From a virus, in the IMG/VR virus record IMGVR_UViG_3300013132_002633, positions 1 to 64,000 of that record: a stretch of DNA of 64,000 nucleotides; one strand, given 5' to 3'. This document shows positions 1-64,000 of this stretch, piece after piece. The position numbers and the translations under genes were made by a program. The notes under the pieces are model-generated. The model did not search any database and was not told the origin of the DNA. It saw nothing but the letters and a program-made list of their open reading frames with translations. The first letter of the stretch is position 1. Each line of letters begins with the position of its first letter.

Positions 1-1
1 A

Positions 2-1647
2 ACGTCAACTATTATAACCAATACGGTTGGTAGTAGAAACAATGCATTTGGTGGAAGTTCATTAAGAAACAATACAACCGACAACAATAATGCTTTTGGT
101 TATTTGGCATTGGCTAGTAATACGACTGGCAATGGAAATAGCGCGTTTGGTCATCAATCTTTATCAAGTAATACTACAGGTAATAGAAACAGTGCATTTG
201 GATATATTGCACTAAACTTTAATGTAAGTGGTATACAAAATTGTGCATTTGGTAATAGAGCATTAAGAAGTAGTGTTGGTGGTACCGCGAACAATGCATT
301 TGGGTATTCTGCTTTGGCTAATAATATCACGGGCAACAGAAACAATGCTTTTGGTTTATTTGCATTGGTAAATTCTATTTCGGGCATAAATAATAATGCA
401 TTTGGCCATTATGCACTTTTAAGTAATATCACAAATAATAATAATGCATTTGGTTATTTCTCATTAAGAAACAATACAGTTGGTATTAGAAATACTGCAT
501 TTGGTCATCAAAGTTTACGTGCTAATACTATAAGTAGCAGTAATAGTGCATTTGGTTATCAATCGCTGGTAACCAACACTGGAAGAAATAACAGTGCTTT
601 TGGTGATAGAACATTGACTGCAAATACCAGTGGTCGATTTAATTCAGCATTTGGATACAGAACATTGACTGCAAATACATTTGGTATATACAATACAGCA
701 TTTGGTGCCAACGCGTTGTTAGCTAATACTACAGGCGACAGTAATACTGCGATTGGATTAAATACGATGTTGAGTAATACAACAGGTATAAGAAATGTAG
801 CCGTTGGAATGCAATCATTGGGTACATTAGTTACAAATAATGGTAATTGTGCATTTGGGTATCGTAGTTTAATAGCATGTTGGGTAGCCAAGCCTCTGCA
901 ATTGGAAATAAAACTCTGTATAATAATTCTACAAGTCCAAACTGTGCGTTTAGTGCATTTTCATTATTTGCCAACACTACAGGTGCTGGAAATTGTTCAT
1001 TTGGATATAGATCACTTCAATCAAATACCACTGGCAATGGCAACAGTGCGTTTGGCCATAGAGCATTGCACAGCAATACCACTGGATTTGCAAATACAGC
1101 ATTTGGAAGTGGTAGTTTAAGTAGTGTTACTACAGGAAATTCTCTTACTGCACTTGGTTCTAATGCGGGTAGAACATTAACCACTGGTACAAATACTACG
1201 GCAATAGGTGCTAATGCACAGGCTAGTGGTACAGGTGCTACAAACGAATTTACATTGGGCAATAACGTTAGCACATTAAGATGTCACGTTAATACAATAA
1301 CTTTAATATCTGATGGTCGTGACAAAACTGATATAAAAGATTTGAATTTAGGATTAAATATAATAGATCAGGTGCGACCTGTAACATTTAGATGGGATAA
1401 ACGTGAATGGTATGAAAATGGCATCAAGGATGGTAGCAGAGCTGATACAAACATCAAGGTTGGATTTATAGCTCAGGAATTATTGCAAATGATGCAGAAT
1501 AATACATGTGAATACCTGGAACTTGTATATAACATTAATCCAGAAAAACTAGAAGCTACTCCATTAAATTTGTTTGTGCCTCTTGTAAAGGCAGTACAGG
1601 AATTACATGCTAAAGTCAAGCTCTTAGAAAATAAAATAAATAAATAA
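2..1647 (+). CDS. Tail fibre/adhesin with NAFG repeats and C-terminal S74 chaperone (5' partial, frame change near 880)
   Basis: Probable receptor-binding or long fibre protein. The gene is open at the left window edge. From base 2 to about 880 it reads as some 16 copies of an 18-21 residue repeat of the type N-[SNT]-AF-G-xxx-L-xxNTTG, as seen in trimeric beta-rich fibres and adhesin heads. Around 875-895 the repeat moves to another frame (a -1 change); the continuation runs to 1647 with the same repeats. The last ~110 residues (from SDGRDKTDIKDL) match the intramolecular chaperone of endosialidase (peptidase S74), which trimerises the fibre and then cleaves itself off at the Ser of SD. A C-terminal coiled coil (KAVQELHAKVKLLENKI) fits that domain. 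I treat both frames as one gene with a frameshift or sequence error. Family confidence is high, the exact receptor is unknown. Confidence 0.8.
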
Positions 1648-1648
1648 T

Positions 1649-1677
1649 TTGACTTTTAGCTTTATAGAAAGTATAAG
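1649..1677 (+). promoter_or_regulatory. sigma70-like promoter TTGACT-N17-TATAAG
   Basis: TTGACT at 1649-1654 and TATAAG at 1672-1677 with 17 bases between. It lies 130 bases before the gene at 1808, in a 160-base gap that otherwise holds nothing recognisable except the TATTTATA box at 1796. Confidence 0.4.
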
Positions 1678-1795
1678 TAAAAGCAAGCGCTTTGTTAAAC
1701 TAAATGTATATGATTGAATATAAATTATAATTAATGCTTATATAATAAGCGCATAAAGCACATGTACTTTTTTTAAAAACAACAGTGAATTTATC

Positions 1796-1803
1796 TATTT
1801 ATA
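1796..1803 (+). promoter_or_regulatory. TATTTATA box, candidate late promoter
   Basis: TATTTATA four bases before the ATG at 1808. The same octamer sits just upstream of many other + strand genes here. Function is inferred from position and from the TATAAATA-type late boxes of T4-like phages. Confidence 0.45.
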
Positions 1804-1807
1804 TGTT

Positions 1808-2983
1808 ATGACTGATACGGTATACAAAATATATTTGGATATGGATGGTGTAATATGTGATTGGGAATCACAATTCAAGAAGTATAGTGGTGGTATACCT
1901 GTTTCACAGTATGAAAACCATTATGGCAAAACTAATAGATATTATTTTGTGCGTAAAAGTAGTCCTGATTTTTATTCTACCATGCCTTATATGCCGGATG
2001 CGGAGGTATTGCTGAATTATATTAATAAATTTCCAGTTGAAATACTAAGTCATGCCACTGATGAATATGCTTCTGAAGGTAAACTAGCTTGGTTGCAAAA
2101 TAATAAAATAAACTACAATCCCATATTGGTGAACAATTCCAGCGATAAAGCTAATTTTGCAATGCCAAATACAATATTGATTGATGATAAGCCTGAAAAT
2201 ATAAAGTCATTTATAGATGCTGGCGGTATAGGCATTTTACATAAATCCGCAAATGAAACAATTGCGCAATTACAAAATCTTCAGAAATCATATATCAAGG
2301 AAGAATTATACAGATTATATAATAGCGTTTTAAATCCAAATATTTGGAATTCAGACGATTCTATAAAAGATGATGTGTCAGCCGCATTGATTTCCATAGC
2401 TAAATCCTTTTATAAGGATACGAAATTAAAATCTCCTATAGAGGATATATACTTAATAGGAAGCGCAGCTGCTTATAATTGGACACCTACCAGCGATTTG
2501 GATTTACATATAGTTGTAGATTTTAATAAAATAAATAAAGACAAAGAACTGGTTACTGCATATGCAAATTTATTAAAAACCAAGTGGAACAATGATCATG
2601 ATGTTATAGTAGCAAATCATCCAGTTGAAGTTTATTTACAAGATATTAATCATAAAAGCAATAGTTTAGGAATATATAGTTTAAAAAATAAAACATGGAT
2701 TAAAAAACCTGAGTATAAAGTTCCTAACATTGACAAAGAAACTATTAAAAAGAAATATAAAGAATTGTCGATGATTCTTGATAAAAGCATTAAAAATTCC
2801 GACGGTAAAAAACTTAAAAAATTAATTAAAAAACTATATGATTACAGACAGTCCGGCTTAGATAAAAATGGCGAATTCAGTACTGAAAATATTGTGTTTA
2901 AACTTTTAAGAAACACCGGTCATATAGATAAATTAAAAACAGCAGTTAATATCATAACCGATAAAGATTTAAGCAAATTATAA
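1808..2983 (+). CDS. HAD-type 5'-nucleotidase fused to a nucleotidyltransferase domain
   Basis: 391-residue two-domain protein. Residues ~5-160 are a HAD phosphatase of the cytosolic 5'(3')-deoxyribonucleotidase type: DMDG at 11-14 supplies the nucleophile and acid/base Asp pair, and TILIDDKPENI supplies the C-terminal acidic motif. Residues ~165-391 hold a polymerase-beta-like nucleotidyltransferase signature, GSAAAYNWTPTSDLDLHIVV from residue 218, with the G-S and D-x-D metal site. The phosphatase half could recycle dNMPs; the substrate of the transferase half (nucleotide or protein target) cannot be told. It stands alone between the fibre gene and the tail tube gene, with a TATTTATA box right before the ATG. 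I know of no standard T4 counterpart for this fusion. Confidence 0.7.
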   Translation: MTDTVYKIYLDMDGVICDWESQFKKYSGGIPVSQYENHYGKTNRYYFVRKSSPDFYSTMPYMPDAEVLLNYINKFPVEILSHATDEYASEGKLAWLQNNKINYNPILVNNSSDKANFAMPNTILIDDKPENIKSFIDAGGIGILHKSANETIAQLQNLQKSYIKEELYRLYNSVLNPNIWNSDDSIKDDVSAALISIAKSFYKDTKLKSPIEDIYLIGSAAAYNWTPTSDLDLHIVVDFNKINKDKELVTAYANLLKTKWNNDHDVIVANHPVEVYLQDINHKSNSLGIYSLKNKTWIKKPEYKVPNIDKETIKKKYKELSMILDKSIKNSDGKKLKKLIKKLYDYRQSGLDKNGEFSTENIVFKLLRNTGHIDKLKTAVNIITDKDLSKL

Positions 2984-3013
2984 AAAACTTAATATAGATT
3001 TTATTTTTTGATA

Positions 3014-3021
3014 TATTTATA
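3014..3021 (+). promoter_or_regulatory. TATTTATA box, candidate late promoter of tail tube gene
   Basis: Octamer 25 bases before the tail tube ATG at 3047, leaving room for a leader with a weak AAGG Shine-Dalgarno. Confidence 0.5.
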
Positions 3022-3046
3022 TCTAGAAACATCATAAGGTAAAAAT

Positions 3047-3538
3047 ATGGCAGAACTACTGAATCCAAACGAAATTTTTAGTACGAATTTTGAACCCAAA
3101 ACCAAAAATAGGTTCATACTTTACGTTGACGGTATTCCGTCGTTTATCATTAAAAAAACTGACCGTCCAAAATTACAACAAAGCGCTAAAGAACTTGACC
3201 ACATCAACATCAGAACCTTCTACAAAGGTAAAAGTATTTGGCAACCGATCTCTATGGAATTGTACGATCCAATAGTTCCAAGTGGCGCACAAGCAGTTAT
3301 GGAGTGGGTGAGACTACACCACGAAAGCGTAACTGGTCGTGATGGTTATCAAGATTTCTACAAAAAAGATCTTACTATAAATGTACTCGGACCTGTAGGT
3401 GATAAAATAGAAGAATGGAGTTTGCGTGGATGTTTCATCACTGATGCAAGTTTTGGTGATATGGATTGGAGCGACGATGGCGCACCGGTTACGATTAGTC
3501 TTACCGTGCAAATGGACTATTGTGTGCTTCAATATTAA
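3047..3538 (+). CDS. 19: Tail tube protein, T4 gp19-like
   Basis: 163 residues, the same length as T4 gp19, which stacks as hexameric rings to form the inner tail tube through which DNA passes. The sequence has the typical gp19 pattern: N-terminal NRFILYVDGIPSFIIKK strand, LHHESVTGRDGYQDFYKKD in the middle and the C-terminal WSLRGCFITDASFGDMDWS, followed by a final beta strand ending in Tyr. It is preceded by a TATTTATA box and followed by two hairpins, the second a terminator, so it can be expressed as a single strongly transcribed unit, fitting the high copy number needed. I am confident of the family. Confidence 0.88.
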   Translation: MAELLNPNEIFSTNFEPKTKNRFILYVDGIPSFIIKKTDRPKLQQSAKELDHINIRTFYKGKSIWQPISMELYDPIVPSGAQAVMEWVRLHHESVTGRDGYQDFYKKDLTINVLGPVGDKIEEWSLRGCFITDASFGDMDWSDDGAPVTISLTVQMDYCVLQY

Positions 3539-3549
3539 CATTACATTCT

Positions 3550-3578
3550 GATTATAGTATTCTGAATACACTATAATC
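3550..3578 (+). promoter_or_regulatory. Perfect 9-bp inverted repeat after tail tube gene
   Basis: GATTATAGT (3550-3558) pairs with ACTATAATC (3570-3578) around an 11-base loop. It lacks a T-run and sits 20 bases before a true terminator; it may protect the 3' end of the tail tube mRNA. Confidence 0.45.
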
Positions 3579-3597
3579 AAAATTAAAAGTTCTCGAC

Positions 3598-3628
3598 ATC
3601 TCTCACTAAAAATAGTGGGAGATTTTTT
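3598..3628 (+). terminator. Rho-independent terminator
   Basis: Ten-pair stem (3598-3607 with 3614-3623, one G-T pair), six-base loop, then a T-run. It ends the tail tube transcript. Confidence 0.8.
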
Positions 3629-3631
3629 ATA

Positions 3632-3660
3632 TTGACATAATATATATCTTGCACAATACT
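3632..3660 (+). promoter_or_regulatory. sigma70-like promoter TTGACA-N17-AATACT
   Basis: TTGACA at 3632-3637 and AATACT at 3655-3660, directly after the terminator and just before the endonuclease start at 3682. It would express the homing endonuclease independently of the tail genes. Confidence 0.55.
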
Positions 3661-3681
3661 TATTCATGTAACTGTTACATC

Positions 3682-5622
3682 ATGAACAAAGATGAAATAT
3701 TAAATATTATAAACAACCACTGTGATTGTTATACTCAAATTATAAAGTCCAAACATCGTAATTTTTACGATGAAGTGTGCAACCGATATAGTGGAGATAA
3801 GTTTGGTGAAAAGTTGTACCGCTATTTATATAACGACGACGATAAGCTTGGATTGTGTAAAAATTGTGGGGAACGTACAAAATTCAAAAGTGTTATAATT
3901 GGATATACAACATATTGTTGTAAGCGGTGTAGCAACGAACACAATAGAAGCAAAATAATTGAATCTAGAAAATTAAGCACTACAAATAATAAACACAAAT
4001 ATTTTGCAATTAAAAATTGTGTCAACTGCAATAAACAATTTGAATCGTATAAATTTAGAAATCAGAGATATTGCAGTGTAGAATGTAGTGCTGTGTCAAC
4101 GGGTGGTGATATAAACAGAATAGCTAAAATAAAGAATACAAAATTTAAAAAATATGGAGATTCAAATTACGTTAACGTTAATAAAGCTAGAAAAACATGT
4201 TTAAGTCGATATGGTGTGGATAATATATTTAAATTTCGTGAGATAAAAAATTTAATCAAAGAGATTAATTTGCAAAAATATGGGGTCGAACACACATTTC
4301 AATCCGATGAAATAAAAGACAAAATAAAACAAACCAATTTATTTAAATACGGCGTTAATAATCCAAGTAAATCATATGAAGTAAAAGATAAAATAAAGAA
4401 GACTGTCAATGACAAATATGGTGTTGATAATATTTTTAAACATAAAGAGACGATGGAGAAGGTGTATGCTGAAAATATTAAAAAATATGGAAAAAAGATA
4501 CCTGTAAATGCGGATGAATTGAAGTCTTTAATGATCAAAAGGTTGAGAGAAACTTTATATGGAGTTGTGGTGGAAAGGTTAAACATCAAGAGTGAGTGCG
4601 TGCCGTTATTTAATATTGATGAATATATCAACACGGACAAACAAAACAAATATAAATTTCAGTGTAAGAAGTGTAATGACATATTTTTGGATCATATTGA
4701 CGGCGGACATTTACCTAGATGTTTAAAATGTAATCCGTACATTGCTGGATTTAGTTTACACGAAAAAGAAATTGTTGACTATATTAAATCTATAATTAAC
4801 GATGATGTTATTGAAAACAACAGAGAAGTATTGAATGGACTGGAATTGGATGTATATATACCCTCTAAAAATATTGCGATTGAATATGATGGATTATATT
4901 GGCATGGCGAAAAAGGCGGTGGTAAAAACAAACAATATCATCTAAACAAAACAGAATTATGTAAATTGAAAAATATACAATTAATTCATATATTTGAAAA
5001 TGAATGGACACATAACCGTGATGTCGTTAAATCAAAACTAAAACACATATTAAGTCAGAACTGTGAAACGCCTATATATGCTAGAAATTGTGAAATACGT
5101 GAATCGACGGATGTTGATGAATTTTTAAAACAAAATCATATACAAGGAAATTGTCCATCTCAAGTTAAATTAGGCGCCTATAATAACAACAATTTGGTGG
5201 CGGTCATGACATTTGGTAAAAGAAGAGTTGCACTTGGAACTAAATCTACTAATGCAAGTGAATACGAATTGTTACGATTCGCAACGTCACATCGTGTAAC
5301 AGGCATTGCTAGTAAATTATTACAATGTTTTATAAAAAAATATCATCCGACAAAGATTGTTACTTATGCTGACAGAAGATATAGTGTGGGGAATTTATAT
5401 AAAAAAATTGGGTTTGTTGAAGTAGGTGTAACACAGCCAAATTATTGGTATTTTATTGACGGTGGAAACAGATTATGGCACAGATACAACTTCAGAAAGG
5501 ATCAATTATCAAAAAAGATTGCTAGATTTGATGATAAGCTAACTGAGTGGGAAAACATGAAAAACAATGGATATGATAGAATATGGGATTGTGGAAATAT
5601 AAAATACGAATGGAATAAGTAA
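3682..5622 (+). CDS. Free-standing homing endonuclease-like protein with Zn fingers, YGV repeats and Vsr/EDxHD-type nuclease core
   Basis: About 646 residues from the ATG at 3682 (the frame is open further upstream but only with a TTG start). Order of parts: two CxxC Zn-finger-like motifs (CKNCGERTKF and CVNCNKQFESY, residues ~60-145); five KYGVxNxF repeats (~residues 150-270) of the kind that bind DNA in phage homing enzymes; a nuclease core with IAIEYDGLYWHGE (E401, D403, W407, H408) matching the E-x-x-G-D-x-W-H pattern of the three other endonucleases in this window; and a C-terminal ~150-residue domain (SKLLQCFIKKYHPTKIVTYADRR) resembling GNAT-like folds. It lies between intact tail genes, so it is an independent mobile gene. 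Catalytic activity is inferred. Confidence 0.72.
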   Translation: MNKDEILNIINNHCDCYTQIIKSKHRNFYDEVCNRYSGDKFGEKLYRYLYNDDDKLGLCKNCGERTKFKSVIIGYTTYCCKRCSNEHNRSKIIESRKLSTTNNKHKYFAIKNCVNCNKQFESYKFRNQRYCSVECSAVSTGGDINRIAKIKNTKFKKYGDSNYVNVNKARKTCLSRYGVDNIFKFREIKNLIKEINLQKYGVEHTFQSDEIKDKIKQTNLFKYGVNNPSKSYEVKDKIKKTVNDKYGVDNIFKHKETMEKVYAENIKKYGKKIPVNADELKSLMIKRLRETLYGVVVERLNIKSECVPLFNIDEYINTDKQNKYKFQCKKCNDIFLDHIDGGHLPRCLKCNPYIAGFSLHEKEIVDYIKSIINDDVIENNREVLNGLELDVYIPSKNIAIEYDGLYWHGEKGGGKNKQYHLNKTELCKLKNIQLIHIFENEWTHNRDVVKSKLKHILSQNCETPIYARNCEIRESTDVDEFLKQNHIQGNCPSQVKLGAYNNNNLVAVMTFGKRRVALGTKSTNASEYELLRFATSHRVTGIASKLLQCFIKKYHPTKIVTYADRRYSVGNLYKKIGFVEVGVTQPNYWYFIDGGNRLWHRYNFRKDQLSKKIARFDDKLTEWENMKNNGYDRIWDCGNIKYEWNK

Positions 5623-5631
5623 ACTGACGTA

Positions 5632-5639
5632 TATTTATT
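5632..5639 (+). promoter_or_regulatory. TATTTATT box, variant candidate late promoter
   Basis: One mismatch from TATTTATA, ending five bases before the ATG at 5645. Confidence 0.35.
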
Positions 5640-5644
5640 AACAT

Positions 5645-6556
5645 ATGCAATTAGGCAAAAAAATATTTGTAATTTTCGCAGGAAGATTTCATCCATTTCA
5701 CAAAGGGCACAAGGGTGTATTTGATTATTTAAGTACAAAATACAGCGGTAATGATGTATATATTACAACAACTGATAAAGTTGAATTACCTAAAAGTCCG
5801 TTTACGTTTGATGAAAAGCGTAAAATGATGATGTTAACTGGTGTTCCATTGAACAAAATAATTCAAGTTCGTCAAAATTACAACTTATCGGATATACAGA
5901 GTAAAATTCCGATTGATATTAACCGTGATAGTATCATATTTGCTGTAAGTGAAAAAGATATGGCTGAAGATCCAAGATTCAGCAAATTCACTAAAAAGGA
6001 TGGATCGCCATCTTATTTACAGCCAATTCCTAAGAATTTAACCAAGTTGCAACCAGCTATAACTCACGGATATATTGACACTGTACCAACAACAGATTTT
6101 ACAGTGTTGGGTATGCCGGCTAGAAGTGCAAGTCAGTTGAGATCACAATATGCGACTTTAAATAACCAGCAAAGAAAGTTATTTATCGGAGATTTGTTTG
6201 GAAAGTATGATGATGATGTATATAACATAATGAACAACAAGTTATTGTCTGGTGGTTCTGGTGGTCAACTTACTGAAATGCAAAAGAAAGCATTAAAGAA
6301 ATTGATTGTGAAGGTAATCAGAGAGGATCAGTCGAGAGTGGATGCGGCTCGTAGAAATGCAAATTTAGCATTTAAAAAGCAACGAGAAGAAGAGTTAAGA
6401 TTTTCTAGGGAAAAGTTATCAAATGCGGAGGATAGACTAAAAAGTGCGACTGATGATGAACGAAACAATGCTGAAAAAGAAGTAGAAAATGCTAAAAATG
6501 ATGTAAGAAGTAAAGAGGAATTATATAAAGCTGCTACGTTGCAAGCAAAAACTTAA
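5645..6556 (+). CDS. Adenylyltransferase/cytidylyltransferase-like protein with C-terminal coiled coil
   Basis: 303 residues. The first ~180 residues form a nucleotidylyltransferase of the HxGH superfamily: FAGRFHPFHKGH at 11-22 contains the HKGH catalytic motif and MPARSASQLR (~residue 157) resembles the ISSTxIR nucleotide-binding motif. Members transfer NMP to small phosphates (NAD, CoA or lipid precursors). The last ~80 residues are a highly charged coiled coil (AFKKQREEELRFSREKLSNA), unusual for a metabolic enzyme and suggesting a structural or scaffold-bound role. It sits in the virion module between an endonuclease and gp26. The true substrate is unknown. Confidence 0.65.
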   Translation: MQLGKKIFVIFAGRFHPFHKGHKGVFDYLSTKYSGNDVYITTTDKVELPKSPFTFDEKRKMMMLTGVPLNKIIQVRQNYNLSDIQSKIPIDINRDSIIFAVSEKDMAEDPRFSKFTKKDGSPSYLQPIPKNLTKLQPAITHGYIDTVPTTDFTVLGMPARSASQLRSQYATLNNQQRKLFIGDLFGKYDDDVYNIMNNKLLSGGSGGQLTEMQKKALKKLIVKVIREDQSRVDAARRNANLAFKKQREEELRFSREKLSNAEDRLKSATDDERNNAEKEVENAKNDVRSKEELYKAATLQAKT

Positions 6557-6604
6557 TATAATTAATTAAAATTTTGATTTACATCTATATATTGTTATAA
6601 AGTT

Positions 6605-7411
6605 ATGAACGACGAAATTATAATCACTAAGTCAACAACACAAAAACAAAAAACAACATTTGCTACGGAGATTATTGATCTACCAAGTCAAGGCAAATAC
6701 TATTCAACTGACAATCCCCTATCAAAAGGTCATGTTGAGATGAAACACATGACTGCTAAAGAGGAAGATATTTTAACCAGTCCAAATCTTTTAAAAAAAG
6801 GATTAGCTATTGAAAAATTGCTTGAATCACTTATTGTTGATAAAAATGTTGATGTTAACAAATTGTTGAGCGGTGATAAAAATTCGTTGATTTTTGCTTG
6901 TAGACGATTGGCATATGGTGATAACTACGGTCCTGTAGAAGTTACCTGTACAAAATGTTCAACAAAGTCGCAGGTAAACATAGATTTAGGAAATTTAACT
7001 AATAAAGAAATAGATCCCAGTATATCTTCTACTCCAAACGGAGAATTTGAATATACACTACCAATTAACAAATCTGTAGTTACGTTTAGATTATTAACAT
7101 CCGGCGATGAAAAGATGATTGAAAAAGAAATTCAATCTATGTCTAAAATCAAAAAAGATGTTTCTAGTGAAATTACCAGTAGATTAAAAAATATGGTAAC
7201 GAGTGTAAACGGTGAAACTGATAAAGCTAAGGTTAAAGAATTTATTGATAATATGTTGTCTAGAGATGCCTTTTCTTTGAGACAATATATCAAGTCTGTA
7301 ACTCCTGACATTGACAGTACATTTAATTTTTCTTGTGAATCGTGTGGAAACGAGGAAAGGATCGGTGTGCCAGTAACGGCACAGTTTTTTTGGCCTGACA
7401 GCGGAGTATAA
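6605..7411 (+). CDS. 26: Baseplate hub / tail assembly protein, T4 gp26-like
   Basis: 268 residues. The pattern LPSQGKYYSTDNPLSKG near the N-terminus, MTAKEEDILTS, and a central four-cysteine zinc ribbon (CTKC ~ residue 118 and CESC ~ residue 244) identify the T4_baseplate/gp26 family. In T4, gp26 and gp51 are needed to start baseplate hub assembly but are not part of the finished structure. The frame-0 C-terminus is AQFFWPDSGV. A run of seven T at 7385-7391, 21 bases before the stop, leads into a second frame (7392-7616); a +1 shift there would give a ~336-residue fusion. The next gene is the tape measure, the place where tail assembly chaperones are normally encoded. Confidence 0.78.
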   Translation: MNDEIIITKSTTQKQKTTFATEIIDLPSQGKYYSTDNPLSKGHVEMKHMTAKEEDILTSPNLLKKGLAIEKLLESLIVDKNVDVNKLLSGDKNSLIFACRRLAYGDNYGPVEVTCTKCSTKSQVNIDLGNLTNKEIDPSISSTPNGEFEYTLPINKSVVTFRLLTSGDEKMIEKEIQSMSKIKKDVSSEITSRLKNMVTSVNGETDKAKVKEFIDNMLSRDAFSLRQYIKSVTPDIDSTFNFSCESCGNEERIGVPVTAQFFWPDSGV

Positions 7412-7616
7412 GTTAAACATTCAAGAAGTAATATTTGATTTGTGTTATTATGGTGGAGGAGGATTTACACCTGATGTTGTATATTCACTGCCTGTATACC
7501 TAAGAAATTTCTATTATAGAAAATTGGTTGAGGCTAAAACAAAAGAAAACGACGATGTACGAAAGTCTCAAAAATCAAATAAGTCTAACAAAATAGATAG
7601 ACCTAATATAAGATAA
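7392..7616 (+). CDS. gp51-like small baseplate assembly frame, no ATG; possible frameshift extension of gp26
   Basis: 74 codons in the frame +1 to gp26, from the T7 run to TAA at 7614-7616. It encodes KLNIQEVIFDLCYYGGGGFT followed by PDVVYSLPVYLRNFYYRKL and a charged tail. The aromatic YYGGGGF and LPVYLRNFYYRKL parts look like conserved protein, and I recall similar short frames after gp26 in other T4-like phages (gp51-like). There is no ATG, GTG or TTG before the conserved part apart from a TTG inside it, and the frame is closed by a stop upstream of 7385. So it is made by frameshifting from gp26, from a rare start such as CTG 7395, or the T-run length is wrong. Confidence 0.55.
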   Translation, partial: GLTAEYKLNIQEVIFDLCYYGGGGFTPDVVYSLPVYLRNFYYRKLVEAKTKENDDVRKSQKSNKSNKIDRPNIR

Positions 7617-7621
7617 ACAGA

Positions 7622-7629
7622 TATTTATA
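7622..7629 (+). promoter_or_regulatory. TATTTATA box, candidate late promoter of tape measure gene
   Basis: Octamer 24 bases upstream of the ATG at 7654. Confidence 0.5.
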
Positions 7630-7653
7630 ATTATAACAATATTATAATTATAT

Positions 7654-10152
7654 ATGGCTGATAGTAAACTCACACCTCAAGATCTTGAATCGTTAAGTGA
7701 ATTTTTACGATTACAAGAAAAGTTAAGAGCTGAAACAAAAGAATATTCTGAGTCTTGGTCAGATGTGCAACGTAAAATTGTAGCTAGCATAAATCCTGTC
7801 ACCAATTTGCAAAAAAAGATAAACAAATTAAGTGAAGAAAGAATAAAAATTGAAGGAAAATTGAAAGATTTAGAACAGTATAAAACGATTATACACGACG
7901 ACGTTTATAAAGAGATACAGAAATCTTATATACAAGAGTTAAAAAATAACACCCAAAAACAAAAATCTTTAGAGAAACAAAACTCAATGCATCTATTGAT
8001 ATATGATACCGTTAAAAAAATGGTAGAATTGTATAATCAATATGATAAACTGTTATCAGATAACGCTAAACTACAAGGTACTAATAAAGATGAAATAGAT
8101 GCACAGTATAGTGCTATACAAAAAATAAATAAATCAACTGATGTAAACAGACTTTCTAATCAAGAAATATTAGCAACTATAACCGAAATAAGAAAAGAAT
8201 ATTCTGCTATTGCCGGAGAAGCTCTCGTAAAAATTGCAGATGGATCCGCGGCAATTGCGAGATCAACTGGATTGAGTGTTACAGAATCTTCTAAATTCTT
8301 TCAAACTATGGCTGAAATTGCTGGCGCCAGTTTACAGTCTCAAAAGAACATGGAAGGTGTTGCTAATCTTGCTGCAAAAGCCGCTGGAGTACCGCTTGGA
8401 GTTGTAATAAAAGATGTAGCAAATGCGAGTGCTAATGTTAGATTGATTTTTAAAGGAAACACCACTGAATTAATAAAACAAGCAGCTGAGTTAAGAAAAA
8501 TTGGAAGTAGTTTGGATTCAGCTGCAAAATCAGCAGAATCATTATTGAATTTTGAATCTTCGGTTGGTGCTGAGTTAAAAGCAAGTGCTTTACTTGGTAA
8601 AAATGTAAATTTCAATGAATCTCGTAGATTGTTTTTCGCCGGTAAAACAGCAGAAGCTGAAAAAGCTTTACAAACTGAATTGCGAAAAGTAGGCGACTTA
8701 GATAAACTAAAATATTTCCAAAAGAAAGCATTGGCTGAACTCACCGGTAAGGATTTTAGTGAGTTGCAAAAAATGGAAACAACCCGAAAGAGTTTGCTTG
8801 AAGCTGAACAAGAATTTCCAGAATTAGCACAACAAAGAAGAGATGCTGAGGCTGAATTTGCAAAATATCAAAAAAGTGCAAGTGAAAAAAGAAAAGAAGA
8901 ATTAGCAACATTGTTGAAAAAACAAGTTGCTGAAACTCAATCTAAACAATTAGAAGAAGCCCGTGCAGAAGCATTAAATAATATTGGTAAGATATTAAAA
9001 CCTGTGGGAGATATAATAACAAAAATACAATTATTGATATTAAGATTTATAGGCGGTATAACGAATTTTAGTGATAATTGGGGAAAAATAACGGTTGCGG
9101 TCGTCGCCGGTGCTATATCAATATACGGTGCATTTAAACTATTAAAATCTGGATTAACCGGATTATTAGAATTTGCTGCTAAAGGATTAGATAAGTTAGG
9201 AGAATCTCTTGGTTCAGGTATAGGAAAAGGATTAAAACAATTAGGTGGTGGTATAAGATCCATGGCAAATTCATTAGACAAGGTTAAACCTGCTCAAATA
9301 GTAAAAATGGCAGTAATACTTGGTATAATAACATTGGCGGTGTTTGGTCTAGCTAAAGCCTTTAGTATGTTAAAAGATGTTAGTGGCGAACAAATGATGG
9401 CATTTACAGCTTCGTTGGTTATATTAGGAGCTACATTATTAATATTTGGAGCCGCTCTAATATTTCCTCCACTTCAACTTGGTTTCATCTTATTTGCTGC
9501 TGGAATGTTAGCAATTGGTTTGGCTGCTATGGAATTTGGGTTCGCTATGAAAATGGCGGGGCCAGCTGTAGAATCTATAGGCGAAACATTAACGTCGTTA
9601 GCTGACACAATAGGTGGAGTAATTGTAAAAGCATTTGACACGATGTTGTCGGTCTTTACGGCACTACCAGAGGTCATTGCTAGTGTAGCAGTTGGATTGG
9701 TTACAATTGCAAATATTGGATTTTTTAAATTGTCCAGAGCCGCGGCCGGTATAGCTGCATTATCACTTTCTATCAAATCGTTAGGTGAAAATCTGGTGAA
9801 TTTACAAGTAGATAGATTTGCTGGTTTAGTATCGCAAGTAATGATGTTAAGTGAATCTGCTGAAGGTCTGGCATTTGCGGTAAATTCGTTAAAAGAACTA
9901 TCTGGAATAGAGTTGCCTAAATTAGACATGGATCTCAATGGATCTGAAAATTTACTTAAAATGTCAGAGTTAAAAGAAAAGCAAACAAATGAGTTGAAAA
10001 CAGGAATGGATGAAGTGGTCAAAAAACTAGATACACTCACATCATTAATGGCTAACGGTGGTATTGCTGTAAATATTGATGGTCAATTGGTATCAAGACA
10101 ACTAGCAACGACGAGATATCGATCTGGAGGATTTGCGCAAGCAACATCTTGA
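7654..10152 (+). CDS. Tape measure protein
   Basis: 832 residues, the longest alpha-helical protein of the tail module. Residues ~1-170 are coiled coil (LEQYKTIIHDDVYKEIQK and neighbours); ~180-290 are Ala/Ser-rich; ~300-450 again charged helices; ~470-700 hold several strongly hydrophobic helices (VAVVAGAISIYGAFKLL, AVILGIITLAVFGLAKAF and LVILGATLLIFGAALIF). Long coiled coil plus central hydrophobic segments is the hallmark of tape measure proteins, which fill the tail tube, set its length and enter the host membrane. T4 gp29 is 590 aa; at ~832 aa a longer tail is expected. Its position directly after gp26/gp51 fits the usual chaperone-tape measure order. Confidence 0.75.
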   Translation: MADSKLTPQDLESLSEFLRLQEKLRAETKEYSESWSDVQRKIVASINPVTNLQKKINKLSEERIKIEGKLKDLEQYKTIIHDDVYKEIQKSYIQELKNNTQKQKSLEKQNSMHLLIYDTVKKMVELYNQYDKLLSDNAKLQGTNKDEIDAQYSAIQKINKSTDVNRLSNQEILATITEIRKEYSAIAGEALVKIADGSAAIARSTGLSVTESSKFFQTMAEIAGASLQSQKNMEGVANLAAKAAGVPLGVVIKDVANASANVRLIFKGNTTELIKQAAELRKIGSSLDSAAKSAESLLNFESSVGAELKASALLGKNVNFNESRRLFFAGKTAEAEKALQTELRKVGDLDKLKYFQKKALAELTGKDFSELQKMETTRKSLLEAEQEFPELAQQRRDAEAEFAKYQKSASEKRKEELATLLKKQVAETQSKQLEEARAEALNNIGKILKPVGDIITKIQLLILRFIGGITNFSDNWGKITVAVVAGAISIYGAFKLLKSGLTGLLEFAAKGLDKLGESLGSGIGKGLKQLGGGIRSMANSLDKVKPAQIVKMAVILGIITLAVFGLAKAFSMLKDVSGEQMMAFTASLVILGATLLIFGAALIFPPLQLGFILFAAGMLAIGLAAMEFGFAMKMAGPAVESIGETLTSLADTIGGVIVKAFDTMLSVFTALPEVIASVAVGLVTIANIGFFKLSRAAAGIAALSLSIKSLGENLVNLQVDRFAGLVSQVMMLSESAEGLAFAVNSLKELSGIELPKLDMDLNGSENLLKMSELKEKQTNELKTGMDEVVKKLDTLTSLMANGGIAVNIDGQLVSRQLATTRYRSGGFAQATS

Positions 10153-10161
10153 TTTTAATAC

Positions 10162-10169
10162 TATTTATA
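10162..10169 (+). promoter_or_regulatory. TATTTATA box, candidate late promoter
   Basis: Octamer four bases before the ATG at 10174; transcription from it would give a leaderless or nearly leaderless mRNA. Confidence 0.45.
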
Positions 10170-10173
10170 ATTA

Positions 10174-12630
10174 ATGGCAAATAGTAATACATACATTGAA
10201 GGATTAAATCCCGGAGGATCGCAACTTACCACTTTGTCTGATATACAAGGAAGTGGTCTTAAATTGCCAACTCCTACTTCTGATTTTATTGATATTAGAT
10301 CCCCAGGCAAAATAGAACGATTGTTTTCTACTTCTGGTAATTCAAACACTTTATATACAACAAATAAACCGCAGGATTCATATTTAAAAGGTCCAATATC
10401 AACAGGTACAGTCTTCAGAAGTATAGATCAGGGCCAACGCAACAAAATTAATTCATCATTTGAAGCTTCAAGACGTGATGGAGATCGTGTAACCAGATTT
10501 TTAAAAAGTTCCGCTGGTACTAAATTCATATTAAAACAAATTGTATTGCAAGGATTTCAACCTCACGACGAAACTAAAGTATATAATCCTGCGTCACCAA
10601 TTATATCCGCTCTTAGATTAGCTTCATTTGGATTGGTGGATAGACCAACTAGACATTTAGATACAAGCAACATCGTGGGTGGTTTATTAGGCGGCACTGG
10701 ATTAGGTAGTGTTGTGAGAACTGTAGGTGGCTTATTTGGTGGCGGTAACCCCCCAGTACCATCTCCTCCAAGAAGTAGCGTAGCTAGTGAAGCTAGCAGA
10801 GGACTTGGTATATCAACATTTACATCATTTTTGGGTGGTGGTGATAGATCCGATAAAGTAGTGTCACCACTGGCACGACCTGATGTACGTGATTTATTAA
10901 GAGGCCAAACAGCTACAAATGCTTACAATGCTCCTAGATATAGCAAATTGGTAAGTGGTGGCGGTGGATCGTTTTTTGGAAAATTATTAAGCGGTGCTGG
11001 TAGATTTATTCAAAACAATACCGTAGTAGGTGGTATAATTCCTCCAAAACAACCGTGGGCAGCAAATTATCGTGCGGATGAAGAAACTTATGATTTGTAT
11101 TTAAATTCTGGTAAATTGTTCGATCCAACTCAAACAGGAATTGGCGGTGGTGGAATAATGAGCGGCGTATTAAATTCAATTGGATTTGGTAAAAAAGCAA
11201 ATTATTCTCAAGCTGCTAGACAAAGATTTTACAATAAATCTAAAAATGCACCAAATTTTAATAGATCTATTGTAATTTCTAGAAGAAATAGATATGGTTC
11301 GTCGGCAATATCGACTGATGAAACTGCTTATAAATTTATAGATCAAAGTTCTCAAATAACTACCAGAAAAATTAGTGGTGGGGATGACGGTTTAAAATAC
11401 ACAGATCTGATAAATATTAAATATAATGGAAATTTAGAACAAAGCGATCAATTGTTAAACTATAAAACTCTAGTAGACAAACCAACAAATTTTAGTGACA
11501 CATTTAGCGATGTTCAAGATCAAACAGTAAAAAACATTATATCAAATTTAGAAAAACTTGTAACAAATATAAGTGGACAAAAAAATTCTAAATACACTGT
11601 TAATGATAGTAAAGGCAATATATACCCTCAACAATTTGGTAAACTACCAAATCAAAACGTGAAAGTAACTGATGGTATTGGTTTTAATTACTTAACTAAC
11701 ATTAAAAATACAAATGTGCCATCTGAAGATTTAAAATACGAACGTAGGTGGATAAATAATAAAGAACAAACTATATTGGGTAAAAAAATTCAACCAACGA
11801 ACGATGTAGATTATGTTAATAAGTTGGATGTTTTAAGTAACGATCAGTTCGATAATCTGTATGGAACTAAGTCTACCTACGGAGAATATGGCCCAGATAT
11901 TATAAATTTTTACTTTTATGATATAGTAAATCAAAAGTATATACCGTTCAGAGCTACTGTAAAAAATATAACTGACTCAAATACTGCGGAATGGGAATCT
12001 ATTGAATATCTTGGAAGACCGGATAAACAGTATTACTACAAAGGATTCACCAGAGAAGTAAGTTTTGAGTTTGTAGTGAATGCACATAGTATAAAAGAAT
12101 TATTACCCATGTGGACTAGAATAAATTATTTGGTTGGATTAACACGGCCATCTAATTATACATTAGGTGCGGTTGGCGGTTTTATGATATCACCGATGGT
12201 TCAATTAACACTTGGCGATTTTTACAAAAACCACTTTATAGTAATAAAGAGTTGTAACGTTACAATACCAGAAGAAGCAAGTTGGGAAACTATACCCGAA
12301 TCAGTCAGTAAAACCGAAAACTGGTATTACGGACCAAATAAATCTATCGAGTGGGAAAATTCCAAAGGTTTATACGCACAGTTTCCGAGAACAGCAAATA
12401 TAAATATGCAAATGTCTGTTATCGAAAAAGACAGACCAAGAACAGGTAGAGCTATTTGGGGAGACGCTCCTGTGAAAATTGAAAATGGAAATGATGTATA
12501 TGGTACTATAGAAAAAGATGGAACTGTCACTTTGAATTCAAACAATGATTTCTCTACAAATGTACGATATGATGTAGATATAGCGGCATATGTAGATGAG
12601 TTAGCTAAAAAAATTAAACCAAACGAATAA
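10174..12630 (+). CDS. Large baseplate/tail-tube junction protein (gp48/gp54-like C-terminus)
   Basis: 818 residues. The N-terminal ~90 residues and a Gly/Ser-rich region with repeated GG motifs (~residues 165-340) look extended and low in complexity. The C-terminal ~240 residues (YLGRPDKQYYYKGFTREVSF, ELLPMWTRINYLVGLTRP, GAVGGFMISPMVQLTLGDFY) have the tail-tube-like fold signature found in proteins that cap the baseplate and start tube polymerisation (T4 gp48 and gp54 class). It is followed after six bases by a LysM-type baseplate protein. Virion location is well supported by context, the exact T4 equivalent is not certain. Confidence 0.55.
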   Translation: MANSNTYIEGLNPGGSQLTTLSDIQGSGLKLPTPTSDFIDIRSPGKIERLFSTSGNSNTLYTTNKPQDSYLKGPISTGTVFRSIDQGQRNKINSSFEASRRDGDRVTRFLKSSAGTKFILKQIVLQGFQPHDETKVYNPASPIISALRLASFGLVDRPTRHLDTSNIVGGLLGGTGLGSVVRTVGGLFGGGNPPVPSPPRSSVASEASRGLGISTFTSFLGGGDRSDKVVSPLARPDVRDLLRGQTATNAYNAPRYSKLVSGGGGSFFGKLLSGAGRFIQNNTVVGGIIPPKQPWAANYRADEETYDLYLNSGKLFDPTQTGIGGGGIMSGVLNSIGFGKKANYSQAARQRFYNKSKNAPNFNRSIVISRRNRYGSSAISTDETAYKFIDQSSQITTRKISGGDDGLKYTDLINIKYNGNLEQSDQLLNYKTLVDKPTNFSDTFSDVQDQTVKNIISNLEKLVTNISGQKNSKYTVNDSKGNIYPQQFGKLPNQNVKVTDGIGFNYLTNIKNTNVPSEDLKYERRWINNKEQTILGKKIQPTNDVDYVNKLDVLSNDQFDNLYGTKSTYGEYGPDIINFYFYDIVNQKYIPFRATVKNITDSNTAEWESIEYLGRPDKQYYYKGFTREVSFEFVVNAHSIKELLPMWTRINYLVGLTRPSNYTLGAVGGFMISPMVQLTLGDFYKNHFIVIKSCNVTIPEEASWETIPESVSKTENWYYGPNKSIEWENSKGLYAQFPRTANINMQMSVIEKDRPRTGRAIWGDAPVKIENGNDVYGTIEKDGTVTLNSNNDFSTNVRYDVDIAAYVDELAKKIKPNE

Positions 12631-12636
12631 AACTCA

Positions 12637-12927
12637 ATGAGGTATCAATTTACACCAACCGAAAAAAGATTTGATGGTAAGAATGTATATAAAACTACAT
12701 ATTATCCAAATATAGAAGAATCAAATGATGATTTTTATATTACGGCTAGCGAAGTCGATTATTTAGATTCTCTTGCAAAAAAATATTATGGCGACGAGTC
12801 ACTGTGGTGGATAATAGCACGTGCTAATAATTTGCCCGGATATAAATTAAGTATTGATACGAATAAACAAATACGTATACCTGGCAATATACAACTTATA
12901 CTACAAAACCTTAAAAATTTAAATTAA
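12637..12927 (+). CDS. LysM-like baseplate protein (gp53/gpX type)
   Basis: 96 residues. The central part, DSLAKKYYGDESLWWIIARA followed by NNLPGYKLSIDTNKQIRIP, is a LysM-type fold: aromatic helix then a PG/IxIP end. Small LysM proteins of this type occur in T4-like baseplates (the gp53 C-terminus) and as P2 gpX-like tail proteins. It is six bases after the large tail-tube-junction protein and three bases before the next baseplate gene, so the three are co-translated. Confidence 0.65.
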   Translation: MRYQFTPTEKRFDGKNVYKTTYYPNIEESNDDFYITASEVDYLDSLAKKYYGDESLWWIIARANNLPGYKLSIDTNKQIRIPGNIQLILQNLKNLN

Positions 12928-12930
12928 AAT

Positions 12931-15900
12931 ATGGCTGATCGGGAAATAGCAACAACTCCATTATGGTGGGAAATTCAAAATGTACCCACGCAAATGATAA
13001 GAGAGTTACGCCGCAGAAAAAACGGAACATCTTTTGGTTTTTCATATCCGAAAGATGTGACGACTATCAATTTTGATAATTCATATTCTTCATACAAAGG
13101 TCCACTTACACCATGGGTTAGAGTTTTTTCAAACAGCACAGGAAAACCCTCTAACGTATTAACTCCGCCATCTGGATATTTAATTAGAAAAAATGATCCG
13201 CTTTTTCAAGGATATGATGGATTTATTTTAAAAGGCGGTGACGGTTTTTACGATGCTTTTGGTTATGATAACAATACCGGACTCAAAGACAACAAAGACA
13301 AAAATGCTACAATTGGATATCAAGCCGATGGGAAGCCACATTATTTGAATGCGAATGTTACACAACTACAATATAGCACTACATCAGATCCAAAATTTCC
13401 ACAGAATAATTCCGTACCCAGAATTTTACCACCTCCGGGAGTAACGTCTGTAAATGTAAAACAGAGTAAGGAATTTTTGACATTTGCAACTATTAAATTC
13501 AAATGTTACAGTCTTGCACAACTTGAATATTTAACGCCATTTTTCTTAAACCCAGGAATAAACTTGTTTGTTGAATTTGGGTGGAATTTGTTTAACCAAA
13601 AATCATTGGTAAATTTGAAAGAGCCAAACGATTGTTGGAAATTAATTTCAAAACCACAAACTGCACTTGATTTATCAAATTTATCAAATGGAAATTATGG
13701 GTGCGTAACCGGAATTATAACCAAATATAAATTCAGCACCAATGACGGTTTTGTTTATGATTGTGATGTTGAAATGACATCGCGACAGGGACTTTATGCT
13801 GGAATGAAAACTGATAACGTTGTTACGACTTCAATAAAATCGGAGCGAGAACAACAAGATGAAAAAGTATATTTAAATCTCAAAAATTTTTGCAAAATAT
13901 ATCTACCGGCTATCAACGATGTAATAAAAAATAAACAAAATTTTTATATATACATCAAGAATAATTTTGAATTGATAGCTGATAAATATAGTAAAAGTAA
14001 TAAAGGAAAAGAAGATGCAAATGCAAACGCCGAGCAAATTAAGGCACCTGTGGCTAGTATTATAAACAACGACACAAACGGCAAAGACGACAACAGATTT
14101 TACGGCGGTAAATCAGAAGACAGAATATTTACAGGACGGCGAATTGATGTTTATGGAAAAGCTAAATCACCAGAGGACGCAGTAAAAGTAAATCAAGTAT
14201 ATGTCCCACCATCGCGTTCGCCCGTCGCCCTCGGTTACCTCGCGGGTGGAGAAATTAAGTATAAGGTAATTGAATATAAATTAAATGACAACAAAAAACA
14301 AATTTCATTTTTTGATCAACATGATTTTGATGCAAAAGATAATAATGATGAAGTTTGGCTACAATTGGATTTCGTATTTGAAATGTTTAATTTATTTATG
14401 TCAAATGGATTAGAGAGATTCAAAGTTGATATTAGTGATATTGTTATTAATGCACATCCCAATTTAATGCCATTAAATAAAGATTTATTGATTCCAAATC
14501 CGGTAAGTCCTAAAATAAATAAGGGTAGAAATAAAGGAATAAATCTTCAAGGTAAGCCAACTGGTTATTTAAAAAATGAGGCGAGTATAGTAGGAAAAAA
14601 TAAATATTTAAACTTAAAAGCTGATATAGATATAAACAGTAACAAAATACAACGTGTATTAGAAAAACAAAAAAATAATGAGACTTTGACTGACGAAGAC
14701 GGTTATATACTATCTTCTTTTGTAACCAAAAATAAATTCAAAACTCAGCTCTATGAAAGAGATAATATAGATACGATCATTAATTATTTATACTATGACA
14801 GTAAACAAACTGGTGAACAAACCGGTCGTAACGAATTTGGATCTGCTGCATTTCCATTTTATAAAGAAAAAACTGTTGGTAATACTAAGTATAAACCTTA
14901 TTACTATGGTTATTTTAAAAATCTGTTAATAAGTAAAACTAAGTTGATAGAAATTGTTACACAATCAAAAACTAATAATTATAAAGACGTAATAAAAAGT
15001 TTATTGAATTTTATAAACAACTCGGTAGATGATTTTTGGAAATTAGATATAGTGGAAAGAACTGATGGCCAAGGTTTATCAATTGTAGATAAAAATGGAG
15101 TGGGTAAGTTGAATGAAATATATATGTTTGATATTGCTAGCACCAACAATGTTATACGATCTATAAATTTTGATGTTAATACCAGCAATGAACAAGCTAT
15201 AAATGTTTTGTTTGGAGGACCTGTTGATAAAAATACAACACAACAACTTAAAGATGATATTAAAAATACAAATACGACATCTCAATATGAGTCAGTTTAT
15301 TCCAGGTTAACGAACGAGCCTTTATTGAAATTCGTAGATCGTATGGATAAATTTGAACTGCAAAACTTTTTGGCAAATCAAAGTGCATCAATAAATACGA
15401 CAGTTGCGCCTGGTACTCCTGACGGATTAGTAGATGAAAACAATGATATAGCACATTTGCAAACATATGGACCTAACCAAGACGTGTTAACAATGCAGGT
15501 TAAATTTATTGATGAAAAACCATCAACACCCAATACAAATACGCCATTCCTCCAATCCATAGTGGATCAAGTATATCTGTATATTAAAAATATACAAGAT
15601 GCCGAAGACAATTTAAATATAAAATTTTTGAACTGGCCAGAATCGATGAAAGGAATGTTGCGTGCAATATTGACAGATGGTGATATAGATAATAACGTTA
15701 AATACAGTGGTGTGGCTGACAATTTTCAACTTACAATAGTATTTGACGGGTTGTTTGGATTTAGAAATTTACAATGTTTTGCAATTTCCAATTTACCAAA
15801 GCCATATGTTCCTGGAAATGTAATATTTCAAATATTGGAAGCTGAACATAACATTGAATCTGGTAAATGGACAACAACGGTTACAGCGTTGGTGAGATCT

Positions 15901-15936
15901 GTTGGTGGCAATAATTATGATTATATAACTGTATGA
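12931..15936 (+). CDS. Large baseplate hub protein (gp27/gpD-like ends)
   Basis: 1001 residues. The N-terminal quarter contains ATIKFKCYSLAQLEYLTPFF and INLFVEFGWNLF, which look like the beta-barrel of hub proteins, and the C-terminus has FDGLFGFRNLQCFAISNLPK then PGNVIFQILEAEHNIESGKW, the typical closing strand of gp27-type hub domains. The middle is a long Lys/Asn-rich insertion. Hub proteins hold the spike and join it to the tail tube. A short GC-rich patch lies at 14204-14250. It overlaps the next gene by four bases (ATGA). Assignment to the hub is inferred from ends and context. Confidence 0.5.
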   Translation: MADREIATTPLWWEIQNVPTQMIRELRRRKNGTSFGFSYPKDVTTINFDNSYSSYKGPLTPWVRVFSNSTGKPSNVLTPPSGYLIRKNDPLFQGYDGFILKGGDGFYDAFGYDNNTGLKDNKDKNATIGYQADGKPHYLNANVTQLQYSTTSDPKFPQNNSVPRILPPPGVTSVNVKQSKEFLTFATIKFKCYSLAQLEYLTPFFLNPGINLFVEFGWNLFNQKSLVNLKEPNDCWKLISKPQTALDLSNLSNGNYGCVTGIITKYKFSTNDGFVYDCDVEMTSRQGLYAGMKTDNVVTTSIKSEREQQDEKVYLNLKNFCKIYLPAINDVIKNKQNFYIYIKNNFELIADKYSKSNKGKEDANANAEQIKAPVASIINNDTNGKDDNRFYGGKSEDRIFTGRRIDVYGKAKSPEDAVKVNQVYVPPSRSPVALGYLAGGEIKYKVIEYKLNDNKKQISFFDQHDFDAKDNNDEVWLQLDFVFEMFNLFMSNGLERFKVDISDIVINAHPNLMPLNKDLLIPNPVSPKINKGRNKGINLQGKPTGYLKNEASIVGKNKYLNLKADIDINSNKIQRVLEKQKNNETLTDEDGYILSSFVTKNKFKTQLYERDNIDTIINYLYYDSKQTGEQTGRNEFGSAAFPFYKEKTVGNTKYKPYYYGYFKNLLISKTKLIEIVTQSKTNNYKDVIKSLLNFINNSVDDFWKLDIVERTDGQGLSIVDKNGVGKLNEIYMFDIASTNNVIRSINFDVNTSNEQAINVLFGGPVDKNTTQQLKDDIKNTNTTSQYESVYSRLTNEPLLKFVDRMDKFELQNFLANQSASINTTVAPGTPDGLVDENNDIAHLQTYGPNQDVLTMQVKFIDEKPSTPNTNTPFLQSIVDQVYLYIKNIQDAEDNLNIKFLNWPESMKGMLRAILTDGDIDNNVKYSGVADNFQLTIVFDGLFGFRNLQCFAISNLPKPYVPGNVIFQILEAEHNIESGKWTTTVTALVRSVGGNNYDYITV

Positions 15937-16316
15937 TAAACGACACTCCATCTTCATTAAGAAATATTATATCTGGATTTAACTATTATACTCCATCTGT
16001 ATATAAACCACATCCAGTCAAAAAAGATTATGACTTTGGGTATATAGACAGATACTTTGTTGCTAAAATAAATCAATCTGAATTAATGATGGAAACTAGT
16101 ATTAGAGATTACAATTCAACGGATGCAAGCTTGTATAAAAAAGCTACAATAAAGTGGAAAATATCTGGACCGGAATTCAATTTATATAAAGATAGAATAT
16201 TACAAACAGTTGGTGTTGTGGAATATAATAATAGAAGAATATCAGATGTTATTAAAATTTTTCCCGGTGCAAGTGTTATATTAAATAATCCAAAACAATA
16301 TTGGCGTGGCTTTTAA
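15933..16316 (+). CDS. Small virion-module protein of unknown function
   Basis: 127 residues, starting inside the stop of the hub-like gene (ATGA), so it is translationally coupled to it. It has no signal peptide or membrane segment. The second half, IKWKISGPEFNLYKDRILQT and GVVEYNNRRI, looks like a compact alpha/beta domain. A small baseplate or spike component is the most likely role from its position; I do not recognise the family. Confidence 0.6.
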   Translation: MINDTPSSLRNIISGFNYYTPSVYKPHPVKKDYDFGYIDRYFVAKINQSELMMETSIRDYNSTDASLYKKATIKWKISGPEFNLYKDRILQTVGVVEYNNRRISDVIKIFPGASVILNNPKQYWRGF

Positions 16317-16345
16317 TTGACAATTAACGTACACGGTGATAGTTT
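16317..16345 (+). promoter_or_regulatory. sigma70-like promoter TTGACA-N17-TAGTTT
   Basis: TTGACA at 16317-16322 overlaps the stop region of the preceding gene; TAGTTT at 16340-16345. The predicted transcript start falls on or next to the GTG start at 16352. Confidence 0.5.
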
Positions 16346-16351
16346 AATAGA

Positions 16352-17641
16352 GTGATATTAAGTGATAAAATATATTTAAAGTTTATAACAAAAAATAAAA
16401 ATAAACACGCAAAGTGTGATGATATTATCGCTGCATTTATTTATAATTTTGAAGATAAATCCAAGTATTACATAAATTTTAGCCACACTGATGTTGTGAC
16501 TGATATGTCTTTTAATGAATTTAAAGACATGTTGAATAATTTGAACAATGTTTGTGTTTATGTAAATAACAAAAAGCGATATAGATATTGGTTAAGCTGT
16601 AATTTAATAGATATTAATTTATTTGAGTTTATCAAAAATAATTCACTGATTGAGTGGTGTGATGATGTAACTGAAAATTATATGTCTATATCATTTGGTA
16701 ATGTTAATGATTATAATTTGATAATTCCATATGTAATACATCAACGAATTTTTGATACAGAAGTAAAACAAATTGAAAGTTTACACAAAGAAAAAACGGA
16801 TACATATTGTTTTAAGTTCTTTAATAACATTGTAACCGATGCGCTATTTGAGGTAGAAAAAAATGGTATAGCGATTGATAAAAATATATTTTGCAAATAT
16901 TTTACTGCTAAAACATCCGACAACTATGTTTATACTGATTATCATATTTATAATCCAACTGGCAGACCGAGTAATTGTTTTGATGGAATAAATTATGCAG
17001 CTCTAAAAAAAGATGATGGTTCACGATCAAGTTTTATTTCTAGATATGATGGTGGATATTTGTTGATGGTTGACTTTACTGGGTTTCATCCATATATTGT
17101 TTCAAATTTAATAGGTTATAAGGTACCTGAAAATGAAACAATATACGAACATCTGGCAAAGATGTATTATGAAATTGAAAATGTGACTGTTGATATTATT
17201 ACCAAAAGTAAAAAGTTAACTATGGTAAATTTATATGGTCAAATCAAAGAACAATATCTGAACATTGAGTTTTTTCGAAAAACTGAAGAACTCAAAGAAA
17301 AGTACTGGGTTTCTTTTTTGGAAAAGGGATATGTTACAACTCCAATTTATAAACGTAAAATAACCAATAAGCATGTATCGGATGCTAATAAAAACAAATT
17401 ATTTGCATATGTTATACAAGCTGCGGAAACTGAATATGGAATGGATAGATTAAATGCTTGTATTAAATATTCATATAATAAACAAATTGTACCGATATTA
17501 TATAACTATGATGCTATATTATTTGACGTTGGTAATGTAAAAGATGAAGAAATTGCCGACTTGGTAAACATAATTAAAAATAAAAAATTTAAGGTAAAAG
17601 TTTATAAAGGTAATAATTACAACGATTTAATTCAGATGTAA
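16352..17641 (+). CDS. Divergent family A DNA polymerase-like protein
   Basis: 429 residues from a GTG start. Residues ~195-429 follow the order of the Pol I polymerase domain: NPTGRPSN (R205; compare TGRLSS), motif A LMVDFTGFHPYIVSNL (D241), motif B TKSKKLTMVNLYGQ (K287 and Y295-G296 spaced as Klenow K758 and Y766-G767) and motif C NYDAILFDV (D387). Both catalytic Asp are kept; the second acidic residue of motif C (usually HDE) is Ala, and the O-helix Arg is missing. Residues 1-190 show no exonuclease motifs I can see. It lies inside the virion module although the phage also encodes family B gp43 at 63640. It may be an accessory or repair polymerase, or an inactive relative with another job. 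Confidence 0.65.
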   Translation: MILSDKIYLKFITKNKNKHAKCDDIIAAFIYNFEDKSKYYINFSHTDVVTDMSFNEFKDMLNNLNNVCVYVNNKKRYRYWLSCNLIDINLFEFIKNNSLIEWCDDVTENYMSISFGNVNDYNLIIPYVIHQRIFDTEVKQIESLHKEKTDTYCFKFFNNIVTDALFEVEKNGIAIDKNIFCKYFTAKTSDNYVYTDYHIYNPTGRPSNCFDGINYAALKKDDGSRSSFISRYDGGYLLMVDFTGFHPYIVSNLIGYKVPENETIYEHLAKMYYEIENVTVDIITKSKKLTMVNLYGQIKEQYLNIEFFRKTEELKEKYWVSFLEKGYVTTPIYKRKITNKHVSDANKNKLFAYVIQAAETEYGMDRLNACIKYSYNKQIVPILYNYDAILFDVGNVKDEEIADLVNIIKNKKFKVKVYKGNNYNDLIQM

Positions 17642-17644
17642 ATA

Positions 17645-17652
17645 TATTTATA
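17645..17652 (+). promoter_or_regulatory. TATTTATA box, candidate late promoter
   Basis: Octamer 16 bases before the ATG at 17669. Confidence 0.5.
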
Positions 17653-17668
17653 TATAAATTACATTTGA

Positions 17669-20035
17669 ATGAACTTTAAATCTGTATTAAATGATGTATG
17701 TTGTGACTCTAGAATCAAGAGCGGAATTTTAGATCTCAAAAACCCAGATCACGTATTTGTTTTGCAAGAATATCTGGAAAAGGTAGGCATTTCAATTGAT
17801 GAAATTGTCAATAAAACTGCTTCATTATTTGAAGCGGGTAGATTTCCAGAACGACAGGCATATAACAAAGATGGTATTTTAGTAACTTTTCCTAATAAAG
17901 AGTATCGTACCCGTGCTATAAATAAAGGTACTCATTTTGCAGAAAATCCTAAAAAATCACAGAGTAACATTTTTACAACTCAACCTGTAGGTGACGCATC
18001 GAATTCACAGAATAAATCTAATGACATTCAATCTGTCGATAGTGAATTAGAAAAAAGTGCTGATACGAGTGTAGATATAGAAAGAGAGAGAACTCCGAAA
18101 GAACGTGTAATCGATGCGAATGATGTTGATTATATTTTAACAGGAGAAAGTCCATTGGTTAATTACAGTGTAGACGAAGCAAAAAGATTTGGATTTTACA
18201 ATAAAGGATTAATTTGGTATGATGGCGACGGCAATTTAATCGGTGAACAGATATACGACGAGGTAAATAAAAAACCATTGATTAGGTTAAAAAAAGAAGC
18301 ATCTTTGGCACAAATAACCACGAAGGCTTTAAAGAAAATTGACATTTTGGATACGGAATTTGCAGAAATTCTACAAATATTAAAAACTGGATCCGTTTCT
18401 GGTAAAGACGATACGTTCAAGACTGATATATACGAAACTTTACCATTGTTGGTATTATACAACATAGAACTGTCAAACGCTACAAGTTTAGGTGGAGATT
18501 CAATAAAAAGAGCTGTTGATTTTATATCAAGAGTGGGAAATTTAAAGTCTAAATTAGAGGCTATTACTGATCAAGTTAAACGAAAGGAAAATCTTAATAT
18601 TTATGAATTGGTTGTAAACAGTTTATACGAGATCGGCGGAAAAAATGGTGTTTCTTTAAAAGATATTCTAACCAATAATCCATCTGATTTTATACATAAA
18701 TCAATTGACGAGTTTTATAAAATCGCAAAAAATTACGATGAAAAGTTCAATGGTAGTGAAAAAGGAAAGAAAAACACCGCCGATATTATAATAATATATG
18801 GTGGTACTAAAAACGATGTGTATGATGCGTTGAATTCTGGAAACATAGAAGATGTTACAAATGAATCGGTTGTTAAAATTAAAAATAAAAATATTTATTT
18901 TGCATTGGTGAGTTTGAAAGCAATGTCTGGAAGAGTCGGACGTGTATTCACTCAGCTTAGAAATTATTTAGATGTTGATTTAGAAATACAACCGTCATCT
19001 GAATATCAAAAAACATTAAAAGAAACTCGCCTGATACATGAGAGTTATTTTAACACGGTTAAAAATACATTTAATAATTTTATTGATAAATACAAAGAAA
19101 TATCTGATGTTGTAAAAGTAAAATATCGTGATTTGATAGATAATTTTTCTAAACTGACTGGTGGATTTATCGATAAAATACGAAACGATTTATTTACAAA
19201 ATTAAATCAAGAAACCTCTGTAATAGAAAAAAATTCATTTAAAGAATTTAAAAAGTTGGAAGATTCTATAAAAAATGAGATTGGTAATTTAAATGAAAAA
19301 AGCAACACTTCGTGCGGATCGGATTCGGTTGAATTAACAACATCTCTTAGAAAAAATCTGTCGGATTATCAAAAACTATTATCTGCTACAAATACAGATT
19401 CAGTATTAATTGAAAAATTAATAACAAATTCAAAAAATCCAACGGTAACAAAATATTTTAAATTTGAGATTGACACTGCCAATCTTGATAAGATTAAAAA
19501 TATAAAAAATGATATTAAATCATTATCAAAACGACTAGCAGATTCAGATATTAATTGTATTTCCAGAGAAGAATTATCTCCTGTATTGATGTATAGAAGT
19601 AATATACTAGCATTACAGTATATTGATTTAATAATGAATCGTATATTGCAGTACGTAAACTTATCGGATCCGGACAAAATTCAAAGTGAATTTTTAAAGC
19701 TAGCATCTGTTTTATCTACAGAGGCTATATTTGGAGGAAATGTAAGTTTGCCACTAATAAAATATACAGGCAATAAACTTGAAAGATTGGGTTATAAAAA
19801 TCAATACAAAATTAAAGTTCCCGATAAAATACCAGATTTAAAACTTGGAAAACTATCAGTCAAACTAGAACCTGATTTAAATGCTTATATGATTATAAAT
19901 CTTTATTTATTTTATGGCATTGAAACAAACGACGATGAAGTTACTCCTACATATGTTTTATACGAAATGAGAACTGAGAGTGGTAGTAGTTTTACATTTA
20001 AAGTTGAGGGAAATAAATTCGTAAATAAAATTTAA
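17669..20035 (+). CDS. Large protein of unknown function, probably virion-associated
   Basis: 788 residues. The N-terminal ~100 residues (GRFPERQAYNKDGILVTFPN) look like a folded domain; ~110-150 is a polar linker with DSELEKSADTSVDIERERTP; ~450-650 is long charged coiled coil (KEFKKLEDSIKNEIGNLNEK); the C-terminus ends in beta strands. No catalytic motif, signal peptide or membrane helix. It has its own TATTTATA box and is followed after one base by a second unknown gene. The late-type box and position at the end of the virion block suggest a structural role. Confidence 0.6.
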   Translation: MNFKSVLNDVCCDSRIKSGILDLKNPDHVFVLQEYLEKVGISIDEIVNKTASLFEAGRFPERQAYNKDGILVTFPNKEYRTRAINKGTHFAENPKKSQSNIFTTQPVGDASNSQNKSNDIQSVDSELEKSADTSVDIERERTPKERVIDANDVDYILTGESPLVNYSVDEAKRFGFYNKGLIWYDGDGNLIGEQIYDEVNKKPLIRLKKEASLAQITTKALKKIDILDTEFAEILQILKTGSVSGKDDTFKTDIYETLPLLVLYNIELSNATSLGGDSIKRAVDFISRVGNLKSKLEAITDQVKRKENLNIYELVVNSLYEIGGKNGVSLKDILTNNPSDFIHKSIDEFYKIAKNYDEKFNGSEKGKKNTADIIIIYGGTKNDVYDALNSGNIEDVTNESVVKIKNKNIYFALVSLKAMSGRVGRVFTQLRNYLDVDLEIQPSSEYQKTLKETRLIHESYFNTVKNTFNNFIDKYKEISDVVKVKYRDLIDNFSKLTGGFIDKIRNDLFTKLNQETSVIEKNSFKEFKKLEDSIKNEIGNLNEKSNTSCGSDSVELTTSLRKNLSDYQKLLSATNTDSVLIEKLITNSKNPTVTKYFKFEIDTANLDKIKNIKNDIKSLSKRLADSDINCISREELSPVLMYRSNILALQYIDLIMNRILQYVNLSDPDKIQSEFLKLASVLSTEAIFGGNVSLPLIKYTGNKLERLGYKNQYKIKVPDKIPDLKLGKLSVKLEPDLNAYMIINLYLFYGIETNDDEVTPTYVLYEMRTESGSSFTFKVEGNKFVNKI

Positions 20036-20036
20036 T

Positions 20037-20432
20037 ATGATAGCTCAAAAACAATTACTATGTACATTTGCTAATAATTTAAATTATCAAACGTTGATAA
20101 CTGAAATAACAAATCAATACAATTTAACCGACCATAAGATTTTTATATTTGTAAATGAAAAAAATTTAAGAGAATTGTTTTTGACATTTAACGTAATTAA
20201 AAACGATCATATCAAAAAGTATAAAGGTACTATAAGTATTCATCGTAAAAAACAAACAAATACGCTTTATACGTTGAATGCTATGAACAAACTGATAGCC
20301 GATGAAAATGCGGGTGTTTTTGATAAAAATTTCCAATTAAACTGGAACTTGTATGCAGATTCGTTGATACTAACGAATGATGTGGGGGTTAAAATCGTGC
20401 CATTAAAATTATTTTCAATCGTTCCAACTTAA
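20037..20432 (+). CDS. Conserved-looking protein of unknown function
   Basis: 131 residues, ATG one base after the preceding stop, so probably co-translated with it. Lys/Asn-rich, no membrane segment; FVNEKNLRELFLTFNVI and SIHRKKQTNTLYTLNAMNKL suggest a mixed alpha/beta domain. I do not recognise the family. It is the last gene before the change to the replication module. Confidence 0.6.
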   Translation: MIAQKQLLCTFANNLNYQTLITEITNQYNLTDHKIFIFVNEKNLRELFLTFNVIKNDHIKKYKGTISIHRKKQTNTLYTLNAMNKLIADENAGVFDKNFQLNWNLYADSLILTNDVGVKIVPLKLFSIVPT

Positions 20433-20448
20433 TATATATTCAGTACAC

Positions 20449-20475
20449 TTGACTTCGTTTTATATATGGTATAAA
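20449..20475 (+). promoter_or_regulatory. Possible promoter TTGACT-N15-TATAAA before gp32
   Basis: TTGACT at 20449-20454 and TATAAA at 20470-20475. The spacer is short (15), so strength is doubtful, but the position 90 bases before gp32 fits. Confidence 0.4.
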
Positions 20476-20498
20476 GTGATATCAAGTTAGTTATATTT

Positions 20499-20526
20499 CT
20501 TAACTTGGGTAAGTTAAGTACTTAAC
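20499..20526 (+). promoter_or_regulatory. Leader hairpin and palindrome of gp32 mRNA
   Basis: CTTAACTT (20499-20506) pairs perfectly with AAGTTAAG (20511-20518) across a GGGT loop; the right arm also belongs to a 14-base palindrome GTTAAGTACTTAAC (20513-20526). The rest of the leader to the ATG at 20562 is almost pure A/T. In T4 the gp32 protein represses its own mRNA by binding an unstructured A/U-rich leader nucleated at a folded element; this leader has the same general make-up. Confidence 0.45.
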
Positions 20527-20561
20527 TAATTAACAAATAAACAATTAACTATTAAATAATT

Positions 20562-21395
20562 ATGGCATTAGATATTAGCAAGCTAAAGAGCCGTTTGAAC
20601 TCTCTTTCAAACACAAATCAAAAATCCAACCTTATCTGGAAGCCCAAGCCTGGCAAACAGGTAGTTCGTATTGTTCCTTATAAGTTTGTACCTGAAAACC
20701 CTTTTATTGAACTCAAGTTTCATTATAACTTGAACGGTAAGAGTTATCTATCTCCTGATAGTTTTGGTCGCCCCGATCCTATCGTTGAGTTTAGTAACCG
20801 TCTAAAAAAGACTGGTGATAAAGAAGACTGGAAGACTGGTCGTAAAATGGAGCCAAAGATGCGAACGTTCGCTCCCGTAATTGTACGTGGAGAAGAACAT
20901 GAAGGAGTAAAGTTTTGGGGTTTTGGTAAACAAGTTTATCAGGAACTATTGTCTATAATCAGTGATCCTGATTTTGGTGATATTACTGACTTAACTAGTG
21001 GGCGTGATATAGTTGTAGAGTTTAAAACGGGTGATGAATCTGGTAAGACATACCCAGAAACAAACATTCGTGTAAAACCAAATGTTAGTGTTGCAGTTGA
21101 TCCTAAAAATTCTCAATTGATTGATTCTCTTAAAAACCAAATTAATATTTTGGATTTGTTCCCAGAGTTGACATATGACGAATTGGAGGACGTTATGGAT
21201 AAGTGGTTGAATCCTGAAGTTTCAACAGAAACTACAGACGACACTTCTGTATCAACTTCAACTGATGACGATGATGTGCCGATTACATCAAATGTAAAAC
21301 CGGTTGACGTATCTCCATCGGCTAATAAAGCAAAAACCAATGTTCCCGCAAAAGACAATGTTGAACAAGCATTCGATGACTTGTTTAATTCTTAA
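20562..21395 (+). CDS. 32: Single-stranded DNA-binding protein, T4 gp32-like
   Basis: 277 residues (T4 gp32 is 301). It shows the gp32 layout: basic N-terminal LAST-like region (ISKLKSRLNSLSNTNQKSN), core OB fold with IWKPKPGKQVVRIVPYKF at ~25 and the stretch EGVKFWGFGKQVYQELLSII at ~122, and an acidic C-terminal tail (DDTSVSTSTDDDD and final AFDDLFNS) that recruits replication partners. It coats ssDNA in replication and recombination with UvsX and gp41 encoded next. Codon use (CGT, CTT) differs from the surrounding AGA/TTA-rich genes, as in other highly expressed early genes here. The gene ends before a strong hairpin. Confidence 0.9.
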   Translation: MALDISKLKSRLNSLSNTNQKSNLIWKPKPGKQVVRIVPYKFVPENPFIELKFHYNLNGKSYLSPDSFGRPDPIVEFSNRLKKTGDKEDWKTGRKMEPKMRTFAPVIVRGEEHEGVKFWGFGKQVYQELLSIISDPDFGDITDLTSGRDIVVEFKTGDESGKTYPETNIRVKPNVSVAVDPKNSQLIDSLKNQINILDLFPELTYDELEDVMDKWLNPEVSTETTDDTSVSTSTDDDDVPITSNVKPVDVSPSANKAKTNVPAKDNVEQAFDDLFNS

Positions 21396-21405
21396 ACAAT
21401 AAAAT

Positions 21406-21439
21406 AAAGCCGGTGGAGTTTTTATACCCCACCGGCTTT
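21406..21439 (+). terminator. GC-rich 11-bp hairpin between gp32 and UvsX
   Basis: Perfect stem 21406-21416 with 21429-21439, core GCCGGTGG/CCACCGGC, 12-base loop. The T-tail is only TTT plus AT-rich sequence, so it may attenuate rather than end transcription. It ends 15 bases before the UvsX ATG at 21455. Confidence 0.65.
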
Positions 21440-21454
21440 CTAGTTATATACACT

Positions 21455-21748
21455 ATGGCAAAAAAATCTACAGTTTCAAAAGAATCTACACAACGAGATG
21501 AATTAATTGAGTTGTTGGCAAGTGAGCTTAATAAAGCAAATAAAGAAGGTGGCAAGATTGCATACTTTTTAGATGAACAAGAAAATCCAGCAGAAATTAG
21601 TGATTGGATTAGCACAGGATCATCTATATTGGATTTAGCAATCAGTAACCGTCCGCACGGTGGTCTTCCAGTTGGCAAGATGGTTGAATTCAACGGATTG
21701 GAAGGATGCGTAACCGAAGACACTATAATAAAAGTTATTATTGAATAA
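21455..21748 (+). CDS. uvsX: UvsX (RecA-type recombinase) fragment 1: N-extein plus 13-residue N-intein
   Basis: Residues 1-84 are the N-terminal part of a UvsX/RecA recombinase (SDWISTGSSILDLAISNRPH, GGLPVGKMVEFNGLEG). At C85 (21707) an intein begins inside the Walker A loop, between EG and TGKS of the extein. Only 13 intein residues, CVTEDTIIKVIIE, are encoded before TAA at 21746. The rest of this intein is on the fragment starting at 21826. Start chosen at ATG 21455, giving MAKKST; an upstream in-frame start would run through the hairpin. Read with a -1 shift before the TAA the frame stays open into fragment 2, so the break is either an atypical split intein or a one-base deletion. Confidence 0.82.
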   Translation: MAKKSTVSKESTQRDELIELLASELNKANKEGGKIAYFLDEQENPAEISDWISTGSSILDLAISNRPHGGLPVGKMVEFNGLEGCVTEDTIIKVIIE

Positions 21749-22203
21749 AAATCTCCAATCCAACTATTAAAAGAAAAAAATCTGATGATAGATTTAGAAA
21801 ATTTGGAAAAATTAAAAAGAAATTTATGAATAGAATAGTAAAAGAAATAAAAGTTGGTGATGTTTTATCTCTCTTAGCAGAAGGTAAAAATATTAAAGTA
21901 TTGACTCGTAACAACGAGTATGTAAACATTACAAATTATGTAGATAAAGGATTATTAGATACATTTAAAGTTACATTAGATAATGGATTTACAATAAAGG
22001 TCTCTAGAGAACATAAATTTTTTACAAATGTTGGTTGGGTAGAACAGAGAAATTTAATTAAAGAAAATCACAAAATCTTTTGTGAAGATGGTGAATATCG
22101 TACAATACAAGATATAGAATATATTGGAAAACACAAAATTGTAGATATCACCGTTGATTCAGATGATCATTCGTATTTTGGAAATGGTATGCTTAATCAT
22201 AAT
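21707..22203 (+). other. UvsX split intein 1 (Walker A site), no endonuclease
   Basis: N-intein 21707-21745 (13 aa, Cys1) and C-intein 21826-22203 (126 aa, ending GNGMLNHN, +1 residue Thr). Block B is VSREHKF, block F DDHSYFGNG. The gap is only 77 bases and holds no endonuclease. Confidence 0.75.
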
Positions 22204-22689
22204 ACAGGAAAATCATTGGTATCTGCACATGTTGTTGCTGATACTCAAAGAAAAGGTGGAGTTGCAGTTGTCATTGATACTGAAAACGCAGCTGCTCCTG
22301 AGTTCTGGAAAAGTTTGGGTGTAGATCTATCTAAGTTACTGTATGTTCAATGTGAAACCGTTGAAGATATTTTTGCTCAGATGGAAAAGATGATCGCAAT
22401 TGTTCGTAAGAGCAACAAAGATCGCATTCTTACAATCATTGTTGATTCTGTAGCAGCAGCATCAACTAAGGCAGAACTAGAAAGTGATCATGGTAAAGAT
22501 GGTTATGCAACTGGTAAGAGTATTATTATCAGCAAGGCGATGCGTAAGATTACTACCATGATTGGTCGTCAAAAGGTTCTTACTGTGTTTACCAATCAAC
22601 TTCGTCAAAATATAAATGCTATGGCATTTGGTGATAAATATTGTGTTGATCCGTATACAACAAAAATAAAAATTAGATATAAAATTTAA
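21826..22689 (+). CDS. uvsX: UvsX fragment 2: C-intein 1, middle extein, N-intein 2
   Basis: 287 residues. 1-126 are the C-terminal part of intein 1 ending in HN; 127-272 (22204-22641) are the UvsX ATPase core, starting TGKSLVSAHVVADT (rest of Walker A), with VAVVIDTENAAAP, the Walker B strand LTIIVDSVAAAS and VFTNQLRQNINAM; at C273 (22642) a second intein starts after FGDKY and stops after 15 residues (CVDPYTTKIKIRYKI). The middle piece therefore carries intein parts at both ends, and the two inteins must not cross-react or it would circularise. Extein codons are CGT/CTT-rich, intein codons AGA/TTA-rich. Confidence 0.85.
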   Translation: MNRIVKEIKVGDVLSLLAEGKNIKVLTRNNEYVNITNYVDKGLLDTFKVTLDNGFTIKVSREHKFFTNVGWVEQRNLIKENHKIFCEDGEYRTIQDIEYIGKHKIVDITVDSDDHSYFGNGMLNHNTGKSLVSAHVVADTQRKGGVAVVIDTENAAAPEFWKSLGVDLSKLLYVQCETVEDIFAQMEKMIAIVRKSNKDRILTIIVDSVAAASTKAELESDHGKDGYATGKSIIISKAMRKITTMIGRQKVLTVFTNQLRQNINAMAFGDKYCVDPYTTKIKIRYKI

Positions 22690-22697
22690 TTTTTCCT

Positions 22698-22741
22698 CCT
22701 CCTACTATACACTTATACTTAAATAAGTCCTTAGTAGGAGG
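22698..22741 (+). promoter_or_regulatory. Hairpin burying the endonuclease Shine-Dalgarno
   Basis: Outer stem CCTCCTACTA (22698-22707) with TAGTAGGAGG (22732-22741), three-base symmetric internal loop, inner stem ACTTAT (22711-22716) with ATAAGT (22723-22728), six-base loop. The right arm contains the perfect AGGAGG ribosome binding site four bases before the ATG at 22746, so folding would block translation of the endonuclease. Confidence 0.75.
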
Positions 22742-22745
22742 TAAT

Positions 22746-23783
22746 ATGATTTTACTAGAATATTTAGATATAAATTTAACGTGGAAGAAAAATAAACCAA
22801 TTTTTAAATTTATAATTAAAACGGAAAAAAGAAAAACTAAAGAATTTCCTCTTAAATGTATTGTAAATAACAAAAGAATATCTAAAACAGGCAAAGAATA
22901 TTATATACATTATTTGGGAGAAATTGGAGAAGAAGTATATAACGAGAGAAAAAAGTTATATAGCATGTACAGTCTTATACCATTTTATATTAAAACGTAT
23001 AATAAAGATGTTGAGAAATTGAACGAATATCTTAAAATATTGAAAAGTAATAATGTGAACGGCATTAAAAAATTTTATTTGTCCGAAAAGGGAGCTGAAG
23101 CTAGAAAAATACAATCGGAATGGGGAATTAAACATTCAATGGAAATCTCATCTAGAAATAGAAAATTATGGAAAGAAGATGAGTATGTTAACAAAGTCAA
23201 ATCAAATCAAGATTATTCTTATGAAAATCATGGGAAGAAAATTTCCGATTTCTATAAAAATCAAAAAAATAAAGATTTCATAAAAAGTGTCATGAACTCC
23301 CCGAAGAGAATCGAAAAAATATCGTTATCATCTAAAAAAATGTGGGAACATGCAAAATCATTTAATAAAGAGATGTATTATAGAATGATAAATTCGCAAA
23401 AACATAAAAATTTTGAATTAAATGGATATAAACTTAATAATATCGAATATTTGGTAGGTAGTATATTAAACAATTTTTCTATAAATTGGGAATACGAAAA
23501 AATTTTTCAGTTTAAAACAACTTGTTATTTGCCCGATTTTTATGTAAGATCTAAAAATCTAATCATAGAATGTTATGGTGATTATTGGCACGCCAATCCT
23601 AAATATTTAAACGAAAACGATTTTACACATAAAAATAGATCTGTGAAAGATGTATGGGCATACGACTCTAGAAAAAAAGAAATTTTTGAAAACAATGAAT
23701 TTTCTTACTTATTTTTCTGGGAAAATGATATTCTAAATAACATAGATGGTATAAAAAAAACAATATATGAATACACAAGATAA
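22746..23783 (+). CDS. Homing endonuclease (Vsr/EDxHD-type) in UvsX intein 2 break
   Basis: 345 residues. The N-terminal ~200 residues are Lys-rich helical DNA-binding sequence. The nuclease core is in the last 110 residues: LIIECYGDYWHANPKY with the E-x-x-G-D-x-W-H-x-N-P signature, then VWAYDSRKKEIFE and LFFWENDI, as in the endonuclease family reported with 'fractured' phage genes. It would cut unbroken uvsX alleles and spread the split intein cassette. It has the only perfect AGGAGG ribosome binding site I saw in the window, buried in a hairpin. The last 17 bases overlap the start of UvsX fragment 3, suggesting translational coupling. Confidence 0.8.
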   Translation: MILLEYLDINLTWKKNKPIFKFIIKTEKRKTKEFPLKCIVNNKRISKTGKEYYIHYLGEIGEEVYNERKKLYSMYSLIPFYIKTYNKDVEKLNEYLKILKSNNVNGIKKFYLSEKGAEARKIQSEWGIKHSMEISSRNRKLWKEDEYVNKVKSNQDYSYENHGKKISDFYKNQKNKDFIKSVMNSPKRIEKISLSSKKMWEHAKSFNKEMYYRMINSQKHKNFELNGYKLNNIEYLVGSILNNFSINWEYEKIFQFKTTCYLPDFYVRSKNLIIECYGDYWHANPKYLNENDFTHKNRSVKDVWAYDSRKKEIFENNEFSYLFFWENDILNNIDGIKKTIYEYTR

Positions 23784-24609
23784 ATACATAGAAGAAGAAT
23801 TAACAATTGCCGAGTTTGCGGAAAGATTTTTAGGAATGAATAATTATTCATCTGAAAACGTTGAAGAAATAGATATATCGGATATGGATATAGAAATATA
23901 TGGTCGAGATTTAAAGTCCTCACAGGATTGCTATAATAAAATTAATAAATTTATAATCAAAACTCCATCGGAATATCATTACAGTGATGGTATACTGAAA
24001 GGCACAGATTTACATCGAATTATTGAAGATGGAGTTGAAATTCACTTGAAAGATCACAACGATTTCAAAAGGGTTAATGAACCAATAAAAGTTGTAGATT
24101 TCGATATTGAAAATACACACAATTATTATGCCAATGGTCGATTAAATCATAATACCGTAAGCGGTGGCAAGGCTTTGGCTTATCACTGTAGTGTTCGTGT
24201 TCGTTTGAACAACACTGGTAAGTTGAAAAAGGCAGAAGAAGTTATTGGCAACGAGTGTAAAGCAGTTGTTATCAAAAACAGAATGGGTCCGCCACAACGT
24301 CAAGCTAACTTTGAAATCTACTTTGACAGCGGTATTGCTGACTATAGTAGTTGGATCAAAGTATTGAAGGAGAATAACATTATCAAACAAGGTGGTGCGT
24401 ATTACTCTTACAGAAAAGAAGACGGTAGTGAATGGAAGTTCCAATCCAAAGACTTTGTATCTACCATGCAATCTGACAAGGTTTTAAAAGAAGAATTATA
24501 TCTTAAGATCTGTGATGCGGTTGTTATGAAATACAAAGATCCTAACAGTCAAATCGTTGAGGATGCTACTGTTGATACTGATGAAGAAACTGCTGGAAAC
24601 GACGAATAA
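23767..24609 (+). CDS. uvsX: UvsX fragment 3: C-intein 2 plus C-extein
   Basis: 280 residues. 1-129 are the C-terminal part of intein 2, ending NGRLNHN; 130-280 (from 24154) are the C-terminal UvsX extein, starting TVSGGKALAYHCSVRVRL, which completes the L2 region, and ending in an acidic tail (EDATVDTDEETAGNDE). The three exteins add to 84 + 146 + 151 = 381 residues; T4 UvsX has 391. The ATG lies inside the last codons of the endonuclease gene (17-base overlap). The stop overlaps the next ATG by one base (TAATG). Confidence 0.85.
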   Translation: MNTQDKYIEEELTIAEFAERFLGMNNYSSENVEEIDISDMDIEIYGRDLKSSQDCYNKINKFIIKTPSEYHYSDGILKGTDLHRIIEDGVEIHLKDHNDFKRVNEPIKVVDFDIENTHNYYANGRLNHNTVSGGKALAYHCSVRVRLNNTGKLKKAEEVIGNECKAVVIKNRMGPPQRQANFEIYFDSGIADYSSWIKVLKENNIIKQGGAYYSYRKEDGSEWKFQSKDFVSTMQSDKVLKEELYLKICDAVVMKYKDPNSQIVEDATVDTDEETAGNDE

Positions 24610-25682
24610 TGAATGAGTTAACACCAATCGAACGAAAGAAATTGTTCTCAATGTTCGAGAATATAGAAAGAGATTCCGTCATAACAGGACTTAAAAAATC
24701 GCTAAATAGTGATGTTCTGTTGGTTGACGGATTGTAGTTAAATACCTATATTCGTAGTTTCATGGCGATACCATCTTTAAATGACGATGGACTTCACACG
24801 GGTGGTATCGCCGGTTTTCTTAAAAGTGTAGGATACGCAATAAAATTATTGAGTCCTACCAGAGTTATAATTGTATTTGACGGAAAAGGTGGGTCTCAAA
24901 AAAGAAGAAAGATTTATCCAGACTACAAAAATGGACGTAGAACTGATATTAAATTAAACAGATCATATGATGATCTATCAAATTCGGTTATTGAAAAAGC
25001 CAATTTCAAAAAAGAATTGATACGTACTGTAAATTACCTCGACGTGTTGCCTGTTACTGTAATGGCTATTGATAATATCGAAGCAGATGATACGATTGCA
25101 TATCTAGCTAAACAAACATTCAAAGACAGTAAGGTTACAATTATGTCTACGGACAAAGATTTTTTACAGTTAGCGAGTGATCAAATAAATATTTGGAGTC
25201 CTGTAAAGAAAAAAATATTTGGTTGTAAAGAAATTATTGATGAATATGGAATAACATGTAAAAACTTCATATTTTACAGAATAATGGAAGGAGACGTAAG
25301 CGATAATATTACAGGTTTGGATGGCGTGGGATTAAAACGTGTTACACAAGCATTTCCTTTTTTGGGTGAAGATCCACAGGCGTGTTTACAACAAATATAT
25401 AATTATAGTGAAAATAATCGTAGCAGATATAAGATTTACGAGCGAGTATTAGACAATAAATTATTATTGGAACGTAATTATGAACTCATGCAATTACATA
25501 ATACACAAATTCAATCCTTTACTCAATTGAGAATTGAAGAGATTATAAATAAACCAGTTCCAAAAATTGATAAAATGAGTTTTAGTAAACTGATTACAGA
25601 AGATAAAATGTGGTCAAATATACCTAATTACATGTACTGGTTAAATGAGTGTTTTGGAAAATTAAATTCATTTGTTGAATAA
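24609..25682 (+). CDS. rnh: RNase H / 5'-3' flap exonuclease (T4 Rnh-like) interrupted by an in-frame amber codon
   Basis: Read from ATG 24609 the frame gives MNELTPIERKKLFSMFENI... LLVDGL, then TAG at 24735-24737, then LNTYIRSF and the ATG at 24762 in the same frame. Residues LLVDG carry the first metal-binding Asp of this nuclease family (expected DGLNTYIRSF, so the TAG comes with a 6-base insertion). The rest is a clear FEN/PIN nuclease: IVFDGKGGSQKRRKIYPDYK, NIEADDTIAYLA, MSTDKDFLQL, and the helix-hairpin-helix MEGDVSDNITGLDGVG. T4 RNase H removes primer RNA. A protein started at 24762 would be 306 residues but lack the first catalytic Asp. Either readthrough occurs, or the gene is damaged or mis-sequenced. 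Confidence 0.75.
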
Positions 25683-25793
25683 TCAACAACTTCACATAAA
25701 ACTATAAGTTACAAATTGTAAAATGTTTACAACACACGTTGTATAGATTAGAATGCATAGACTATAGACTGAGTAGATAAAATAATATAAAAT

Positions 25794-26612
25794 ATGACTG
25801 AAAAAATTATAATAGATTCACTTCGTAAGTATGGATTGGACTTTCAAATAAAGTGCATAACGTGTCTGTTATCAGATCGTAGCTTTATGGAGAGAATTCA
25901 AGATATTGTTGAGGCTGAATTTTTTGAAAGTGATGCACAAAAATGGATTCTTAAAGAAAGTGTAAAATATTTTAATGAATATAAAGATCTTCCAACACTA
26001 ACTGTATTCAAGGTTAAAGTAGATACTGTTGAAAACGAGGTTCTTAAAAAATCTATTATAGATAGCCTAAAATTGGTTTATCAAAAGTTAAATGATAACG
26101 ATTTGAAATTTGTTAAAGAACAATTTTTGGAATTTTGTAAGAACCAAAAATTAAAGAATGCTATATTTGAAAGTGCTGATTTATTGGAAACAGGTCAATA
26201 TGACAAAATAAAGATGGTGGTTGATACCGCCATGAAAGCTGGTATGGAAAGAAATATTGGTCATGAATACGATGTAGAAATCGAAAAGCGTATGAGTATC
26301 ATGGCTCGTAACACAATAAAAACCAACTGGACTGAAATCGATACTATCATGGACGGTGGTCTTGGGCCAGGTGAACTTGGAATTGTTGTTGCGCCAGCAG
26401 GAATTGGCAAATGTATTGGTCCAAATACCGAAATTGAGATCGAATATCACGAATTTGGTATTGAAACATTATCAAGTTGCGGAAAATCATTTATAATGTG
26501 GATTAATCCGTTTGAAAAATATAAAATAGACGATGTTGAATTACTAGGTTGGCAAGTTGAAAATGTTTTTTATGAAATTGAAAAAATAAAACAAGAAAAA
26601 ACTAAAAATTAA
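25794..26612 (+). CDS. 41: gp41 (DnaB-type helicase) fragment 1: N-extein plus N-intein 1
   Basis: 272 residues. 1-206 are the N-terminal and linker part of a T4 gp41-like replicative helicase, ending in the start of Walker A, GPGELGIVVAPAGIGK. At C207 (26412) an intein begins (CIGPNTEIEIEY) and runs 66 residues to TAA at 26610; only the first dozen residues look like intein core, the rest (INPFEKYKIDDVELLGWQ) is an unusual tail. The intein continues on the fragment starting 27391. Preceded by a 110-base gap without a convincing promoter. Forms the hexameric replication helicase after splicing. Confidence 0.85.
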   Translation: MTEKIIIDSLRKYGLDFQIKCITCLLSDRSFMERIQDIVEAEFFESDAQKWILKESVKYFNEYKDLPTLTVFKVKVDTVENEVLKKSIIDSLKLVYQKLNDNDLKFVKEQFLEFCKNQKLKNAIFESADLLETGQYDKIKMVVDTAMKAGMERNIGHEYDVEIEKRMSIMARNTIKTNWTEIDTIMDGGLGPGELGIVVAPAGIGKCIGPNTEIEIEYHEFGIETLSSCGKSFIMWINPFEKYKIDDVELLGWQVENVFYEIEKIKQEKTKN

Positions 26613-26614
26613 CG

Positions 26615-26642
26615 TTGACCGGCATCGGTAAGTATTTATAAT
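26615..26642 (+). promoter_or_regulatory. Promoter TTGACC-N16-TATAAT overlapping a TATTTATA box
   Basis: TTGACC at 26615-26620 and TATAAT at 26637-26642, with TATTTATA at 26633-26640 overlapping the -10. A TATTTATT at 26671-26678 lies four bases before the endonuclease ATG. The endonuclease could be made both early and late. Confidence 0.5.
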
Positions 26643-26681
26643 AAATTTCATTTTTATGACATATGAGATCTATTTATTGAC

Positions 26682-27407
26682 ATGAGTATTAAAAAAGAAT
26701 TTTCAATATATCGATACCAATACTGGATGCAGAAATATGGTTTGACCGAAACCGACGCTAAAAATAAAGTCACATCAATTCAAAGAGAAAATGCGTTAAA
26801 ATCATCAAAGAAGTTCACGCCAGATCGATCTTATTTAAAAAAAGAATATTGGATTAAAAAGAAAGGATATACTGAGTCAGATGCTGTCAAAAAAATATCT
26901 GAGATTCAATCGGAGTATTCAAAAAAATCCAGTAGATTCACAGGCAAAATTAGAACAATTGAGAGCAAAATTAAAATTTCAAACTCATTAAAATCTAAAA
27001 TTGCCAAGATAGGCGGTGGCAATTGGGCAAAGCATTTTGGTCAATTTAATGGCAACTCTAAAATTGAAAAAGAATTTTATTTTTATATAAAAAATAATAT
27101 AAACACAAACGTTCAGGCAAATGTTCCTATATCAAATTATATAGTTGATGTTTTACATGAAACAAAAATAGTAGAATTTTATGGCGATTTTTGGCACGCA
27201 AATCCTAAATTTTATGAATGTGATGACCTTATAAAATCGTTTAGTATCAATAAAACTGCAAATGAAATATGGATCAGTGATAATCGTAGAATTGACATAT
27301 TACAAAAAATGGGGTATGATGTATTGATAATCTGGGAAAATGATTGGAAAAAAAACAAACAAGAGTGTATAGAAAAAATAAAAAAACATTATGAAATTAT
27401 TAATTAA
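26682..27407 (+). CDS. Homing endonuclease (Vsr/EDxHD-type) in gp41 intein 1 break
   Basis: 241 residues. The N-terminus has two similar ~40-residue units (YWMQKYGLTETDAKNKVTSI and YWIKKKGYTESDAVKKISEI), likely DNA-recognition modules. The nuclease core is IVEFYGDFWHANPKF followed by VLIIWENDW, the same order as in the other two intein-break endonucleases. Its last 17 bases overlap the start of gp41 fragment 2, exactly as in the UvsX locus. It is smaller than its two partners because it has fewer recognition repeats. Confidence 0.8.
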   Translation: MSIKKEFSIYRYQYWMQKYGLTETDAKNKVTSIQRENALKSSKKFTPDRSYLKKEYWIKKKGYTESDAVKKISEIQSEYSKKSSRFTGKIRTIESKIKISNSLKSKIAKIGGGNWAKHFGQFNGNSKIEKEFYFYIKNNINTNVQANVPISNYIVDVLHETKIVEFYGDFWHANPKFYECDDLIKSFSINKTANEIWISDNRRIDILQKMGYDVLIIWENDWKKNKQECIEKIKKHYEIIN

Positions 27408-28503
27408 AAATGTCCGTGAAAATATTAAAATAAAAGATTTATTTGATAGATTAAAAATTAAAGATGAAGAAAATGCGATGGAACAGTTAAAATTTCCATT
27501 AAAAGTAAATACACCATTTGGTTATAAAAAAATTGTGACAGCGTTTCGTACTGAAAAACAAAAAACAATAACTTCTTATTTTGGTAACAATAAAACATTA
27601 AAGACTTCTGGAAAACATAGATTAAAAGTAAACGGGAGTTGGAAATTCGTAGATGAAATAAACTCTGGAGAGCTAGTAGAAACTGAAGTTGGTACCACAA
27701 AATTAGTATCAAAAAAAGAAGGTCGAGACGAGATATTATATGATATATCGGTTGATGAAGTGCATTGTTATTATAGCAATGGCATTCTTTCCCATAATTC
27801 ATGGGTACTTGCCAAGTTGGGAGCTGAAGCAATGAAACAAGGTAAAAATGTTCTTCACTTCACACTAGAATTAAATGAAAACTATGTTGGATTACGATAT
27901 GATAGTTGTTTTACTGGAATTGATTTCCAAAATATCAGAAACAACATTGACATTGTAAAACAAAAGATTTCAGAAGTGCCTGGTAAACTTGTTATCAAGT
28001 ATTTTCCATTGAAGACGGTATCAGCTCATAGCTTAAAATCTCATACTGAAAGATTGGCTGTATTGGGTACAAAAATTGACATGATCGTTGTAGATTATGC
28101 AGATATTCTTCGTCCAGTACACAGTGATCGTAATAGCAACAGTTATAGTGAGGCTGGTGGTATTTACGAAGAGCTAAGAAGTATCGCGGGTGAACTTCAA
28201 ATTCCAATTTGGAGTGCAAGTCAAGCGAATAGGTGTCATTTGGTTGATGATCAAGTACTTACAAATCGAGGAACGATTAGACTAGGAGATTTGACTATTA
28301 ACGATTTGGTTTTGACTCACAAAGGACTTAAAAAAGTAACAAAAATTTTTCCAACCGAAACGCAGCCTGTTTATAAAATTAAATTAAGATCTGGTAAAGA
28401 GATTAATATATCTGCAAATCATAGAGTTCCAACCGCCGACGGCAGATTAAAATCATTAGAAACTGGGTTGTCTGTAGGCGACAAGTTATTTACAAAAAAA
28501 TAA
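27391..28503 (+). CDS. 41: gp41 fragment 2: C-intein 1, middle extein, N-intein 2
   Basis: 370 residues. 1-136 are C-intein 1, with VNTPFGYKKIVTAF and final HN; 137-281 (27799-28233) are helicase core, from SWVLAKLGAEAMKQGKNVLH through Walker B MIVVDYADILRP to WSASQANR; 282-370 are N-intein 2 (89 residues from C282 at 28234), which resembles the well-known gp41-8/gp41-1 type split inteins (ETQPVYKIKLRSGKEI, SANHRVPTADG, GLSVGDKL). As with UvsX fragment 2, it has intein parts at both ends, demanding orthogonal pairing. Insertion sites are the P-loop and the QxNR motif. Confidence 0.87.
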   Translation: MKLLIKNVRENIKIKDLFDRLKIKDEENAMEQLKFPLKVNTPFGYKKIVTAFRTEKQKTITSYFGNNKTLKTSGKHRLKVNGSWKFVDEINSGELVETEVGTTKLVSKKEGRDEILYDISVDEVHCYYSNGILSHNSWVLAKLGAEAMKQGKNVLHFTLELNENYVGLRYDSCFTGIDFQNIRNNIDIVKQKISEVPGKLVIKYFPLKTVSAHSLKSHTERLAVLGTKIDMIVVDYADILRPVHSDRNSNSYSEAGGIYEELRSIAGELQIPIWSASQANRCHLVDDQVLTNRGTIRLGDLTINDLVLTHKGLKKVTKIFPTETQPVYKIKLRSGKEINISANHRVPTADGRLKSLETGLSVGDKLFTKK

Positions 28504-29885
28504 TATTTTGTGATGCAGACCATATATTTAATATTATATGATTAACACTAAATTTAGAGATATTGTTCATTTAATGAACCAGAAGCCGTTCCGTGATTTT
28601 AAAAATGATTTAAGCGAATGCGTAATCAGTAACTTAAAAAAGGTCATATTAGAGTTTGATAAAAAATATATCTTGAATAACAAGAAAGAAGTCATACAGA
28701 ACATGATTAGATATAATGTTGATGGTGATTGGGTAGAGAGATTAAAAAATGGTGATAAATATAAAAAAGACGGATTTTCCATGGAAGCATTGATTGTGAA
28801 ATATGGCGAATCTGTTGCAAAGTTAATATCAGATGAAAGAAACGATAAAGTTGCGATTACCAAGGATAAATATATACGAAACCATAGTGAACATGAATGG
28901 GAAGAATTATGTAAAAAAAAGAGAAGTAATTTAGGACTTGATGGTTATATTAAAAAATATGGACATGAAGAAGGTTTAAAAAAATGGAACAATTACTTAA
29001 AAAAATGGAAAATTGGCATTGAAAAGAAAAAAGCTGATGGTTGGAAAAATGGTTTAACGATTGAGGAATATCAAACTAGATATGGAATAAAAGAAGGATA
29101 TGAACGTTGGAGAAAAAGAATAAATAGTAGAAAATATACTCTTTCTTTAGAAGGATATATTAATAAACACGGTGGTGAGTTGGGAAAAAAGTTGTGGGGT
29201 GAATATTGTAAATCAAATAATAAAACGTCGTTGGAGTCTTTTATCAAAAGATACGGTGAGAAGTTTGGAAAAGAAAAGTACGTTTTGATGCTAGAAAAGA
29301 TCTTTTGTTATTTAAAAAACCGAAGGTGTTATAGCATAATTTCCCAAGAATTATTTAAAAATGTAGCAGATAAATTGGAAAATAAAAATGATATAAAATA
29401 TGCAATACAAAATGGAGAGCAATATTTTTTTATTAATGAAAATTTTTGTAAAGGTATGTTTGTCGATTTTAAATATGGAAACATAATTATAGAATTTTAT
29501 GGAGATTTTTGGCATGCTAATCCATCTAAATACAAAGAAAACGATATAGTAAAACTTCCTAATAACAATAAATTGGCTAATAAAGTTTGGAGTGAAGATA
29601 AAGAAAAAATTGATTGGTTGGTAAAACGAGGATACAATGTAATGATTGTATGGGAAAGTGATTATTTGAAAAATAAAAATGAAGTGGTACAGAGTTGTTT
29701 AAATTTCATAAAACAGAACTATAAATAATATGACAGAAAAAATTACAAAAGAACACGATTTAAATCCTAATGAGTTTGAGTTAGATGAAATAGTCAACAT
29801 AGAGTGTATAGGTGATCATGAAACGGTTGACATTACTGTGGATGACACGCATATGTTTTTTGCAAATGGTGTATATACACACAAT
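28234..29885 (+). other. gp41 split intein 2 (QANR site, gp41-8-like) with endonuclease in the break
   Basis: N-intein 28234-28500 (89 aa) and C-intein 29730-29885 (52 aa, ending NGVYTHN, +1 Ser). Sizes match the canonical ~88 + ~46 residue gp41 split inteins. Extein junction SQANR | SAADEDI. Confidence 0.88.
28538..29728 (+). CDS. Homing endonuclease (Vsr/EDxHD-type) in gp41 intein 2 break
   Basis: 396 residues. Residues ~85-260 hold about five units of the type [LS]xxYIKKYGxExGxxxW (DGYIKKYGHEEGLKKW, EGYINKHGGELGKKLW, ESFIKRYGEKFGKEKY), probably reading DNA in a modular way. The C-terminal core is IIIEFYGDFWHANPSKY and MIVWESDYL. Stop at 29726-29728 is one base before the ATG of gp41 fragment 3 (TAATATG), so reinitiation is likely. 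Its recognition target is expected to be the intein-free QANR-coding sequence of gp41. Confidence 0.8.
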   Translation: MINTKFRDIVHLMNQKPFRDFKNDLSECVISNLKKVILEFDKKYILNNKKEVIQNMIRYNVDGDWVERLKNGDKYKKDGFSMEALIVKYGESVAKLISDERNDKVAITKDKYIRNHSEHEWEELCKKKRSNLGLDGYIKKYGHEEGLKKWNNYLKKWKIGIEKKKADGWKNGLTIEEYQTRYGIKEGYERWRKRINSRKYTLSLEGYINKHGGELGKKLWGEYCKSNNKTSLESFIKRYGEKFGKEKYVLMLEKIFCYLKNRRCYSIISQELFKNVADKLENKNDIKYAIQNGEQYFFINENFCKGMFVDFKYGNIIIEFYGDFWHANPSKYKENDIVKLPNNNKLANKVWSEDKEKIDWLVKRGYNVMIVWESDYLKNKNEVVQSCLNFIKQNYK

Positions 29886-30215
29886 TCAGCAGCAGACGAA
29901 GACATTGTTATGGCACATCACGCTGCCGACAGTTATCGTAAAATCATGACTGCCGATTTCGTAATGAGTGTGTCTCGCAAGACAAACGATAAAGTAAGTA
30001 ATACAGCACGATTCCACATTATTAAAAATCGTTTCGGACCAGATGGTTTGACATTCCCAAGCAAAATGAATGCTGGCTGTGGTCAGATTGAGATTTATGG
30101 TGAAAACAGTCGTGAAGGTCTGGCTGTGTTGAATGAAATGATGGACGGTGAGAACAATGTGAAAAAAGTCTTAAAAAATAAATGGAACGCACATAATGCT
30201 AATGACGATGAATAA
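29730..30215 (+). CDS. 41: gp41 fragment 3: C-intein 2 plus C-extein
   Basis: 161 residues. 1-52 are C-intein 2 (VDITVDDTHMFFANGVYTHN); 53-161 are the C-terminal helicase extein, starting SAADEDIVMAHHAADSYRK, with VMSVSRKTNDKVSNTARFHI and KNRFGPDGLTF typical of the RecA-fold end of gp41. Exteins add to 206 + 145 + 109 = 460 residues; T4 gp41 has 475. CGT/GCC codons again set the extein apart from the intein part. Trans-splicing with fragments 1 and 2 is required for a working helicase. Confidence 0.87.
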   Translation: MTEKITKEHDLNPNEFELDEIVNIECIGDHETVDITVDDTHMFFANGVYTHNSAADEDIVMAHHAADSYRKIMTADFVMSVSRKTNDKVSNTARFHIIKNRFGPDGLTFPSKMNAGCGQIEIYGENSREGLAVLNEMMDGENNVKKVLKNKWNAHNANDDE

Positions 30216-30227
30216 TTCATAGTTAAA

Positions 30228-30261
30228 TTTATTTAATTAAATAAAAATTTATGCATAAATT
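30228..30261. repeat. Two tandem AT-rich palindromes between gp41 and nrdJ
   Basis: TTTATTTAATTAAATAAA (30228-30245) and AATTTATGCATAAATT (30246-30261) are perfect, directly adjacent palindromes in the 115-base gap. They could be protein-binding sites or an mRNA 3'-end structure. Confidence 0.5.
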
Positions 30262-30330
30262 AATAAAAAATTATTGAACATAAGAGAACTAAATTTGATA
30301 GTTATTTTCTACCTAAAGAAAGATTATAAT

Positions 30331-32304
30331 ATGAGTGAAATTTTATCTAAAGAGTTTATTAAAAAATACGCAAAAAAACAACCGAATTGGGGATTCAACG
30401 GTTTAGGATATATTGTTTATAAAAGAACATATGCTAGACTAAAGGAAGATGGTAACACCGAAGAATGGCATGAAACAGTTGAAAGATGTATAAATGGCGC
30501 TCAGAAAATTGGAGCTAGATACACTAAAGATGAAGCAGAACGACTTTTTGATTATGTTTTTAATTTGAAATGTAATTTTGCAGGAAGAATGCTTTGGCAA
30601 CTAGGCACCAGTACGGTTGATAGATTTGGTGCTAATTCTTTGCTAAACTGTTGGTTTACAAGTATTAGAGAACCCAAAGCATTTTTGTTTCTTTTTGAAA
30701 ATCTAATGTTGGGTGGAGGTGTTGGATATAGCATCCGACGAGAAGATGTACATGAACTTCCTAGAATCAAAAAGGACGTTGTAGTAACGCATCTGCCAAC
30801 TAAAGATGCGGACTTTATTGTGCCTGACACTAGAGAAGGATGGGTAAATTTATTGTCAAATGTGTTAGATGCGTTTTATAAAACCGGTAAGTCTTTCACA
30901 TACAGTACAATTCTTATACGTGGTGCTGGAGAAAAAATAAATGGATTTGGTGGTAAAGCAAGTGGTCCCACCATCTTAGTAGACGGAATTGAAAAGATTA
31001 CAAAAATTTTCCAAAGTCGTGAATCAAAAAAACTAAGAAGTATCGATGTACTCGACATTTGTAATATTATTGGTAGTATCGTAGTTGCTGGAAATGTAAG
31101 AAGATCCGCTGAAATAGCGTTGGGTGATCCTGATGACGTTTTATATCTCAGAGCAAAAAATTGGAGCAGTGGTAACATACCAAATTGGCGTGCAATGAGT
31201 AACAACACTCTATACGTCGATGATTACAGTCATCTTATGGACGAGTTTTGGTCAAATGGATATGAGATAAATAACGAAACGGGATTTGCTAATGGAGAAC
31301 CTTATGGATTTTTCAATCTACCTCTCAGCCAAAAATATGGTAGATTAAAAGATGGTCCTCTTAAAGATTGTAATTTATATCCAACCGATGTTGACAATGT
31401 TATTGGTACAAATCCGTGCGGTGAGATAAGTTTAAGTGATTATGAATGTTGTAATTTAAGTGAATTATATTTAAATAATATAACATCGCAGGAAGAATTA
31501 AATGATTGTGCAAAATTGTTGTATAAAACACAAAAAGCAATTGCAGCACTTCCGTTTATTCACGATGAAACAAATAAAATTGTTCATAAAAACATGAGAC
31601 TTGGGTTGGGTGTCACTGGTATTTGTCAATCACTCGATAAGCTACCATGGTTGGATACATGTTATGTTGAACTTCGTAAGTTTGATAAATATTGGAGTAA
31701 AGAACGAGGGTGGTCTGAAAGTATTAAATTGACCACTATCAAACCATCAGGAACTTTAAGTTTATTAGGAGGTGCAACTCCCGGCGTACATCCGGCATAT
31801 AGTAAATACTATATGAGAACTGTCAGAATGAGTAGCGGCGATAAGTTAGTTCAAATCTGCAAAGATTTAGGATATCATACTGAATTTTTATTGAATTTTG
31901 ATGGCACCGAAAACCGTGATACAGTTGTTGTTTATTTTCCATGTGAAACTCCCGAAGGAGCAATACTAGCTGATGATATGAGTGTTAAAAAACAACTAGA
32001 CGTGGTAATGGAACTTCAGAAAATTTGGAGTGACAATGCCGTTAGTGTCACTGCTTATTATGACCCTCAAGAATTAAATATTCTGAAAGAATGGTTGACT
32101 GAAAATTATAAAAATAACATAAAGAGTGTTAGCTTTTTATTGAGACAAAAACACGGATTTAAACAGGCTCCGTATCAAGAAATTGATAAAGAATCATATT
32201 TAAAGGCAAAAGATAAAGTTAAACCTTTAACTAACCTAAATATTAACGGAGGTGATTTGTTACAAGGCATTGAATGTGAAGGTGGTGCTTGTCCGATTCG
32301 TTAA
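30331..32304 (+). CDS. nrdJ: Class II (adenosylcobalamin-dependent) ribonucleotide reductase
   Basis: 657 residues from ATG 30331 (an upstream TTG gives 19 more residues without homology). It matches the monomeric ribonucleoside-triphosphate reductase type of Lactobacillus leichmannii (739 aa). Key parts: LLNCWFTSI (first redox Cys), NPCGEISL with C363 as thiyl radical site, N361 and E365, YECCNLSE, the TTIKPSGTLSLLGG loop, and C-terminal CEGGACPIR with C649 and C654 that re-reduce the active site. It makes dNTPs without O2 using B12 from the host. No allosteric second subunit gene is needed. No intein is present although nrdJ genes often carry them. Ends in a clean terminator. Confidence 0.9.
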   Translation: MSEILSKEFIKKYAKKQPNWGFNGLGYIVYKRTYARLKEDGNTEEWHETVERCINGAQKIGARYTKDEAERLFDYVFNLKCNFAGRMLWQLGTSTVDRFGANSLLNCWFTSIREPKAFLFLFENLMLGGGVGYSIRREDVHELPRIKKDVVVTHLPTKDADFIVPDTREGWVNLLSNVLDAFYKTGKSFTYSTILIRGAGEKINGFGGKASGPTILVDGIEKITKIFQSRESKKLRSIDVLDICNIIGSIVVAGNVRRSAEIALGDPDDVLYLRAKNWSSGNIPNWRAMSNNTLYVDDYSHLMDEFWSNGYEINNETGFANGEPYGFFNLPLSQKYGRLKDGPLKDCNLYPTDVDNVIGTNPCGEISLSDYECCNLSELYLNNITSQEELNDCAKLLYKTQKAIAALPFIHDETNKIVHKNMRLGLGVTGICQSLDKLPWLDTCYVELRKFDKYWSKERGWSESIKLTTIKPSGTLSLLGGATPGVHPAYSKYYMRTVRMSSGDKLVQICKDLGYHTEFLLNFDGTENRDTVVVYFPCETPEGAILADDMSVKKQLDVVMELQKIWSDNAVSVTAYYDPQELNILKEWLTENYKNNIKSVSFLLRQKHGFKQAPYQEIDKESYLKAKDKVKPLTNLNINGGDLLQGIECEGGACPIR

Positions 32305-32326
32305 AAAAATTAATAAAGTTTAAAAA

Positions 32327-32356
32327 TAAAAACCATCGACAACGATGGTTTTTTTT
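32327..32356 (+). terminator. Rho-independent terminator after nrdJ
   Basis: AAAACCATCG/CGATGGTTTT stem with ACAA loop (core 32333-32338 with 32343-32348), then T8. Confidence 0.88.
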
Positions 32357-32357
32357 A

Positions 32358-32365
32358 TATTTATA
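32358..32365 (+). promoter_or_regulatory. TATTTATA box, candidate late promoter
   Basis: Starts just after the terminator T-run and ends ten bases before the ATG at 32376. Confidence 0.5.
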
Positions 32366-32375
32366 AGGACATAAT

Positions 32376-32930
32376 ATGGAAGATTTATTAAAATACGCTG
32401 AAATAATTGTAAAAGCTGGAACAGCTTTGGGTTTATTAGGAGGGCTTGGATTGTGGTTGTATAAATTGAATAAAAATGTTGATGAAATTTTATCCGAAGT
32501 AAAACCGAATGGAGGTAAATCATTGAAAGATACTGTAACTGCGATCAGAAATCAGGTAGATAAAGATTCAAATAGTATCAATACTATATGTTCCAGGCAA
32601 AGATGGATTTTGGATAATAGACCCGAACCAATATTTGAGTGTAATTCAAGCGGAAGTTGTACGTGGGTAAATGAAAAGTACTGTCAATTACTACAACATG
32701 ATATAGAATATTTTAAAAATAACGGGTGGAAAAATGGTATTCATTTGGACGATAGAGAAAGAGTAGAAAATGAATGGGAAAAAGCGATAAAAGATCGTAG
32801 AAGTAGCATATCAGAATTCAGATTGATAAATCGTACTGGAAACGTGATTTTTGTTAAATCCACTGCAATTAGAAATGATGACCTCGGTTATATAGGACAT
32901 ATAGAAGTTTTAGATACGGAAAATAAGTAA
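32376..32930 (+). CDS. Membrane-anchored PAS domain protein
   Basis: 184 residues. A single N-terminal membrane helix (IVKAGTALGLLGGLGLWLYK, ~10-30), a short coiled linker, then a PAS domain (~75-180): WILDNRPEPIFECNSSGSCT, WVNEKYCQLL, GWKNGIHLDDRERVENEW and a final IEVLDTENK. PAS domains bind small ligands or act as dimer modules in sensing. There is no kinase or output domain, so it may modulate a host sensor or act as a dimerised membrane protein such as a holin regulator; neither can be shown. Its late-type box points to late expression. Confidence 0.65.
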   Translation: MEDLLKYAEIIVKAGTALGLLGGLGLWLYKLNKNVDEILSEVKPNGGKSLKDTVTAIRNQVDKDSNSINTICSRQRWILDNRPEPIFECNSSGSCTWVNEKYCQLLQHDIEYFKNNGWKNGIHLDDRERVENEWEKAIKDRRSSISEFRLINRTGNVIFVKSTAIRNDDLGYIGHIEVLDTENK

Positions 32931-32950
32931 TATTTATTAATTCTTCGTAC

Positions 32951-32958
32951 TATTTATA
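32951..32958 (+). promoter_or_regulatory. TATTTATA box, candidate late promoter
   Basis: Eleven bases before the ATG at 32970. Confidence 0.5.
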
Positions 32959-32969
32959 AGATATAATAT

Positions 32970-33599
32970 ATGAATCCTTCTAAAGAATTAGTAAAGCAAA
33001 TTGTTAGAGAAACACTTGAACAAACTTATACGAAAGTCAAAGAGTCATGGGCAAACATGATGGAAGATCTTTCAAAAGAAATTAAAAAACCAGTGGTGCA
33101 GGATGATAAAGGAAATTATAATGTTTGTGATTGTGAACCATATCATATCAGCTTACGACCAATTGTACACGATATATTTGACATACAAGCATTTAAAGAT
33201 GGCACTGACCGAACAAAAAAGTTGTATGTACGATATGAAGATGCCAAAAAATTTGTTAAACAGTATTTAACTTCAAAAGAAGAAAATTACGTAGACACCG
33301 CATACAGTCGCAATGTAGAAAACAGTAAGGATAAAGAAGGTGGAAAAAAAGGTGATAAGCTAACTGATGAAAGTATGGTTGATCCAGAAAAAAATAATAA
33401 ACCATCCAAGCAAATCAAAGCTGAACCAATGAATAAAGAAATTGATGATCCAACGCAACCAATGCGAAAAGTAGAAAAGTTTGAAAGACAAGTGGATCAT
33501 AAGAGCAAGAAACCTGATTATAAACCCCCCCAATTGCCAAAGAATTTGCAGAAATTGGTTGTTAAATATACTAAAAGTGGTAAAACCAAGAAAAAATAA
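32970..33599 (+). CDS. Charged protein of unknown function
   Basis: 209 residues. The first ~110 residues look folded (VCDCEPYHISLRPIVHDIFD), the rest is highly charged and Lys/Pro-rich (KKPDYKPPQLPKNLQKLVVK, ending GKTKKK), probably disordered and nucleic-acid binding or virion-packaged. It has its own TATTTATA box, like the PAS gene upstream. I do not recognise a family. Confidence 0.6.
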   Translation: MNPSKELVKQIVRETLEQTYTKVKESWANMMEDLSKEIKKPVVQDDKGNYNVCDCEPYHISLRPIVHDIFDIQAFKDGTDRTKKLYVRYEDAKKFVKQYLTSKEENYVDTAYSRNVENSKDKEGGKKGDKLTDESMVDPEKNNKPSKQIKAEPMNKEIDDPTQPMRKVEKFERQVDHKSKKPDYKPPQLPKNLQKLVVKYTKSGKTKKK

Positions 33600-33628
33600 T
33601 TGACACGTTAAAAATAATGTGTTATTAT
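33600..33628 (+). promoter_or_regulatory. sigma70-like promoter TTGACA-N17-TATTAT
   Basis: Consensus -35 at 33600-33605 and TATTAT at 33623-33628, 17-base spacer, 25 bases before the secreted protein's ATG at 33653. Confidence 0.75.
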
Positions 33629-33652
33629 CACTCTGTTAAAAAAAGATAAATT

Positions 33653-34012
33653 ATGAAAACTTTATTGAGTTTGACACTCGTTGGACTAGTTTTTACCTCA
33701 ACTTCATTGAAAACATTCGCAGGTGATCGTGAATGGGCTACCGTTGGAAAAGTATTAACTGGAGTAGCAGCTGTACATGTGATTGATAGAATTGTAAATC
33801 CGCCACAACCTGTAGTTGTTTATCATCAACCTGTAATAGTACAACATCCTACGACTGTAATTGTGCCGCAACCTGTTGTTATTCAACCTACACCAGTTGT
33901 TTACGTTTCATCTCCGATTTATTATCAAACAGCGCCGGTTGTAATGTATGGTCCGATATGTCCACCACATTATTATTATAGAACATATCGACCGATTCAT
34001 CATTTTCATTAA
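33653..34012 (+). CDS. Small secreted Pro/Val/Tyr/His-rich protein
   Basis: 119 residues. Signal peptide MKTLLSLTLVGLVFTSTSLK then TFAG with likely cleavage before or after Gly24. A short helical stretch (EWATVGKVLTGVAAVHVIDR) is followed by ~70 residues of repeated QPVV/TPVV/SPI units rich in Pro, Val, Tyr, ending YYYRTYRPIHHFH. It is a single-gene unit with its own strong promoter and terminator, so it is probably made early and in quantity and exported to the periplasm or cell surface. The helical motif resembles small secreted proteins I associate with bacterial genomes, suggesting host origin. Superinfection exclusion is possible but not shown. Confidence 0.65.
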   Translation: MKTLLSLTLVGLVFTSTSLKTFAGDREWATVGKVLTGVAAVHVIDRIVNPPQPVVVYHQPVIVQHPTTVIVPQPVVIQPTPVVYVSSPIYYQTAPVVMYGPICPPHYYYRTYRPIHHFH

Positions 34013-34033
34013 TTTTTAATTAAAAAATCCACA

Positions 34034-34060
34034 CCGTCAGAGAAATCTGACGGTTTTTTT
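34034..34060 (+). terminator. Rho-independent terminator
   Basis: CCGTCAG (34034-34040) pairs with CTGACGG (34047-34053), six-base loop, then T7. Confidence 0.88.
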
Positions 34061-34070
34061 ATTTTGAGGA

Positions 34071-34098
34071 TTGACATTGTAAAAAATCGTAGTAAGAT
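34071..34098 (+). promoter_or_regulatory. sigma70-like promoter TTGACA-N16-TAAGAT
   Basis: TTGACA at 34071-34076, TAAGAT at 34093-34098, directly after the terminator and before the MoxR-like gene at 34117. Confidence 0.65.
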
Positions 34099-34116
34099 GA
34101 TATCACAATATAAATT

Positions 34117-35088
34117 ATGAAAAACAACAAGTCTACGGTTAATCTCACTGTTTCGTCATCCGACATCAAGAAGATTCTAGAAACATCTAGTACTCTTCGT
34201 CCGTCAACTTTGATTATGGATGATCTAAAGTGGAAATATATGGTTCGATCCACACTACGTGGTAAGAATATTCTGCTTCTTGGTCCTACTGGATGTGGTA
34301 AAACTCTTGCAGCGCAAACTGTTGCAAAAGTTCTTGGTAAAGAAGCTTCATTTTTCTATTTTAACTTGGGAGCAACTCAAGATGCACGATCTTCGCTAAT
34401 TGGCAATACACATTTTGATAAGAATACTGGTACTCTATTTAAGGAATCTAGTTTTGTTAAGGCTATTCGTACTCCAAATGCAATCGTACTTCTTGATGAA
34501 ATTAGTCGCGCACATCATGACGGTGTAAATATTCTCATGACTGTTCTGGACGATTTGCAACGTTATCTTCGATTGGATGAAAAAGATGATAATGAAGTTG
34601 TAAAGGTTGCTGACGGTGTTACTTTTATTGCTACAGCGAACGTTGGCAATGAATATACGGCTACCCGTGTCATGGATCGTGCTCTACTTAGTCGATTTCC
34701 AGTAAAAATTGAAATGAGTCCTCTTGATGTAGATAACGAATACAATCTCCTAAAATCCCGATTTAACATCAATGATGATAATCAACTACATACGTTGAAA
34801 TCGATTTGTGAAATCTCTGATCATACTCGTAAACAGATAAAGCAGGAAGATAGTAAATTGACTAATTTTATTCCTACTCGTACCACGGTTGAAATTGCTG
34901 AACTTATTGTTGACGGTTTTAATCTTGTGGAAATTGCAGAAACTACCATTTATCCCAACTTTAGTGAAGATGGCGGCGTAGACAGTGAACGCACTTACAT
35001 CAAACAGTTGGTACAAAAGTATGTAAAGGTTGAGGCTAAGGAAAGCCTATTCAACGATCCGTTGAAGAGTGATCAACCTCCTTTTTAA
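34117..35088 (+). CDS. MoxR/CobS-type AAA+ ATPase
   Basis: 323 residues. AAA+ core with Walker A LLLGPTGCGKT (G56-T63), Walker B IVLLDEISRAH (~residue 122), sensor-1 FIATANVGNEYT and the arginine-finger region MDRALLSRFPVKIEM. This belongs to the MoxR-like group often labelled CobS in phages, where it is a chaperone-like ATPase and not a cobalamin enzyme. It is 19 bases upstream of a VWA-domain gene, the normal partner of MoxR ATPases. Codon use is of the CGT/CTT type seen in highly expressed early genes here. Substrate is unknown. Confidence 0.85.
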   Translation: MKNNKSTVNLTVSSSDIKKILETSSTLRPSTLIMDDLKWKYMVRSTLRGKNILLLGPTGCGKTLAAQTVAKVLGKEASFFYFNLGATQDARSSLIGNTHFDKNTGTLFKESSFVKAIRTPNAIVLLDEISRAHHDGVNILMTVLDDLQRYLRLDEKDDNEVVKVADGVTFIATANVGNEYTATRVMDRALLSRFPVKIEMSPLDVDNEYNLLKSRFNINDDNQLHTLKSICEISDHTRKQIKQEDSKLTNFIPTRTTVEIAELIVDGFNLVEIAETTIYPNFSEDGGVDSERTYIKQLVQKYVKVEAKESLFNDPLKSDQPPF

Positions 35089-35107
35089 TAATTAACCAAA
35101 ATATAAA

Positions 35108-37267
35108 ATGAGCAATCATAGTGATTTCTGGATGACAGAATACGATGATTGGGATTTTATTGAAGATCCCACATTGTCGGAAAATGTTGTCGGCGTAGAT
35201 GATTCTGTTGATGACGGTGAAGACGAAAATGTTCTTCAGTCTGAACGTACTCGTAAACTAATTCGTCTATCGTCTGCACGCCGAGCTGTAGCAAATTATG
35301 TTGCTATTCTCACCAATAAAAATGTGCCTGTAATGTTTAATGACAGTAATGTAAATTGTACTGATGGTACTGTTGTGTATTTGAGTAGCGATATTACCAA
35401 AAAGAATAATTTTGATGTTGCTGTTGGACTAGCCTTACATGAGGGTAGTCACATTAAGTATAGTGATTTTGAACTGTTTAAGACGGTTTGGATGAAGGTA
35501 CCTCGTAGTATCTACAACTATACGGAAAAACTAAATATCAGTAAGGACACGGTTGGTACTGTGTGTAAAGATATCTACAACTATGTTGAGGATCGGTACA
35601 TTGATTATACTGTACATGAAAATGCTCCTGGATATCGTGGATATTATGATGCGTTGTACGACGCTTATTTTAACTCCAAGGTAATTACAGACGCATTGCA
35701 GAGTGATCTCTACAAGACACCTAGTGTAGAGTCATACATGTTTCGTATTATTAATCTAACCAATTCAAATACAAATCTACGGGTTTTGCCAGGTCTATAT
35801 GATATCGCAAAGATTCTAGATTTGAGTAATATTAAGCGTCTAGAAAAACCTTCTGATAGGCTTGAGGTAGCATTTATGATTGCTGAAATTGTATTCAAAA
35901 ATGTAACCGAGGCTGATGATCTACTTAAGACCAAGACTTCATCTGGTGAATCGGGTGAGGAAGGTTCTGATAGCGGTGACCCAAAAAATCAAGCTGGTCA
36001 AGATGGTGAGTCTGAATCTGTTGGTATTACTGTTGAACAAAATTCAAATAACACCGGTCAGTCAAATAGTGTAAATTCATCTTCAAATTCATCTAACTTG
36101 GATGATATTCTTGGAGGTACTGAATCTACGGTGAAGACTACCCAAAGCGATCAAATTATTGATAACATTGGTGAAGATAAAAAAGTCAGCAAAACCAAGC
36201 TATCAAAGATCAAGAAGGCTTTTGAAAAGCAAAAAGATTTCTTGAAGGGAACCATTAAAAAGAAGAAGGTTACCAAGAAAGAAAAAGATCTTCTGGATAT
36301 TCTTGAAAAGAGCAAGGTTGAGATCGTAGATGTTGCTCAAGATTATGCTAAAAATTACGGATTAATTGGCGGCGTTGAATGTGTAGTTGTAAAGAACATG
36401 ACTAAGGAACTTTTAATGTCGAATGAATGTCCAATGTATATTGGGGAGAACAATCCAGGTACATACAATCGTCATCTTGCGAATGTAAACGCTGGTATTA
36501 TTATGGGTACCAAGCTGGGTCGTCGTCTACAAATTCGTAACGAAGTTAATACACATAAGTTCTCACGTCGTTATACAGGAAAGCTAGACAAACGATTGAT
36601 TCACGAACTTGGATTTAGCGATGAAAATATTTTCTATACAACTCTTACTGAGAAGTATAAAAAGATTAATTTTCACATTAGTGTGGATGCTAGTTCAAGT
36701 ATGCATGGAAATAAGTGGGACAAGGCAATTCGTCTATGTGTTGCTCTCGCTAAGGCCGCATCTATGTTAGATAATGTAAATCTTACTATTAGTTTTAGAA
36801 CAACTACTGGTAAAAATCCATATATCTTGGTTGGATATGATTCTAAGGTAGATAAGTTCAGCAAAATTCGTAATCTATTTCCATATCTAACTGCAGCTGC
36901 GGTAACTCCAGAAGGATTGTGTTTCGAGGCTATCATGAATCATCTACCAAATTGTTCGGATGATACAAATAGTTATTTTATAAATCTAAGCGATGGTGAA
37001 CCATTCTTTTCATATAACATTGGAACAAACATTGTGAATTATTCGGGGCCATCTGCTGCGGCTCATACACAAAAACAAGTAAATAAAATTCGTAATGCTG
37101 GATACAATGTAATTAGTTATTTTATTGCAGATGGTTACACTAATCCTGCCAGCAGAGATTTATTTAGTAAGATGTATGGCAATGATTCTAATTTCATCAA
37201 TGTGGACAACATTGTACAAATTGCCGGTACTCTTAATAAAAAGATGATGGAATCACTTGACACTTAA
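35108..37267 (+). CDS. VWA-domain protein with HExxH motif, partner of MoxR ATPase (CobT-like)
   Basis: 719 residues. An N-terminal ~250-residue domain contains ALHEGSH (H111, E112, H115), a zinc metallopeptidase-type HExxH, followed by YVEDRYIDY which can supply the third ligand. Residues ~275-345 are an acidic Ser/Gly/Asn linker (SGEEGSDSGDPKNQAGQDGE). From ~510 a von Willebrand A domain has MIDAS residues DASSS (527-531) and LSDGEP. MoxR-VWA pairs remodel or activate protein complexes. The combination of protease-like N-domain and VWA in one chain suggests ATP-driven substrate handling by the complex. The last codons hold the -35 of the next promoter. Confidence 0.8.
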   Translation: MSNHSDFWMTEYDDWDFIEDPTLSENVVGVDDSVDDGEDENVLQSERTRKLIRLSSARRAVANYVAILTNKNVPVMFNDSNVNCTDGTVVYLSSDITKKNNFDVAVGLALHEGSHIKYSDFELFKTVWMKVPRSIYNYTEKLNISKDTVGTVCKDIYNYVEDRYIDYTVHENAPGYRGYYDALYDAYFNSKVITDALQSDLYKTPSVESYMFRIINLTNSNTNLRVLPGLYDIAKILDLSNIKRLEKPSDRLEVAFMIAEIVFKNVTEADDLLKTKTSSGESGEEGSDSGDPKNQAGQDGESESVGITVEQNSNNTGQSNSVNSSSNSSNLDDILGGTESTVKTTQSDQIIDNIGEDKKVSKTKLSKIKKAFEKQKDFLKGTIKKKKVTKKEKDLLDILEKSKVEIVDVAQDYAKNYGLIGGVECVVVKNMTKELLMSNECPMYIGENNPGTYNRHLANVNAGIIMGTKLGRRLQIRNEVNTHKFSRRYTGKLDKRLIHELGFSDENIFYTTLTEKYKKINFHISVDASSSMHGNKWDKAIRLCVALAKAASMLDNVNLTISFRTTTGKNPYILVGYDSKVDKFSKIRNLFPYLTAAAVTPEGLCFEAIMNHLPNCSDDTNSYFINLSDGEPFFSYNIGTNIVNYSGPSAAAHTQKQVNKIRNAGYNVISYFIADGYTNPASRDLFSKMYGNDSNFINVDNIVQIAGTLNKKMMESLDT

Positions 37268-37285
37268 TTATAAATGTGTTATAAT
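37257..37285 (+). promoter_or_regulatory. Perfect consensus promoter TTGACA-N17-TATAAT
   Basis: -35 at 37257-37262 overlaps the end of the VWA gene, -10 at 37280-37285. It drives the small gene at 37338, which also has a strong AAGGAG ribosome binding site. Confidence 0.85.
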
Positions 37286-37337
37286 AACTTAGAAGAATAG
37301 TTTTTAAAAAAATAAACAATAATAAGGAGAAATAAAT

Positions 37338-37718
37338 ATGAAAAAGACGGATCGTAAAAACAAAACAAATCTAACTGTAAAGTGGCCTAAAAACATCTTT
37401 ACAATCAAAGAACTGAATGCTGCAAATCCTGAGTTTGTAGAAATTACACTTCGTGTTCGACTTAAGAAGGCAATCGAATCGGGTGAAGTAAACGAAATGG
37501 GTGTTCTACACAATGGTAAGGGGCGTCCAACTATTATGTTTGTGTGTGGTAATCCAACAGCAAACCATATTGAAGAAGCTAAATCCAGAGAAGTACTTCT
37601 AAAGGAAGGATTGACTGTTAGCGTGGCTAAAATTGATTCAACCAATTCAACTACGAATAACAATGAAAATACAGTTATTGTGGTTAACGTTGATACTGAA
37701 AAAACTGCAACCGTTTAA
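37338..37718 (+). CDS. Small early protein, possible winged-helix fold
   Basis: 126 residues behind the strongest promoter in the window and an AAGGAG site ten bases before the ATG. The body, FTIKELNAANPEFVEITLRV with GVLHNGKGRPTIMFVCG, reads like a compact helix-turn-helix with a beta wing ending in a KGRP turn, and the N-terminus is very basic. The tail is Thr/Asn-rich. High early expression and small size fit a DNA-binding or host-takeover protein, but function is unproven. Confidence 0.65.
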   Translation: MKKTDRKNKTNLTVKWPKNIFTIKELNAANPEFVEITLRVRLKKAIESGEVNEMGVLHNGKGRPTIMFVCGNPTANHIEEAKSREVLLKEGLTVSVAKIDSTNSTTNNNENTVIVVNVDTEKTATV

Positions 37719-37749
37719 TTTATAACAAAATATATAAATTATATGTAAT

Positions 37750-37780
37750 GCCGTACATTTAAAAGGTGTACGGCGTTTCT
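37750..37780 (+). terminator. Hairpin terminator (weak T-tail)
   Basis: GCCGTACA (37750-37757) pairs perfectly with TGTACGGC (37767-37774), then GTTTCTATTT. Confidence 0.65.
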
Positions 37781-37787
37781 ATTTATA
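37780..37787 (+). promoter_or_regulatory. TATTTATA box, candidate late promoter
   Basis: Immediately after the hairpin and nine bases before the ATG at 37797. Confidence 0.5.
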
Positions 37788-37796
37788 TAATATTAT

Positions 37797-38024
37797 ATGG
37801 CAACTAAAAACAAAATACTGTTATATTTGGATAAAAAAGGAAAACATTTTATTGTATACGATGAAAAAGATTTACTGGAATTAAAAATTCCTGTAGAATA
37901 TGTAGACAACGGTACTAACAAGTACATAGATACCATGAAAGAAAAGTGGGAAATACAAAAAGTTAATTCTTCAAAAAATAAATTGACTTTGGAATTTAAA
38001 TTGATCAATAGAAAGACGGAATAA
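37797..38024 (+). CDS. Small protein of unknown function
   Basis: 75 residues, Lys/Asp/Glu-rich with alternating beta-type pattern (ILLYLDKKGKHFIVYDEKD). No membrane segment or motif. The stop is one base before the ATG of the next gene, so the two are probably co-translated from the TATTTATA box. Confidence 0.6.
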   Translation: MATKNKILLYLDKKGKHFIVYDEKDLLELKIPVEYVDNGTNKYIDTMKEKWEIQKVNSSKNKLTLEFKLINRKTE

Positions 38025-38025
38025 A

Positions 38026-39210
38026 ATGGATATTTTACAAGAGTTTTTTGGCATAGAATCATTTGATTTTGAAACTAATAAAAAAAGGTTGGTGGATAAT
38101 TTAAATAAATTAAAGGCTATGTCGGTTGAAGAACAAACTTTTTACAAAAAATGGCAAGAAATACAATTATACTCAGATTGTTCATCTAAGGCTAATATTG
38201 TAAAAGCTAAGATATGGACACCAACTGATTTTGAAGACGAATCTTTAACAGTATCGGAAATTGTACAATGCAATCCAACATTGGTACACGTTGATAATAA
38301 AATGCTAAATGATGATTGGACTATGTTACGTGTATTTGGTCATACAATGAGTTTTGATCAAACTCCAGGCAGATTTTTAAAATTTTTGGTCACCGATGGT
38401 AATGTGGATAATCCACGATATATTGGAGTAATAAGTGTTTCTAGCGATGTTATTGCTATAAATGATCGTGACACATATATTGGATGGTCAACTGATAATA
38501 AGATAAAAGATAAAAAGTTGGCTCATAGTGCAATTGGTAGTTGTATAATGAGTACACAACCAATTGGATATAACTTTCTAGGAGGTAAATTGGTTGCTGC
38601 GATGATTACTACATCTACGGTAAGAAATATATGGAAGTCTCTATATAATCAAACTCTTGTGGGAATGACTACGACATCATTGTATGGTAGTTATAGTATG
38701 TATAATAGCTTAAAATGGTGGCACAAGTGTGGATCTAGTGCTGGTAAGATTGCAATTAAACCAGATGAAGATATTTATAAAATTTGGCACGAATGGGTAA
38801 AAGAAAATTGTAGTGAAAAATATGACAATGCTATGACGCAAAAAGAGGGTGTTTCTGGGCCTGTAACAGGAGCCAAATCCAGAGTCATATCAATGATTTT
38901 CAATAAGTGTGGAATTAAACAAAGTGCATATCAACATGGATACGAACGAGGTGTATATTACAGTTGTTTTTATGAAAACACCAAAGAGTATCTTCAAAAT
39001 AAGATCAATGATGAGCAGTTGAAGATGAAAGAACTATTTAAAAATGATACCAAGGGTGTAACTGATTGGTGGAAGCCAAAGGCTATAGAAAGATATAAAA
39101 AATTAAAGTCAGAGGGCAATTTAAAAACAACCGTTCATTTTTATAATAAAATGATTGGTATGTCTTATGAAGAAGCTAAGGAAAATTTCTTTAAAGAAGT
39201 TGGACGATAG
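38026..39210 (+). CDS. DUF4338/DruA- or Mom-like protein of unknown function
   Basis: 394 residues. The middle (PRYIGVISVSSDVIAINDRD, YIGWSTDNKI, YNFLGGKLVAAMIT, LVGMTTTSLYGSYSMYN) has the GNAT-like pattern found in DUF4338 proteins, a family that includes DruA of the Druantia defence system and phage proteins, and in Mom-type DNA modifiers. The C-terminal third (FNKCGIKQSAYQHGYERGVY) is conserved-looking and basic. In a phage it might modify DNA or counter host defence; this is inference. It follows the 75-residue gene by one base and ends where the UVDE promoter starts. Uses TAG as stop. Confidence 0.5.
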   Translation: MDILQEFFGIESFDFETNKKRLVDNLNKLKAMSVEEQTFYKKWQEIQLYSDCSSKANIVKAKIWTPTDFEDESLTVSEIVQCNPTLVHVDNKMLNDDWTMLRVFGHTMSFDQTPGRFLKFLVTDGNVDNPRYIGVISVSSDVIAINDRDTYIGWSTDNKIKDKKLAHSAIGSCIMSTQPIGYNFLGGKLVAAMITTSTVRNIWKSLYNQTLVGMTTTSLYGSYSMYNSLKWWHKCGSSAGKIAIKPDEDIYKIWHEWVKENCSEKYDNAMTQKEGVSGPVTGAKSRVISMIFNKCGIKQSAYQHGYERGVYYSCFYENTKEYLQNKINDEQLKMKELFKNDTKGVTDWWKPKAIERYKKLKSEGNLKTTVHFYNKMIGMSYEEAKENFFKEVGR

Positions 39211-39212
39211 TC

Positions 39213-39241
39213 TTGATTTATTGTAAAGTTTGTGTTATCAT
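39213..39241 (+). promoter_or_regulatory. sigma70-like promoter TTGATT-N17-TATCAT
   Basis: -35 at 39213-39218, -10 at 39236-39241. The expected transcript start coincides with the ATG at 39248, so the mRNA may be leaderless. Confidence 0.6.
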
Positions 39242-39247
39242 AGATTT

Positions 39248-40159
39248 ATGAAAAAATCACTTTGTTGTATTTCTCTAAAACTGCAAGAATCTGGTGTTAA
39301 GGCTAATACCATGACTAAAACTCGTTTTCTTCTGTTGGAAAGAAACGACGCGGTAAATATTGTTTCAAAACGAACACTTAATAATGTTACTGTAACAAAA
39401 AAAATATTGTCGTATTGTGCTGGAAAAAACTGGAATTATCGTATTTCCAGCGATTTGTTTCCACTAGCAACGCTTCCTGAAGCAAAATTGTCATTTGACA
39501 TTCTGCCAGATAAAAATTCTATATACAACGAATTTAAAACTGCATCGGATATTATCAAACAGAACAATATTCGGTGTAGTACACATCCAGATCAATTTGT
39601 TGTGCCAGCTAGCGGAAATAGTTCGGTTGTAGAAAAATCTATAATTGAATTGAAGTCACATGCGACTGTAATGGATTTGTTTGGTTTGCCACAATCTTAT
39701 GAGGCTCCTATCAACATTCATATGAACTGTTATAAAGGTAATCTAAAAGACATCGCATTGCGTTTTATTGATGTGTATAAAGCATTACCACATAATGTGA
39801 GGTCTAGACTGGTACTTGAGAACGAAGATAAAGGTAATAGCTGGAATGTTGAACAGTTACATGAGTATATTTACATGAACACCGGAATTCCGATTACACA
39901 TGATAATTTACACTATCGTTGTAATCCGGGCAAATTATCTGCTAAAGAAGCAACTAAACTAGCATGTTCTACTTGGGGCAAGTATCGACCACTATTTCAT
40001 TTTAGTGATAACGATGTTACAAACAGTAATCCACGTGCTCATGCGGATTATGTTTCTAGCATTCCAACTGAATATGCAAATTTAGATGTAGACTTTGAAT
40101 TTGAGTTCAAGGCTAAAGATTATGCTTTAGAAAAAGCTGAAAAAGACTTTGGAATATAA
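39248..40159 (+). CDS. uvsE: UV damage endonuclease (UVDE)
   Basis: 303 residues from ATG 39248. TIM-barrel nuclease of the UvsE/UVDE family that nicks 5' of cyclobutane dimers and 6-4 photoproducts. Recognisable parts: YCAGKNWNYRISSDLFPLAT, CSTHPDQFVVPASG, INIHMNCYKGN, LVLENEDKGNSW, ITHDNLHYRCNPG and PLFHFSDND, supplying the His/Glu/Asp metal ligands. It gives the phage repair of UV damage independent of the host and fits a sunlit habitat. Codon use is of the CGT-rich early type. It has its own promoter. Confidence 0.9.
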   Translation: MKKSLCCISLKLQESGVKANTMTKTRFLLLERNDAVNIVSKRTLNNVTVTKKILSYCAGKNWNYRISSDLFPLATLPEAKLSFDILPDKNSIYNEFKTASDIIKQNNIRCSTHPDQFVVPASGNSSVVEKSIIELKSHATVMDLFGLPQSYEAPINIHMNCYKGNLKDIALRFIDVYKALPHNVRSRLVLENEDKGNSWNVEQLHEYIYMNTGIPITHDNLHYRCNPGKLSAKEATKLACSTWGKYRPLFHFSDNDVTNSNPRAHADYVSSIPTEYANLDVDFEFEFKAKDYALEKAEKDFGI

Positions 40160-40172
40160 TTAATCAAACTTG

Positions 40173-40201
40173 TTGACTGACTCAAGTGTATGTGTTAATA
40201 T
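40173..40201 (+). promoter_or_regulatory. sigma70-like promoter TTGACT-N17-TAATAT
   Basis: -35 at 40173-40178, -10 at 40196-40201; a 50-base leader with AAGGA precedes the ATG at 40255. Confidence 0.65.
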
Positions 40202-40254
40202 TAATTTAAGTTAGCGAACAACTAACGAAACAAAAAAATAAAAGGAAAATAAAT

Positions 40255-40458
40255 ATGTATACTCGTACAAATACTCGTAACAAGACTAACTTCGTAGGCC
40301 ATAATTCAACTGGCGTTGAGCTTTATCTCTCTACTCCTCTTGCTGGAGCTAAGAAGGCCGCACGTTTGACTCTACGAACTGGCGAAGCTCGTATTGATTT
40401 GAATGGTCGTCAAATCAAAGCGCTTCGTGACGTGCTAGCCACTGGATACAAGGCTTAA
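40255..40458 (+). CDS. Small basic protein of unknown function
   Basis: 67 residues, Arg/Lys/Thr-rich, with strands VELYLSTPLAG and ARLTLRTGEARIDLNG and a C-terminal helix RQIKALRDVLATG. Codons are CGT/CTT/GCT-rich, unlike the AT-rich neighbours, implying strong expression. It has its own promoter and AAGGA ribosome binding site. A DNA- or RNA-binding role is possible, the family is not recognised. Confidence 0.65.
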   Translation: MYTRTNTRNKTNFVGHNSTGVELYLSTPLAGAKKAARLTLRTGEARIDLNGRQIKALRDVLATGYKA

Positions 40459-40468
40459 TTGTTATCGA

Positions 40469-40726
40469 ATGAACGAAACTCATAATATGGGTTTGATGTG
40501 GTTGATACTAATAATATCAACCACATTTTCTTTTGTATCAATATTTTTATTCATACGTTTATTAAAAAAGACGGATGATAATTTTATATCGATATCGGAT
40601 AATATTGTTTTACTGAACGAAAAACTAACATCTGTTTTAAAAGAAGTTGAATTGTTAAAACGTAACTATAGAATCATTAATAATGAAGTCAAAGAAAAAA
40701 GACATTCCGATAAAAACAAAAATTAG
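40469..40726 (+). CDS. Small membrane protein with coiled coil
   Basis: 85 residues. One N-terminal membrane helix (LMWLILIISTTFSFVSIFLF, ~9-28) followed by a charged heptad-like helix (LNEKLTSVLKEVELLKRNY). This layout occurs in spanins, holin-associated and other small phage membrane proteins; nothing more specific can be said. It overlaps the next gene by 44 bases. Confidence 0.6.
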   Translation: MNETHNMGLMWLILIISTTFSFVSIFLFIRLLKKTDDNFISISDNIVLLNEKLTSVLKEVELLKRNYRIINNEVKEKRHSDKNKN

Positions 40727-41159
40727 AGGACTTTTTGATCATATAAATCATATACGTGAAATTAAAGATCAAAATTATTATATAAGCTTGTCCGATGAAG
40801 AACGTAAATCGTTTAACAAGTATATGATAATACGAATATTAAGTATGGATGTTAATTTGATTGAAGAAATGTCGATACTATCAAAATACTTTCAAGTTAT
40901 TCCAGATGAACAGTTTTATAAAGTATTAATTGATATTGTACCGAAAGGTAGAAAATTCTGTAAATACATAAAAAAGAGTACTGAGAATGTAAATAAAACA
41001 ATATTGGATTGTATATGTAATAAATTTAAAGTGGGTGAAAAAGATGGTATTGATTATTACAATATACTTATTACGACTGAATCTGGTATTAAAGAATTAG
41101 TAACCTTGATTCAAGATTTTGGTTATAGCGAAAAAGAAGTGGAAAAATTATTCGAATAA
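40683..41159 (+). CDS. 62: Clamp loader small subunit, T4 gp62-like
   Basis: 158 residues. The N-terminal LFDHINHIREIKDQNYYISL and FNKYMIIRILSMD, followed by IDIVPKGRKFCKYIKK and GYSEKEVEKLF at the end, match the gp62 family of T4-like phages (T4 gp62 is 187 aa). With gp44 it loads the sliding clamp gp45; neither of those genes lies in this window. The start lies inside the preceding membrane-protein gene, so translation may be coupled. Confidence 0.75.
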   Translation: MKSKKKDIPIKTKIRGLFDHINHIREIKDQNYYISLSDEERKSFNKYMIIRILSMDVNLIEEMSILSKYFQVIPDEQFYKVLIDIVPKGRKFCKYIKKSTENVNKTILDCICNKFKVGEKDGIDYYNILITTESGIKELVTLIQDFGYSEKEVEKLFE

Positions 41160-41161
41160 AT

Positions 41162-41809
41162 ATGAAACAACTTATAGGAATATCCGGATTAGCTAGAAGT
41201 GGAAAAGATTTGTTTACAAGTGTAGCTCAATCAATACTTAAAGAAAATAAAATAACAAGTGAAAAATATGCTTTGGCATATGAATTAAAGAGTGATCTTA
41301 AAGATTTGATCAAATCTAAAACTGGAATAGACGTATTTACAGAAAATGCGGAAGAAAAAAACATCATACGTCCGATGTTAGTTGCATATGGAGACGTAAT
41401 GAGAAAAATAAGTGGTGGAACATATTGGACAAATAAGATTGAACAACGAATTGGCAAAAGTGAATCGGATGTGATTTTTATCACAGATATACGTTACGAT
41501 GTATATCCAAATGACGAATGTACGTGGTTAAAGTATAAACAATGTGGTAAATTAATTCATATTACCAAATTTAAAATGTCACCTGCTCCGTCTAAACGTA
41601 GAATTTCAACCTCAAAACCTGTTAAAATTTACAATGCTGCTCCAAATGAACATGAGTTGTTTAATAATCCAAAAGTAAAAAGTAAAGCGGATTACGCATT
41701 TGAATGGGAAGATTATTCCGATATGATTGGTGATCTAAAGTTAGAAGACCACCCATACATCAGAGATAAAGTTAAAATTGCATTAAAGAATATCAATGTA
41801 TTATCTTAA
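41162..41809 (+). CDS. 1: Deoxynucleoside monophosphate kinase, T4 gp1-like
   Basis: 215 residues. P-loop GLARSGKD at 9-16, followed by an adenylate-kinase-like layout: RPMLVAYGDVMRKISGGTYW for the substrate lid and VIFITDIRYDVYPNDE for the Walker B strand, as in T4 gp1 (241 aa), which phosphorylates dGMP, dTMP and modified dCMP. With nrdJ, dUTPase and the HAD nucleotidase it forms the nucleotide supply set. It is two bases after gp62 and converges with the - strand gene at 41801 (9-base overlap). Confidence 0.75.
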   Translation: MKQLIGISGLARSGKDLFTSVAQSILKENKITSEKYALAYELKSDLKDLIKSKTGIDVFTENAEEKNIIRPMLVAYGDVMRKISGGTYWTNKIEQRIGKSESDVIFITDIRYDVYPNDECTWLKYKQCGKLIHITKFKMSPAPSKRRISTSKPVKIYNAAPNEHELFNNPKVKSKADYAFEWEDYSDMIGDLKLEDHPYIRDKVKIALKNINVLS

Positions 41810-42082
41810 CTTTATACGTTTTATTTCGTGACTGCCGTTGTGTGAAAAAATGATTTCACTGTCGGTGGTTTTTGTTTTTAAATAATCTATTAAGTTACCA
41901 ACTGTAGAATTTACTAAATCTATGTAAATTTTATTACATTCTTCTGATTTTTGTGATTTTCTAGATCGTTGACAGTTACAAATGATGTTTAATTGTTTTA
42001 CACAATTTTGTAATCTGTCAACCATAGGAACTGTATCTTTTCCTATAAACCCTAAAAATGCTTGATAACTTCCTATATTCAT
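41801..42082 (-). CDS. Small protein of unknown function
   Basis: 93 residues. Cys-containing helical stretch (QLNIICNCQRSRKSQKSEEC), no signal or membrane segment. It starts inside the stop region of the upstream membrane gene (ATGA-type overlap of 4 bases) and overlaps the dNMP kinase gene tail to tail by nine bases. A TATTTATC lies 16 bases before its start on the - strand (42098-42105). Confidence 0.55.
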   Translation of the reverse strand: MNIGSYQAFLGFIGKDTVPMVDRLQNCVKQLNIICNCQRSRKSQKSEECNKIYIDLVNSTVGNLIDYLKTKTTDSEIIFSHNGSHEIKRIKLR

Positions 42083-42456
42083 AGTAGCTTTTTAATAGAT
42101 AAATATATTAAAAGACTTGATATGTAATTAACCGGTATTAATAATAAAGATAAAATGATCGGATTATTTAATGAAATAGTTAATATAACCAATCCTGTTA
42201 AAGTTGTCCAAAAACACAAACATATTGGACAACTTAATAATTTAGTTAAATATCCAGGATATTGTTCATATAAAAAATTGGGATAGTTTGACATAACATC
42301 AACTTCCAGTTTGTATTTATGATACTCGTTTATTTTCAACAAACTTCTGGTTTTGGTTAGGTTTGCTATGGTTTGTATTATATCACTTTCAAACCAAACT
42401 ACTAGTATGAATGATACAAAACATATCAAGGGAATATTAAAATCAGTTAAGTTCAT
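42079..42456 (-). CDS. Integral membrane protein (DUF1360-like)
   Basis: 125 residues with three membrane segments: FNIPLICFVSFILVVWF near the N-terminus, and FWTTLTGLVILTISL and ILSLLLIPVNYISSLLIYL near the C-terminus. The motif LLSCPICLCFWTTL between them is typical of DUF1360-like phage membrane proteins. It is the last-but-one gene of the long - strand transcript. Role unknown. Confidence 0.6.
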   Translation of the reverse strand: MNLTDFNIPLICFVSFILVVWFESDIIQTIANLTKTRSLLKINEYHKYKLEVDVMSNYPNFLYEQYPGYLTKLLSCPICLCFWTTLTGLVILTISLNNPIILSLLLIPVNYISSLLIYLSIKKLL

Positions 42457-42459
42457 AGT

Positions 42460-43668
42460 TTAAATTAGTTTTTGTATATACCACTCATTTTTAATATCAA
42501 TCAAAGATTTACTATAATCTGTTAAGTCTCTTATTTTAAATTTGAACATATCAAATTCAGATTGACCAACTTGACCACTATCTTCTAAAATTAATTGTAG
42601 ATTGTTGAAAAATTCAAATGCTTGATTAGTCAAACGAGTTCCATCAAATTCAATTATAATGTCATTCGATTTAATATCGTCATATCGTTTCAATTTTCTT
42701 TTTAAATCGAATTTTGTATTTTTCTGTTCCACATTTATATATTGGTCATATGGAACATCTGTATATATGGTATCACACCATGGCTCCAACAAAGCTAGTT
42801 TATAAGAATCACAATTTTTAACTACAAATCCCACATCATATCGTTTAGGAACAATCGGTTTCATTGTATCGTTATGTTTAACAAAATGACCCCACTTACG
42901 AATGAAGTTTCTGGCACTCTTGACATTTTGATTTTGCCACTCTTCACTATCTTTTCCGATACTGGTAATGGTTGGATTAAATCTACTACCTCTACAGGTC
43001 AAATGATATACACAAGCTTCCCATAACTGAATAAACTTGTATCCTTTCAACAAAAATCTATTGAATATGTCACTATCTTCCTTGGACGTTGGAGCAAACA
43101 AAAGATCATGACCACCAATACTCAAGAAGTCTTCTTTATAAATTGCCCATGGTGCAAACACCCCTTCTGTAGTTTTATCTCTACGTGACATTTTTGAATC
43201 AATGAACCATTTATCAAATGCTTCCTTTTTGAAAGTTTCTGGTTCTAATCCAAAGTCTTGTACTATTTTCTCTGGTCCGCCTGGGTGCAAGGGTGGTTCT
43301 ATTCTGGTTAAACAAACAACCGATTGTGGTTTTAAATGTTTTTCAATTAGAAGATCTGCATTTTTTGAAATATACATGTCTGCGTGGTAAATCATCACAA
43401 CGTCATATGTAGCTACATCTTGTACCAGAGTATTATACAACTCTGTCATACCTTTTCTAGCTGGTCCTTCGTTTCTGATTGCTTTAAAGTGTGGATCAAC
43501 TTTAATCATTTCTTGACACCAACTCCACGTACCATCGTCGCTTGCATCATCTGCAACGCATATTTCATGTTCTTTATGGCTTAGATTATTTCTAAGTGCG
43601 TCATAACACCACTTTAAATATTTTAGATTGTTTCGACTCGGTAAAATAAAACTTATATTAAGACTCAT
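42460..43668 (-). CDS. Family 2 glycosyltransferase
   Basis: 402 residues. GT-A fold of GT2 type: ISFILPSRNNLKYLKWCYDA at the N-terminus, VADDASDDGTW for the nucleotide site, MIYHADMYISKN as the DxD-like metal site, then FAPWAIYKEDFLSIGGHDLL and SKEDSDIFNRFLLKG, which fit the acceptor and ED motifs. The C-terminal ~130 residues are an extra domain of unknown role. Probably transfers a sugar to glycan on the virion or host surface. Downstream end of the - strand glycan operon. Confidence 0.78.
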   Translation of the reverse strand: MSLNISFILPSRNNLKYLKWCYDALRNNLSHKEHEICVADDASDDGTWSWCQEMIKVDPHFKAIRNEGPARKGMTELYNTLVQDVATYDVVMIYHADMYISKNADLLIEKHLKPQSVVCLTRIEPPLHPGGPEKIVQDFGLEPETFKKEAFDKWFIDSKMSRRDKTTEGVFAPWAIYKEDFLSIGGHDLLFAPTSKEDSDIFNRFLLKGYKFIQLWEACVYHLTCRGSRFNPTITSIGKDSEEWQNQNVKSARNFIRKWGHFVKHNDTMKPIVPKRYDVGFVVKNCDSYKLALLEPWCDTIYTDVPYDQYINVEQKNTKFDLKRKLKRYDDIKSNDIIIEFDGTRLTNQAFEFFNNLQLILEDSGQVGQSEFDMFKFKIRDLTDYSKSLIDIKNEWYIQKLI

Positions 43669-43702
43669 ACTTTATATGTATTTTTTTTAATTGTAAAACG
43701 TA

Positions 43703-44440
43703 TTATTTTCTGTATCTTACGAGTGTACAATGGGAATCTTCATACTTTTGATCATAACTTGGTGTATAATACATAAATGGAAATGAAACTTTGTCACGAA
43801 GATTAATTTGTTTTAAATGGTGTGGTATTATAAAGTGACTGGAGATATCTCTATACATTTGTACATTTTTTACGTATTCATCCAAACGATCATATATTGT
43901 AGCTATTTTATTAATGTTCTCCGAATTGCTAGCTATAAATCTGTCACCTAGTTCTTGTGAGTTAATCGATCCATATAATGATCCACGAAATATACATTGG
44001 TCTAAATTAACAACGTTGGGATTTAATTGACTTAAATTTAATGATTTAAGCCAATACATGTCGAGTCTGGTTAATATAGTTAAATCGTAAGGACCGTTTT
44101 CAGATTCATATTGATTTTTAAGTTCTACAACTTTTTTAACGGCGTACCATCTACTATAATGTGATTGAAATCTTCCATTCTCACTCTTAGATGAAATGTT
44201 AAATTTAATCTGTTCTTGTGTTAATATTTTTTTGGGATTGTATTGATGCTTATATTCGATGTCTAAATGCGTATCCCATGAAAATATAAACGTATCAATG
44301 GTATCATTTTCGTTATATTTAATATTTTTATTAAATTGCGTAGACGCTAGTTTTAATACTTGATCGCTACCATCTGTTTTATCTCCAGCTTTTCCAGTTA
44401 AACCACCAATACATCCCGACATGCAGTATGCAATTTTCAT
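43703..44440 (-). CDS. Glycosyltransferase-like protein, paralogue of 48219-48965
   Basis: 245 residues. Begins KIAYCMSGCIGGLTGKAGDK, contains FQSHYSRWYAVKKVVELKN and the LTILTRLDMYWLK strand (with RxD, comparable to a DxD). The gene at 48219 has the same order of motifs and nearly the same length, so the two arose by duplication. The fold looks like a GT-A domain used in capsule loci. Both sugar and acceptor are unknown. Confidence 0.6.
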   Translation of the reverse strand: MKIAYCMSGCIGGLTGKAGDKTDGSDQVLKLASTQFNKNIKYNENDTIDTFIFSWDTHLDIEYKHQYNPKKILTQEQIKFNISSKSENGRFQSHYSRWYAVKKVVELKNQYESENGPYDLTILTRLDMYWLKSLNLSQLNPNVVNLDQCIFRGSLYGSINSQELGDRFIASNSENINKIATIYDRLDEYVKNVQMYRDISSHFIIPHHLKQINLRDKVSFPFMYYTPSYDQKYEDSHCTLVRYRK

Positions 44441-44442
44441 AA

Positions 44443-44805
44443 TTAAATATTTGTTTTACCCACACCTTCATTTCTAATTAAATTTACAGAAAAGGCAGTC
44501 AATGTTCCTTCTGGTTTAATATCGTTTATTACTACTCTTGGCCCTCTGCCAACTCCCATAATTAACTGATCGTAAAAAATACCAGCTTCACGTAATTGAT
44601 TTTCGGTTACTTTTCTATTACTCTCTCTTCTTCCCGTGGTTAATATAATTGTATATCCTTTTTTATTCCATTCTAATAGTTTATCTATTGTACCATCCAA
44701 AACATTCATTTTATGTGATGGTAATGATGTTAAATGAGGATTTTTATGTTCTACAAGTGTTCCGTCAATGTCTAAAAATAATGTTTTTGGTAAATCTTCG
44801 TTCAT
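44443..44805 (-). CDS. HAD-family phosphatase
   Basis: 120 residues. FLDIDGTLVEHK gives the nucleophile Asp and acid/base Asp, IILTTGRRESNR the motif II Thr, and VVINDIKPEGT the C-terminal acidic motif. The size is that of minimal HAD phosphatases found in sugar and capsule loci. The start overlaps the aldolase-like gene by four bases, so it probably acts on the phosphorylated product of that enzyme. Confidence 0.78.
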   Translation of the reverse strand: MNEDLPKTLFLDIDGTLVEHKNPHLTSLPSHKMNVLDGTIDKLLEWNKKGYTIILTTGRRESNRKVTENQLREAGIFYDQLIMGVGRGPRVVINDIKPEGTLTAFSVNLIRNEGVGKTNI

Positions 44806-45761
44806 TTTAATACTCCTTTAATTTTGGATTTCATTATAGATTTAATTTCAACTGACAAATCTGGTAATTTGTTTTTAATTTCTGATATAAAAATTGGGTT
44901 TTCTAATACATAATGACCACAGATGAGAATTAATTTCTCTTTATCAGTTATATCAAAATTATTATTTATCCATTTTTTCCATTGATTACTATCATAACAT
45001 AAATCGTAGAATCTAGTCAATAAACTTTTATCATACTTTTTGATAGATTCGATATAATGATTGGATTCATAGTACCCAAATTCCGGTGCTATATTTATTG
45101 CATCTAATCCGTTTTCAAACTTACTTCGTATTAGATCGTTATCCATATAATCGCCATTATGTTCTTTGGATAGGCATTTATATTTTGACACTATTCCACA
45201 AAAATGTTTTAATTTTGTTTTGTCATATATTCCTGTATTCTTATTCTCTTTTAGAGAAGTACCACTTTGTATTACAATATATTTAATTGGATAATGTTTA
45301 AGTTTTTGTATAAGATATTCGACCTCCTTCACATCAAACTCTCTGATACTTTGTTCTGTGGCAATTTCAAATTGTCCTTTGTAATTATTTGCAATGCATA
45401 GTTCAATCAAATCTTTAGTTTTTTGTAAACCCGCTTCCAGATCAGAGTATTGTTTCCACGGATCTATATGTAACAGATCGTAATATTTACAATCGTCAAT
45501 AAAAGATATAATTCCATCATCTATTTTCTTTCCCTGTGATGGACCTCCATGATCTCTTTGTAAGATTACATTATTTGTTTTTGAGTGTACATATTGATTC
45601 AATTGTTGGGATGTAAATTCAACATAGCCACCATCATAATCAATTTGTCTACGACTAGGTATTAATCCGAGCGGTACATTATATTCATTCGTATACTCAA
45701 TTGTTGCGTCGATTGTATTACGACTGACACATCCTATATAAAGTTTACATTGATTAATCAT
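44802..45761 (-). CDS. Class II aldolase-like protein (GatZ/KbaZ-type)
   Basis: 319 residues. LGLIPSRRQIDYDGGYV, VILQRDHGGP and YDLLHIDPWKQYSDL are TIM-barrel loops similar to tagatose-bisphosphate aldolase GatZ-type proteins, with His and Asp for a metal or phosphate site; FEIATEQSIREF is a further strand. Together with the HAD phosphatase and the nucleotidylyltransferase-kinase it may build an activated, unusual sugar. Exact reaction unknown. Stop and start codons overlap those of its neighbours, indicating tight co-translation. Confidence 0.6.
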   Translation of the reverse strand: MINQCKLYIGCVSRNTIDATIEYTNEYNVPLGLIPSRRQIDYDGGYVEFTSQQLNQYVHSKTNNVILQRDHGGPSQGKKIDDGIISFIDDCKYYDLLHIDPWKQYSDLEAGLQKTKDLIELCIANNYKGQFEIATEQSIREFDVKEVEYLIQKLKHYPIKYIVIQSGTSLKENKNTGIYDKTKLKHFCGIVSKYKCLSKEHNGDYMDNDLIRSKFENGLDAINIAPEFGYYESNHYIESIKKYDKSLLTRFYDLCYDSNQWKKWINNNFDITDKEKLILICGHYVLENPIFISEIKNKLPDLSVEIKSIMKSKIKGVLK

Positions 45762-47355
45762 TCAGTATTTTGTTTAGGTTTAAAAGACCGAAGTAATACA
45801 AGAAATAATTAAACGGATTGTGATGTAATGGAGACATATTAATCCATATTAATGATTTAATTATATTAATTTTTTTTATGTCATATTCATTATCGACCAC
45901 AAATTGTGTAAACATTTTTTCAAATTCAACATGTGTAGATTTTCTTAAAATGTCCAGTTCGATATGTTTGACACCATTTAATTCAAATTCTTTATAACTA
46001 TATAGATTTTTTGATATTAAATTGTGGTTCAATGTTAATGAATGTGAAAGTTTACCTAAATCATAGTAAACGTCCCCACCATCAATATCTCCACAAAAAT
46101 CTTGCCTCCAATCTATAAATTTAATATCTTTTTCCGGTGTGATAATTAAATTATCTAATACACAATCTCCATGAAAGTAGTATTTTTTATTTGTTGTAAT
46201 TAAATCAACAGGAATTTTATTTAGGAGATCAGAAAGTTTTGGTATATGTAAACCATTTATTATTACTTCCTGATCTTTAATTTTGTTTGTTGTTAAAAAC
46301 TGATTAGCACGTTCTTTTGTTTTATCAAAGTAAAATTTTCTGGTTTTTTCAACAAATGATGTATCGTTATCAATAACAGTCCAATAATTATGTAAATTGT
46401 TTAATAAAGTTTTGAATTCGTTTGTGTCAATAATATAAGAAGTTTCCTTACCTTCAATATATTTATACTTATAAAAATTTTCACTATAATCTAATAATTT
46501 TGGACCGAATGATTTTAGGTGTTTCAATCTATTCACTCTATTGGTTACCATTTTTTTATTATGAAAAAACTTCACAACGGATCCGTTTAGTATAAAAATT
46601 GATTCATCGTCTTTATCAAGTATATGAAATTTATCAAAAATATGTTCTCTTGCATGGTTTAATGAAGAAATATTGCCAATATCTAACCAAGACTTATCTG
46701 TAATAAATAATGGTTCAAATCTATGACCGAGTTCTATCATTTTATTTATCACATGACAATCCGACAACGATTGGTCTTCTACAAAATTATTCAATAAATC
46801 TTCTGTAATACTCCAGAATAAATCATAATCTTTTATTTTTGATATACCAACGTGTGCGTGTGTATTTTCATTACTTCCTTTTTCATCAATACACATGATA
46901 CGAGGTAATCCATTTACTATTTTATGCGTTCTATAGTGTTCACTATGAGTAGTGTGTGAAGATATACACCAATTTACATCTTCATTTGGGACAAATATAG
47001 GTGGACTAGATAAAATAGTATCACACGCATGAAATATGAATGGTTTTTGTAAATTATTTTTCGCACAATACATTGAATAAAGAAGACTAGAACCTTTACC
47101 TTCAAATTTATCTACGTCGCAAAATGTAAAAGATTTTTCTGGATATGTTAATTTAAGATATTGTTTAACATGATCTCCATAATATCCAGTTGTGATCACA
47201 AACTCGGTATCGTCTGGATATGATTCTATTATATATGAAATAGCTGGTTTTCTACCAACACGCACCAAGCTTTTATTTGTATACTTGGTTAAATTTCCGA
47301 GCCTATTTCCTGTACCACTAGTTGTTATTAATACGGTCTTTTTATTTACGTCCAT
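45754..47355 (-). CDS. Bifunctional sugar nucleotidylyltransferase - APH-type kinase fusion
   Basis: 533 residues. 1-240 are an NTP-transferase: VLITTSGTGNRLGNLTKYTN with the G-rich loop, K28, VGRKPAISYIIESY, and HACDTIL (D112) as metal site. 255-530 are an aminoglycoside/choline-kinase-type phosphotransferase: YFHGDCVLDNL (H395-D397 catalytic loop) and FIDWR (D415) with metal ligand. This resembles LicC-LicA type fusions in which a small sugar or alcohol is phosphorylated and then activated to an NDP form. It overlaps both neighbours and sits with the aldolase, phosphatase and cupin. Confidence 0.75.
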   Translation of the reverse strand: MDVNKKTVLITTSGTGNRLGNLTKYTNKSLVRVGRKPAISYIIESYPDDTEFVITTGYYGDHVKQYLKLTYPEKSFTFCDVDKFEGKGSSLLYSMYCAKNNLQKPFIFHACDTILSSPPIFVPNEDVNWCISSHTTHSEHYRTHKIVNGLPRIMCIDEKGSNENTHAHVGISKIKDYDLFWSITEDLLNNFVEDQSLSDCHVINKMIELGHRFEPLFITDKSWLDIGNISSLNHAREHIFDKFHILDKDDESIFILNGSVVKFFHNKKMVTNRVNRLKHLKSFGPKLLDYSENFYKYKYIEGKETSYIIDTNEFKTLLNNLHNYWTVIDNDTSFVEKTRKFYFDKTKERANQFLTTNKIKDQEVIINGLHIPKLSDLLNKIPVDLITTNKKYYFHGDCVLDNLIITPEKDIKFIDWRQDFCGDIDGGDVYYDLGKLSHSLTLNHNLISKNLYSYKEFELNGVKHIELDILRKSTHVEFEKMFTQFVVDNEYDIKKINIIKSLIWINMSPLHHNPFNYFLYYFGLLNLNKILND

Positions 47356-47686
47356 ATTTATCCTCCAATCTTACAATATCATCTTCTCCAAAATATTCTC
47401 CGGTTTGAACTTCAATAAATTCTAAGTCTGTATCTCCTGTATTTTTAAATTGGTGTTTACTTAACTTTGGTATAAAGATTACATCACCTTCTTTTAGTAC
47501 ACGATCTACATCATCTAACTTAAGTGTGCCTGTACCTTTTGTGACAATCCAATATTCATTTCTTTTAAAATGATATTGATAACTCGGCGCTTGTCCAACG
47601 TTTATGGTTATTTTCTTGACCTTACATTTTTCATCGTCAAGTAAAACTATATAATTTCCCCAAGGTCTATTTTCTTTTATATTCAT
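47342..47686 (-). CDS. Cupin, mannose-6-phosphate isomerase C-terminal type
   Basis: 114 residues. RPWGNYIVLLDDEKCKVKKI, YHFKRNEYWIVTKGTGTL and HQFKNTGDTDLEFIEVQTG are the classic cupin barrel motifs (His/Glu metal ligands) of the type II phosphomannose isomerase/ManC C-domain. It probably isomerises or epimerises a sugar phosphate in the glycan pathway. It overlaps the nucleotidylyltransferase gene by 14 bases. Confidence 0.78.
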   Translation of the reverse strand: MNIKENRPWGNYIVLLDDEKCKVKKITINVGQAPSYQYHFKRNEYWIVTKGTGTLKLDDVDRVLKEGDVIFIPKLSKHQFKNTGDTDLEFIEVQTGEYFGEDDIVRLEDKYGRK

Positions 47687-48222
47687 ACAATTTTAATAAT
47701 TCTTCGTTCATCTTCAATTTGTACCAAGATTTCATATTTAATATTTAAATCTTTAGACCATTCAAAGAATGCTTTTTGTTCGTGTTGTCTGTTTTCTATA
47801 ATATCGTGGTGATTATAATACCATTCATCAAATACTAATATTGTAGATGGTAAGATAAAGTCTTTTAGTCCATACAATACATCTATTGTTGAACTATATA
47901 AATCGCAATCGATATGTAATAATGATATTGGTTTAGCTATCTTTAGATATTCCGGTATTGTATCTTTAAACCACCCTTTGTAAAATGTAACGTTTTCTAC
48001 CTTTGGTATTGAACCATTTGTAGTCATTGCTCCAACTTTATGATGTGTTCCTGTCCAATCTTCCGGTAAACCAATAAAAGAATCGAATCCAAAAACTTGA
48101 TAATCAACAGGTACAGATCTTCTAATTTGAGCGATAGTTCCGCCGAAATGGACGCCAAATTCTAAGATGTGTTTGTGATCTTTATTAATTAAATTTATTG
48201 CTGTGTTTAATGTTTTATTCAT
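47683..48222 (-). CDS. SAM-dependent methyltransferase, TylF/MycF-like
   Basis: 179 residues. ILEFGVHFGGTIAQI is the SAM-binding loop, VFGFDSFIGLPEDW and LLHIDCDLYSSTIDVLYGL the metal/acceptor loops, VFDEWYYN the final acidic motif. This is the macrocin O-methyltransferase group, which methylates sugar hydroxyls. One of three methyltransferases in the glycan operon; overlaps both neighbours by four bases. Confidence 0.78.
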   Translation of the reverse strand: MNKTLNTAINLINKDHKHILEFGVHFGGTIAQIRRSVPVDYQVFGFDSFIGLPEDWTGTHHKVGAMTTNGSIPKVENVTFYKGWFKDTIPEYLKIAKPISLLHIDCDLYSSTIDVLYGLKDFILPSTILVFDEWYYNHHDIIENRQHEQKAFFEWSKDLNIKYEILVQIEDERRIIKIV

Positions 48223-48965
48223 TTTAATAATCTATAATAATCTCTTACAAGAGTAAATGATGCTTTTTCTTTTTCTGAAAATCCATCGCCCCACCAAGTA
48301 TATGGAAATTTAATCAAACTGGTTAAATCTTTCTTTTTTAAATGCCATGGTATACAAAAATGACTGGAAATTTCACGATATTGTGGACATTGACCCGGAC
48401 GAGTATATTCTTCTAATTTATCATACAACTCGGATATATAATTAATATTATCATCGTTTGAACATATGAGTCTATCTCCTACGTGAATATTAGTAGAAAA
48501 CTTTCCACCATTAGCATAACATTGATCAAAATTAATATAATTATTATCAATCAAACTCATATCAATATTTTTTAACCAATATAAATCATGTCTTGCTAAT
48601 ACTACCAAGTCATATTTGACATTGTTTTCTTTACAATAATTGTTCTTTACATCTATAACTCTTTTAGTGCTATACCATCTACTATAATGAGATTGAGATC
48701 TAAGATTATTTGTTAAATGTTTTGGTATATTAAAAATCATCTGGGAATCCGAGACTAATACTTTTGGCGAGTAATATTTTTCAAAACTATCGGTTAATTC
48801 TGGATTCCAACTATGAATAAAAAAATCAAATTTATCATTATTCAATACGTGTTTACGAAATGAATTGTTGGAGTATTCTAATACTACATCAGATCCGTTT
48901 GTTTTTTCACCGGCTTTTTTAGTTAATCCCGCAACATTTCCATAAAAACAATAAGCAATTTTCAT
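48219..48965 (-). CDS. Glycosyltransferase-like protein, paralogue of 43703-44440
   Basis: 248 residues. KIAYCFYGNVAGLTKKAGEK, RSQSHYSRWYSTKRVIDVKN and LVVLARHDLYWLKNID line up with the paralogue at 43703. There is a 56-base gap upstream to the next gene with no clear promoter. Predicted GT-A fold; substrates unknown. Confidence 0.6.
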   Translation of the reverse strand: MKIAYCFYGNVAGLTKKAGEKTNGSDVVLEYSNNSFRKHVLNNDKFDFFIHSWNPELTDSFEKYYSPKVLVSDSQMIFNIPKHLTNNLRSQSHYSRWYSTKRVIDVKNNYCKENNVKYDLVVLARHDLYWLKNIDMSLIDNNYINFDQCYANGGKFSTNIHVGDRLICSNDDNINYISELYDKLEEYTRPGQCPQYREISSHFCIPWHLKKKDLTSLIKFPYTWWGDGFSEKEKASFTLVRDYYRLLK

Positions 48966-49021
48966 AAATTAACGAACTTAGTATCAGTATTTTATAACTA
49001 TCTTTAACTAAAAAGTTAAGT

Positions 49022-49843
49022 TTATTTTAAAACATCATTATAATTCTTTTCCCATAAGTCTGGAAAAGGAGCCTTTTTACAATTCATATTGTCTGACGAA
49101 TTAAATTTAACAATGTCATTTGAACATAAAATTAAATTTTTATTAAAGAATGCCGCACTTATACTAAAAGTGCTACCGGCTACGATTAACATATCGGCGT
49201 GAACCAATGCATTATAGTCATTTATAAAATTAAAACCATCCGAATTATGTATTGTCAAATTTTCATTTTTTATATGAGATAAACCAGAATCGCCCCAACA
49301 AAAAATATGAATTTTTGAAGCTGGATATTTGACAAACAACGTCTCTAACATTTTTTCATAAAAACCAGAATCTATCCATCGATGTTTATCATTCACATTA
49401 GTATCTTGGCCACGACGCATATGTATGCATATATTGTGATAATCCTGAAAAAAATCAGGTTTAGGCATCGGCCAAGAATCTTGCAACTTTCTGTGATGAT
49501 CGTTCAAAAAACTTTCTTGTGTGACACAGGCATAAGGCAATTGTATTTGTATGCAAGATTCTAATTTATTTCTTAAAGATATGTGTTTTACATTTAAATT
49601 AGTCATTATTTTGTTCAACAAAACATTCGAGTCAATCGTTCTCTCTCTCAAAGTTCCTACATTTTTTAAAGTAATTGGCGACAGATTGGAATAATAATAT
49701 TTTTTATTAACATGCATTGTAGCCAGATATCCAATAATAGTGGCATACATTTGTGATCCAAAACCATCTTTACCCCGATTTATGGTGATTGATGCGTAAT
49801 TATTTACTATTTTTTTAAACGATTCAAAGTCATTGATAAACAT
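49022..49843 (-). CDS. Fucosyltransferase-like glycosyltransferase (HxRRG motif)
   Basis: 273 residues. NICIHMRRGQDTN is the HxRRGxD donor-binding motif of GT11/GT23-type fucosyltransferases, and INRGKDGFGSQMYATIIGYL resembles their N-terminal glycine-rich start. MLIVAGSTFSISAAFF is the third conserved block. Predicted to transfer a deoxysugar from GDP. Divergent from the + strand gene at 49891, which encodes a related fold. Confidence 0.68.
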   Translation of the reverse strand: MFINDFESFKKIVNNYASITINRGKDGFGSQMYATIIGYLATMHVNKKYYYSNLSPITLKNVGTLRERTIDSNVLLNKIMTNLNVKHISLRNKLESCIQIQLPYACVTQESFLNDHHRKLQDSWPMPKPDFFQDYHNICIHMRRGQDTNVNDKHRWIDSGFYEKMLETLFVKYPASKIHIFCWGDSGLSHIKNENLTIHNSDGFNFINDYNALVHADMLIVAGSTFSISAAFFNKNLILCSNDIVKFNSSDNMNCKKAPFPDLWEKNYNDVLK

Positions 49844-49890
49844 ATAACAAGTTTTTAAAAATTTGTGTCTATATATATATTTTTATAGTT

Positions 49891-50730
49891 ATGGAAAATA
49901 TTATTTTACCTGTTTTATTTGCGGGTTTTGGTAACAAATTAGGATCATTATTTAGCGGTCTGGTTTTATCAAGAAGATTAAATAAGAAACTTTTAATATT
50001 AAATGTAAATAGTAATGTCGGAAATTTAGATTTAAATTCAATTTTTGAGTTTAATTATCCGATTAAAAACTTTACATCTTTTAAAGAAATTGATGATATA
50101 ATTGACCTATCATTTCCGATTTTTACAACAAAGTCATTTGATTTTAGAAGAAAATGTATACCATACGAATCGTTTGATATTCGCAAATCACCAGATAGTT
50201 TTTTATATTTGTGTCACAAAGCAATGGATATGTCTCCAAATAATTTGAACATATTTTTAAATACGTTTAAAATAAAGTCCGACGTTAAATCTAAAATTAA
50301 TGAATTTGCAAATGCACATGGTTTAAATAAAAATGTATATGGTTTACACATACGAGCTTCTGATTTTCCAGAACGAAACAATAATATTGAACGTGCTAGG
50401 AAGTTTATAGAGTTAAATCAAAATAAAAAAATTTTGATATGTACAGATGAAAAACAAGTAGAAGAAGATCTATCTATCTACAAAAATGTAATATTTAGAC
50501 AAAAAAACTCGTATACCGAAAAATTAAACCCGAATATTAATTGGAATGTTAAATACTTTGATCAAAAATACAATAGTACAAATTATAATTCTTTAAGAGA
50601 TAATCAGTGTAGTGTAGACGCATTTATAGATATGATATTACTTTCTAAAACAAATCTATCTGGTAATGTCAATAACGGAAGTACATTTTATAAATGGTGC
50701 GAACATTTTTCAAACGTCAATATTAATTGA
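49891..50730 (+). CDS. Fucosyltransferase-like protein on opposite strand
   Basis: 279 residues. VLFAGFGNKLGSLFSGLVLS at the start and NVYGLHIRASDFPERN (HxR motif) point to the same O-fucosyltransferase-like superfamily as the gene at 49022; SVDAFIDMILLSKTNLSGNV fits the C-terminal block. It is the only + strand gene in the - strand glycan region, overlapping the next - strand gene tail to tail by eight bases. The 47-base divergent gap shows no clear promoter. Confidence 0.6.
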   Translation: MENIILPVLFAGFGNKLGSLFSGLVLSRRLNKKLLILNVNSNVGNLDLNSIFEFNYPIKNFTSFKEIDDIIDLSFPIFTTKSFDFRRKCIPYESFDIRKSPDSFLYLCHKAMDMSPNNLNIFLNTFKIKSDVKSKINEFANAHGLNKNVYGLHIRASDFPERNNNIERARKFIELNQNKKILICTDEKQVEEDLSIYKNVIFRQKNSYTEKLNPNINWNVKYFDQKYNSTNYNSLRDNQCSVDAFIDMILLSKTNLSGNVNNGSTFYKWCEHFSNVNIN

Positions 50731-51496
50731 ATAATTTATTATAAGTTTTTTCCATCCAATGGTGAACATTGCCTCCATATCCGGAACTATCTGGAATTCC
50801 ATTAAAATGATATACCCATCCGAATTTTGTAAATGGTAAATCATCATATAATCCTTCGGTCAGATGTAATCCCATCATGTTAAATTCGTATGGTAATATA
50901 TTTACATCAATATTTCTCATTTGTAATAAGAAATTCATTGGGGTTTGATCTGTACCAAGTTTAATTGTAGATTCCAAACCATATATCTTCTCTCGGTTTT
51001 CCAAATAAAATTGTTTTAAATAATCTAAATGTTCTCTATGTGATTCATTAAATATTTGAAAACCACCATTTATATATTTCCAGATGTCTAACTTATAATC
51101 ATTAAACAGATATTTACTATAACATTCGGTACTACGAATTACCCATTCATATACAACACCATCGTGTACCCCCGTATATTTGTTGTTGGTCATTTCAAAG
51201 AAATTTGGACAATTTGGATGTACAATCGTATCTGCATCAACGATTAACACTTGATTGTATTTGATATCACTTTGTTCTAATAAATCCAATGCATAATAAC
51301 GTTGCCATGCTAAACTGGTAATGTTGGTATCCATCAAAGGCTGGTCCAATACAACCACTTGACAATCGTGTTGTTTAGCAAAATGTTTCCAACTATTTAT
51401 GCTATATTCATAGATTTTATTGATTAGAGGCGTACTACGAAGTTTCTTTTCTTTATTTGAAGAAACAACGGCTGGTATTAATATAATATTTTTCAT
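50723..51496 (-). CDS. GT-A glycosyltransferase, paralogue of 51493-52254
   Basis: 257 residues. QVLIVDADTIVHPNCPNFFE carries the DxD metal-binding motif, KYINGGFQIFN and LGTDQTPMNFLLQM are acceptor and Asp motifs of GT8-like enzymes, and WVYHFNGIP the closing His motif. The next gene upstream shows the same pattern. They overlap by four bases. Confidence 0.7.
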   Translation of the reverse strand: MKNIILIPAVVSSNKEKKLRSTPLINKIYEYSINSWKHFAKQHDCQVVVLDQPLMDTNITSLAWQRYYALDLLEQSDIKYNQVLIVDADTIVHPNCPNFFEMTNNKYTGVHDGVVYEWVIRSTECYSKYLFNDYKLDIWKYINGGFQIFNESHREHLDYLKQFYLENREKIYGLESTIKLGTDQTPMNFLLQMRNIDVNILPYEFNMMGLHLTEGLYDDLPFTKFGWVYHFNGIPDSSGYGGNVHHWMEKTYNKLFN

Positions 51497-52254
51497 TTGT
51501 ATTGTTGTTTTATGTTACTCCAGACTTCGTTGATTAGATTATTTCTATCTACAATTGGTATACCCGTAAAGTGACAAATGTAACCATATTTAAATAAGAA
51601 CGTTGTTTTATCATCCAATTTATCATTATGCCACAACATTCCCTTTTTCACCATACCCACCGTATTCCAACAATAAGGTAGTGTTTTTCTTTTTACACCT
51701 TCTTTAACCAAGAACAAATTTAAAATTGTTTGTTCTTTGCCAACGCCGGGAATACTCCAGTTATCCATAGTTTCCTTGTTATCCAAATAAAACTTCTTCA
51801 ATTTGTCAAACAAAGGTTTATGAGATTTATGAAAGAACAATACACCACCATTGATATATTGAGATAATGTCATCGGTACAGCAGACAATTCCGTAAATGA
51901 TGATCTAAAAGCCTTAAGACTCTTGTCTATCCACTGAATTGACACGTTATCTAATACTCCGCAGAATTCATCATCATATAAATCAAAAATATTAGGAGCA
52001 TCCCATTTGACCATAGTGTCAAAGTCAACCACACCAATCTTTTCGTAGTTGTCTCCAACATAATCAAAAACAAACTCTTTGTGCCAAACACTATATTTTA
52101 CGTCCGGTCGTTTGCTTCTAACTACATAAAAGTCAATATTATGCTTATCACAATAATATTGCCAACTATTGATAGTATGTTCAAAATAAGTCTTATGAGA
52201 ATGTTTTGATAATTCATCCTCAATAGCTACCATCATTATACAATTCTTAGCCAT
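51493..52254 (-). CDS. GT-A glycosyltransferase, paralogue of 50723-51496
   Basis: 253 residues. IGVVDFDTMVKWDAPNIFDL (DxD), LSQYINGGVLFFHKSHKPLF, GKEQTILNLFLV and GYICHFTGIP match the neighbour motif by motif, so this is a tandem duplication with divergence. Together they could add successive sugars to one glycan. Overlaps the dehydrogenase gene by eight bases. Confidence 0.7.
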   Translation of the reverse strand: MAKNCIMMVAIEDELSKHSHKTYFEHTINSWQYYCDKHNIDFYVVRSKRPDVKYSVWHKEFVFDYVGDNYEKIGVVDFDTMVKWDAPNIFDLYDDEFCGVLDNVSIQWIDKSLKAFRSSFTELSAVPMTLSQYINGGVLFFHKSHKPLFDKLKKFYLDNKETMDNWSIPGVGKEQTILNLFLVKEGVKRKTLPYCWNTVGMVKKGMLWHNDKLDDKTTFLFKYGYICHFTGIPIVDRNNLINEVWSNIKQQYK

Positions 52255-53053
52255 TGCGTTTTACCATTTGTTCGTTACTTGATAATACTGTCTTTAGAAT
52301 AGAAAGATCTACGCCGATCTTGTCACCATATCCAACCACAGCCTTTGTATCTTTTGGTAAACACTTGCCACCAAATCCACGTTCGTTGGCAAATACGGCT
52401 GTATGAGACTTATTGGTTCTTGGATCCAACAACCATAGATCACGTACTTCACTCCAATGTGTACCACTCTTTTCACACAAATCGTATAGTTCATTTACAA
52501 ATGCAACCTTCATTGCAAAGTACGTGTTTTCTACATATTTGGTAATTTCCGCACTGATACTATCTGTAACTCTATAGGTTTTGCTTGGACCTGTAATAGG
52601 CATATAAATATCTACCAATCGATGGCCAACCGATTTATTGTCAGCACCAAAGATGAAGAATGGAGTTTGTTTAACATCGGTAGTAAAACCTTGTGGAGTC
52701 CAATACTTTGATTCTCCAGCAAATTCTGGACTGAATACGATGTTTTTATTATACTTCTCAATCAATTTACGAGTGGTACCAATTTCAATGGTTGACTTGA
52801 TAAGAATAATAGGATTGGTCATCCATGATACAGATTCTTCCACAATGCTTGTGTCGCAACTACCATCAGTATTTGATGGTGTTGGTACGCAAACCACACC
52901 CAATTCACATTGGTTAATTTCCTCTTTCGATACTGAGTTAGGATATAGTGGATCACGAATTACCACTTCATAATGATCTTTGAAGAATGCATGAAATGCT
53001 TTACCTACATAACCATAACCAACGATACCGATTTTAATTTTTGATTTGATCAT
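52247..53053 (-). CDS. Short UDP-glucose/GDP-mannose-type sugar dehydrogenase
   Basis: 268 residues. Rossmann motif IGIVGYGYVG (12-17), VVCVPTPSNTDGSCDTSIV, IIKSTIEIGTT-like block ILIKSTIEIGTTRKLIEKY, FSPEFAGESK, and the catalytic Cys in GFGGKCLPKDTK. Usual family members have ~430 residues; the C-terminal UDP-binding domain is missing here, as in some phage versions. It oxidises an NDP-sugar to the uronic acid, which would make the glycan acidic. Overlaps the neighbours at both ends. Confidence 0.78.
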   Translation of the reverse strand: MIKSKIKIGIVGYGYVGKAFHAFFKDHYEVVIRDPLYPNSVSKEEINQCELGVVCVPTPSNTDGSCDTSIVEESVSWMTNPIILIKSTIEIGTTRKLIEKYNKNIVFSPEFAGESKYWTPQGFTTDVKQTPFFIFGADNKSVGHRLVDIYMPITGPSKTYRVTDSISAEITKYVENTYFAMKVAFVNELYDLCEKSGTHWSEVRDLWLLDPRTNKSHTAVFANERGFGGKCLPKDTKAVVGYGDKIGVDLSILKTVLSSNEQMVKRNG

Positions 53054-53981
53054 AGATTTTATTAAAGTTTTCCAACCATTTTTGCTCTGTATAATATATT
53101 TGATATAATTCTCTAGATTGTTCTGAACACAAATTATAAAAAGAAATGTCTGTTTTAAGTTTATTTGCTAGTTTTTTCGATTGTTCAATATCACCAATAT
53201 CCACTGATAACTCTGGATGTAATATTTGTTGTGTATCTAATCCTTTATATCCTATACATGGTATACCCAAATAAGCGCAGTTTAGTGCGAATGTACCAGC
53301 TGCATGTGTACGCATCAAATGTATACCCACATTAAAATTGGCAAGGGCTTTAATCCATTCGTTCCACATCATATATGGTAAATGATGTAGATTTGGAAAT
53401 TGGTCTTCATTTTCTATCTTTCTACCCATACTTGGAATAAAGATAGGTTTATAAAATGTTTGTGCTACAAAGTAACTATCGACTCCACCATACCAACTAC
53501 AGAAATTACCTCCTATAATAGGCATACCATTGTTATCTCTATCTACATCTTTGATAGTATCTTCGATCATTAATGATTGTAGATTATATGTTGGTTTATT
53601 GAATATGCCTTTAAAGTATGGAATATCACTCTTGTTGTGAGTCAACAAGAAGTCCATCTCGCTTAGAAAATTTATATAATTAACTTGATCAACGTATTTG
53701 TAATCTTGATAATACCAAGCTGGTCCTTCCTGCATGGTTGTTATCTTCTTACCCCGAGATTTTATACTTTCTAACAATATGTTTGTATCGACCAATTCTA
53801 ATTTCTTGGGTAATATAACAATTATCAAATCATAGTTCTCTTTGGTTGATTGTAACCAATCTTGAAAGCTGTAATGGTCTGCATTTAATGCGATCTGCCA
53901 TGCAAATTCAGTACGGCAGTTGGGGAAACTTCTATGTACTTTATCACGATGGCCATTTTGACTGATAAAACAAATGTTCAT
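53034..53981 (-). CDS. Glycosyltransferase (GT-B-like)
   Basis: 315 residues from ATG 53981; an upstream TTG at 54008 lies beyond a ribosome-binding-like AAGGAG, so the ATG is preferred. ICFISQNGHRDKVHRSF and TEFAWQIALNADHY at the start and HLMRTHAAGTFALNCAYLGI plus PCIGYKGLDTQ later resemble the donor-binding half of GT-B enzymes. Role in the glycan operon is from context. Confidence 0.58.
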   Translation of the reverse strand: MNICFISQNGHRDKVHRSFPNCRTEFAWQIALNADHYSFQDWLQSTKENYDLIIVILPKKLELVDTNILLESIKSRGKKITTMQEGPAWYYQDYKYVDQVNYINFLSEMDFLLTHNKSDIPYFKGIFNKPTYNLQSLMIEDTIKDVDRDNNGMPIIGGNFCSWYGGVDSYFVAQTFYKPIFIPSMGRKIENEDQFPNLHHLPYMMWNEWIKALANFNVGIHLMRTHAAGTFALNCAYLGIPCIGYKGLDTQQILHPELSVDIGDIEQSKKLANKLKTDISFYNLCSEQSRELYQIYYTEQKWLENFNKIYDQIKN

Positions 53982-54544
53982 ACTTCTACGCAAATCACTC
54001 CTTCCCAATCATATAGTTTTCTGGTGAAAGACTCTTCATCACTATAACCAATCTTTTTTATTGGTTTTATAACATTACGATCAAATAGATCATTAATTGA
54101 GTTAATAATTTCTGGATATGCACCCACATCGTCAAAGATGAAGTACTTCTTACCGTCTGATTTCAACTTTAGGGCGTTATATACATCCATTTGGATGGCA
54201 TCGTAGGTGTGGAGAGCATCCACCATAATTACATCGGCAGTATCAACAGGAAGACCATCTTTGTATACGTCTTGGCCAAAGAACTTTACGTTGGTTCTGC
54301 CATTACGTTTACAGAATTCATCCGCTTTATCAAATTCCTTTTCGTTGATACCATAGACTTGTTTAAATAAGAAACTTAGAATAAATGTGGTATAACCCAA
54401 GTTTGATCCAATTTCCAATCCAACTTTGTTCTTAAACTCTGGTTTATCAAAAAATTCAAAAACATCACGCTTGAACTTCTTTGAAGTGGTTGTTTTGTGT
54501 TCAAATTTATCTGGTACAAGATTTAGTATTTCATCTATTGTCAT
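53978..54544 (-). CDS. SAM-dependent methyltransferase
   Basis: 188 residues. VGLEIGSNLGYTTFILSFL is the SAM-binding loop, VYGINEKEFDKA the acidic strand 2, VIMVDALHTYDAIQMDVYNA and YFIFDDVGAY the catalytic-face strands. Class I fold, similar to sugar or small-molecule O-methyltransferases. Start and stop overlap its neighbours by four bases. Confidence 0.75.
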   Translation of the reverse strand: MTIDEILNLVPDKFEHKTTTSKKFKRDVFEFFDKPEFKNKVGLEIGSNLGYTTFILSFLFKQVYGINEKEFDKADEFCKRNGRTNVKFFGQDVYKDGLPVDTADVIMVDALHTYDAIQMDVYNALKLKSDGKKYFIFDDVGAYPEIINSINDLFDRNVIKPIKKIGYSDEESFTRKLYDWEGVICVEV

Positions 54545-55548
54545 AATTTGCCGAGTACGTCTTTAAATGTATAAAATTTGTTTTGAGAGTTTAATATATT
54601 GTGTAGATTAAACTTTGAGTGTTGATCCAATATTTGTGACCACTTACCCTTCTTATCACCACAGAATCCTCTGGGGTTATCTTCATTTAGTATATATAAA
54701 CGTTTATTTGGATGTCTTCTAGCATGAACTTTGAGTATATTCTTCACAACAAATTGAATAAATTTATCTCCCATGATTTGTTTGGATATAACTCCAATAC
54801 TAGAATCATCTCCATATAGTAATAAACTATGTGGTAGATTTACACCAGACTTAACCAGATCCGATGATAATACTAAACAACTACCATCAATCTTTGGTTG
54901 AGACAAAGCTCTTATATCAAATTCCGTAGTTTTTGCATTTATACTATTCATTTCTTCTATGGAAAGACTAGATTTTGCATAGTTCTTGTTGTCTACTTGA
55001 TCTGGTGTATCAACGAACTTAATGTTTTCATAATCAACGTGTTCTGTAACCTTCCATGTATCATCCCACATCTTACGATCCGCAAAACTTAATATGTATT
55101 TGTGTATGTTGGCATTTTGACCATATTGAGCAACACTTTCGATTACATTAAAAGCTTCTTTTGGAAAGAAACTATCGGTTTCACCCCACATGACATAATC
55201 TACTTTGGTACAATAGTTGTAATTCAAATCTCTTCTGTAGTCTGCTACATTATAAATGTCTTCGTTATCTGTCTTTAATTTGATTACGATGTTATCTTTA
55301 GGTACATTGATATCATATAACATTTGTATACCCTCGTAAAATTTATCATACAATCTGTGAATTTCAATTTTACTAGTGTCAATTTTTTCAAAGTATTGAG
55401 ATGTATTAAAACAAAAATGAAGATATATGTTTTCTTTGTTAGAAACGGGTTCGATTAGATTAATCAATCCACCAATAAATTCTTTGTAAATTTCTATCTC
55501 ATAGAACATTACATGTGTGCCTATAACATATGTTTTTGATAGTTTCAT
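54541..55548 (-). CDS. Putative glycosyltransferase (GT-A-like)
   Basis: 335 residues. VIGTHVMFYEIEIYKEFIGG at the start, DYVMWGETDSFFPKEAFNVI with ETD resembling a metal-binding DxD, and SLLLYGDDSSIGVISKQIMG with a second acidic motif. The layout is that of GT-A transferases but the family is not firm. It lies between a methyltransferase and another transferase with four-base overlaps. Confidence 0.5.
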   Translation of the reverse strand: MKLSKTYVIGTHVMFYEIEIYKEFIGGLINLIEPVSNKENIYLHFCFNTSQYFEKIDTSKIEIHRLYDKFYEGIQMLYDINVPKDNIVIKLKTDNEDIYNVADYRRDLNYNYCTKVDYVMWGETDSFFPKEAFNVIESVAQYGQNANIHKYILSFADRKMWDDTWKVTEHVDYENIKFVDTPDQVDNKNYAKSSLSIEEMNSINAKTTEFDIRALSQPKIDGSCLVLSSDLVKSGVNLPHSLLLYGDDSSIGVISKQIMGDKFIQFVVKNILKVHARRHPNKRLYILNEDNPRGFCGDKKGKWSQILDQHSKFNLHNILNSQNKFYTFKDVLGKL

Positions 55549-56543
55549 TCTAGAATATTTTTGATTACATGGTTTACAATATAGTTGTCAGACGATTTAT
55601 GGAAAAATACTTCTCGTTGATGATTTAATAAATCCAACATATAATTGTAGTTCGATAATGCAAAATCTACAACTTCTTTTATATTTGAATAATCGGATTC
55701 ACAATCCATGCTCATACCACCACCATAAACAAATGGGGTACTTTTAACGCAATCAATATTTGGTTTTATAATAGGTGTACCTGTAACTAAACACTCTACT
55801 TCTCTGATATTGACTTCACCATAACCAAATGGAGATATACACAATTTGCTATTGTATAACACTTGCATATATTTTTCTTTATCAATCTTACCAGTTTTTT
55901 CTGTGGTGATTAAGTTAACTTTTAATTTATTAACTTCTTCAAATAGTTTTCTACGAGGACCATTATAGTGTTCGTCTACTCTAATACCATGTTCATAGTT
56001 TTCACCACATAATCCTACCATGACTGCAACGTCATATTGTTTATTATTACTGGGAGTTGGTAATGGTAATTTGTTTCCAAATGTATTCAACCAGTTGGTA
56101 CCACTATGAACCAATTTATCATTCAAAAGACTAACATCAGATATATCAATATTATAACCATCTACACTTTCACCCCAGAACCAACGACCATTAGGATAAC
56201 GTTTGGTATATAATGAATAATCTTTTAATACTACGTTTTTTGCTAGTCTATAACCAGGTACATTTTTGAATACGTCCCATACACCCATTAATGATGATGA
56301 ATCCTGTCCATCAAACAAAATATATGGTGCGTCTAAATTTTCAAGAAATTTGGTACCTTTATCAATTGATTCGTTTAAACTTACTTTTTTATCAACAACG
56401 GATGCTTGACCAACCCAATAGATATCTGGGTTAGTATTGACAAATTCAATACCATACTCATTAAATGTTTTTAATGCGCCTAGATATGGTCTAAATGTGG
56501 TTTCATTGCGATGCTTATTTAATTCTAATATTTGAATTTTCAT
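55545..56543 (-). CDS. Glycosyltransferase (GT-B/exostosin-like)
   Basis: 332 residues. The second half has KYMQVLYNSKLCISPFGYGE, VNIREVECLVTGTPIIKPN, the donor-binding G-E and E-x(7)-E type motif of GT-B enzymes; the first half is a Rossmann-like domain. Probably transfers a nucleotide-activated sugar. Overlaps both neighbours by four bases. Confidence 0.62.
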   Translation of the reverse strand: MKIQILELNKHRNETTFRPYLGALKTFNEYGIEFVNTNPDIYWVGQASVVDKKVSLNESIDKGTKFLENLDAPYILFDGQDSSSLMGVWDVFKNVPGYRLAKNVVLKDYSLYTKRYPNGRWFWGESVDGYNIDISDVSLLNDKLVHSGTNWLNTFGNKLPLPTPSNNKQYDVAVMVGLCGENYEHGIRVDEHYNGPRRKLFEEVNKLKVNLITTEKTGKIDKEKYMQVLYNSKLCISPFGYGEVNIREVECLVTGTPIIKPNIDCVKSTPFVYGGGMSMDCESDYSNIKEVVDFALSNYNYMLDLLNHQREVFFHKSSDNYIVNHVIKNILE

Positions 56544-57211
56544 CGTTTTTCAATTAACACTTGCCATTCTTTAATAAACATATTGTATTTACCCTCATAA
56601 CATTTCAGAAATGCGTCAATACCATATCTACAATTACCCCAACCATAGTCATCGAATAACAACAAACCACCACTTTTTAACAATTCAAAACTAATACATG
56701 ATTCGTACATTACATAATCTGGATCATGACAACCATCTAAATAAATGAAATCAAATTTATTTTTTGGTTGATCCCCGACAAACTTTGATCCTAAAGTTCC
56801 ACCATATAATTTGCGAAAAAACTCTTTTGAATCGGTCACATAAAACTCACATTTGTTCTTATCTATATAGGGCTGTAGGTTTTGTGTTAAAGTTAACGAT
56901 AACGATTCTCCAAAATCAAATGATAGACTACCTTTTTTATAACTGCGTACATCTTCAATATCGACCGTAATGATCTTGGAATTTGGTTGGGTTAGAACAT
57001 TTTCTAACATCCACACCGAGGATCTACCATGTCCAGTACCAATTTCTAAAAACAATAAATTTTCTTGATCTAAAAATCTTGTGAAGTATGAACTCCATAC
57101 GGGAATATTTAATGTGAAATCATCTTTTGGACTAAAGAAATGATCTGGATAAGTATAATAGTTGTGTTTTACGTAATCTCCGTATTTAGCCCGTAGTTCT
57201 TTATTAGTCAT
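56540..57211 (-). CDS. SAM-dependent methyltransferase (CmcI/macrocin-type)
   Basis: 223 residues. LLFLEIGTGHGRSSVWMLEN (SAM loop), IITVDIEDV, FIYLDGCHDPDYVMYESCI and GGLLLFDDYGWGNC match the class I methyltransferases that act on sugars or antibiotics. Third methyltransferase of the operon, one base from the GT2 gene upstream. Confidence 0.78.
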   Translation of the reverse strand: MTNKELRAKYGDYVKHNYYTYPDHFFSPKDDFTLNIPVWSSYFTRFLDQENLLFLEIGTGHGRSSVWMLENVLTQPNSKIITVDIEDVRSYKKGSLSFDFGESLSLTLTQNLQPYIDKNKCEFYVTDSKEFFRKLYGGTLGSKFVGDQPKNKFDFIYLDGCHDPDYVMYESCISFELLKSGGLLLFDDYGWGNCRYGIDAFLKCYEGKYNMFIKEWQVLIEKR

Positions 57212-57212
57212 A

Positions 57213-57869
57213 TTATTTAACGTTGTAACCTCTATTTTCGTCTTCTGTAAATAGTTTATTGTAATTTACATTTGTCTGCCTCTGTTTTTCGATAGTTTTT
57301 TCATGAATGATTGCATAATCTTTTTGTGGAGGTACAAATGTATAACTCTTAAATCCTTCCACTTTTTCATGTAATCTTCGTTGATATCTAATATGAGAAG
57401 CGTTCAAAAAAATTCTGGACTGGAAATCTGGGTAGTTTATCATTCCATCATATAAATTCCACCCCCATGTCAAAATATCACTGTCAGTTACACCGTGAAA
57501 ATAATTCAAACGAGGTAACCATATAACTTCATTATTACTATTTTGTTCTAAAATGAGATCTATATTTTCGATTAAAAGATCGCTTGGATATTCATCGGCA
57601 TCAAGTTGAAATATCCAACTGCCTTTGCATAATTCTATGCCATAATTTTTATGTGCGCCATAGTTTTTCTCTAATTTATGTTGATGAAACACTACGTACT
57701 CTTTATATTTTTGTATAATCTCTAGAGTAGTTTGATTATCTGAATAATCATCAAGAAGAATAATTTCATGGTTATCCTTTTTATTTTGTATCAGCTTAGA
57801 CAATAGCTTATCTAAGCTGGTTGTTTCATTGTGACACGTAACTAGATATGACAAAAACATGTTAAACAA
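57213..57869 (-). CDS. Family 2 glycosyltransferase
   Basis: 218 residues (a second ATG three codons in gives the more usual start MFLSYLVTCHNE). LVTCHNETTSLDKLLSKL, ILLDDYSDNQTTLEII, YGAHKNYGIELCKGSWIFQL and DADEYPSD are the GT2 nucleotide and DxD motifs. It overlaps the next upstream gene by eight bases. Confidence 0.75.
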   Translation of the reverse strand: MFNMFLSYLVTCHNETTSLDKLLSKLIQNKKDNHEIILLDDYSDNQTTLEIIQKYKEYVVFHQHKLEKNYGAHKNYGIELCKGSWIFQLDADEYPSDLLIENIDLILEQNSNNEVIWLPRLNYFHGVTDSDILTWGWNLYDGMINYPDFQSRIFLNASHIRYQRRLHEKVEGFKSYTFVPPQKDYAIIHEKTIEKQRQTNVNYNKLFTEDENRGYNVK

Positions 57870-59202
57870 TCTTTAGTTTTGGTAATACAATCTTGTTTTC
57901 GTTGGAAGACTGTGGATCAATAGCTTTTAGCTTTGGCAAAACAAATTGATTTTCTACTGCAAATTGAGGTACATACTTATCAAGTATACTCCAAAATAAT
58001 TTATCCATTTCTTTTAAGTTGAATTTAGATTCATTTTCTTGTCTTAATAACTCAGCATTTTTTGTAAATTTATCACTATTTCTAGCAAAATAAATTTGCT
58101 TGAACTTATCTTCAGCAAGTGCATAAGAAACTTTGAACCATTTACTTTCTGGTAGAATCCATTGATTTGCAGATTTTTTGTCAACCTGAGTTAAATTGCC
58201 GGGTAATAAATTAGCGTATCGTGGATTTAAATAGTCCAAATGACCACTCCAATTTGATGCCAATAATGGTTTGCCGCTTAAAGTTGATAATAACATCGGA
58301 TGTCCAAATCCCTCTCCATGTGTAAATGAAACATGTGATATTATTTTTTCATGGTTTAATAATGAGTTCATTTCAACATCATTTAATTCGCCATGTAAAA
58401 CATATACATTCGGACAGTTTTCACCAACACCTTTTCGTATTTTAGAGACTTTATCCAAAATATCATATCTGTCTACAACTGAATAGTTTGCACCACTTGT
58501 TTTTAATATTAAACAAGGTCGATCATTTATGGGATTGTTTTTGAATGTATTGCAAAAAGTTTTTACTAAATTTCCAATGTCTTTTCTATCGTTATACAAT
58601 CCTCCGTGCGTCCATTGACCAACGAATAAGAAAGCGCTTTTTTCTGATATTTTAGATAAAACATTGTTAACACTTTCAACGATTTCGGATGTCTTTTTGT
58701 ATGTATTTGTATCTGCTCCCCAAAAACATACTTCAATTGGTTTTTCAACTTGCACAGGAACTTGTTGACCATTTTCCAACTGTCTAGCCATCTTCGTTTC
58801 TAGGAATATTTTTTTAACATGGTTCGACAATCCAATTGTCAAATTCATCTTATTGATTCCTTCAATCCAACTACCAGGACAAATAGTAGTTTCAATTCCT
58901 GCGGTCATACCTATATTGTATTTACCCACCGGTTGAAATTCTTCTGGTATTGTTAACTGAATAAATAAATCGGGTTGCTTATTCAGAGGACCCTGGAGGA
59001 ATTTGGTTGATAATATTTTATCTTCTGGATCGGTTAAATCTTCAATAAATCGTTTGCTAGGACAATTTCCCCAACGAGTTGGTGCAATCTTAACATCAAA
59101 TTTATTATATCGAATTATAGATTTAGCTATTGTTGTAGCCCAGTCTCCATATCCACTTCGGTTAAACACTGGTCCTGAAATTAAACATGTTGGTTTATTC
59201 AT
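57862..59202 (-). CDS. Family 4-like glycosyltransferase with C-terminal LPKLK repeat
   Basis: 446 residues. PVFNRSGYGDWATTIAKSI is the N-terminal glycine-rich acceptor loop, EVCFWGADTNTYKK the linker, and FTHGEGFGHPMLLSTLSGKP the E-x(7)-E donor motif of GT4 enzymes. The last ~35 residues hold two FVLPKLKAID/IVLPKLKIV units that look like a binding tag. Likely a main chain-extending transferase of the operon. Confidence 0.75.
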   Translation of the reverse strand: MNKPTCLISGPVFNRSGYGDWATTIAKSIIRYNKFDVKIAPTRWGNCPSKRFIEDLTDPEDKILSTKFLQGPLNKQPDLFIQLTIPEEFQPVGKYNIGMTAGIETTICPGSWIEGINKMNLTIGLSNHVKKIFLETKMARQLENGQQVPVQVEKPIEVCFWGADTNTYKKTSEIVESVNNVLSKISEKSAFLFVGQWTHGGLYNDRKDIGNLVKTFCNTFKNNPINDRPCLILKTSGANYSVVDRYDILDKVSKIRKGVGENCPNVYVLHGELNDVEMNSLLNHEKIISHVSFTHGEGFGHPMLLSTLSGKPLLASNWSGHLDYLNPRYANLLPGNLTQVDKKSANQWILPESKWFKVSYALAEDKFKQIYFARNSDKFTKNAELLRQENESKFNLKEMDKLFWSILDKYVPQFAVENQFVLPKLKAIDPQSSNENKIVLPKLKIV

Positions 59203-59203
59203 A

Positions 59204-59899
59204 TTATTGATTAAATTGTTGTGAGTCTCTTTCTTTAACTAATTGAGTGTATTTTTTATTTGGCGTTGGTACACCTCCCACTTTATTGTATAACAATTCC
59301 ATGGTAGACATTTGTTTTGCAGCGATTTCAGCTGTATCGGACTTTTTAACATCTGTACTACCAAATCCACCCTCGCCTCTGCTTGTAGAATCCAATTCAT
59401 TTACCAAAATAAATTCGATATTTTCTACCTTTGTTGCCTTGAGTTGACAAATTTTATCTCCATTTTTATAAATTTTGCCAACATTTGGATTTCCAACAAT
59501 GACAGTTTCTCCAGCAAAATCTAAATCTTCTGGTTGCCACTGGTATTTAAAACGAAGTAGCACTTCACCCCGATAATCTGCATCAACCAATCCAACACAA
59601 TTAGCTAATATTAGATTGTATTTACTAACGCTACTACGAGGAAATGCTAGTATATCATAATCAATCATTTCAACACTTATACCATTCCAAGATTTTTTTT
59701 CTTTTTGAACTGCTAATTTTAGATTGGTTTTATACTGGATATAATCAATACGACGATAACCTCCATTTTCTACTTTTTCACCGATAATTTCTGGTTCACT
59801 CGTAGCAACAACATCATATCCGGTAGCACGTTCAGTACCTTTTTGGGGTAAATTACTTACATCATCGTAAGTCTCATTTTTCAAAACTTGAATTTTCAT
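59204..59899 (-). CDS. dut: dUTPase
   Basis: 231 residues. All five trimeric dUTPase motifs are present: ATGYDV (25-30), FPRSSVSKYNL, NCVGLVDADYRGE, GDKICQLKA, and C-terminal STSRGEGGFGST. A ~55-residue extension after motif 5 and insertions early in the chain make it longer than the usual ~150. It removes dUTP and supplies dUMP. Its position between two glycosyltransferase genes, with a four-base overlap upstream, is odd for a nucleotide enzyme. Confidence 0.88.
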   Translation of the reverse strand: MKIQVLKNETYDDVSNLPQKGTERATGYDVVATSEPEIIGEKVENGGYRRIDYIQYKTNLKLAVQKEKKSWNGISVEMIDYDILAFPRSSVSKYNLILANCVGLVDADYRGEVLLRFKYQWQPEDLDFAGETVIVGNPNVGKIYKNGDKICQLKATKVENIEFILVNELDSTSRGEGGFGSTDVKKSDTAEIAAKQMSTMELLYNKVGGVPTPNKKYTQLVKERDSQQFNQ

Positions 59900-60864
59900 G
59901 TTAATTCACTTTTAATTTTTTCAATATCAACTTTATATAATTCAAACCCAAGTTTTCCTTGTGGTAGATTTTTAATATCATACCCAGTTTCAGTATATAT
60001 GTCAAATGACTTTGATGGTATAAAATTGTCCAGTGTGTAATCCATAGCTTTTATAAATTGATTACACATGTTTATGGAGTTTATACCACCCTCATTCATT
60101 GCCCATCGTCTACCTTCCAATCCACATGATTCACGTTTCTCATTGCCTATCAAATACCAATACATAATAGCATCGGCTATGTCTGTATAATTTGATAGGT
60201 CATCCATGATATATGGAGTTGGAGGACTACCTTGTAGATTTTGAACTTTGGTCCAAACAGGTTTTGCCCAAATGCCATGTTTTTTATATCTGCCAGTAAC
60301 ATTTGTTCCAAACTCCAAATCAAATTCTATAGACGATCCATCATCTTTTGTTAAACCAATTTGGTCTTGTAAACCGCCTGTTACAGTTGATATAACAGGA
60401 GTTCCACACATGATGCTTTCCGCAATACTCAATCCAAATCCTTCATTTGAACTTATGTTAGCTGTAACATCTGCTAAATTGTAAAATGCAACCATTTCTT
60501 CTGGCGTTCTACGAGATTCATCAATTACAATTTTGTATTCAGGACACACTGCTTGCACAGTTGCGGGTAAGTCTGTTCCAGCTTCACATACTTTATCGGT
60601 ATGCATTATCAATGCACATTTTTTAGCTTCTTCTGGAGTTAATGAACTACAAAATGACTTAAATGCCATTATCAAATTTGCTGGATGTTTACGGTGTGCA
60701 TTTCTACTATTAAATGCTACTACGAACTCATATTCATCGTTTCCTAAATACTCTTTACGTAATTTATTAACTAATGAATCATTTTTAGAAATTGGTTTAA
60801 ACTCGTTACTATTAATGCCATGTGGCACATAATGTAAAAGCACTTTGTTAGATTTTATAGGCAT
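59896..60864 (-). CDS. GT4-like glycosyltransferase, donor-binding half
   Basis: 322 residues. LLHYVPHGINSNEFKPI is the inter-domain linker seen in the middle of full-length GT4 enzymes, FVVAFNSRNAHRKHPANLIM begins the second Rossmann domain, and SSNEGFGLSIAESIMCGTPV is the E-x(7)-E motif. The N-terminal acceptor half is on the separate frame 60870-61424, five bases upstream and offset by a -1 frame. Together they make one GT-B protein, split or frameshifted. Confidence 0.72.
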   Translation of the reverse strand: MPIKSNKVLLHYVPHGINSNEFKPISKNDSLVNKLRKEYLGNDEYEFVVAFNSRNAHRKHPANLIMAFKSFCSSLTPEEAKKCALIMHTDKVCEAGTDLPATVQAVCPEYKIVIDESRRTPEEMVAFYNLADVTANISSNEGFGLSIAESIMCGTPVISTVTGGLQDQIGLTKDDGSSIEFDLEFGTNVTGRYKKHGIWAKPVWTKVQNLQGSPPTPYIMDDLSNYTDIADAIMYWYLIGNEKRESCGLEGRRWAMNEGGINSINMCNQFIKAMDYTLDNFIPSKSFDIYTETGYDIKNLPQGKLGFELYKVDIEKIKSELT

Positions 60865-60869
60865 AAAAT

Positions 60870-61424
60870 TTAAATTTTAATAATATTTCCATTTTGATCC
60901 AAGTCACCTTCAACTGTAGTACAATTTTCAGGACCCATTACCCATTTATTAATATTGTAAGTTTGTTTACTTATTGAAAACAAAGCATCACAACTTTGAT
61001 AAAATGGTTTATTCCACATTGGATACGGTAAATCGTCCCATATTGTTAAATATGTTAAAGGAATTTTACTTCGTATTTGATTTTCAATAGCATATAACCA
61101 CCCCCAAAAACGTGGATCAGTAAAATGTAGAATTGCATCTGGTTTTTCCAAAGCTATAATTTGAAATAACATTTCTTCATCTCCGTATCCATTAGCAGGA
61201 TATAGTTTCAAATAGTTATCTTTTCGTCCATTTAATTGATCACATGCTTCCTTCATATCAATGATCTTACCTTTTTCAGGATGATCAATTGCACCCGCTA
61301 TCTGTACCCAATCATAGTGATGAAGAGTACCTAATACAAGTTCACGACTCATTGTAGCAATACCCGAATGCATCCTCAGGTCATCAGCTAATAATAAAAT
61401 TTTTTTCTTTTTATTAATATTCAT
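60870..61424 (-). CDS. GT4-like glycosyltransferase, acceptor-binding half
   Basis: 184 residues. ILLLADDLRMHSGIATMSRE is the glycine-rich N-terminal loop, ILHFTDPRFWGWLYAIENQI and YLTIWDDLPYPMWNKPFY the middle strands, ALFSISKQTYNINKWVM the end of the first Rossmann domain. It stops at GNIIKI, just before the linker that starts the next frame. One added base near the AAATTT stretch at 60867-60876 would fuse the two halves. Confidence 0.7.
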   Translation of the reverse strand: MNINKKKKILLLADDLRMHSGIATMSRELVLGTLHHYDWVQIAGAIDHPEKGKIIDMKEACDQLNGRKDNYLKLYPANGYGDEEMLFQIIALEKPDAILHFTDPRFWGWLYAIENQIRSKIPLTYLTIWDDLPYPMWNKPFYQSCDALFSISKQTYNINKWVMGPENCTTVEGDLDQNGNIIKI

Positions 61425-61446
61425 ATTTTTAATAAATTACTTTTCT

Positions 61447-61668
61447 TTATTGGTTTAATCCTTTATTTGATAAAGAAAATGGAGTGTTGTGACTCAGTTT
61501 TTGACTGATACTTTCGCTGATTTCGGTTTGAAAATTTATGTCGTTTAAATATTTTTCAAGACATTTGTTTACAAAATCTTGAAGAGATATCTTTCCACGA
61601 ACATTTTCTTCTTTAAATTGATTGTACAATTCCAGATTTAATTTTACTGTGGTTACAACTTGATCCAT
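61447..61668 (-). CDS. Small ribbon-helix-helix-like regulator
   Basis: 73 residues. VVTTVKLNLELYNQFKEENV is a beta strand followed by a helix, and ISLQDFVNKCLEKYLNDI a second helix, as in ribbon-helix-helix (MetJ/Arc) DNA-binding proteins. It is the first gene of the - strand glycan module, and overlapping palindromes lie just before its start, so it may repress its own and the operon's transcription. Confidence 0.6.
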   Translation of the reverse strand: MDQVVTTVKLNLELYNQFKEENVRGKISLQDFVNKCLEKYLNDINFQTEISESISQKLSHNTPFSLSNKGLNQ

Positions 61669-61687
61669 AACGTATATGAATATATAT

Positions 61688-61709
61688 ATATGTACATATG
61701 TACATATGT
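61688..61709. promoter_or_regulatory. Overlapping palindromes, candidate operator
   Basis: ATATGTACATAT (61688-61699) and ACATATGTACATATGT (61694-61709) are perfect palindromes repeating GTACATAT with an 8-base period. They lie 20-40 bases upstream of the ribbon-helix-helix-like gene (start 61668). Eight- to ten-base tandem half-sites are typical of such regulators. Confidence 0.5.
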
Positions 61710-61725
61710 TTATTATAATTTTATA

Positions 61726-62607
61726 TCAAACTTTATCTGCTTTGGCATCGCACGTTTTTTTATAATGTGTACAATATTTACAATTTTTCTTTCTATCTCC
61801 TGGAATTTTTGGATATGAGTTGTCAGTATTGTATGAACCATCTGATTTAAATCCGTGATCTAAGAACTGAATAAAATTGTTTATAGACTCTTTTATTACT
61901 GAAGAAGAACTAGCGGGTTTAAATATCTGTATACGACTTTGTGGAAATGACACACCTTCCAGAAGTTTTCTTTTAACTATAAAGAATTCTACGTCAATCG
62001 CATTTAATGGTACATTAAACTTTTTGCTATAAACGCTTTTGTACAAATGAAGTTGAGAATATTTGCTTTCATCTTCTTTTTGATATTTGTTCCAACCTTG
62101 CGTTGATGTTTTAAAGTCGATAATGCGATATCGTTCTACATTTTTTTCTTTAAGTACTAAATCTATAAATCCAACGAAATCAATATTATTTTTGATTGGA
62201 ATTTCCAATGGAATTTCTATACCTATCAGTTCATAATCTCCGTGAGGAAAGTATTTAATTCTATTAGACGATTTGAGAAAAACATCTATAATATCATGCC
62301 CATCAAAAATAAAATCGGTATATTCTTCTTCGGAGTACTCCTTTACCTTCAATACTTCTTCCGCAAATTTATCTTGAAATAGTTTTTTAACATCCAGTGA
62401 TTCAGCAGAATTTACACTGTCATTGTACAAAACTGTCAAATACGTTTGAAATGCATGATGAATTGCTGTTCCAAATGTTGTATTCAAACTGTCGTCACGC
62501 TCACGAAGGCCATCAATATAGTCTAGTTTCCATTTATGTGGACATTTTAAAAATGTAGCATATTGACTAAAACTGACACGTTTCTTTTTATTTTCTTGTA
62601 ATTCCAT
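61726..62607 (-). CDS. RecB/Cas4-like PD-(D/E)XK nuclease
   Basis: 293 residues. SFSQYATFLKCPHKWKLDYI, then TTFGTAIHHAFQTYL (motif with His), FVGFIDLVLKEK (Asp), RIIDFKTSTQGW (D-x-K catalytic) and a C-terminal CKYCTHYKKTCD. One Cys in KCPHKW and three at the end can hold an iron-sulfur cluster as in Cas4/AddB proteins. Expected to degrade or process DNA ends in recombination, repair or host DNA breakdown. Divergent from the FecR-like gene. Confidence 0.78.
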   Translation of the reverse strand: MELQENKKKRVSFSQYATFLKCPHKWKLDYIDGLRERDDSLNTTFGTAIHHAFQTYLTVLYNDSVNSAESLDVKKLFQDKFAEEVLKVKEYSEEEYTDFIFDGHDIIDVFLKSSNRIKYFPHGDYELIGIEIPLEIPIKNNIDFVGFIDLVLKEKNVERYRIIDFKTSTQGWNKYQKEDESKYSQLHLYKSVYSKKFNVPLNAIDVEFFIVKRKLLEGVSFPQSRIQIFKPASSSSVIKESINNFIQFLDHGFKSDGSYNTDNSYPKIPGDRKKNCKYCTHYKKTCDAKADKV

Positions 62608-62627
62608 TCTTTAATGTTAAACTGTAT

Positions 62628-62656
62628 TTGACAAAAGTCAAATCATAACAACTATA
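62628..62656 (+). promoter_or_regulatory. Possible promoter TTGACA-N17-ACTATA with short inverted repeat
   Basis: TTGACA at 62628-62633 lies in TTTGACAAAAGTCAAA, a 6-bp inverted repeat; the -10 is weak. In the 58-base divergent gap before the ATG at 62666. Confidence 0.4.
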
Positions 62657-62665
62657 TATTAACAT

Positions 62666-63409
62666 ATGATAAAAATACTAAATTTACTGACTATCTTGAG
62701 TTCGTTAACATTACAAGCCGACAATTTGTTTTTATACGATAAAACGAATAAAGTTGAAATATCTGATATACGAGATAATAAATTAAATGCATTTACAACT
62801 ACAATTGGTAAAACATATTCACTTAAAAACAGTTTAAGTGTTATAACCGATACAAATTCTGAATGTTTGTATGTGGTACCACATCAAATAGTCATGCTTC
62901 AGAGAGAAATTACATCGGTATATTTCAGTGGAGACAATATACAATATCATAACGATTTTACATTACCATCTGTTGTAAAAATAAAAGAATCATTATTTAA
63001 TATTTCATCAAATGGAGAACTTTACGTATCAAGTAAAAACACCAATCAAAACGTAATTGGTACAAGTATGGTAAACATTTCTTTTGGTAAAGCGGATTTA
63101 TTTATTAAATCTGGCGAAAAATATACTCAAGTATTTGTAAACGAGGGTGTTGTAACAGTGTTGGATAATAAATCCAGTAAAAAGAAAAAAGAACTTAAAG
63201 CTGGAGATTATTTGGTGGTTACTCCTCAAATCGTATTAAATCCAAAAGACAGTAGTTTAAAAAGCTTGGGTAACAGTTTTAGTATAAAAGAAACTGAAGA
63301 TGATGAGATTCAAGCACATAAGAAAACGTTTGATAATTTGCAAAATGTTTTGTACAATACATTGTTTGTTAATTATGAAACAAATATATTTGGAATTAAA
63401 TTAAAATGA
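62666..63409 (+). CDS. Secreted FecR-like protein
   Basis: 247 residues. Signal peptide MIKILNLLTILSSLTLQA. The body is beta-rich; SLFNISSNGELYVSSKNTN and GKADLFIKSGEKYTQVFVNE with GVVTVLDN, then KKKELKAGDYLVVTPQ resemble the FecR periplasmic domain (HTGKAEVxVxEGxVxV... LxAGExxxV). No membrane helix or sigma partner is present, so this is likely a free periplasmic protein acting on the cell envelope. Function in the phage is unknown. Confidence 0.6.
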   Translation: MIKILNLLTILSSLTLQADNLFLYDKTNKVEISDIRDNKLNAFTTTIGKTYSLKNSLSVITDTNSECLYVVPHQIVMLQREITSVYFSGDNIQYHNDFTLPSVVKIKESLFNISSNGELYVSSKNTNQNVIGTSMVNISFGKADLFIKSGEKYTQVFVNEGVVTVLDNKSSKKKKELKAGDYLVVTPQIVLNPKDSSLKSLGNSFSIKETEDDEIQAHKKTFDNLQNVLYNTLFVNYETNIFGIKLK

Positions 63410-63635
63410 GACTAGATCAACTTACTTCACTTACTGATGACGAACTATCTATGCTTTGGGGATGTGTCAACTTGGTTAACCAAAGATAATAAACGCTTAT
63501 ACACTTGATCCAGAATTATTTGTAACTATTAAGCATTCACGATTGATGGATCGACTCATGTATTGTAAGCCAAAAATAAAACAAGAACATCAATTAATTT
63601 TTGATGGACTTTTAAATAAATTGAAGATAACATAA
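63406..63635 (+). CDS. Small conserved-looking protein, apparently frameshifted
   Basis: From the ATG at 63406 (ATGA overlap with the FecR-like gene) the frame gives MRLDQLTSLTDDELSMLWGC then VNLVNQR and TAA at 63487. In the -1 frame the sequence continues NAYTLDPELFVTIKHSRLMD and ends at 63635. The join reads as a normal ~75-residue acidic/basic helical protein, so one base is probably missing near the AAA at 63482-63484, or the halves are separate. Immediately before gp43. Confidence 0.5.
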
Positions 63636-63639
63636 CAGA

Positions 63640-64000
63640 ATGTATCAGAATATATTTGTTTCTCGAAAAGAAAATACGGTTTACTTGTGGGACGATATTA
63701 AAGGAATGATTAAATTCCCATATCGTCCGTATGCCTATCGAAAATCTCAACGTGGCATGTATAAAAGTATTTACGGCGATACCTTGGAAAAAATTTATAA
63801 ATTCTCACCAAGAGATCCTAGTTTATTTGAAAGTGATGTACATCCTGAAACAAGAATTCTGATTGATGGTTACGAAGACAGTGATGAACCATCTATTGGA
63901 CATCGTGTTCTTTATTTGGATATTGAAGTTAGTACTGAAGGCGGTTTTCCAAACATGGAAACTGCCGATAAAGAAATTACAGCTATCGCAATCTATGATA
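63640..64000 (+). CDS. 43: Family B DNA polymerase, T4 gp43-like (3' partial)
   Basis: 120 residues before the right edge. Begins MYQNIFVSRKENTVYLWDDI, with FPYRPYAYRKSQRGMYKSIY of the N-terminal domain and YLDIEVSTEGGFP carrying the Exo I motif (D94, E96; D112/E114 in T4 gp43). This is the replicative polymerase that works with gp32, gp41 and the gp62 clamp loader encoded here. The polymerase domain lies outside the window. Confidence 0.85.
   Translation, partial: MYQNIFVSRKENTVYLWDDIKGMIKFPYRPYAYRKSQRGMYKSIYGDTLEKIYKFSPRDPSLFESDVHPETRILIDGYEDSDEPSIGHRVLYLDIEVSTEGGFPNMETADKEITAIAIYD

What the first reader, a model, noticed from the sequence alone, without database searches (positions are those of the whole stretch)
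21455..30215. Two adjacent replication genes, uvsX and gp41, each fractured into three pieces by two split inteins
The sequence shows six extein fragments, four intein interruptions (P-loop and L2 site in UvsX; P-loop and QANR site in gp41) and three homing endonuclease genes inside the breaks. Exteins sum to 381 and 460 residues, close to T4 UvsX and gp41. The 'fractured gene' arrangement (split inteins with a free-standing endonuclease between halves) is known from phage metagenomes, but two breaks in each of two neighbouring genes, needing four orthogonal trans-splicing reactions to make one replisome, is exceptional.
Basis: partly seen in the sequence, partly recalled or inferred. Interest (0 to 1): 0.9.

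Follow-up and report, generated by a model that had tools for sequence, protein, structure and literature searches.

The report
Phage replication genes rejoined by split inteins
In this uncultured phage two essential DNA-replication genes are each broken into three pieces, and the proteins are almost certainly stitched back together by four self-splicing inteins, one with an unusually short 13-residue half; related phages carry anywhere from none to all four of the breaks.

Summary
uvsX (381 aa) and gp41 (460 aa) each lie in three extein pieces, with four split inteins and three homing-endonuclease genes (HENs) in the gaps. It is not an artefact. About 130 related viral loci show the same four sites empty, filled with a continuous intein, or split at the same residue. 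The closest relative (93-95% aa) is empty at all four. Window exteins are under strong purifying selection (dN/dS 0.02-0.04) and evolve no faster than in the empty relative. All four inteins keep the class 1 catalytic residues.

Corrections: uvsX and gp41 flank an exonuclease gene, so they are not directly adjacent. Four breaks is rare but not unique: 3 of 78 fully read clusters, one with a HEN in every gap. Two uvsX inteins are atypically split; the P-loop one has a 13-aa N-half, below the shortest characterised (15 aa). Its HEN was lost, leaving a C-terminal stub whose stop codon overlaps the downstream start. Trans-splicing itself is untested.

Side finding: the exonuclease gene has an in-frame Leu-stop-Leu at its active site, in six sequence types using all three stop codons. 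It is a candidate natural 'stop-hop'.

The parts
21455..21706 (+). UvsX N-extein (84 aa), ends ...NGLEG inside the P-loop
   Evidence: RecA N-part weak Pfam hit
21707..21748 (+). u1 intein N-half: 13 aa CVTEDTIIKVIIE then TAA
   Evidence: same stop position (13-14 aa) in all 19 split u1 clusters
21749..21829 (+). Remnant of a deleted u1 homing endonuclease: open frame ending MIDLENLEKLKRNL*, its TGA overlapping the IntC start (ATGA)
   Evidence: matches C-termini of full u1 HENs in L157/L180/L182; stop at +4 of IntC start in 10 of 19 u1 loci
21826..22203 (+). u1 intein C-half (126 aa) ...NGMLNHN
   Evidence: PDB inteins matched; HINT fold model with VidaL as top Foldseek hit
22204..22641 (+). 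UvsX middle extein (146 aa) TGKS...GDKY
22642..22689 (+). u2 intein N-half: 15 aa CVDPYTTKIKIRYKI then TAA
   Evidence: 15 aa in 6 of 8 split u2 clusters
22746..23783 (+). HEN1, 345 aa, GDYWHANP motif
   Evidence: DUF559; phrog_22677; homologues at the same site; Vsr match weak, E 0.17
23767..24153 (+). u2 intein C-half (129 aa) ...NGRLNHN; start overlaps HEN1 by 17 nt
24154..24609 (+). UvsX C-extein (151 aa) TVSGGKALAY...
24609..25682 (+). 5'-3' exonuclease (T4 RNase H/FEN type) between uvsX and gp41, with in-frame TAG at 24735-24737 (Leu-stop-Leu); not part of the intein system
25794..26411 (+). gp41 N-extein (206 aa) ending P-loop GIGK
   Evidence: homologues intact at this point
26412..26612 (+). 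g1 intein N-half: 66 aa, block A plus a conserved ~50-aa tail
   Evidence: tail conserved in 15 split clusters and in continuous homologues L219/L263; dN/dS 0.11-0.26
26682..27407 (+). HEN2, 241 aa, Vsr-like catalytic domain
   Evidence: Vsr profile match E 3e-5; I-Bth0305I structure match
27391..27798 (+). g1 intein C-half (136 aa) ...NGILSHN; start overlaps HEN2 by 17 nt
27799..28233 (+). gp41 middle extein (145 aa) SWVLAK...SASQANR
   Evidence: DnaB_C
28234..28503 (+). g2 intein N-half, canonical split, 89 aa
   Evidence: PDB gp41-1 intein E 9e-20
28538..29728 (+). HEN3, 396 aa
   Evidence: phrog_22677 E 4e-32, family shared with HEN1/HEN2
29730..29885 (+). g2 intein C-half (52 aa) ...NGVYTHN
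29886..30215 (+). gp41 C-extein (109 aa) SAADEDIVMAHH...

Best explanation
Four mobile inteins have separately invaded four highly conserved active-site positions of the phage recombinase (UvsX) and replicative helicase (gp41). Each intein is split. The gene is broken inside the intein by a stop codon, a small nuclease gene sits (or once sat) in the gap, and the second half of the intein restarts at a new ATG that overlaps or abuts the end of the nuclease gene. The six fragments are made separately. Matching intein halves then find each other, fold into a HINT domain and splice, giving full-length UvsX (381 aa) and gp41 (460 aa). The site-specific nucleases cut empty alleles in co-infecting phages, so recombination repair copies the element in (homing). 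When the nuclease decays, the intein stays because the gene cannot work without splicing. Shown here: anatomy, allelic states, catalytic residues, purifying selection, HEN remnants. Inferred: covalent trans-splicing, pairing fidelity, nuclease activity.
For: Empty, continuous and split alleles exist at each site. The closest relative L008 is 93-95% identical and empty at all four. Cys1, TxxH-type block B, C-terminal His-Asn and Ser/Thr +1 are present in all four and kept in relatives. Extein dN/dS window vs L008 is 0.039 (uvsX) and 0.023 (gp41). Amino-acid changes unique to window vs L008 are 13:11, 9:14 and 8:14 with three outgroup pairs. IntN, IntC and HEN mostly have dN/dS well below 1. A u1 HEN decay series: full genes in L157, L180, L182 and others; partial in L161, L156, L158; a 25-codon stub in the window. 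The continuous u1 homologue L187 models as a HINT fold (pLDDT 94.8) with the split point in the turn after the strand at residues 7-12, VidaL being the best Foldseek match. HEN2 matches Vsr (E 3e-5) and I-Bth0305I by fold. No second recA or dnaB copy in the 76 kb record.
Against: No biochemical evidence of splicing. The record is a fragment (76,496 bp), so an intact copy elsewhere cannot be excluded. The g1 IntN tail (~50 aa) has no assigned role. The four IntN/IntC pairs were not tested for cross-reaction.
Confidence: 0.88

Rival explanations
1. The fragments assemble non-covalently into working enzymes without splicing, as reported for split NrdA of phage Aeh1 and split gp43 of phage 25; the intein pieces serve only as docking domains.
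For: Precedents exist for functional split phage enzymes (PMC2988022). Fragments would still be under purifying selection.
Against: Every copy keeps the full splicing catalytic set, which docking would not need. Both P-loops are cut between invariant residues. Homologous continuous inteins occupy the same sites.
Confidence: 0.07
2. The breaks are sequencing or assembly errors, or the genes are dying pseudogenes.
For: AT-rich metagenomic contig with several in-frame stops.
Against: The same stop positions and 17-nt gene overlaps recur in independent contigs. Extein dN/dS is 0.02-0.04 with no excess change on the window branch.
Confidence: 0.01
3. The split state is used by the phage as a regulatory switch (splicing sensitive to redox, temperature or stoichiometry) that times recombination against replication, rather than being only a selfish element.
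For: Both proteins act in the same pathway, and all four breaks are at functional sites that hold the enzyme inactive until spliced.
Against: Most close relatives lack the breaks (43 of 78 fully read clusters empty at all four sites), so no general regulatory need; the presence/absence pattern is that of a mobile element.
Confidence: 0.1

Closest known systems
Fractured genes (Dassa et al. 2009, NAR 37:2560; cited in PMC13014065, full text not held)
   Same: Gene broken inside a split intein with a free-standing Vsr-like endonuclease gene between the halves; phage replication genes including gp41 (details from memory).
   Different: Here four breaks in two genes of one operon, at least two of them atypically split, and one gap with a deleted HEN. 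Whether that paper already had doubly broken genes could not be checked.
VidaL, a naturally and atypically split intein (IntN 16 aa; PDB 6vgv)
   Same: Split at the S1 position after strand beta2; VidaL is the best Foldseek match to the modelled u1 intein (TM 0.88).
   Different: Only ~22% identity; u1 IntN is 13 aa.
PolB16 OarG intein (PMC10189870)
   Same: S1 split with very short IntN, from a metagenome.
   Different: Ser1/Ser+1, IntN 15 aa, called the shortest characterised; u1 is Cys1/Thr+1 with 13 aa.
gp41-1 split intein (PDB 6qaz)
   Same: g2 IntN is a clear relative (profile E 9e-20) with the same canonical split.
   Different: Insertion-site identity not tested; g2 homologues here also occur as continuous 129-132 aa inteins.
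I-Bth0305I and Vsr (EDxHD-type nucleases)
   Same: HEN2 catalytic domain matches Vsr by sequence and I-Bth0305I by fold.
   Different: HENs here have different N-terminal regions per site; u1 HENs of relatives look like another PD-(D/E)xK branch (by eye).

Membership tests
Fractured gene | Host gene broken, each piece fused to one half of a split intein | tested here: met
   All four sites
Fractured gene | Free-standing homing endonuclease gene between the intein halves | tested here: met
   Met at u2, g1, g2; at u1 only a C-terminal remnant, full HEN in relatives L157, L180, L182
Fractured gene | Intact, uninterrupted alleles in related genomes (mobility) | tested here: met
   43 clusters empty at all four sites
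Class 1 intein | Cys/Ser1, block B His, C-terminal His-Asn, +1 Cys/Ser/Thr | tested here: met
   alignments A1-A4
Class 1 intein | Splices in trans | not testable with these tools
   Needs protein expression
Atypically (S1) split intein | Split after strand beta2, short IntN | tested here: met
   u1: 13 aa, split in the turn after the strand at 7-12 of the L187 model; u2: 15 aa, not modelled
Atypically (S1) split intein | Short IntN for g1 | tested here: inconclusive
   g1 IntC starts at the equivalent point but IntN has a conserved ~50-aa tail, also present in continuous L219/L263
EDxHD / Vsr-like homing endonuclease | Vsr-like catalytic domain | tested here: met
   HEN2: Vsr E 3e-5, I-Bth0305I by Foldseek E 4e-3; HEN1/HEN3 linked through phrog_22677, HEN1 alone weak
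EDxHD / Vsr-like homing endonuclease | Cuts the empty allele | not testable with these tools
   Needs a cleavage assay

The most novel reading that the evidence does not exclude
Every gene of this replication operon is decoded discontinuously. UvsX and gp41 are rebuilt by four trans-splicing inteins (one with a 13-aa N-half). The exonuclease between them is made by an in-frame 'stop-hop': the peptidyl-tRNA at a Leu codon jumps over a stop codon to a second Leu codon read by the same tRNA, so 9 nt encode one Leu and the active-site sequence VDGLN is restored. A 2016 review says stop-hops are known from synthetic constructs but no natural case is known (PMC5009743).
Probability: 0.45. Interest if true: 0.88.

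Novelty: new variant of a known kind. Interest (0 to 1): 0.74.

Why it matters
It is a natural example of a replication system that probably needs four orthogonal protein trans-splicing reactions, with relatives carrying zero to four breaks. The origin, spread, nuclease loss and re-fusion of split inteins can therefore be followed allele by allele. It also supplies a family of naturally split inteins with 13-aa N-halves (19 clusters), shorter than the 15-aa record and short enough to synthesise easily, useful for protein labelling. The retained nuclease stub suggests that translational coupling explains how free-standing nuclease genes are tolerated inside broken genes.

Tried and rejected
Sequencing error or pseudogene: rejected. 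A frameshifted continuous intein at u1: rejected, because the stop sits at the same codon in 19 split clusters and 8 of them have a HEN-sized gap. A second intact recA or dnaB in the record: none found, but the record is partial. Co-conversion tracts next to the insertion sites: suggestive at g1 right flank (0.73-0.87 to most intein-bearing relatives vs 0.67-0.77 to empty ones, L180 an exception) but too noisy to use. RNA structure at the stop-hop site: none conserved. Group I introns in the window: none. Host: genome-contig scan with the u1 intein found only remote hits. Phage isolates with close relatives of these inteins: none. Full text of Dassa 2009 and Carvajal-Vallejos 2012 not held, so priority for doubly fractured genes could not be checked. 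The four-break count comes from a sample biased toward intein carriers, since intein halves were used as queries.

Full report
OBSERVATION. UvsX is encoded as 84+146+151 aa and gp41 as 206+145+109 aa of extein, broken at UvsX P-loop (u1), UvsX L2 (u2), gp41 P-loop (g1) and gp41 QANR (g2). HEN genes occupy u2, g1 and g2. The u1 gap has only 77 bp between the stop of the N-half and the ATG of the C-half. A 5'-3' exonuclease gene lies between uvsX and gp41. The intact gene order uvsX-exonuclease-gp41 is seen in Microcystis phage Mel-JY01, though its exonuclease is annotated 'DNA polymerase I'. The window belongs to a 76,496-bp IMG/VR record. No other intein signal was found in it, and no second recA or dnaB.

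ALLELES IN OTHER VIRUSES. Eight scans of viral contigs plus other fetches gave 297 loci that collapse into 139 clusters. In 78 clusters all four sites can be read. Interrupted sites per cluster: none 43, one 18, two 10, three 4, four 3 (counted from the patterns). The four-break clusters are the window, L161/L235 and L180/L246; the last has a HEN-sized gene in every gap. The sample is biased toward carriers, so these are not frequencies in nature. L008, the closest relative over both genes, is empty at all four sites. Continuous inteins occupy the same sites: u1 in L160, L187, L190, L195; u2 in L189, L195, L258; g1 in L219, L263; g2 in L252/L253 and others.

THE INTEINS. All four have Cys1, a block-B TxxH-like motif, terminal His-Asn and a Thr or Ser at +1. 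u1 is atypically split: its N-half is 13 aa in 16 and 14 aa in 3 of 19 split clusters. AlphaFold2 on the natural continuous homologue L187 gives a HINT fold, pLDDT 94.8, in which residue 13 falls in the turn between strands 7-12 and 15-20. The best Foldseek match is VidaL, itself an S1-split intein with a 16-aa N-half (PMC13014065). The shortest characterised natural N-half is 15 aa (PMC10189870). u2 has a 15-aa N-half in 6 of 8 split clusters. g1 has block A plus a conserved tail (45-73 aa in all), and continuous relatives carry the same segment, so the tail is old intein sequence rather than read-through junk; its dN/dS with block A is 0.11-0.26. g2 is canonically split (89 + 52 aa) and related to gp41-1.

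NUCLEASES AND THEIR DECAY. HEN2 matches Vsr by profile (E 3e-5) and I-Bth0305I by fold. HEN1-3 share PHROG 22677. At u1, relatives carry a full HEN of about 360-430 aa (L157, L180, L182, L185, L186, L189, L192), partial remnants (L161, L156, L158), or in the window a stub ending MIDLENLEKLKRNL*, clearly homologous to ...IIIDTLNLEKLKRNII* of L157. In 10 of 19 u1 loci, including stubs, that stop codon overlaps the C-half start as ATGA; at g1 the overlap is 17 nt in nine and 4 nt in six of 15 loci. I infer that ribosomes reach the C-half by termination-reinitiation and that the stub is kept for this. L187 looks like a re-fused intein...VIIE|M..., with GAA directly followed by the former ATG; it groups with split copies L235/L194 (99/98 support).

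SELECTION. Extein dN/dS window vs L008 is 0.039 (uvsX) and 0.023 (gp41). Amino-acid changes are not more frequent on the window branch (13 vs 11, 9 vs 14, 8 vs 14). Intein halves and HENs are also constrained, dN/dS mostly 0.03-0.34. The fractured genes are therefore functional.

MECHANISM. Shown: anatomy, allelic states, catalytic residues, constraint, HEN remnants. Inferred: four trans-splicing reactions, fidelity between four halves, homing. Non-covalent assembly has precedents (PMC2988022) but does not explain the conserved splicing residues.

NOVELTY. Fractured genes and atypically split inteins are known kinds. New here, as far as could be checked, are the four-break operon with its zero-to-four allelic series, the 13-aa N-half family, and the coupled HEN stub. 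The key 2009 paper was not available.

SIDE FINDING INSIDE THE INTERVAL. The exonuclease frame 24609-25682 contains an in-frame TAG at its active-site motif: VDGL-TAG-LNTYIRSF, where relatives read VDGLNTYIRSF. Fourteen loci in six clusters share a Leu-stop-Leu here: TTG TAG TTA (window, L008, L010 types), CTC TAA CTT (L009), CTG TGA CTG (L231), CTT TAG CTC (L183). All three stop codons occur, and the two Leu codons are always readable by one isoacceptor. With this window's Leu codon usage such matching has a chance of about 0.001-0.003 over the four types (my arithmetic, rough). Codons after the stop are constrained as protein: window vs L009, 6 synonymous and 1 non-synonymous change in 7 codons. 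The tree needs at least four changes of state (long branches present). L010 and L012 are mostly 93-98% identical nearby but 63% in the 60 nt just upstream of the insert, where L010 and L008 are 97% identical, so the segment travels as a short cassette. Simplest reading: a +6 stop-hop restoring VDGLN; readthrough or gene fission are not excluded.

Noticed in passing
window 24609-25682, stop codon 24735-24737; L008, L009, L010, L183, L231: In-frame Leu-stop-Leu at the active-site motif of the exonuclease gene between uvsX and gp41, in six clusters with all three stop codons and matched Leu codons: candidate natural stop-hop (no natural case known per PMC5009743). It moves as a short cassette with the ~60 nt upstream.
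   Followed up: yes
L161:5684-6100: A group I intron (RF00028, 54 bits) begins just downstream of the u2 split intein, so this uvsX gene carries two split inteins and an intron.
   Followed up: partly
L187:8953-9363: Continuous u1 intein in which the 13-aa N-half is joined directly to the Met that starts the C-half elsewhere: probable re-fusion of a split intein.
   Followed up: partly
L306 (Shigella phage ESh36, ON528746.1): 1861-4841: A sequenced T4-like phage (GenBank UNVERIFIED) has gp41 broken by a canonical split intein at another site (SDIAE|SAGLPA) with a nuclease-like gene in the gap, annotated as two primase/helicase genes and a hypothetical protein; a possible laboratory model.
   Followed up: partly
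L236, L245, L262, L279, L283, L291 at the gp41 P-loop site: Other, larger continuous inteins (about 260-365 aa) sit at the same gp41 P-loop position, apparently beginning with Ala, Ser or Glu instead of Cys (possible class 3 or boundary offset).
   Followed up: no
window 21406-21439: A 14-bp GC-rich inverted repeat lies 15 nt upstream of the uvsX start codon; terminator-like on the minus strand.
   Followed up: no
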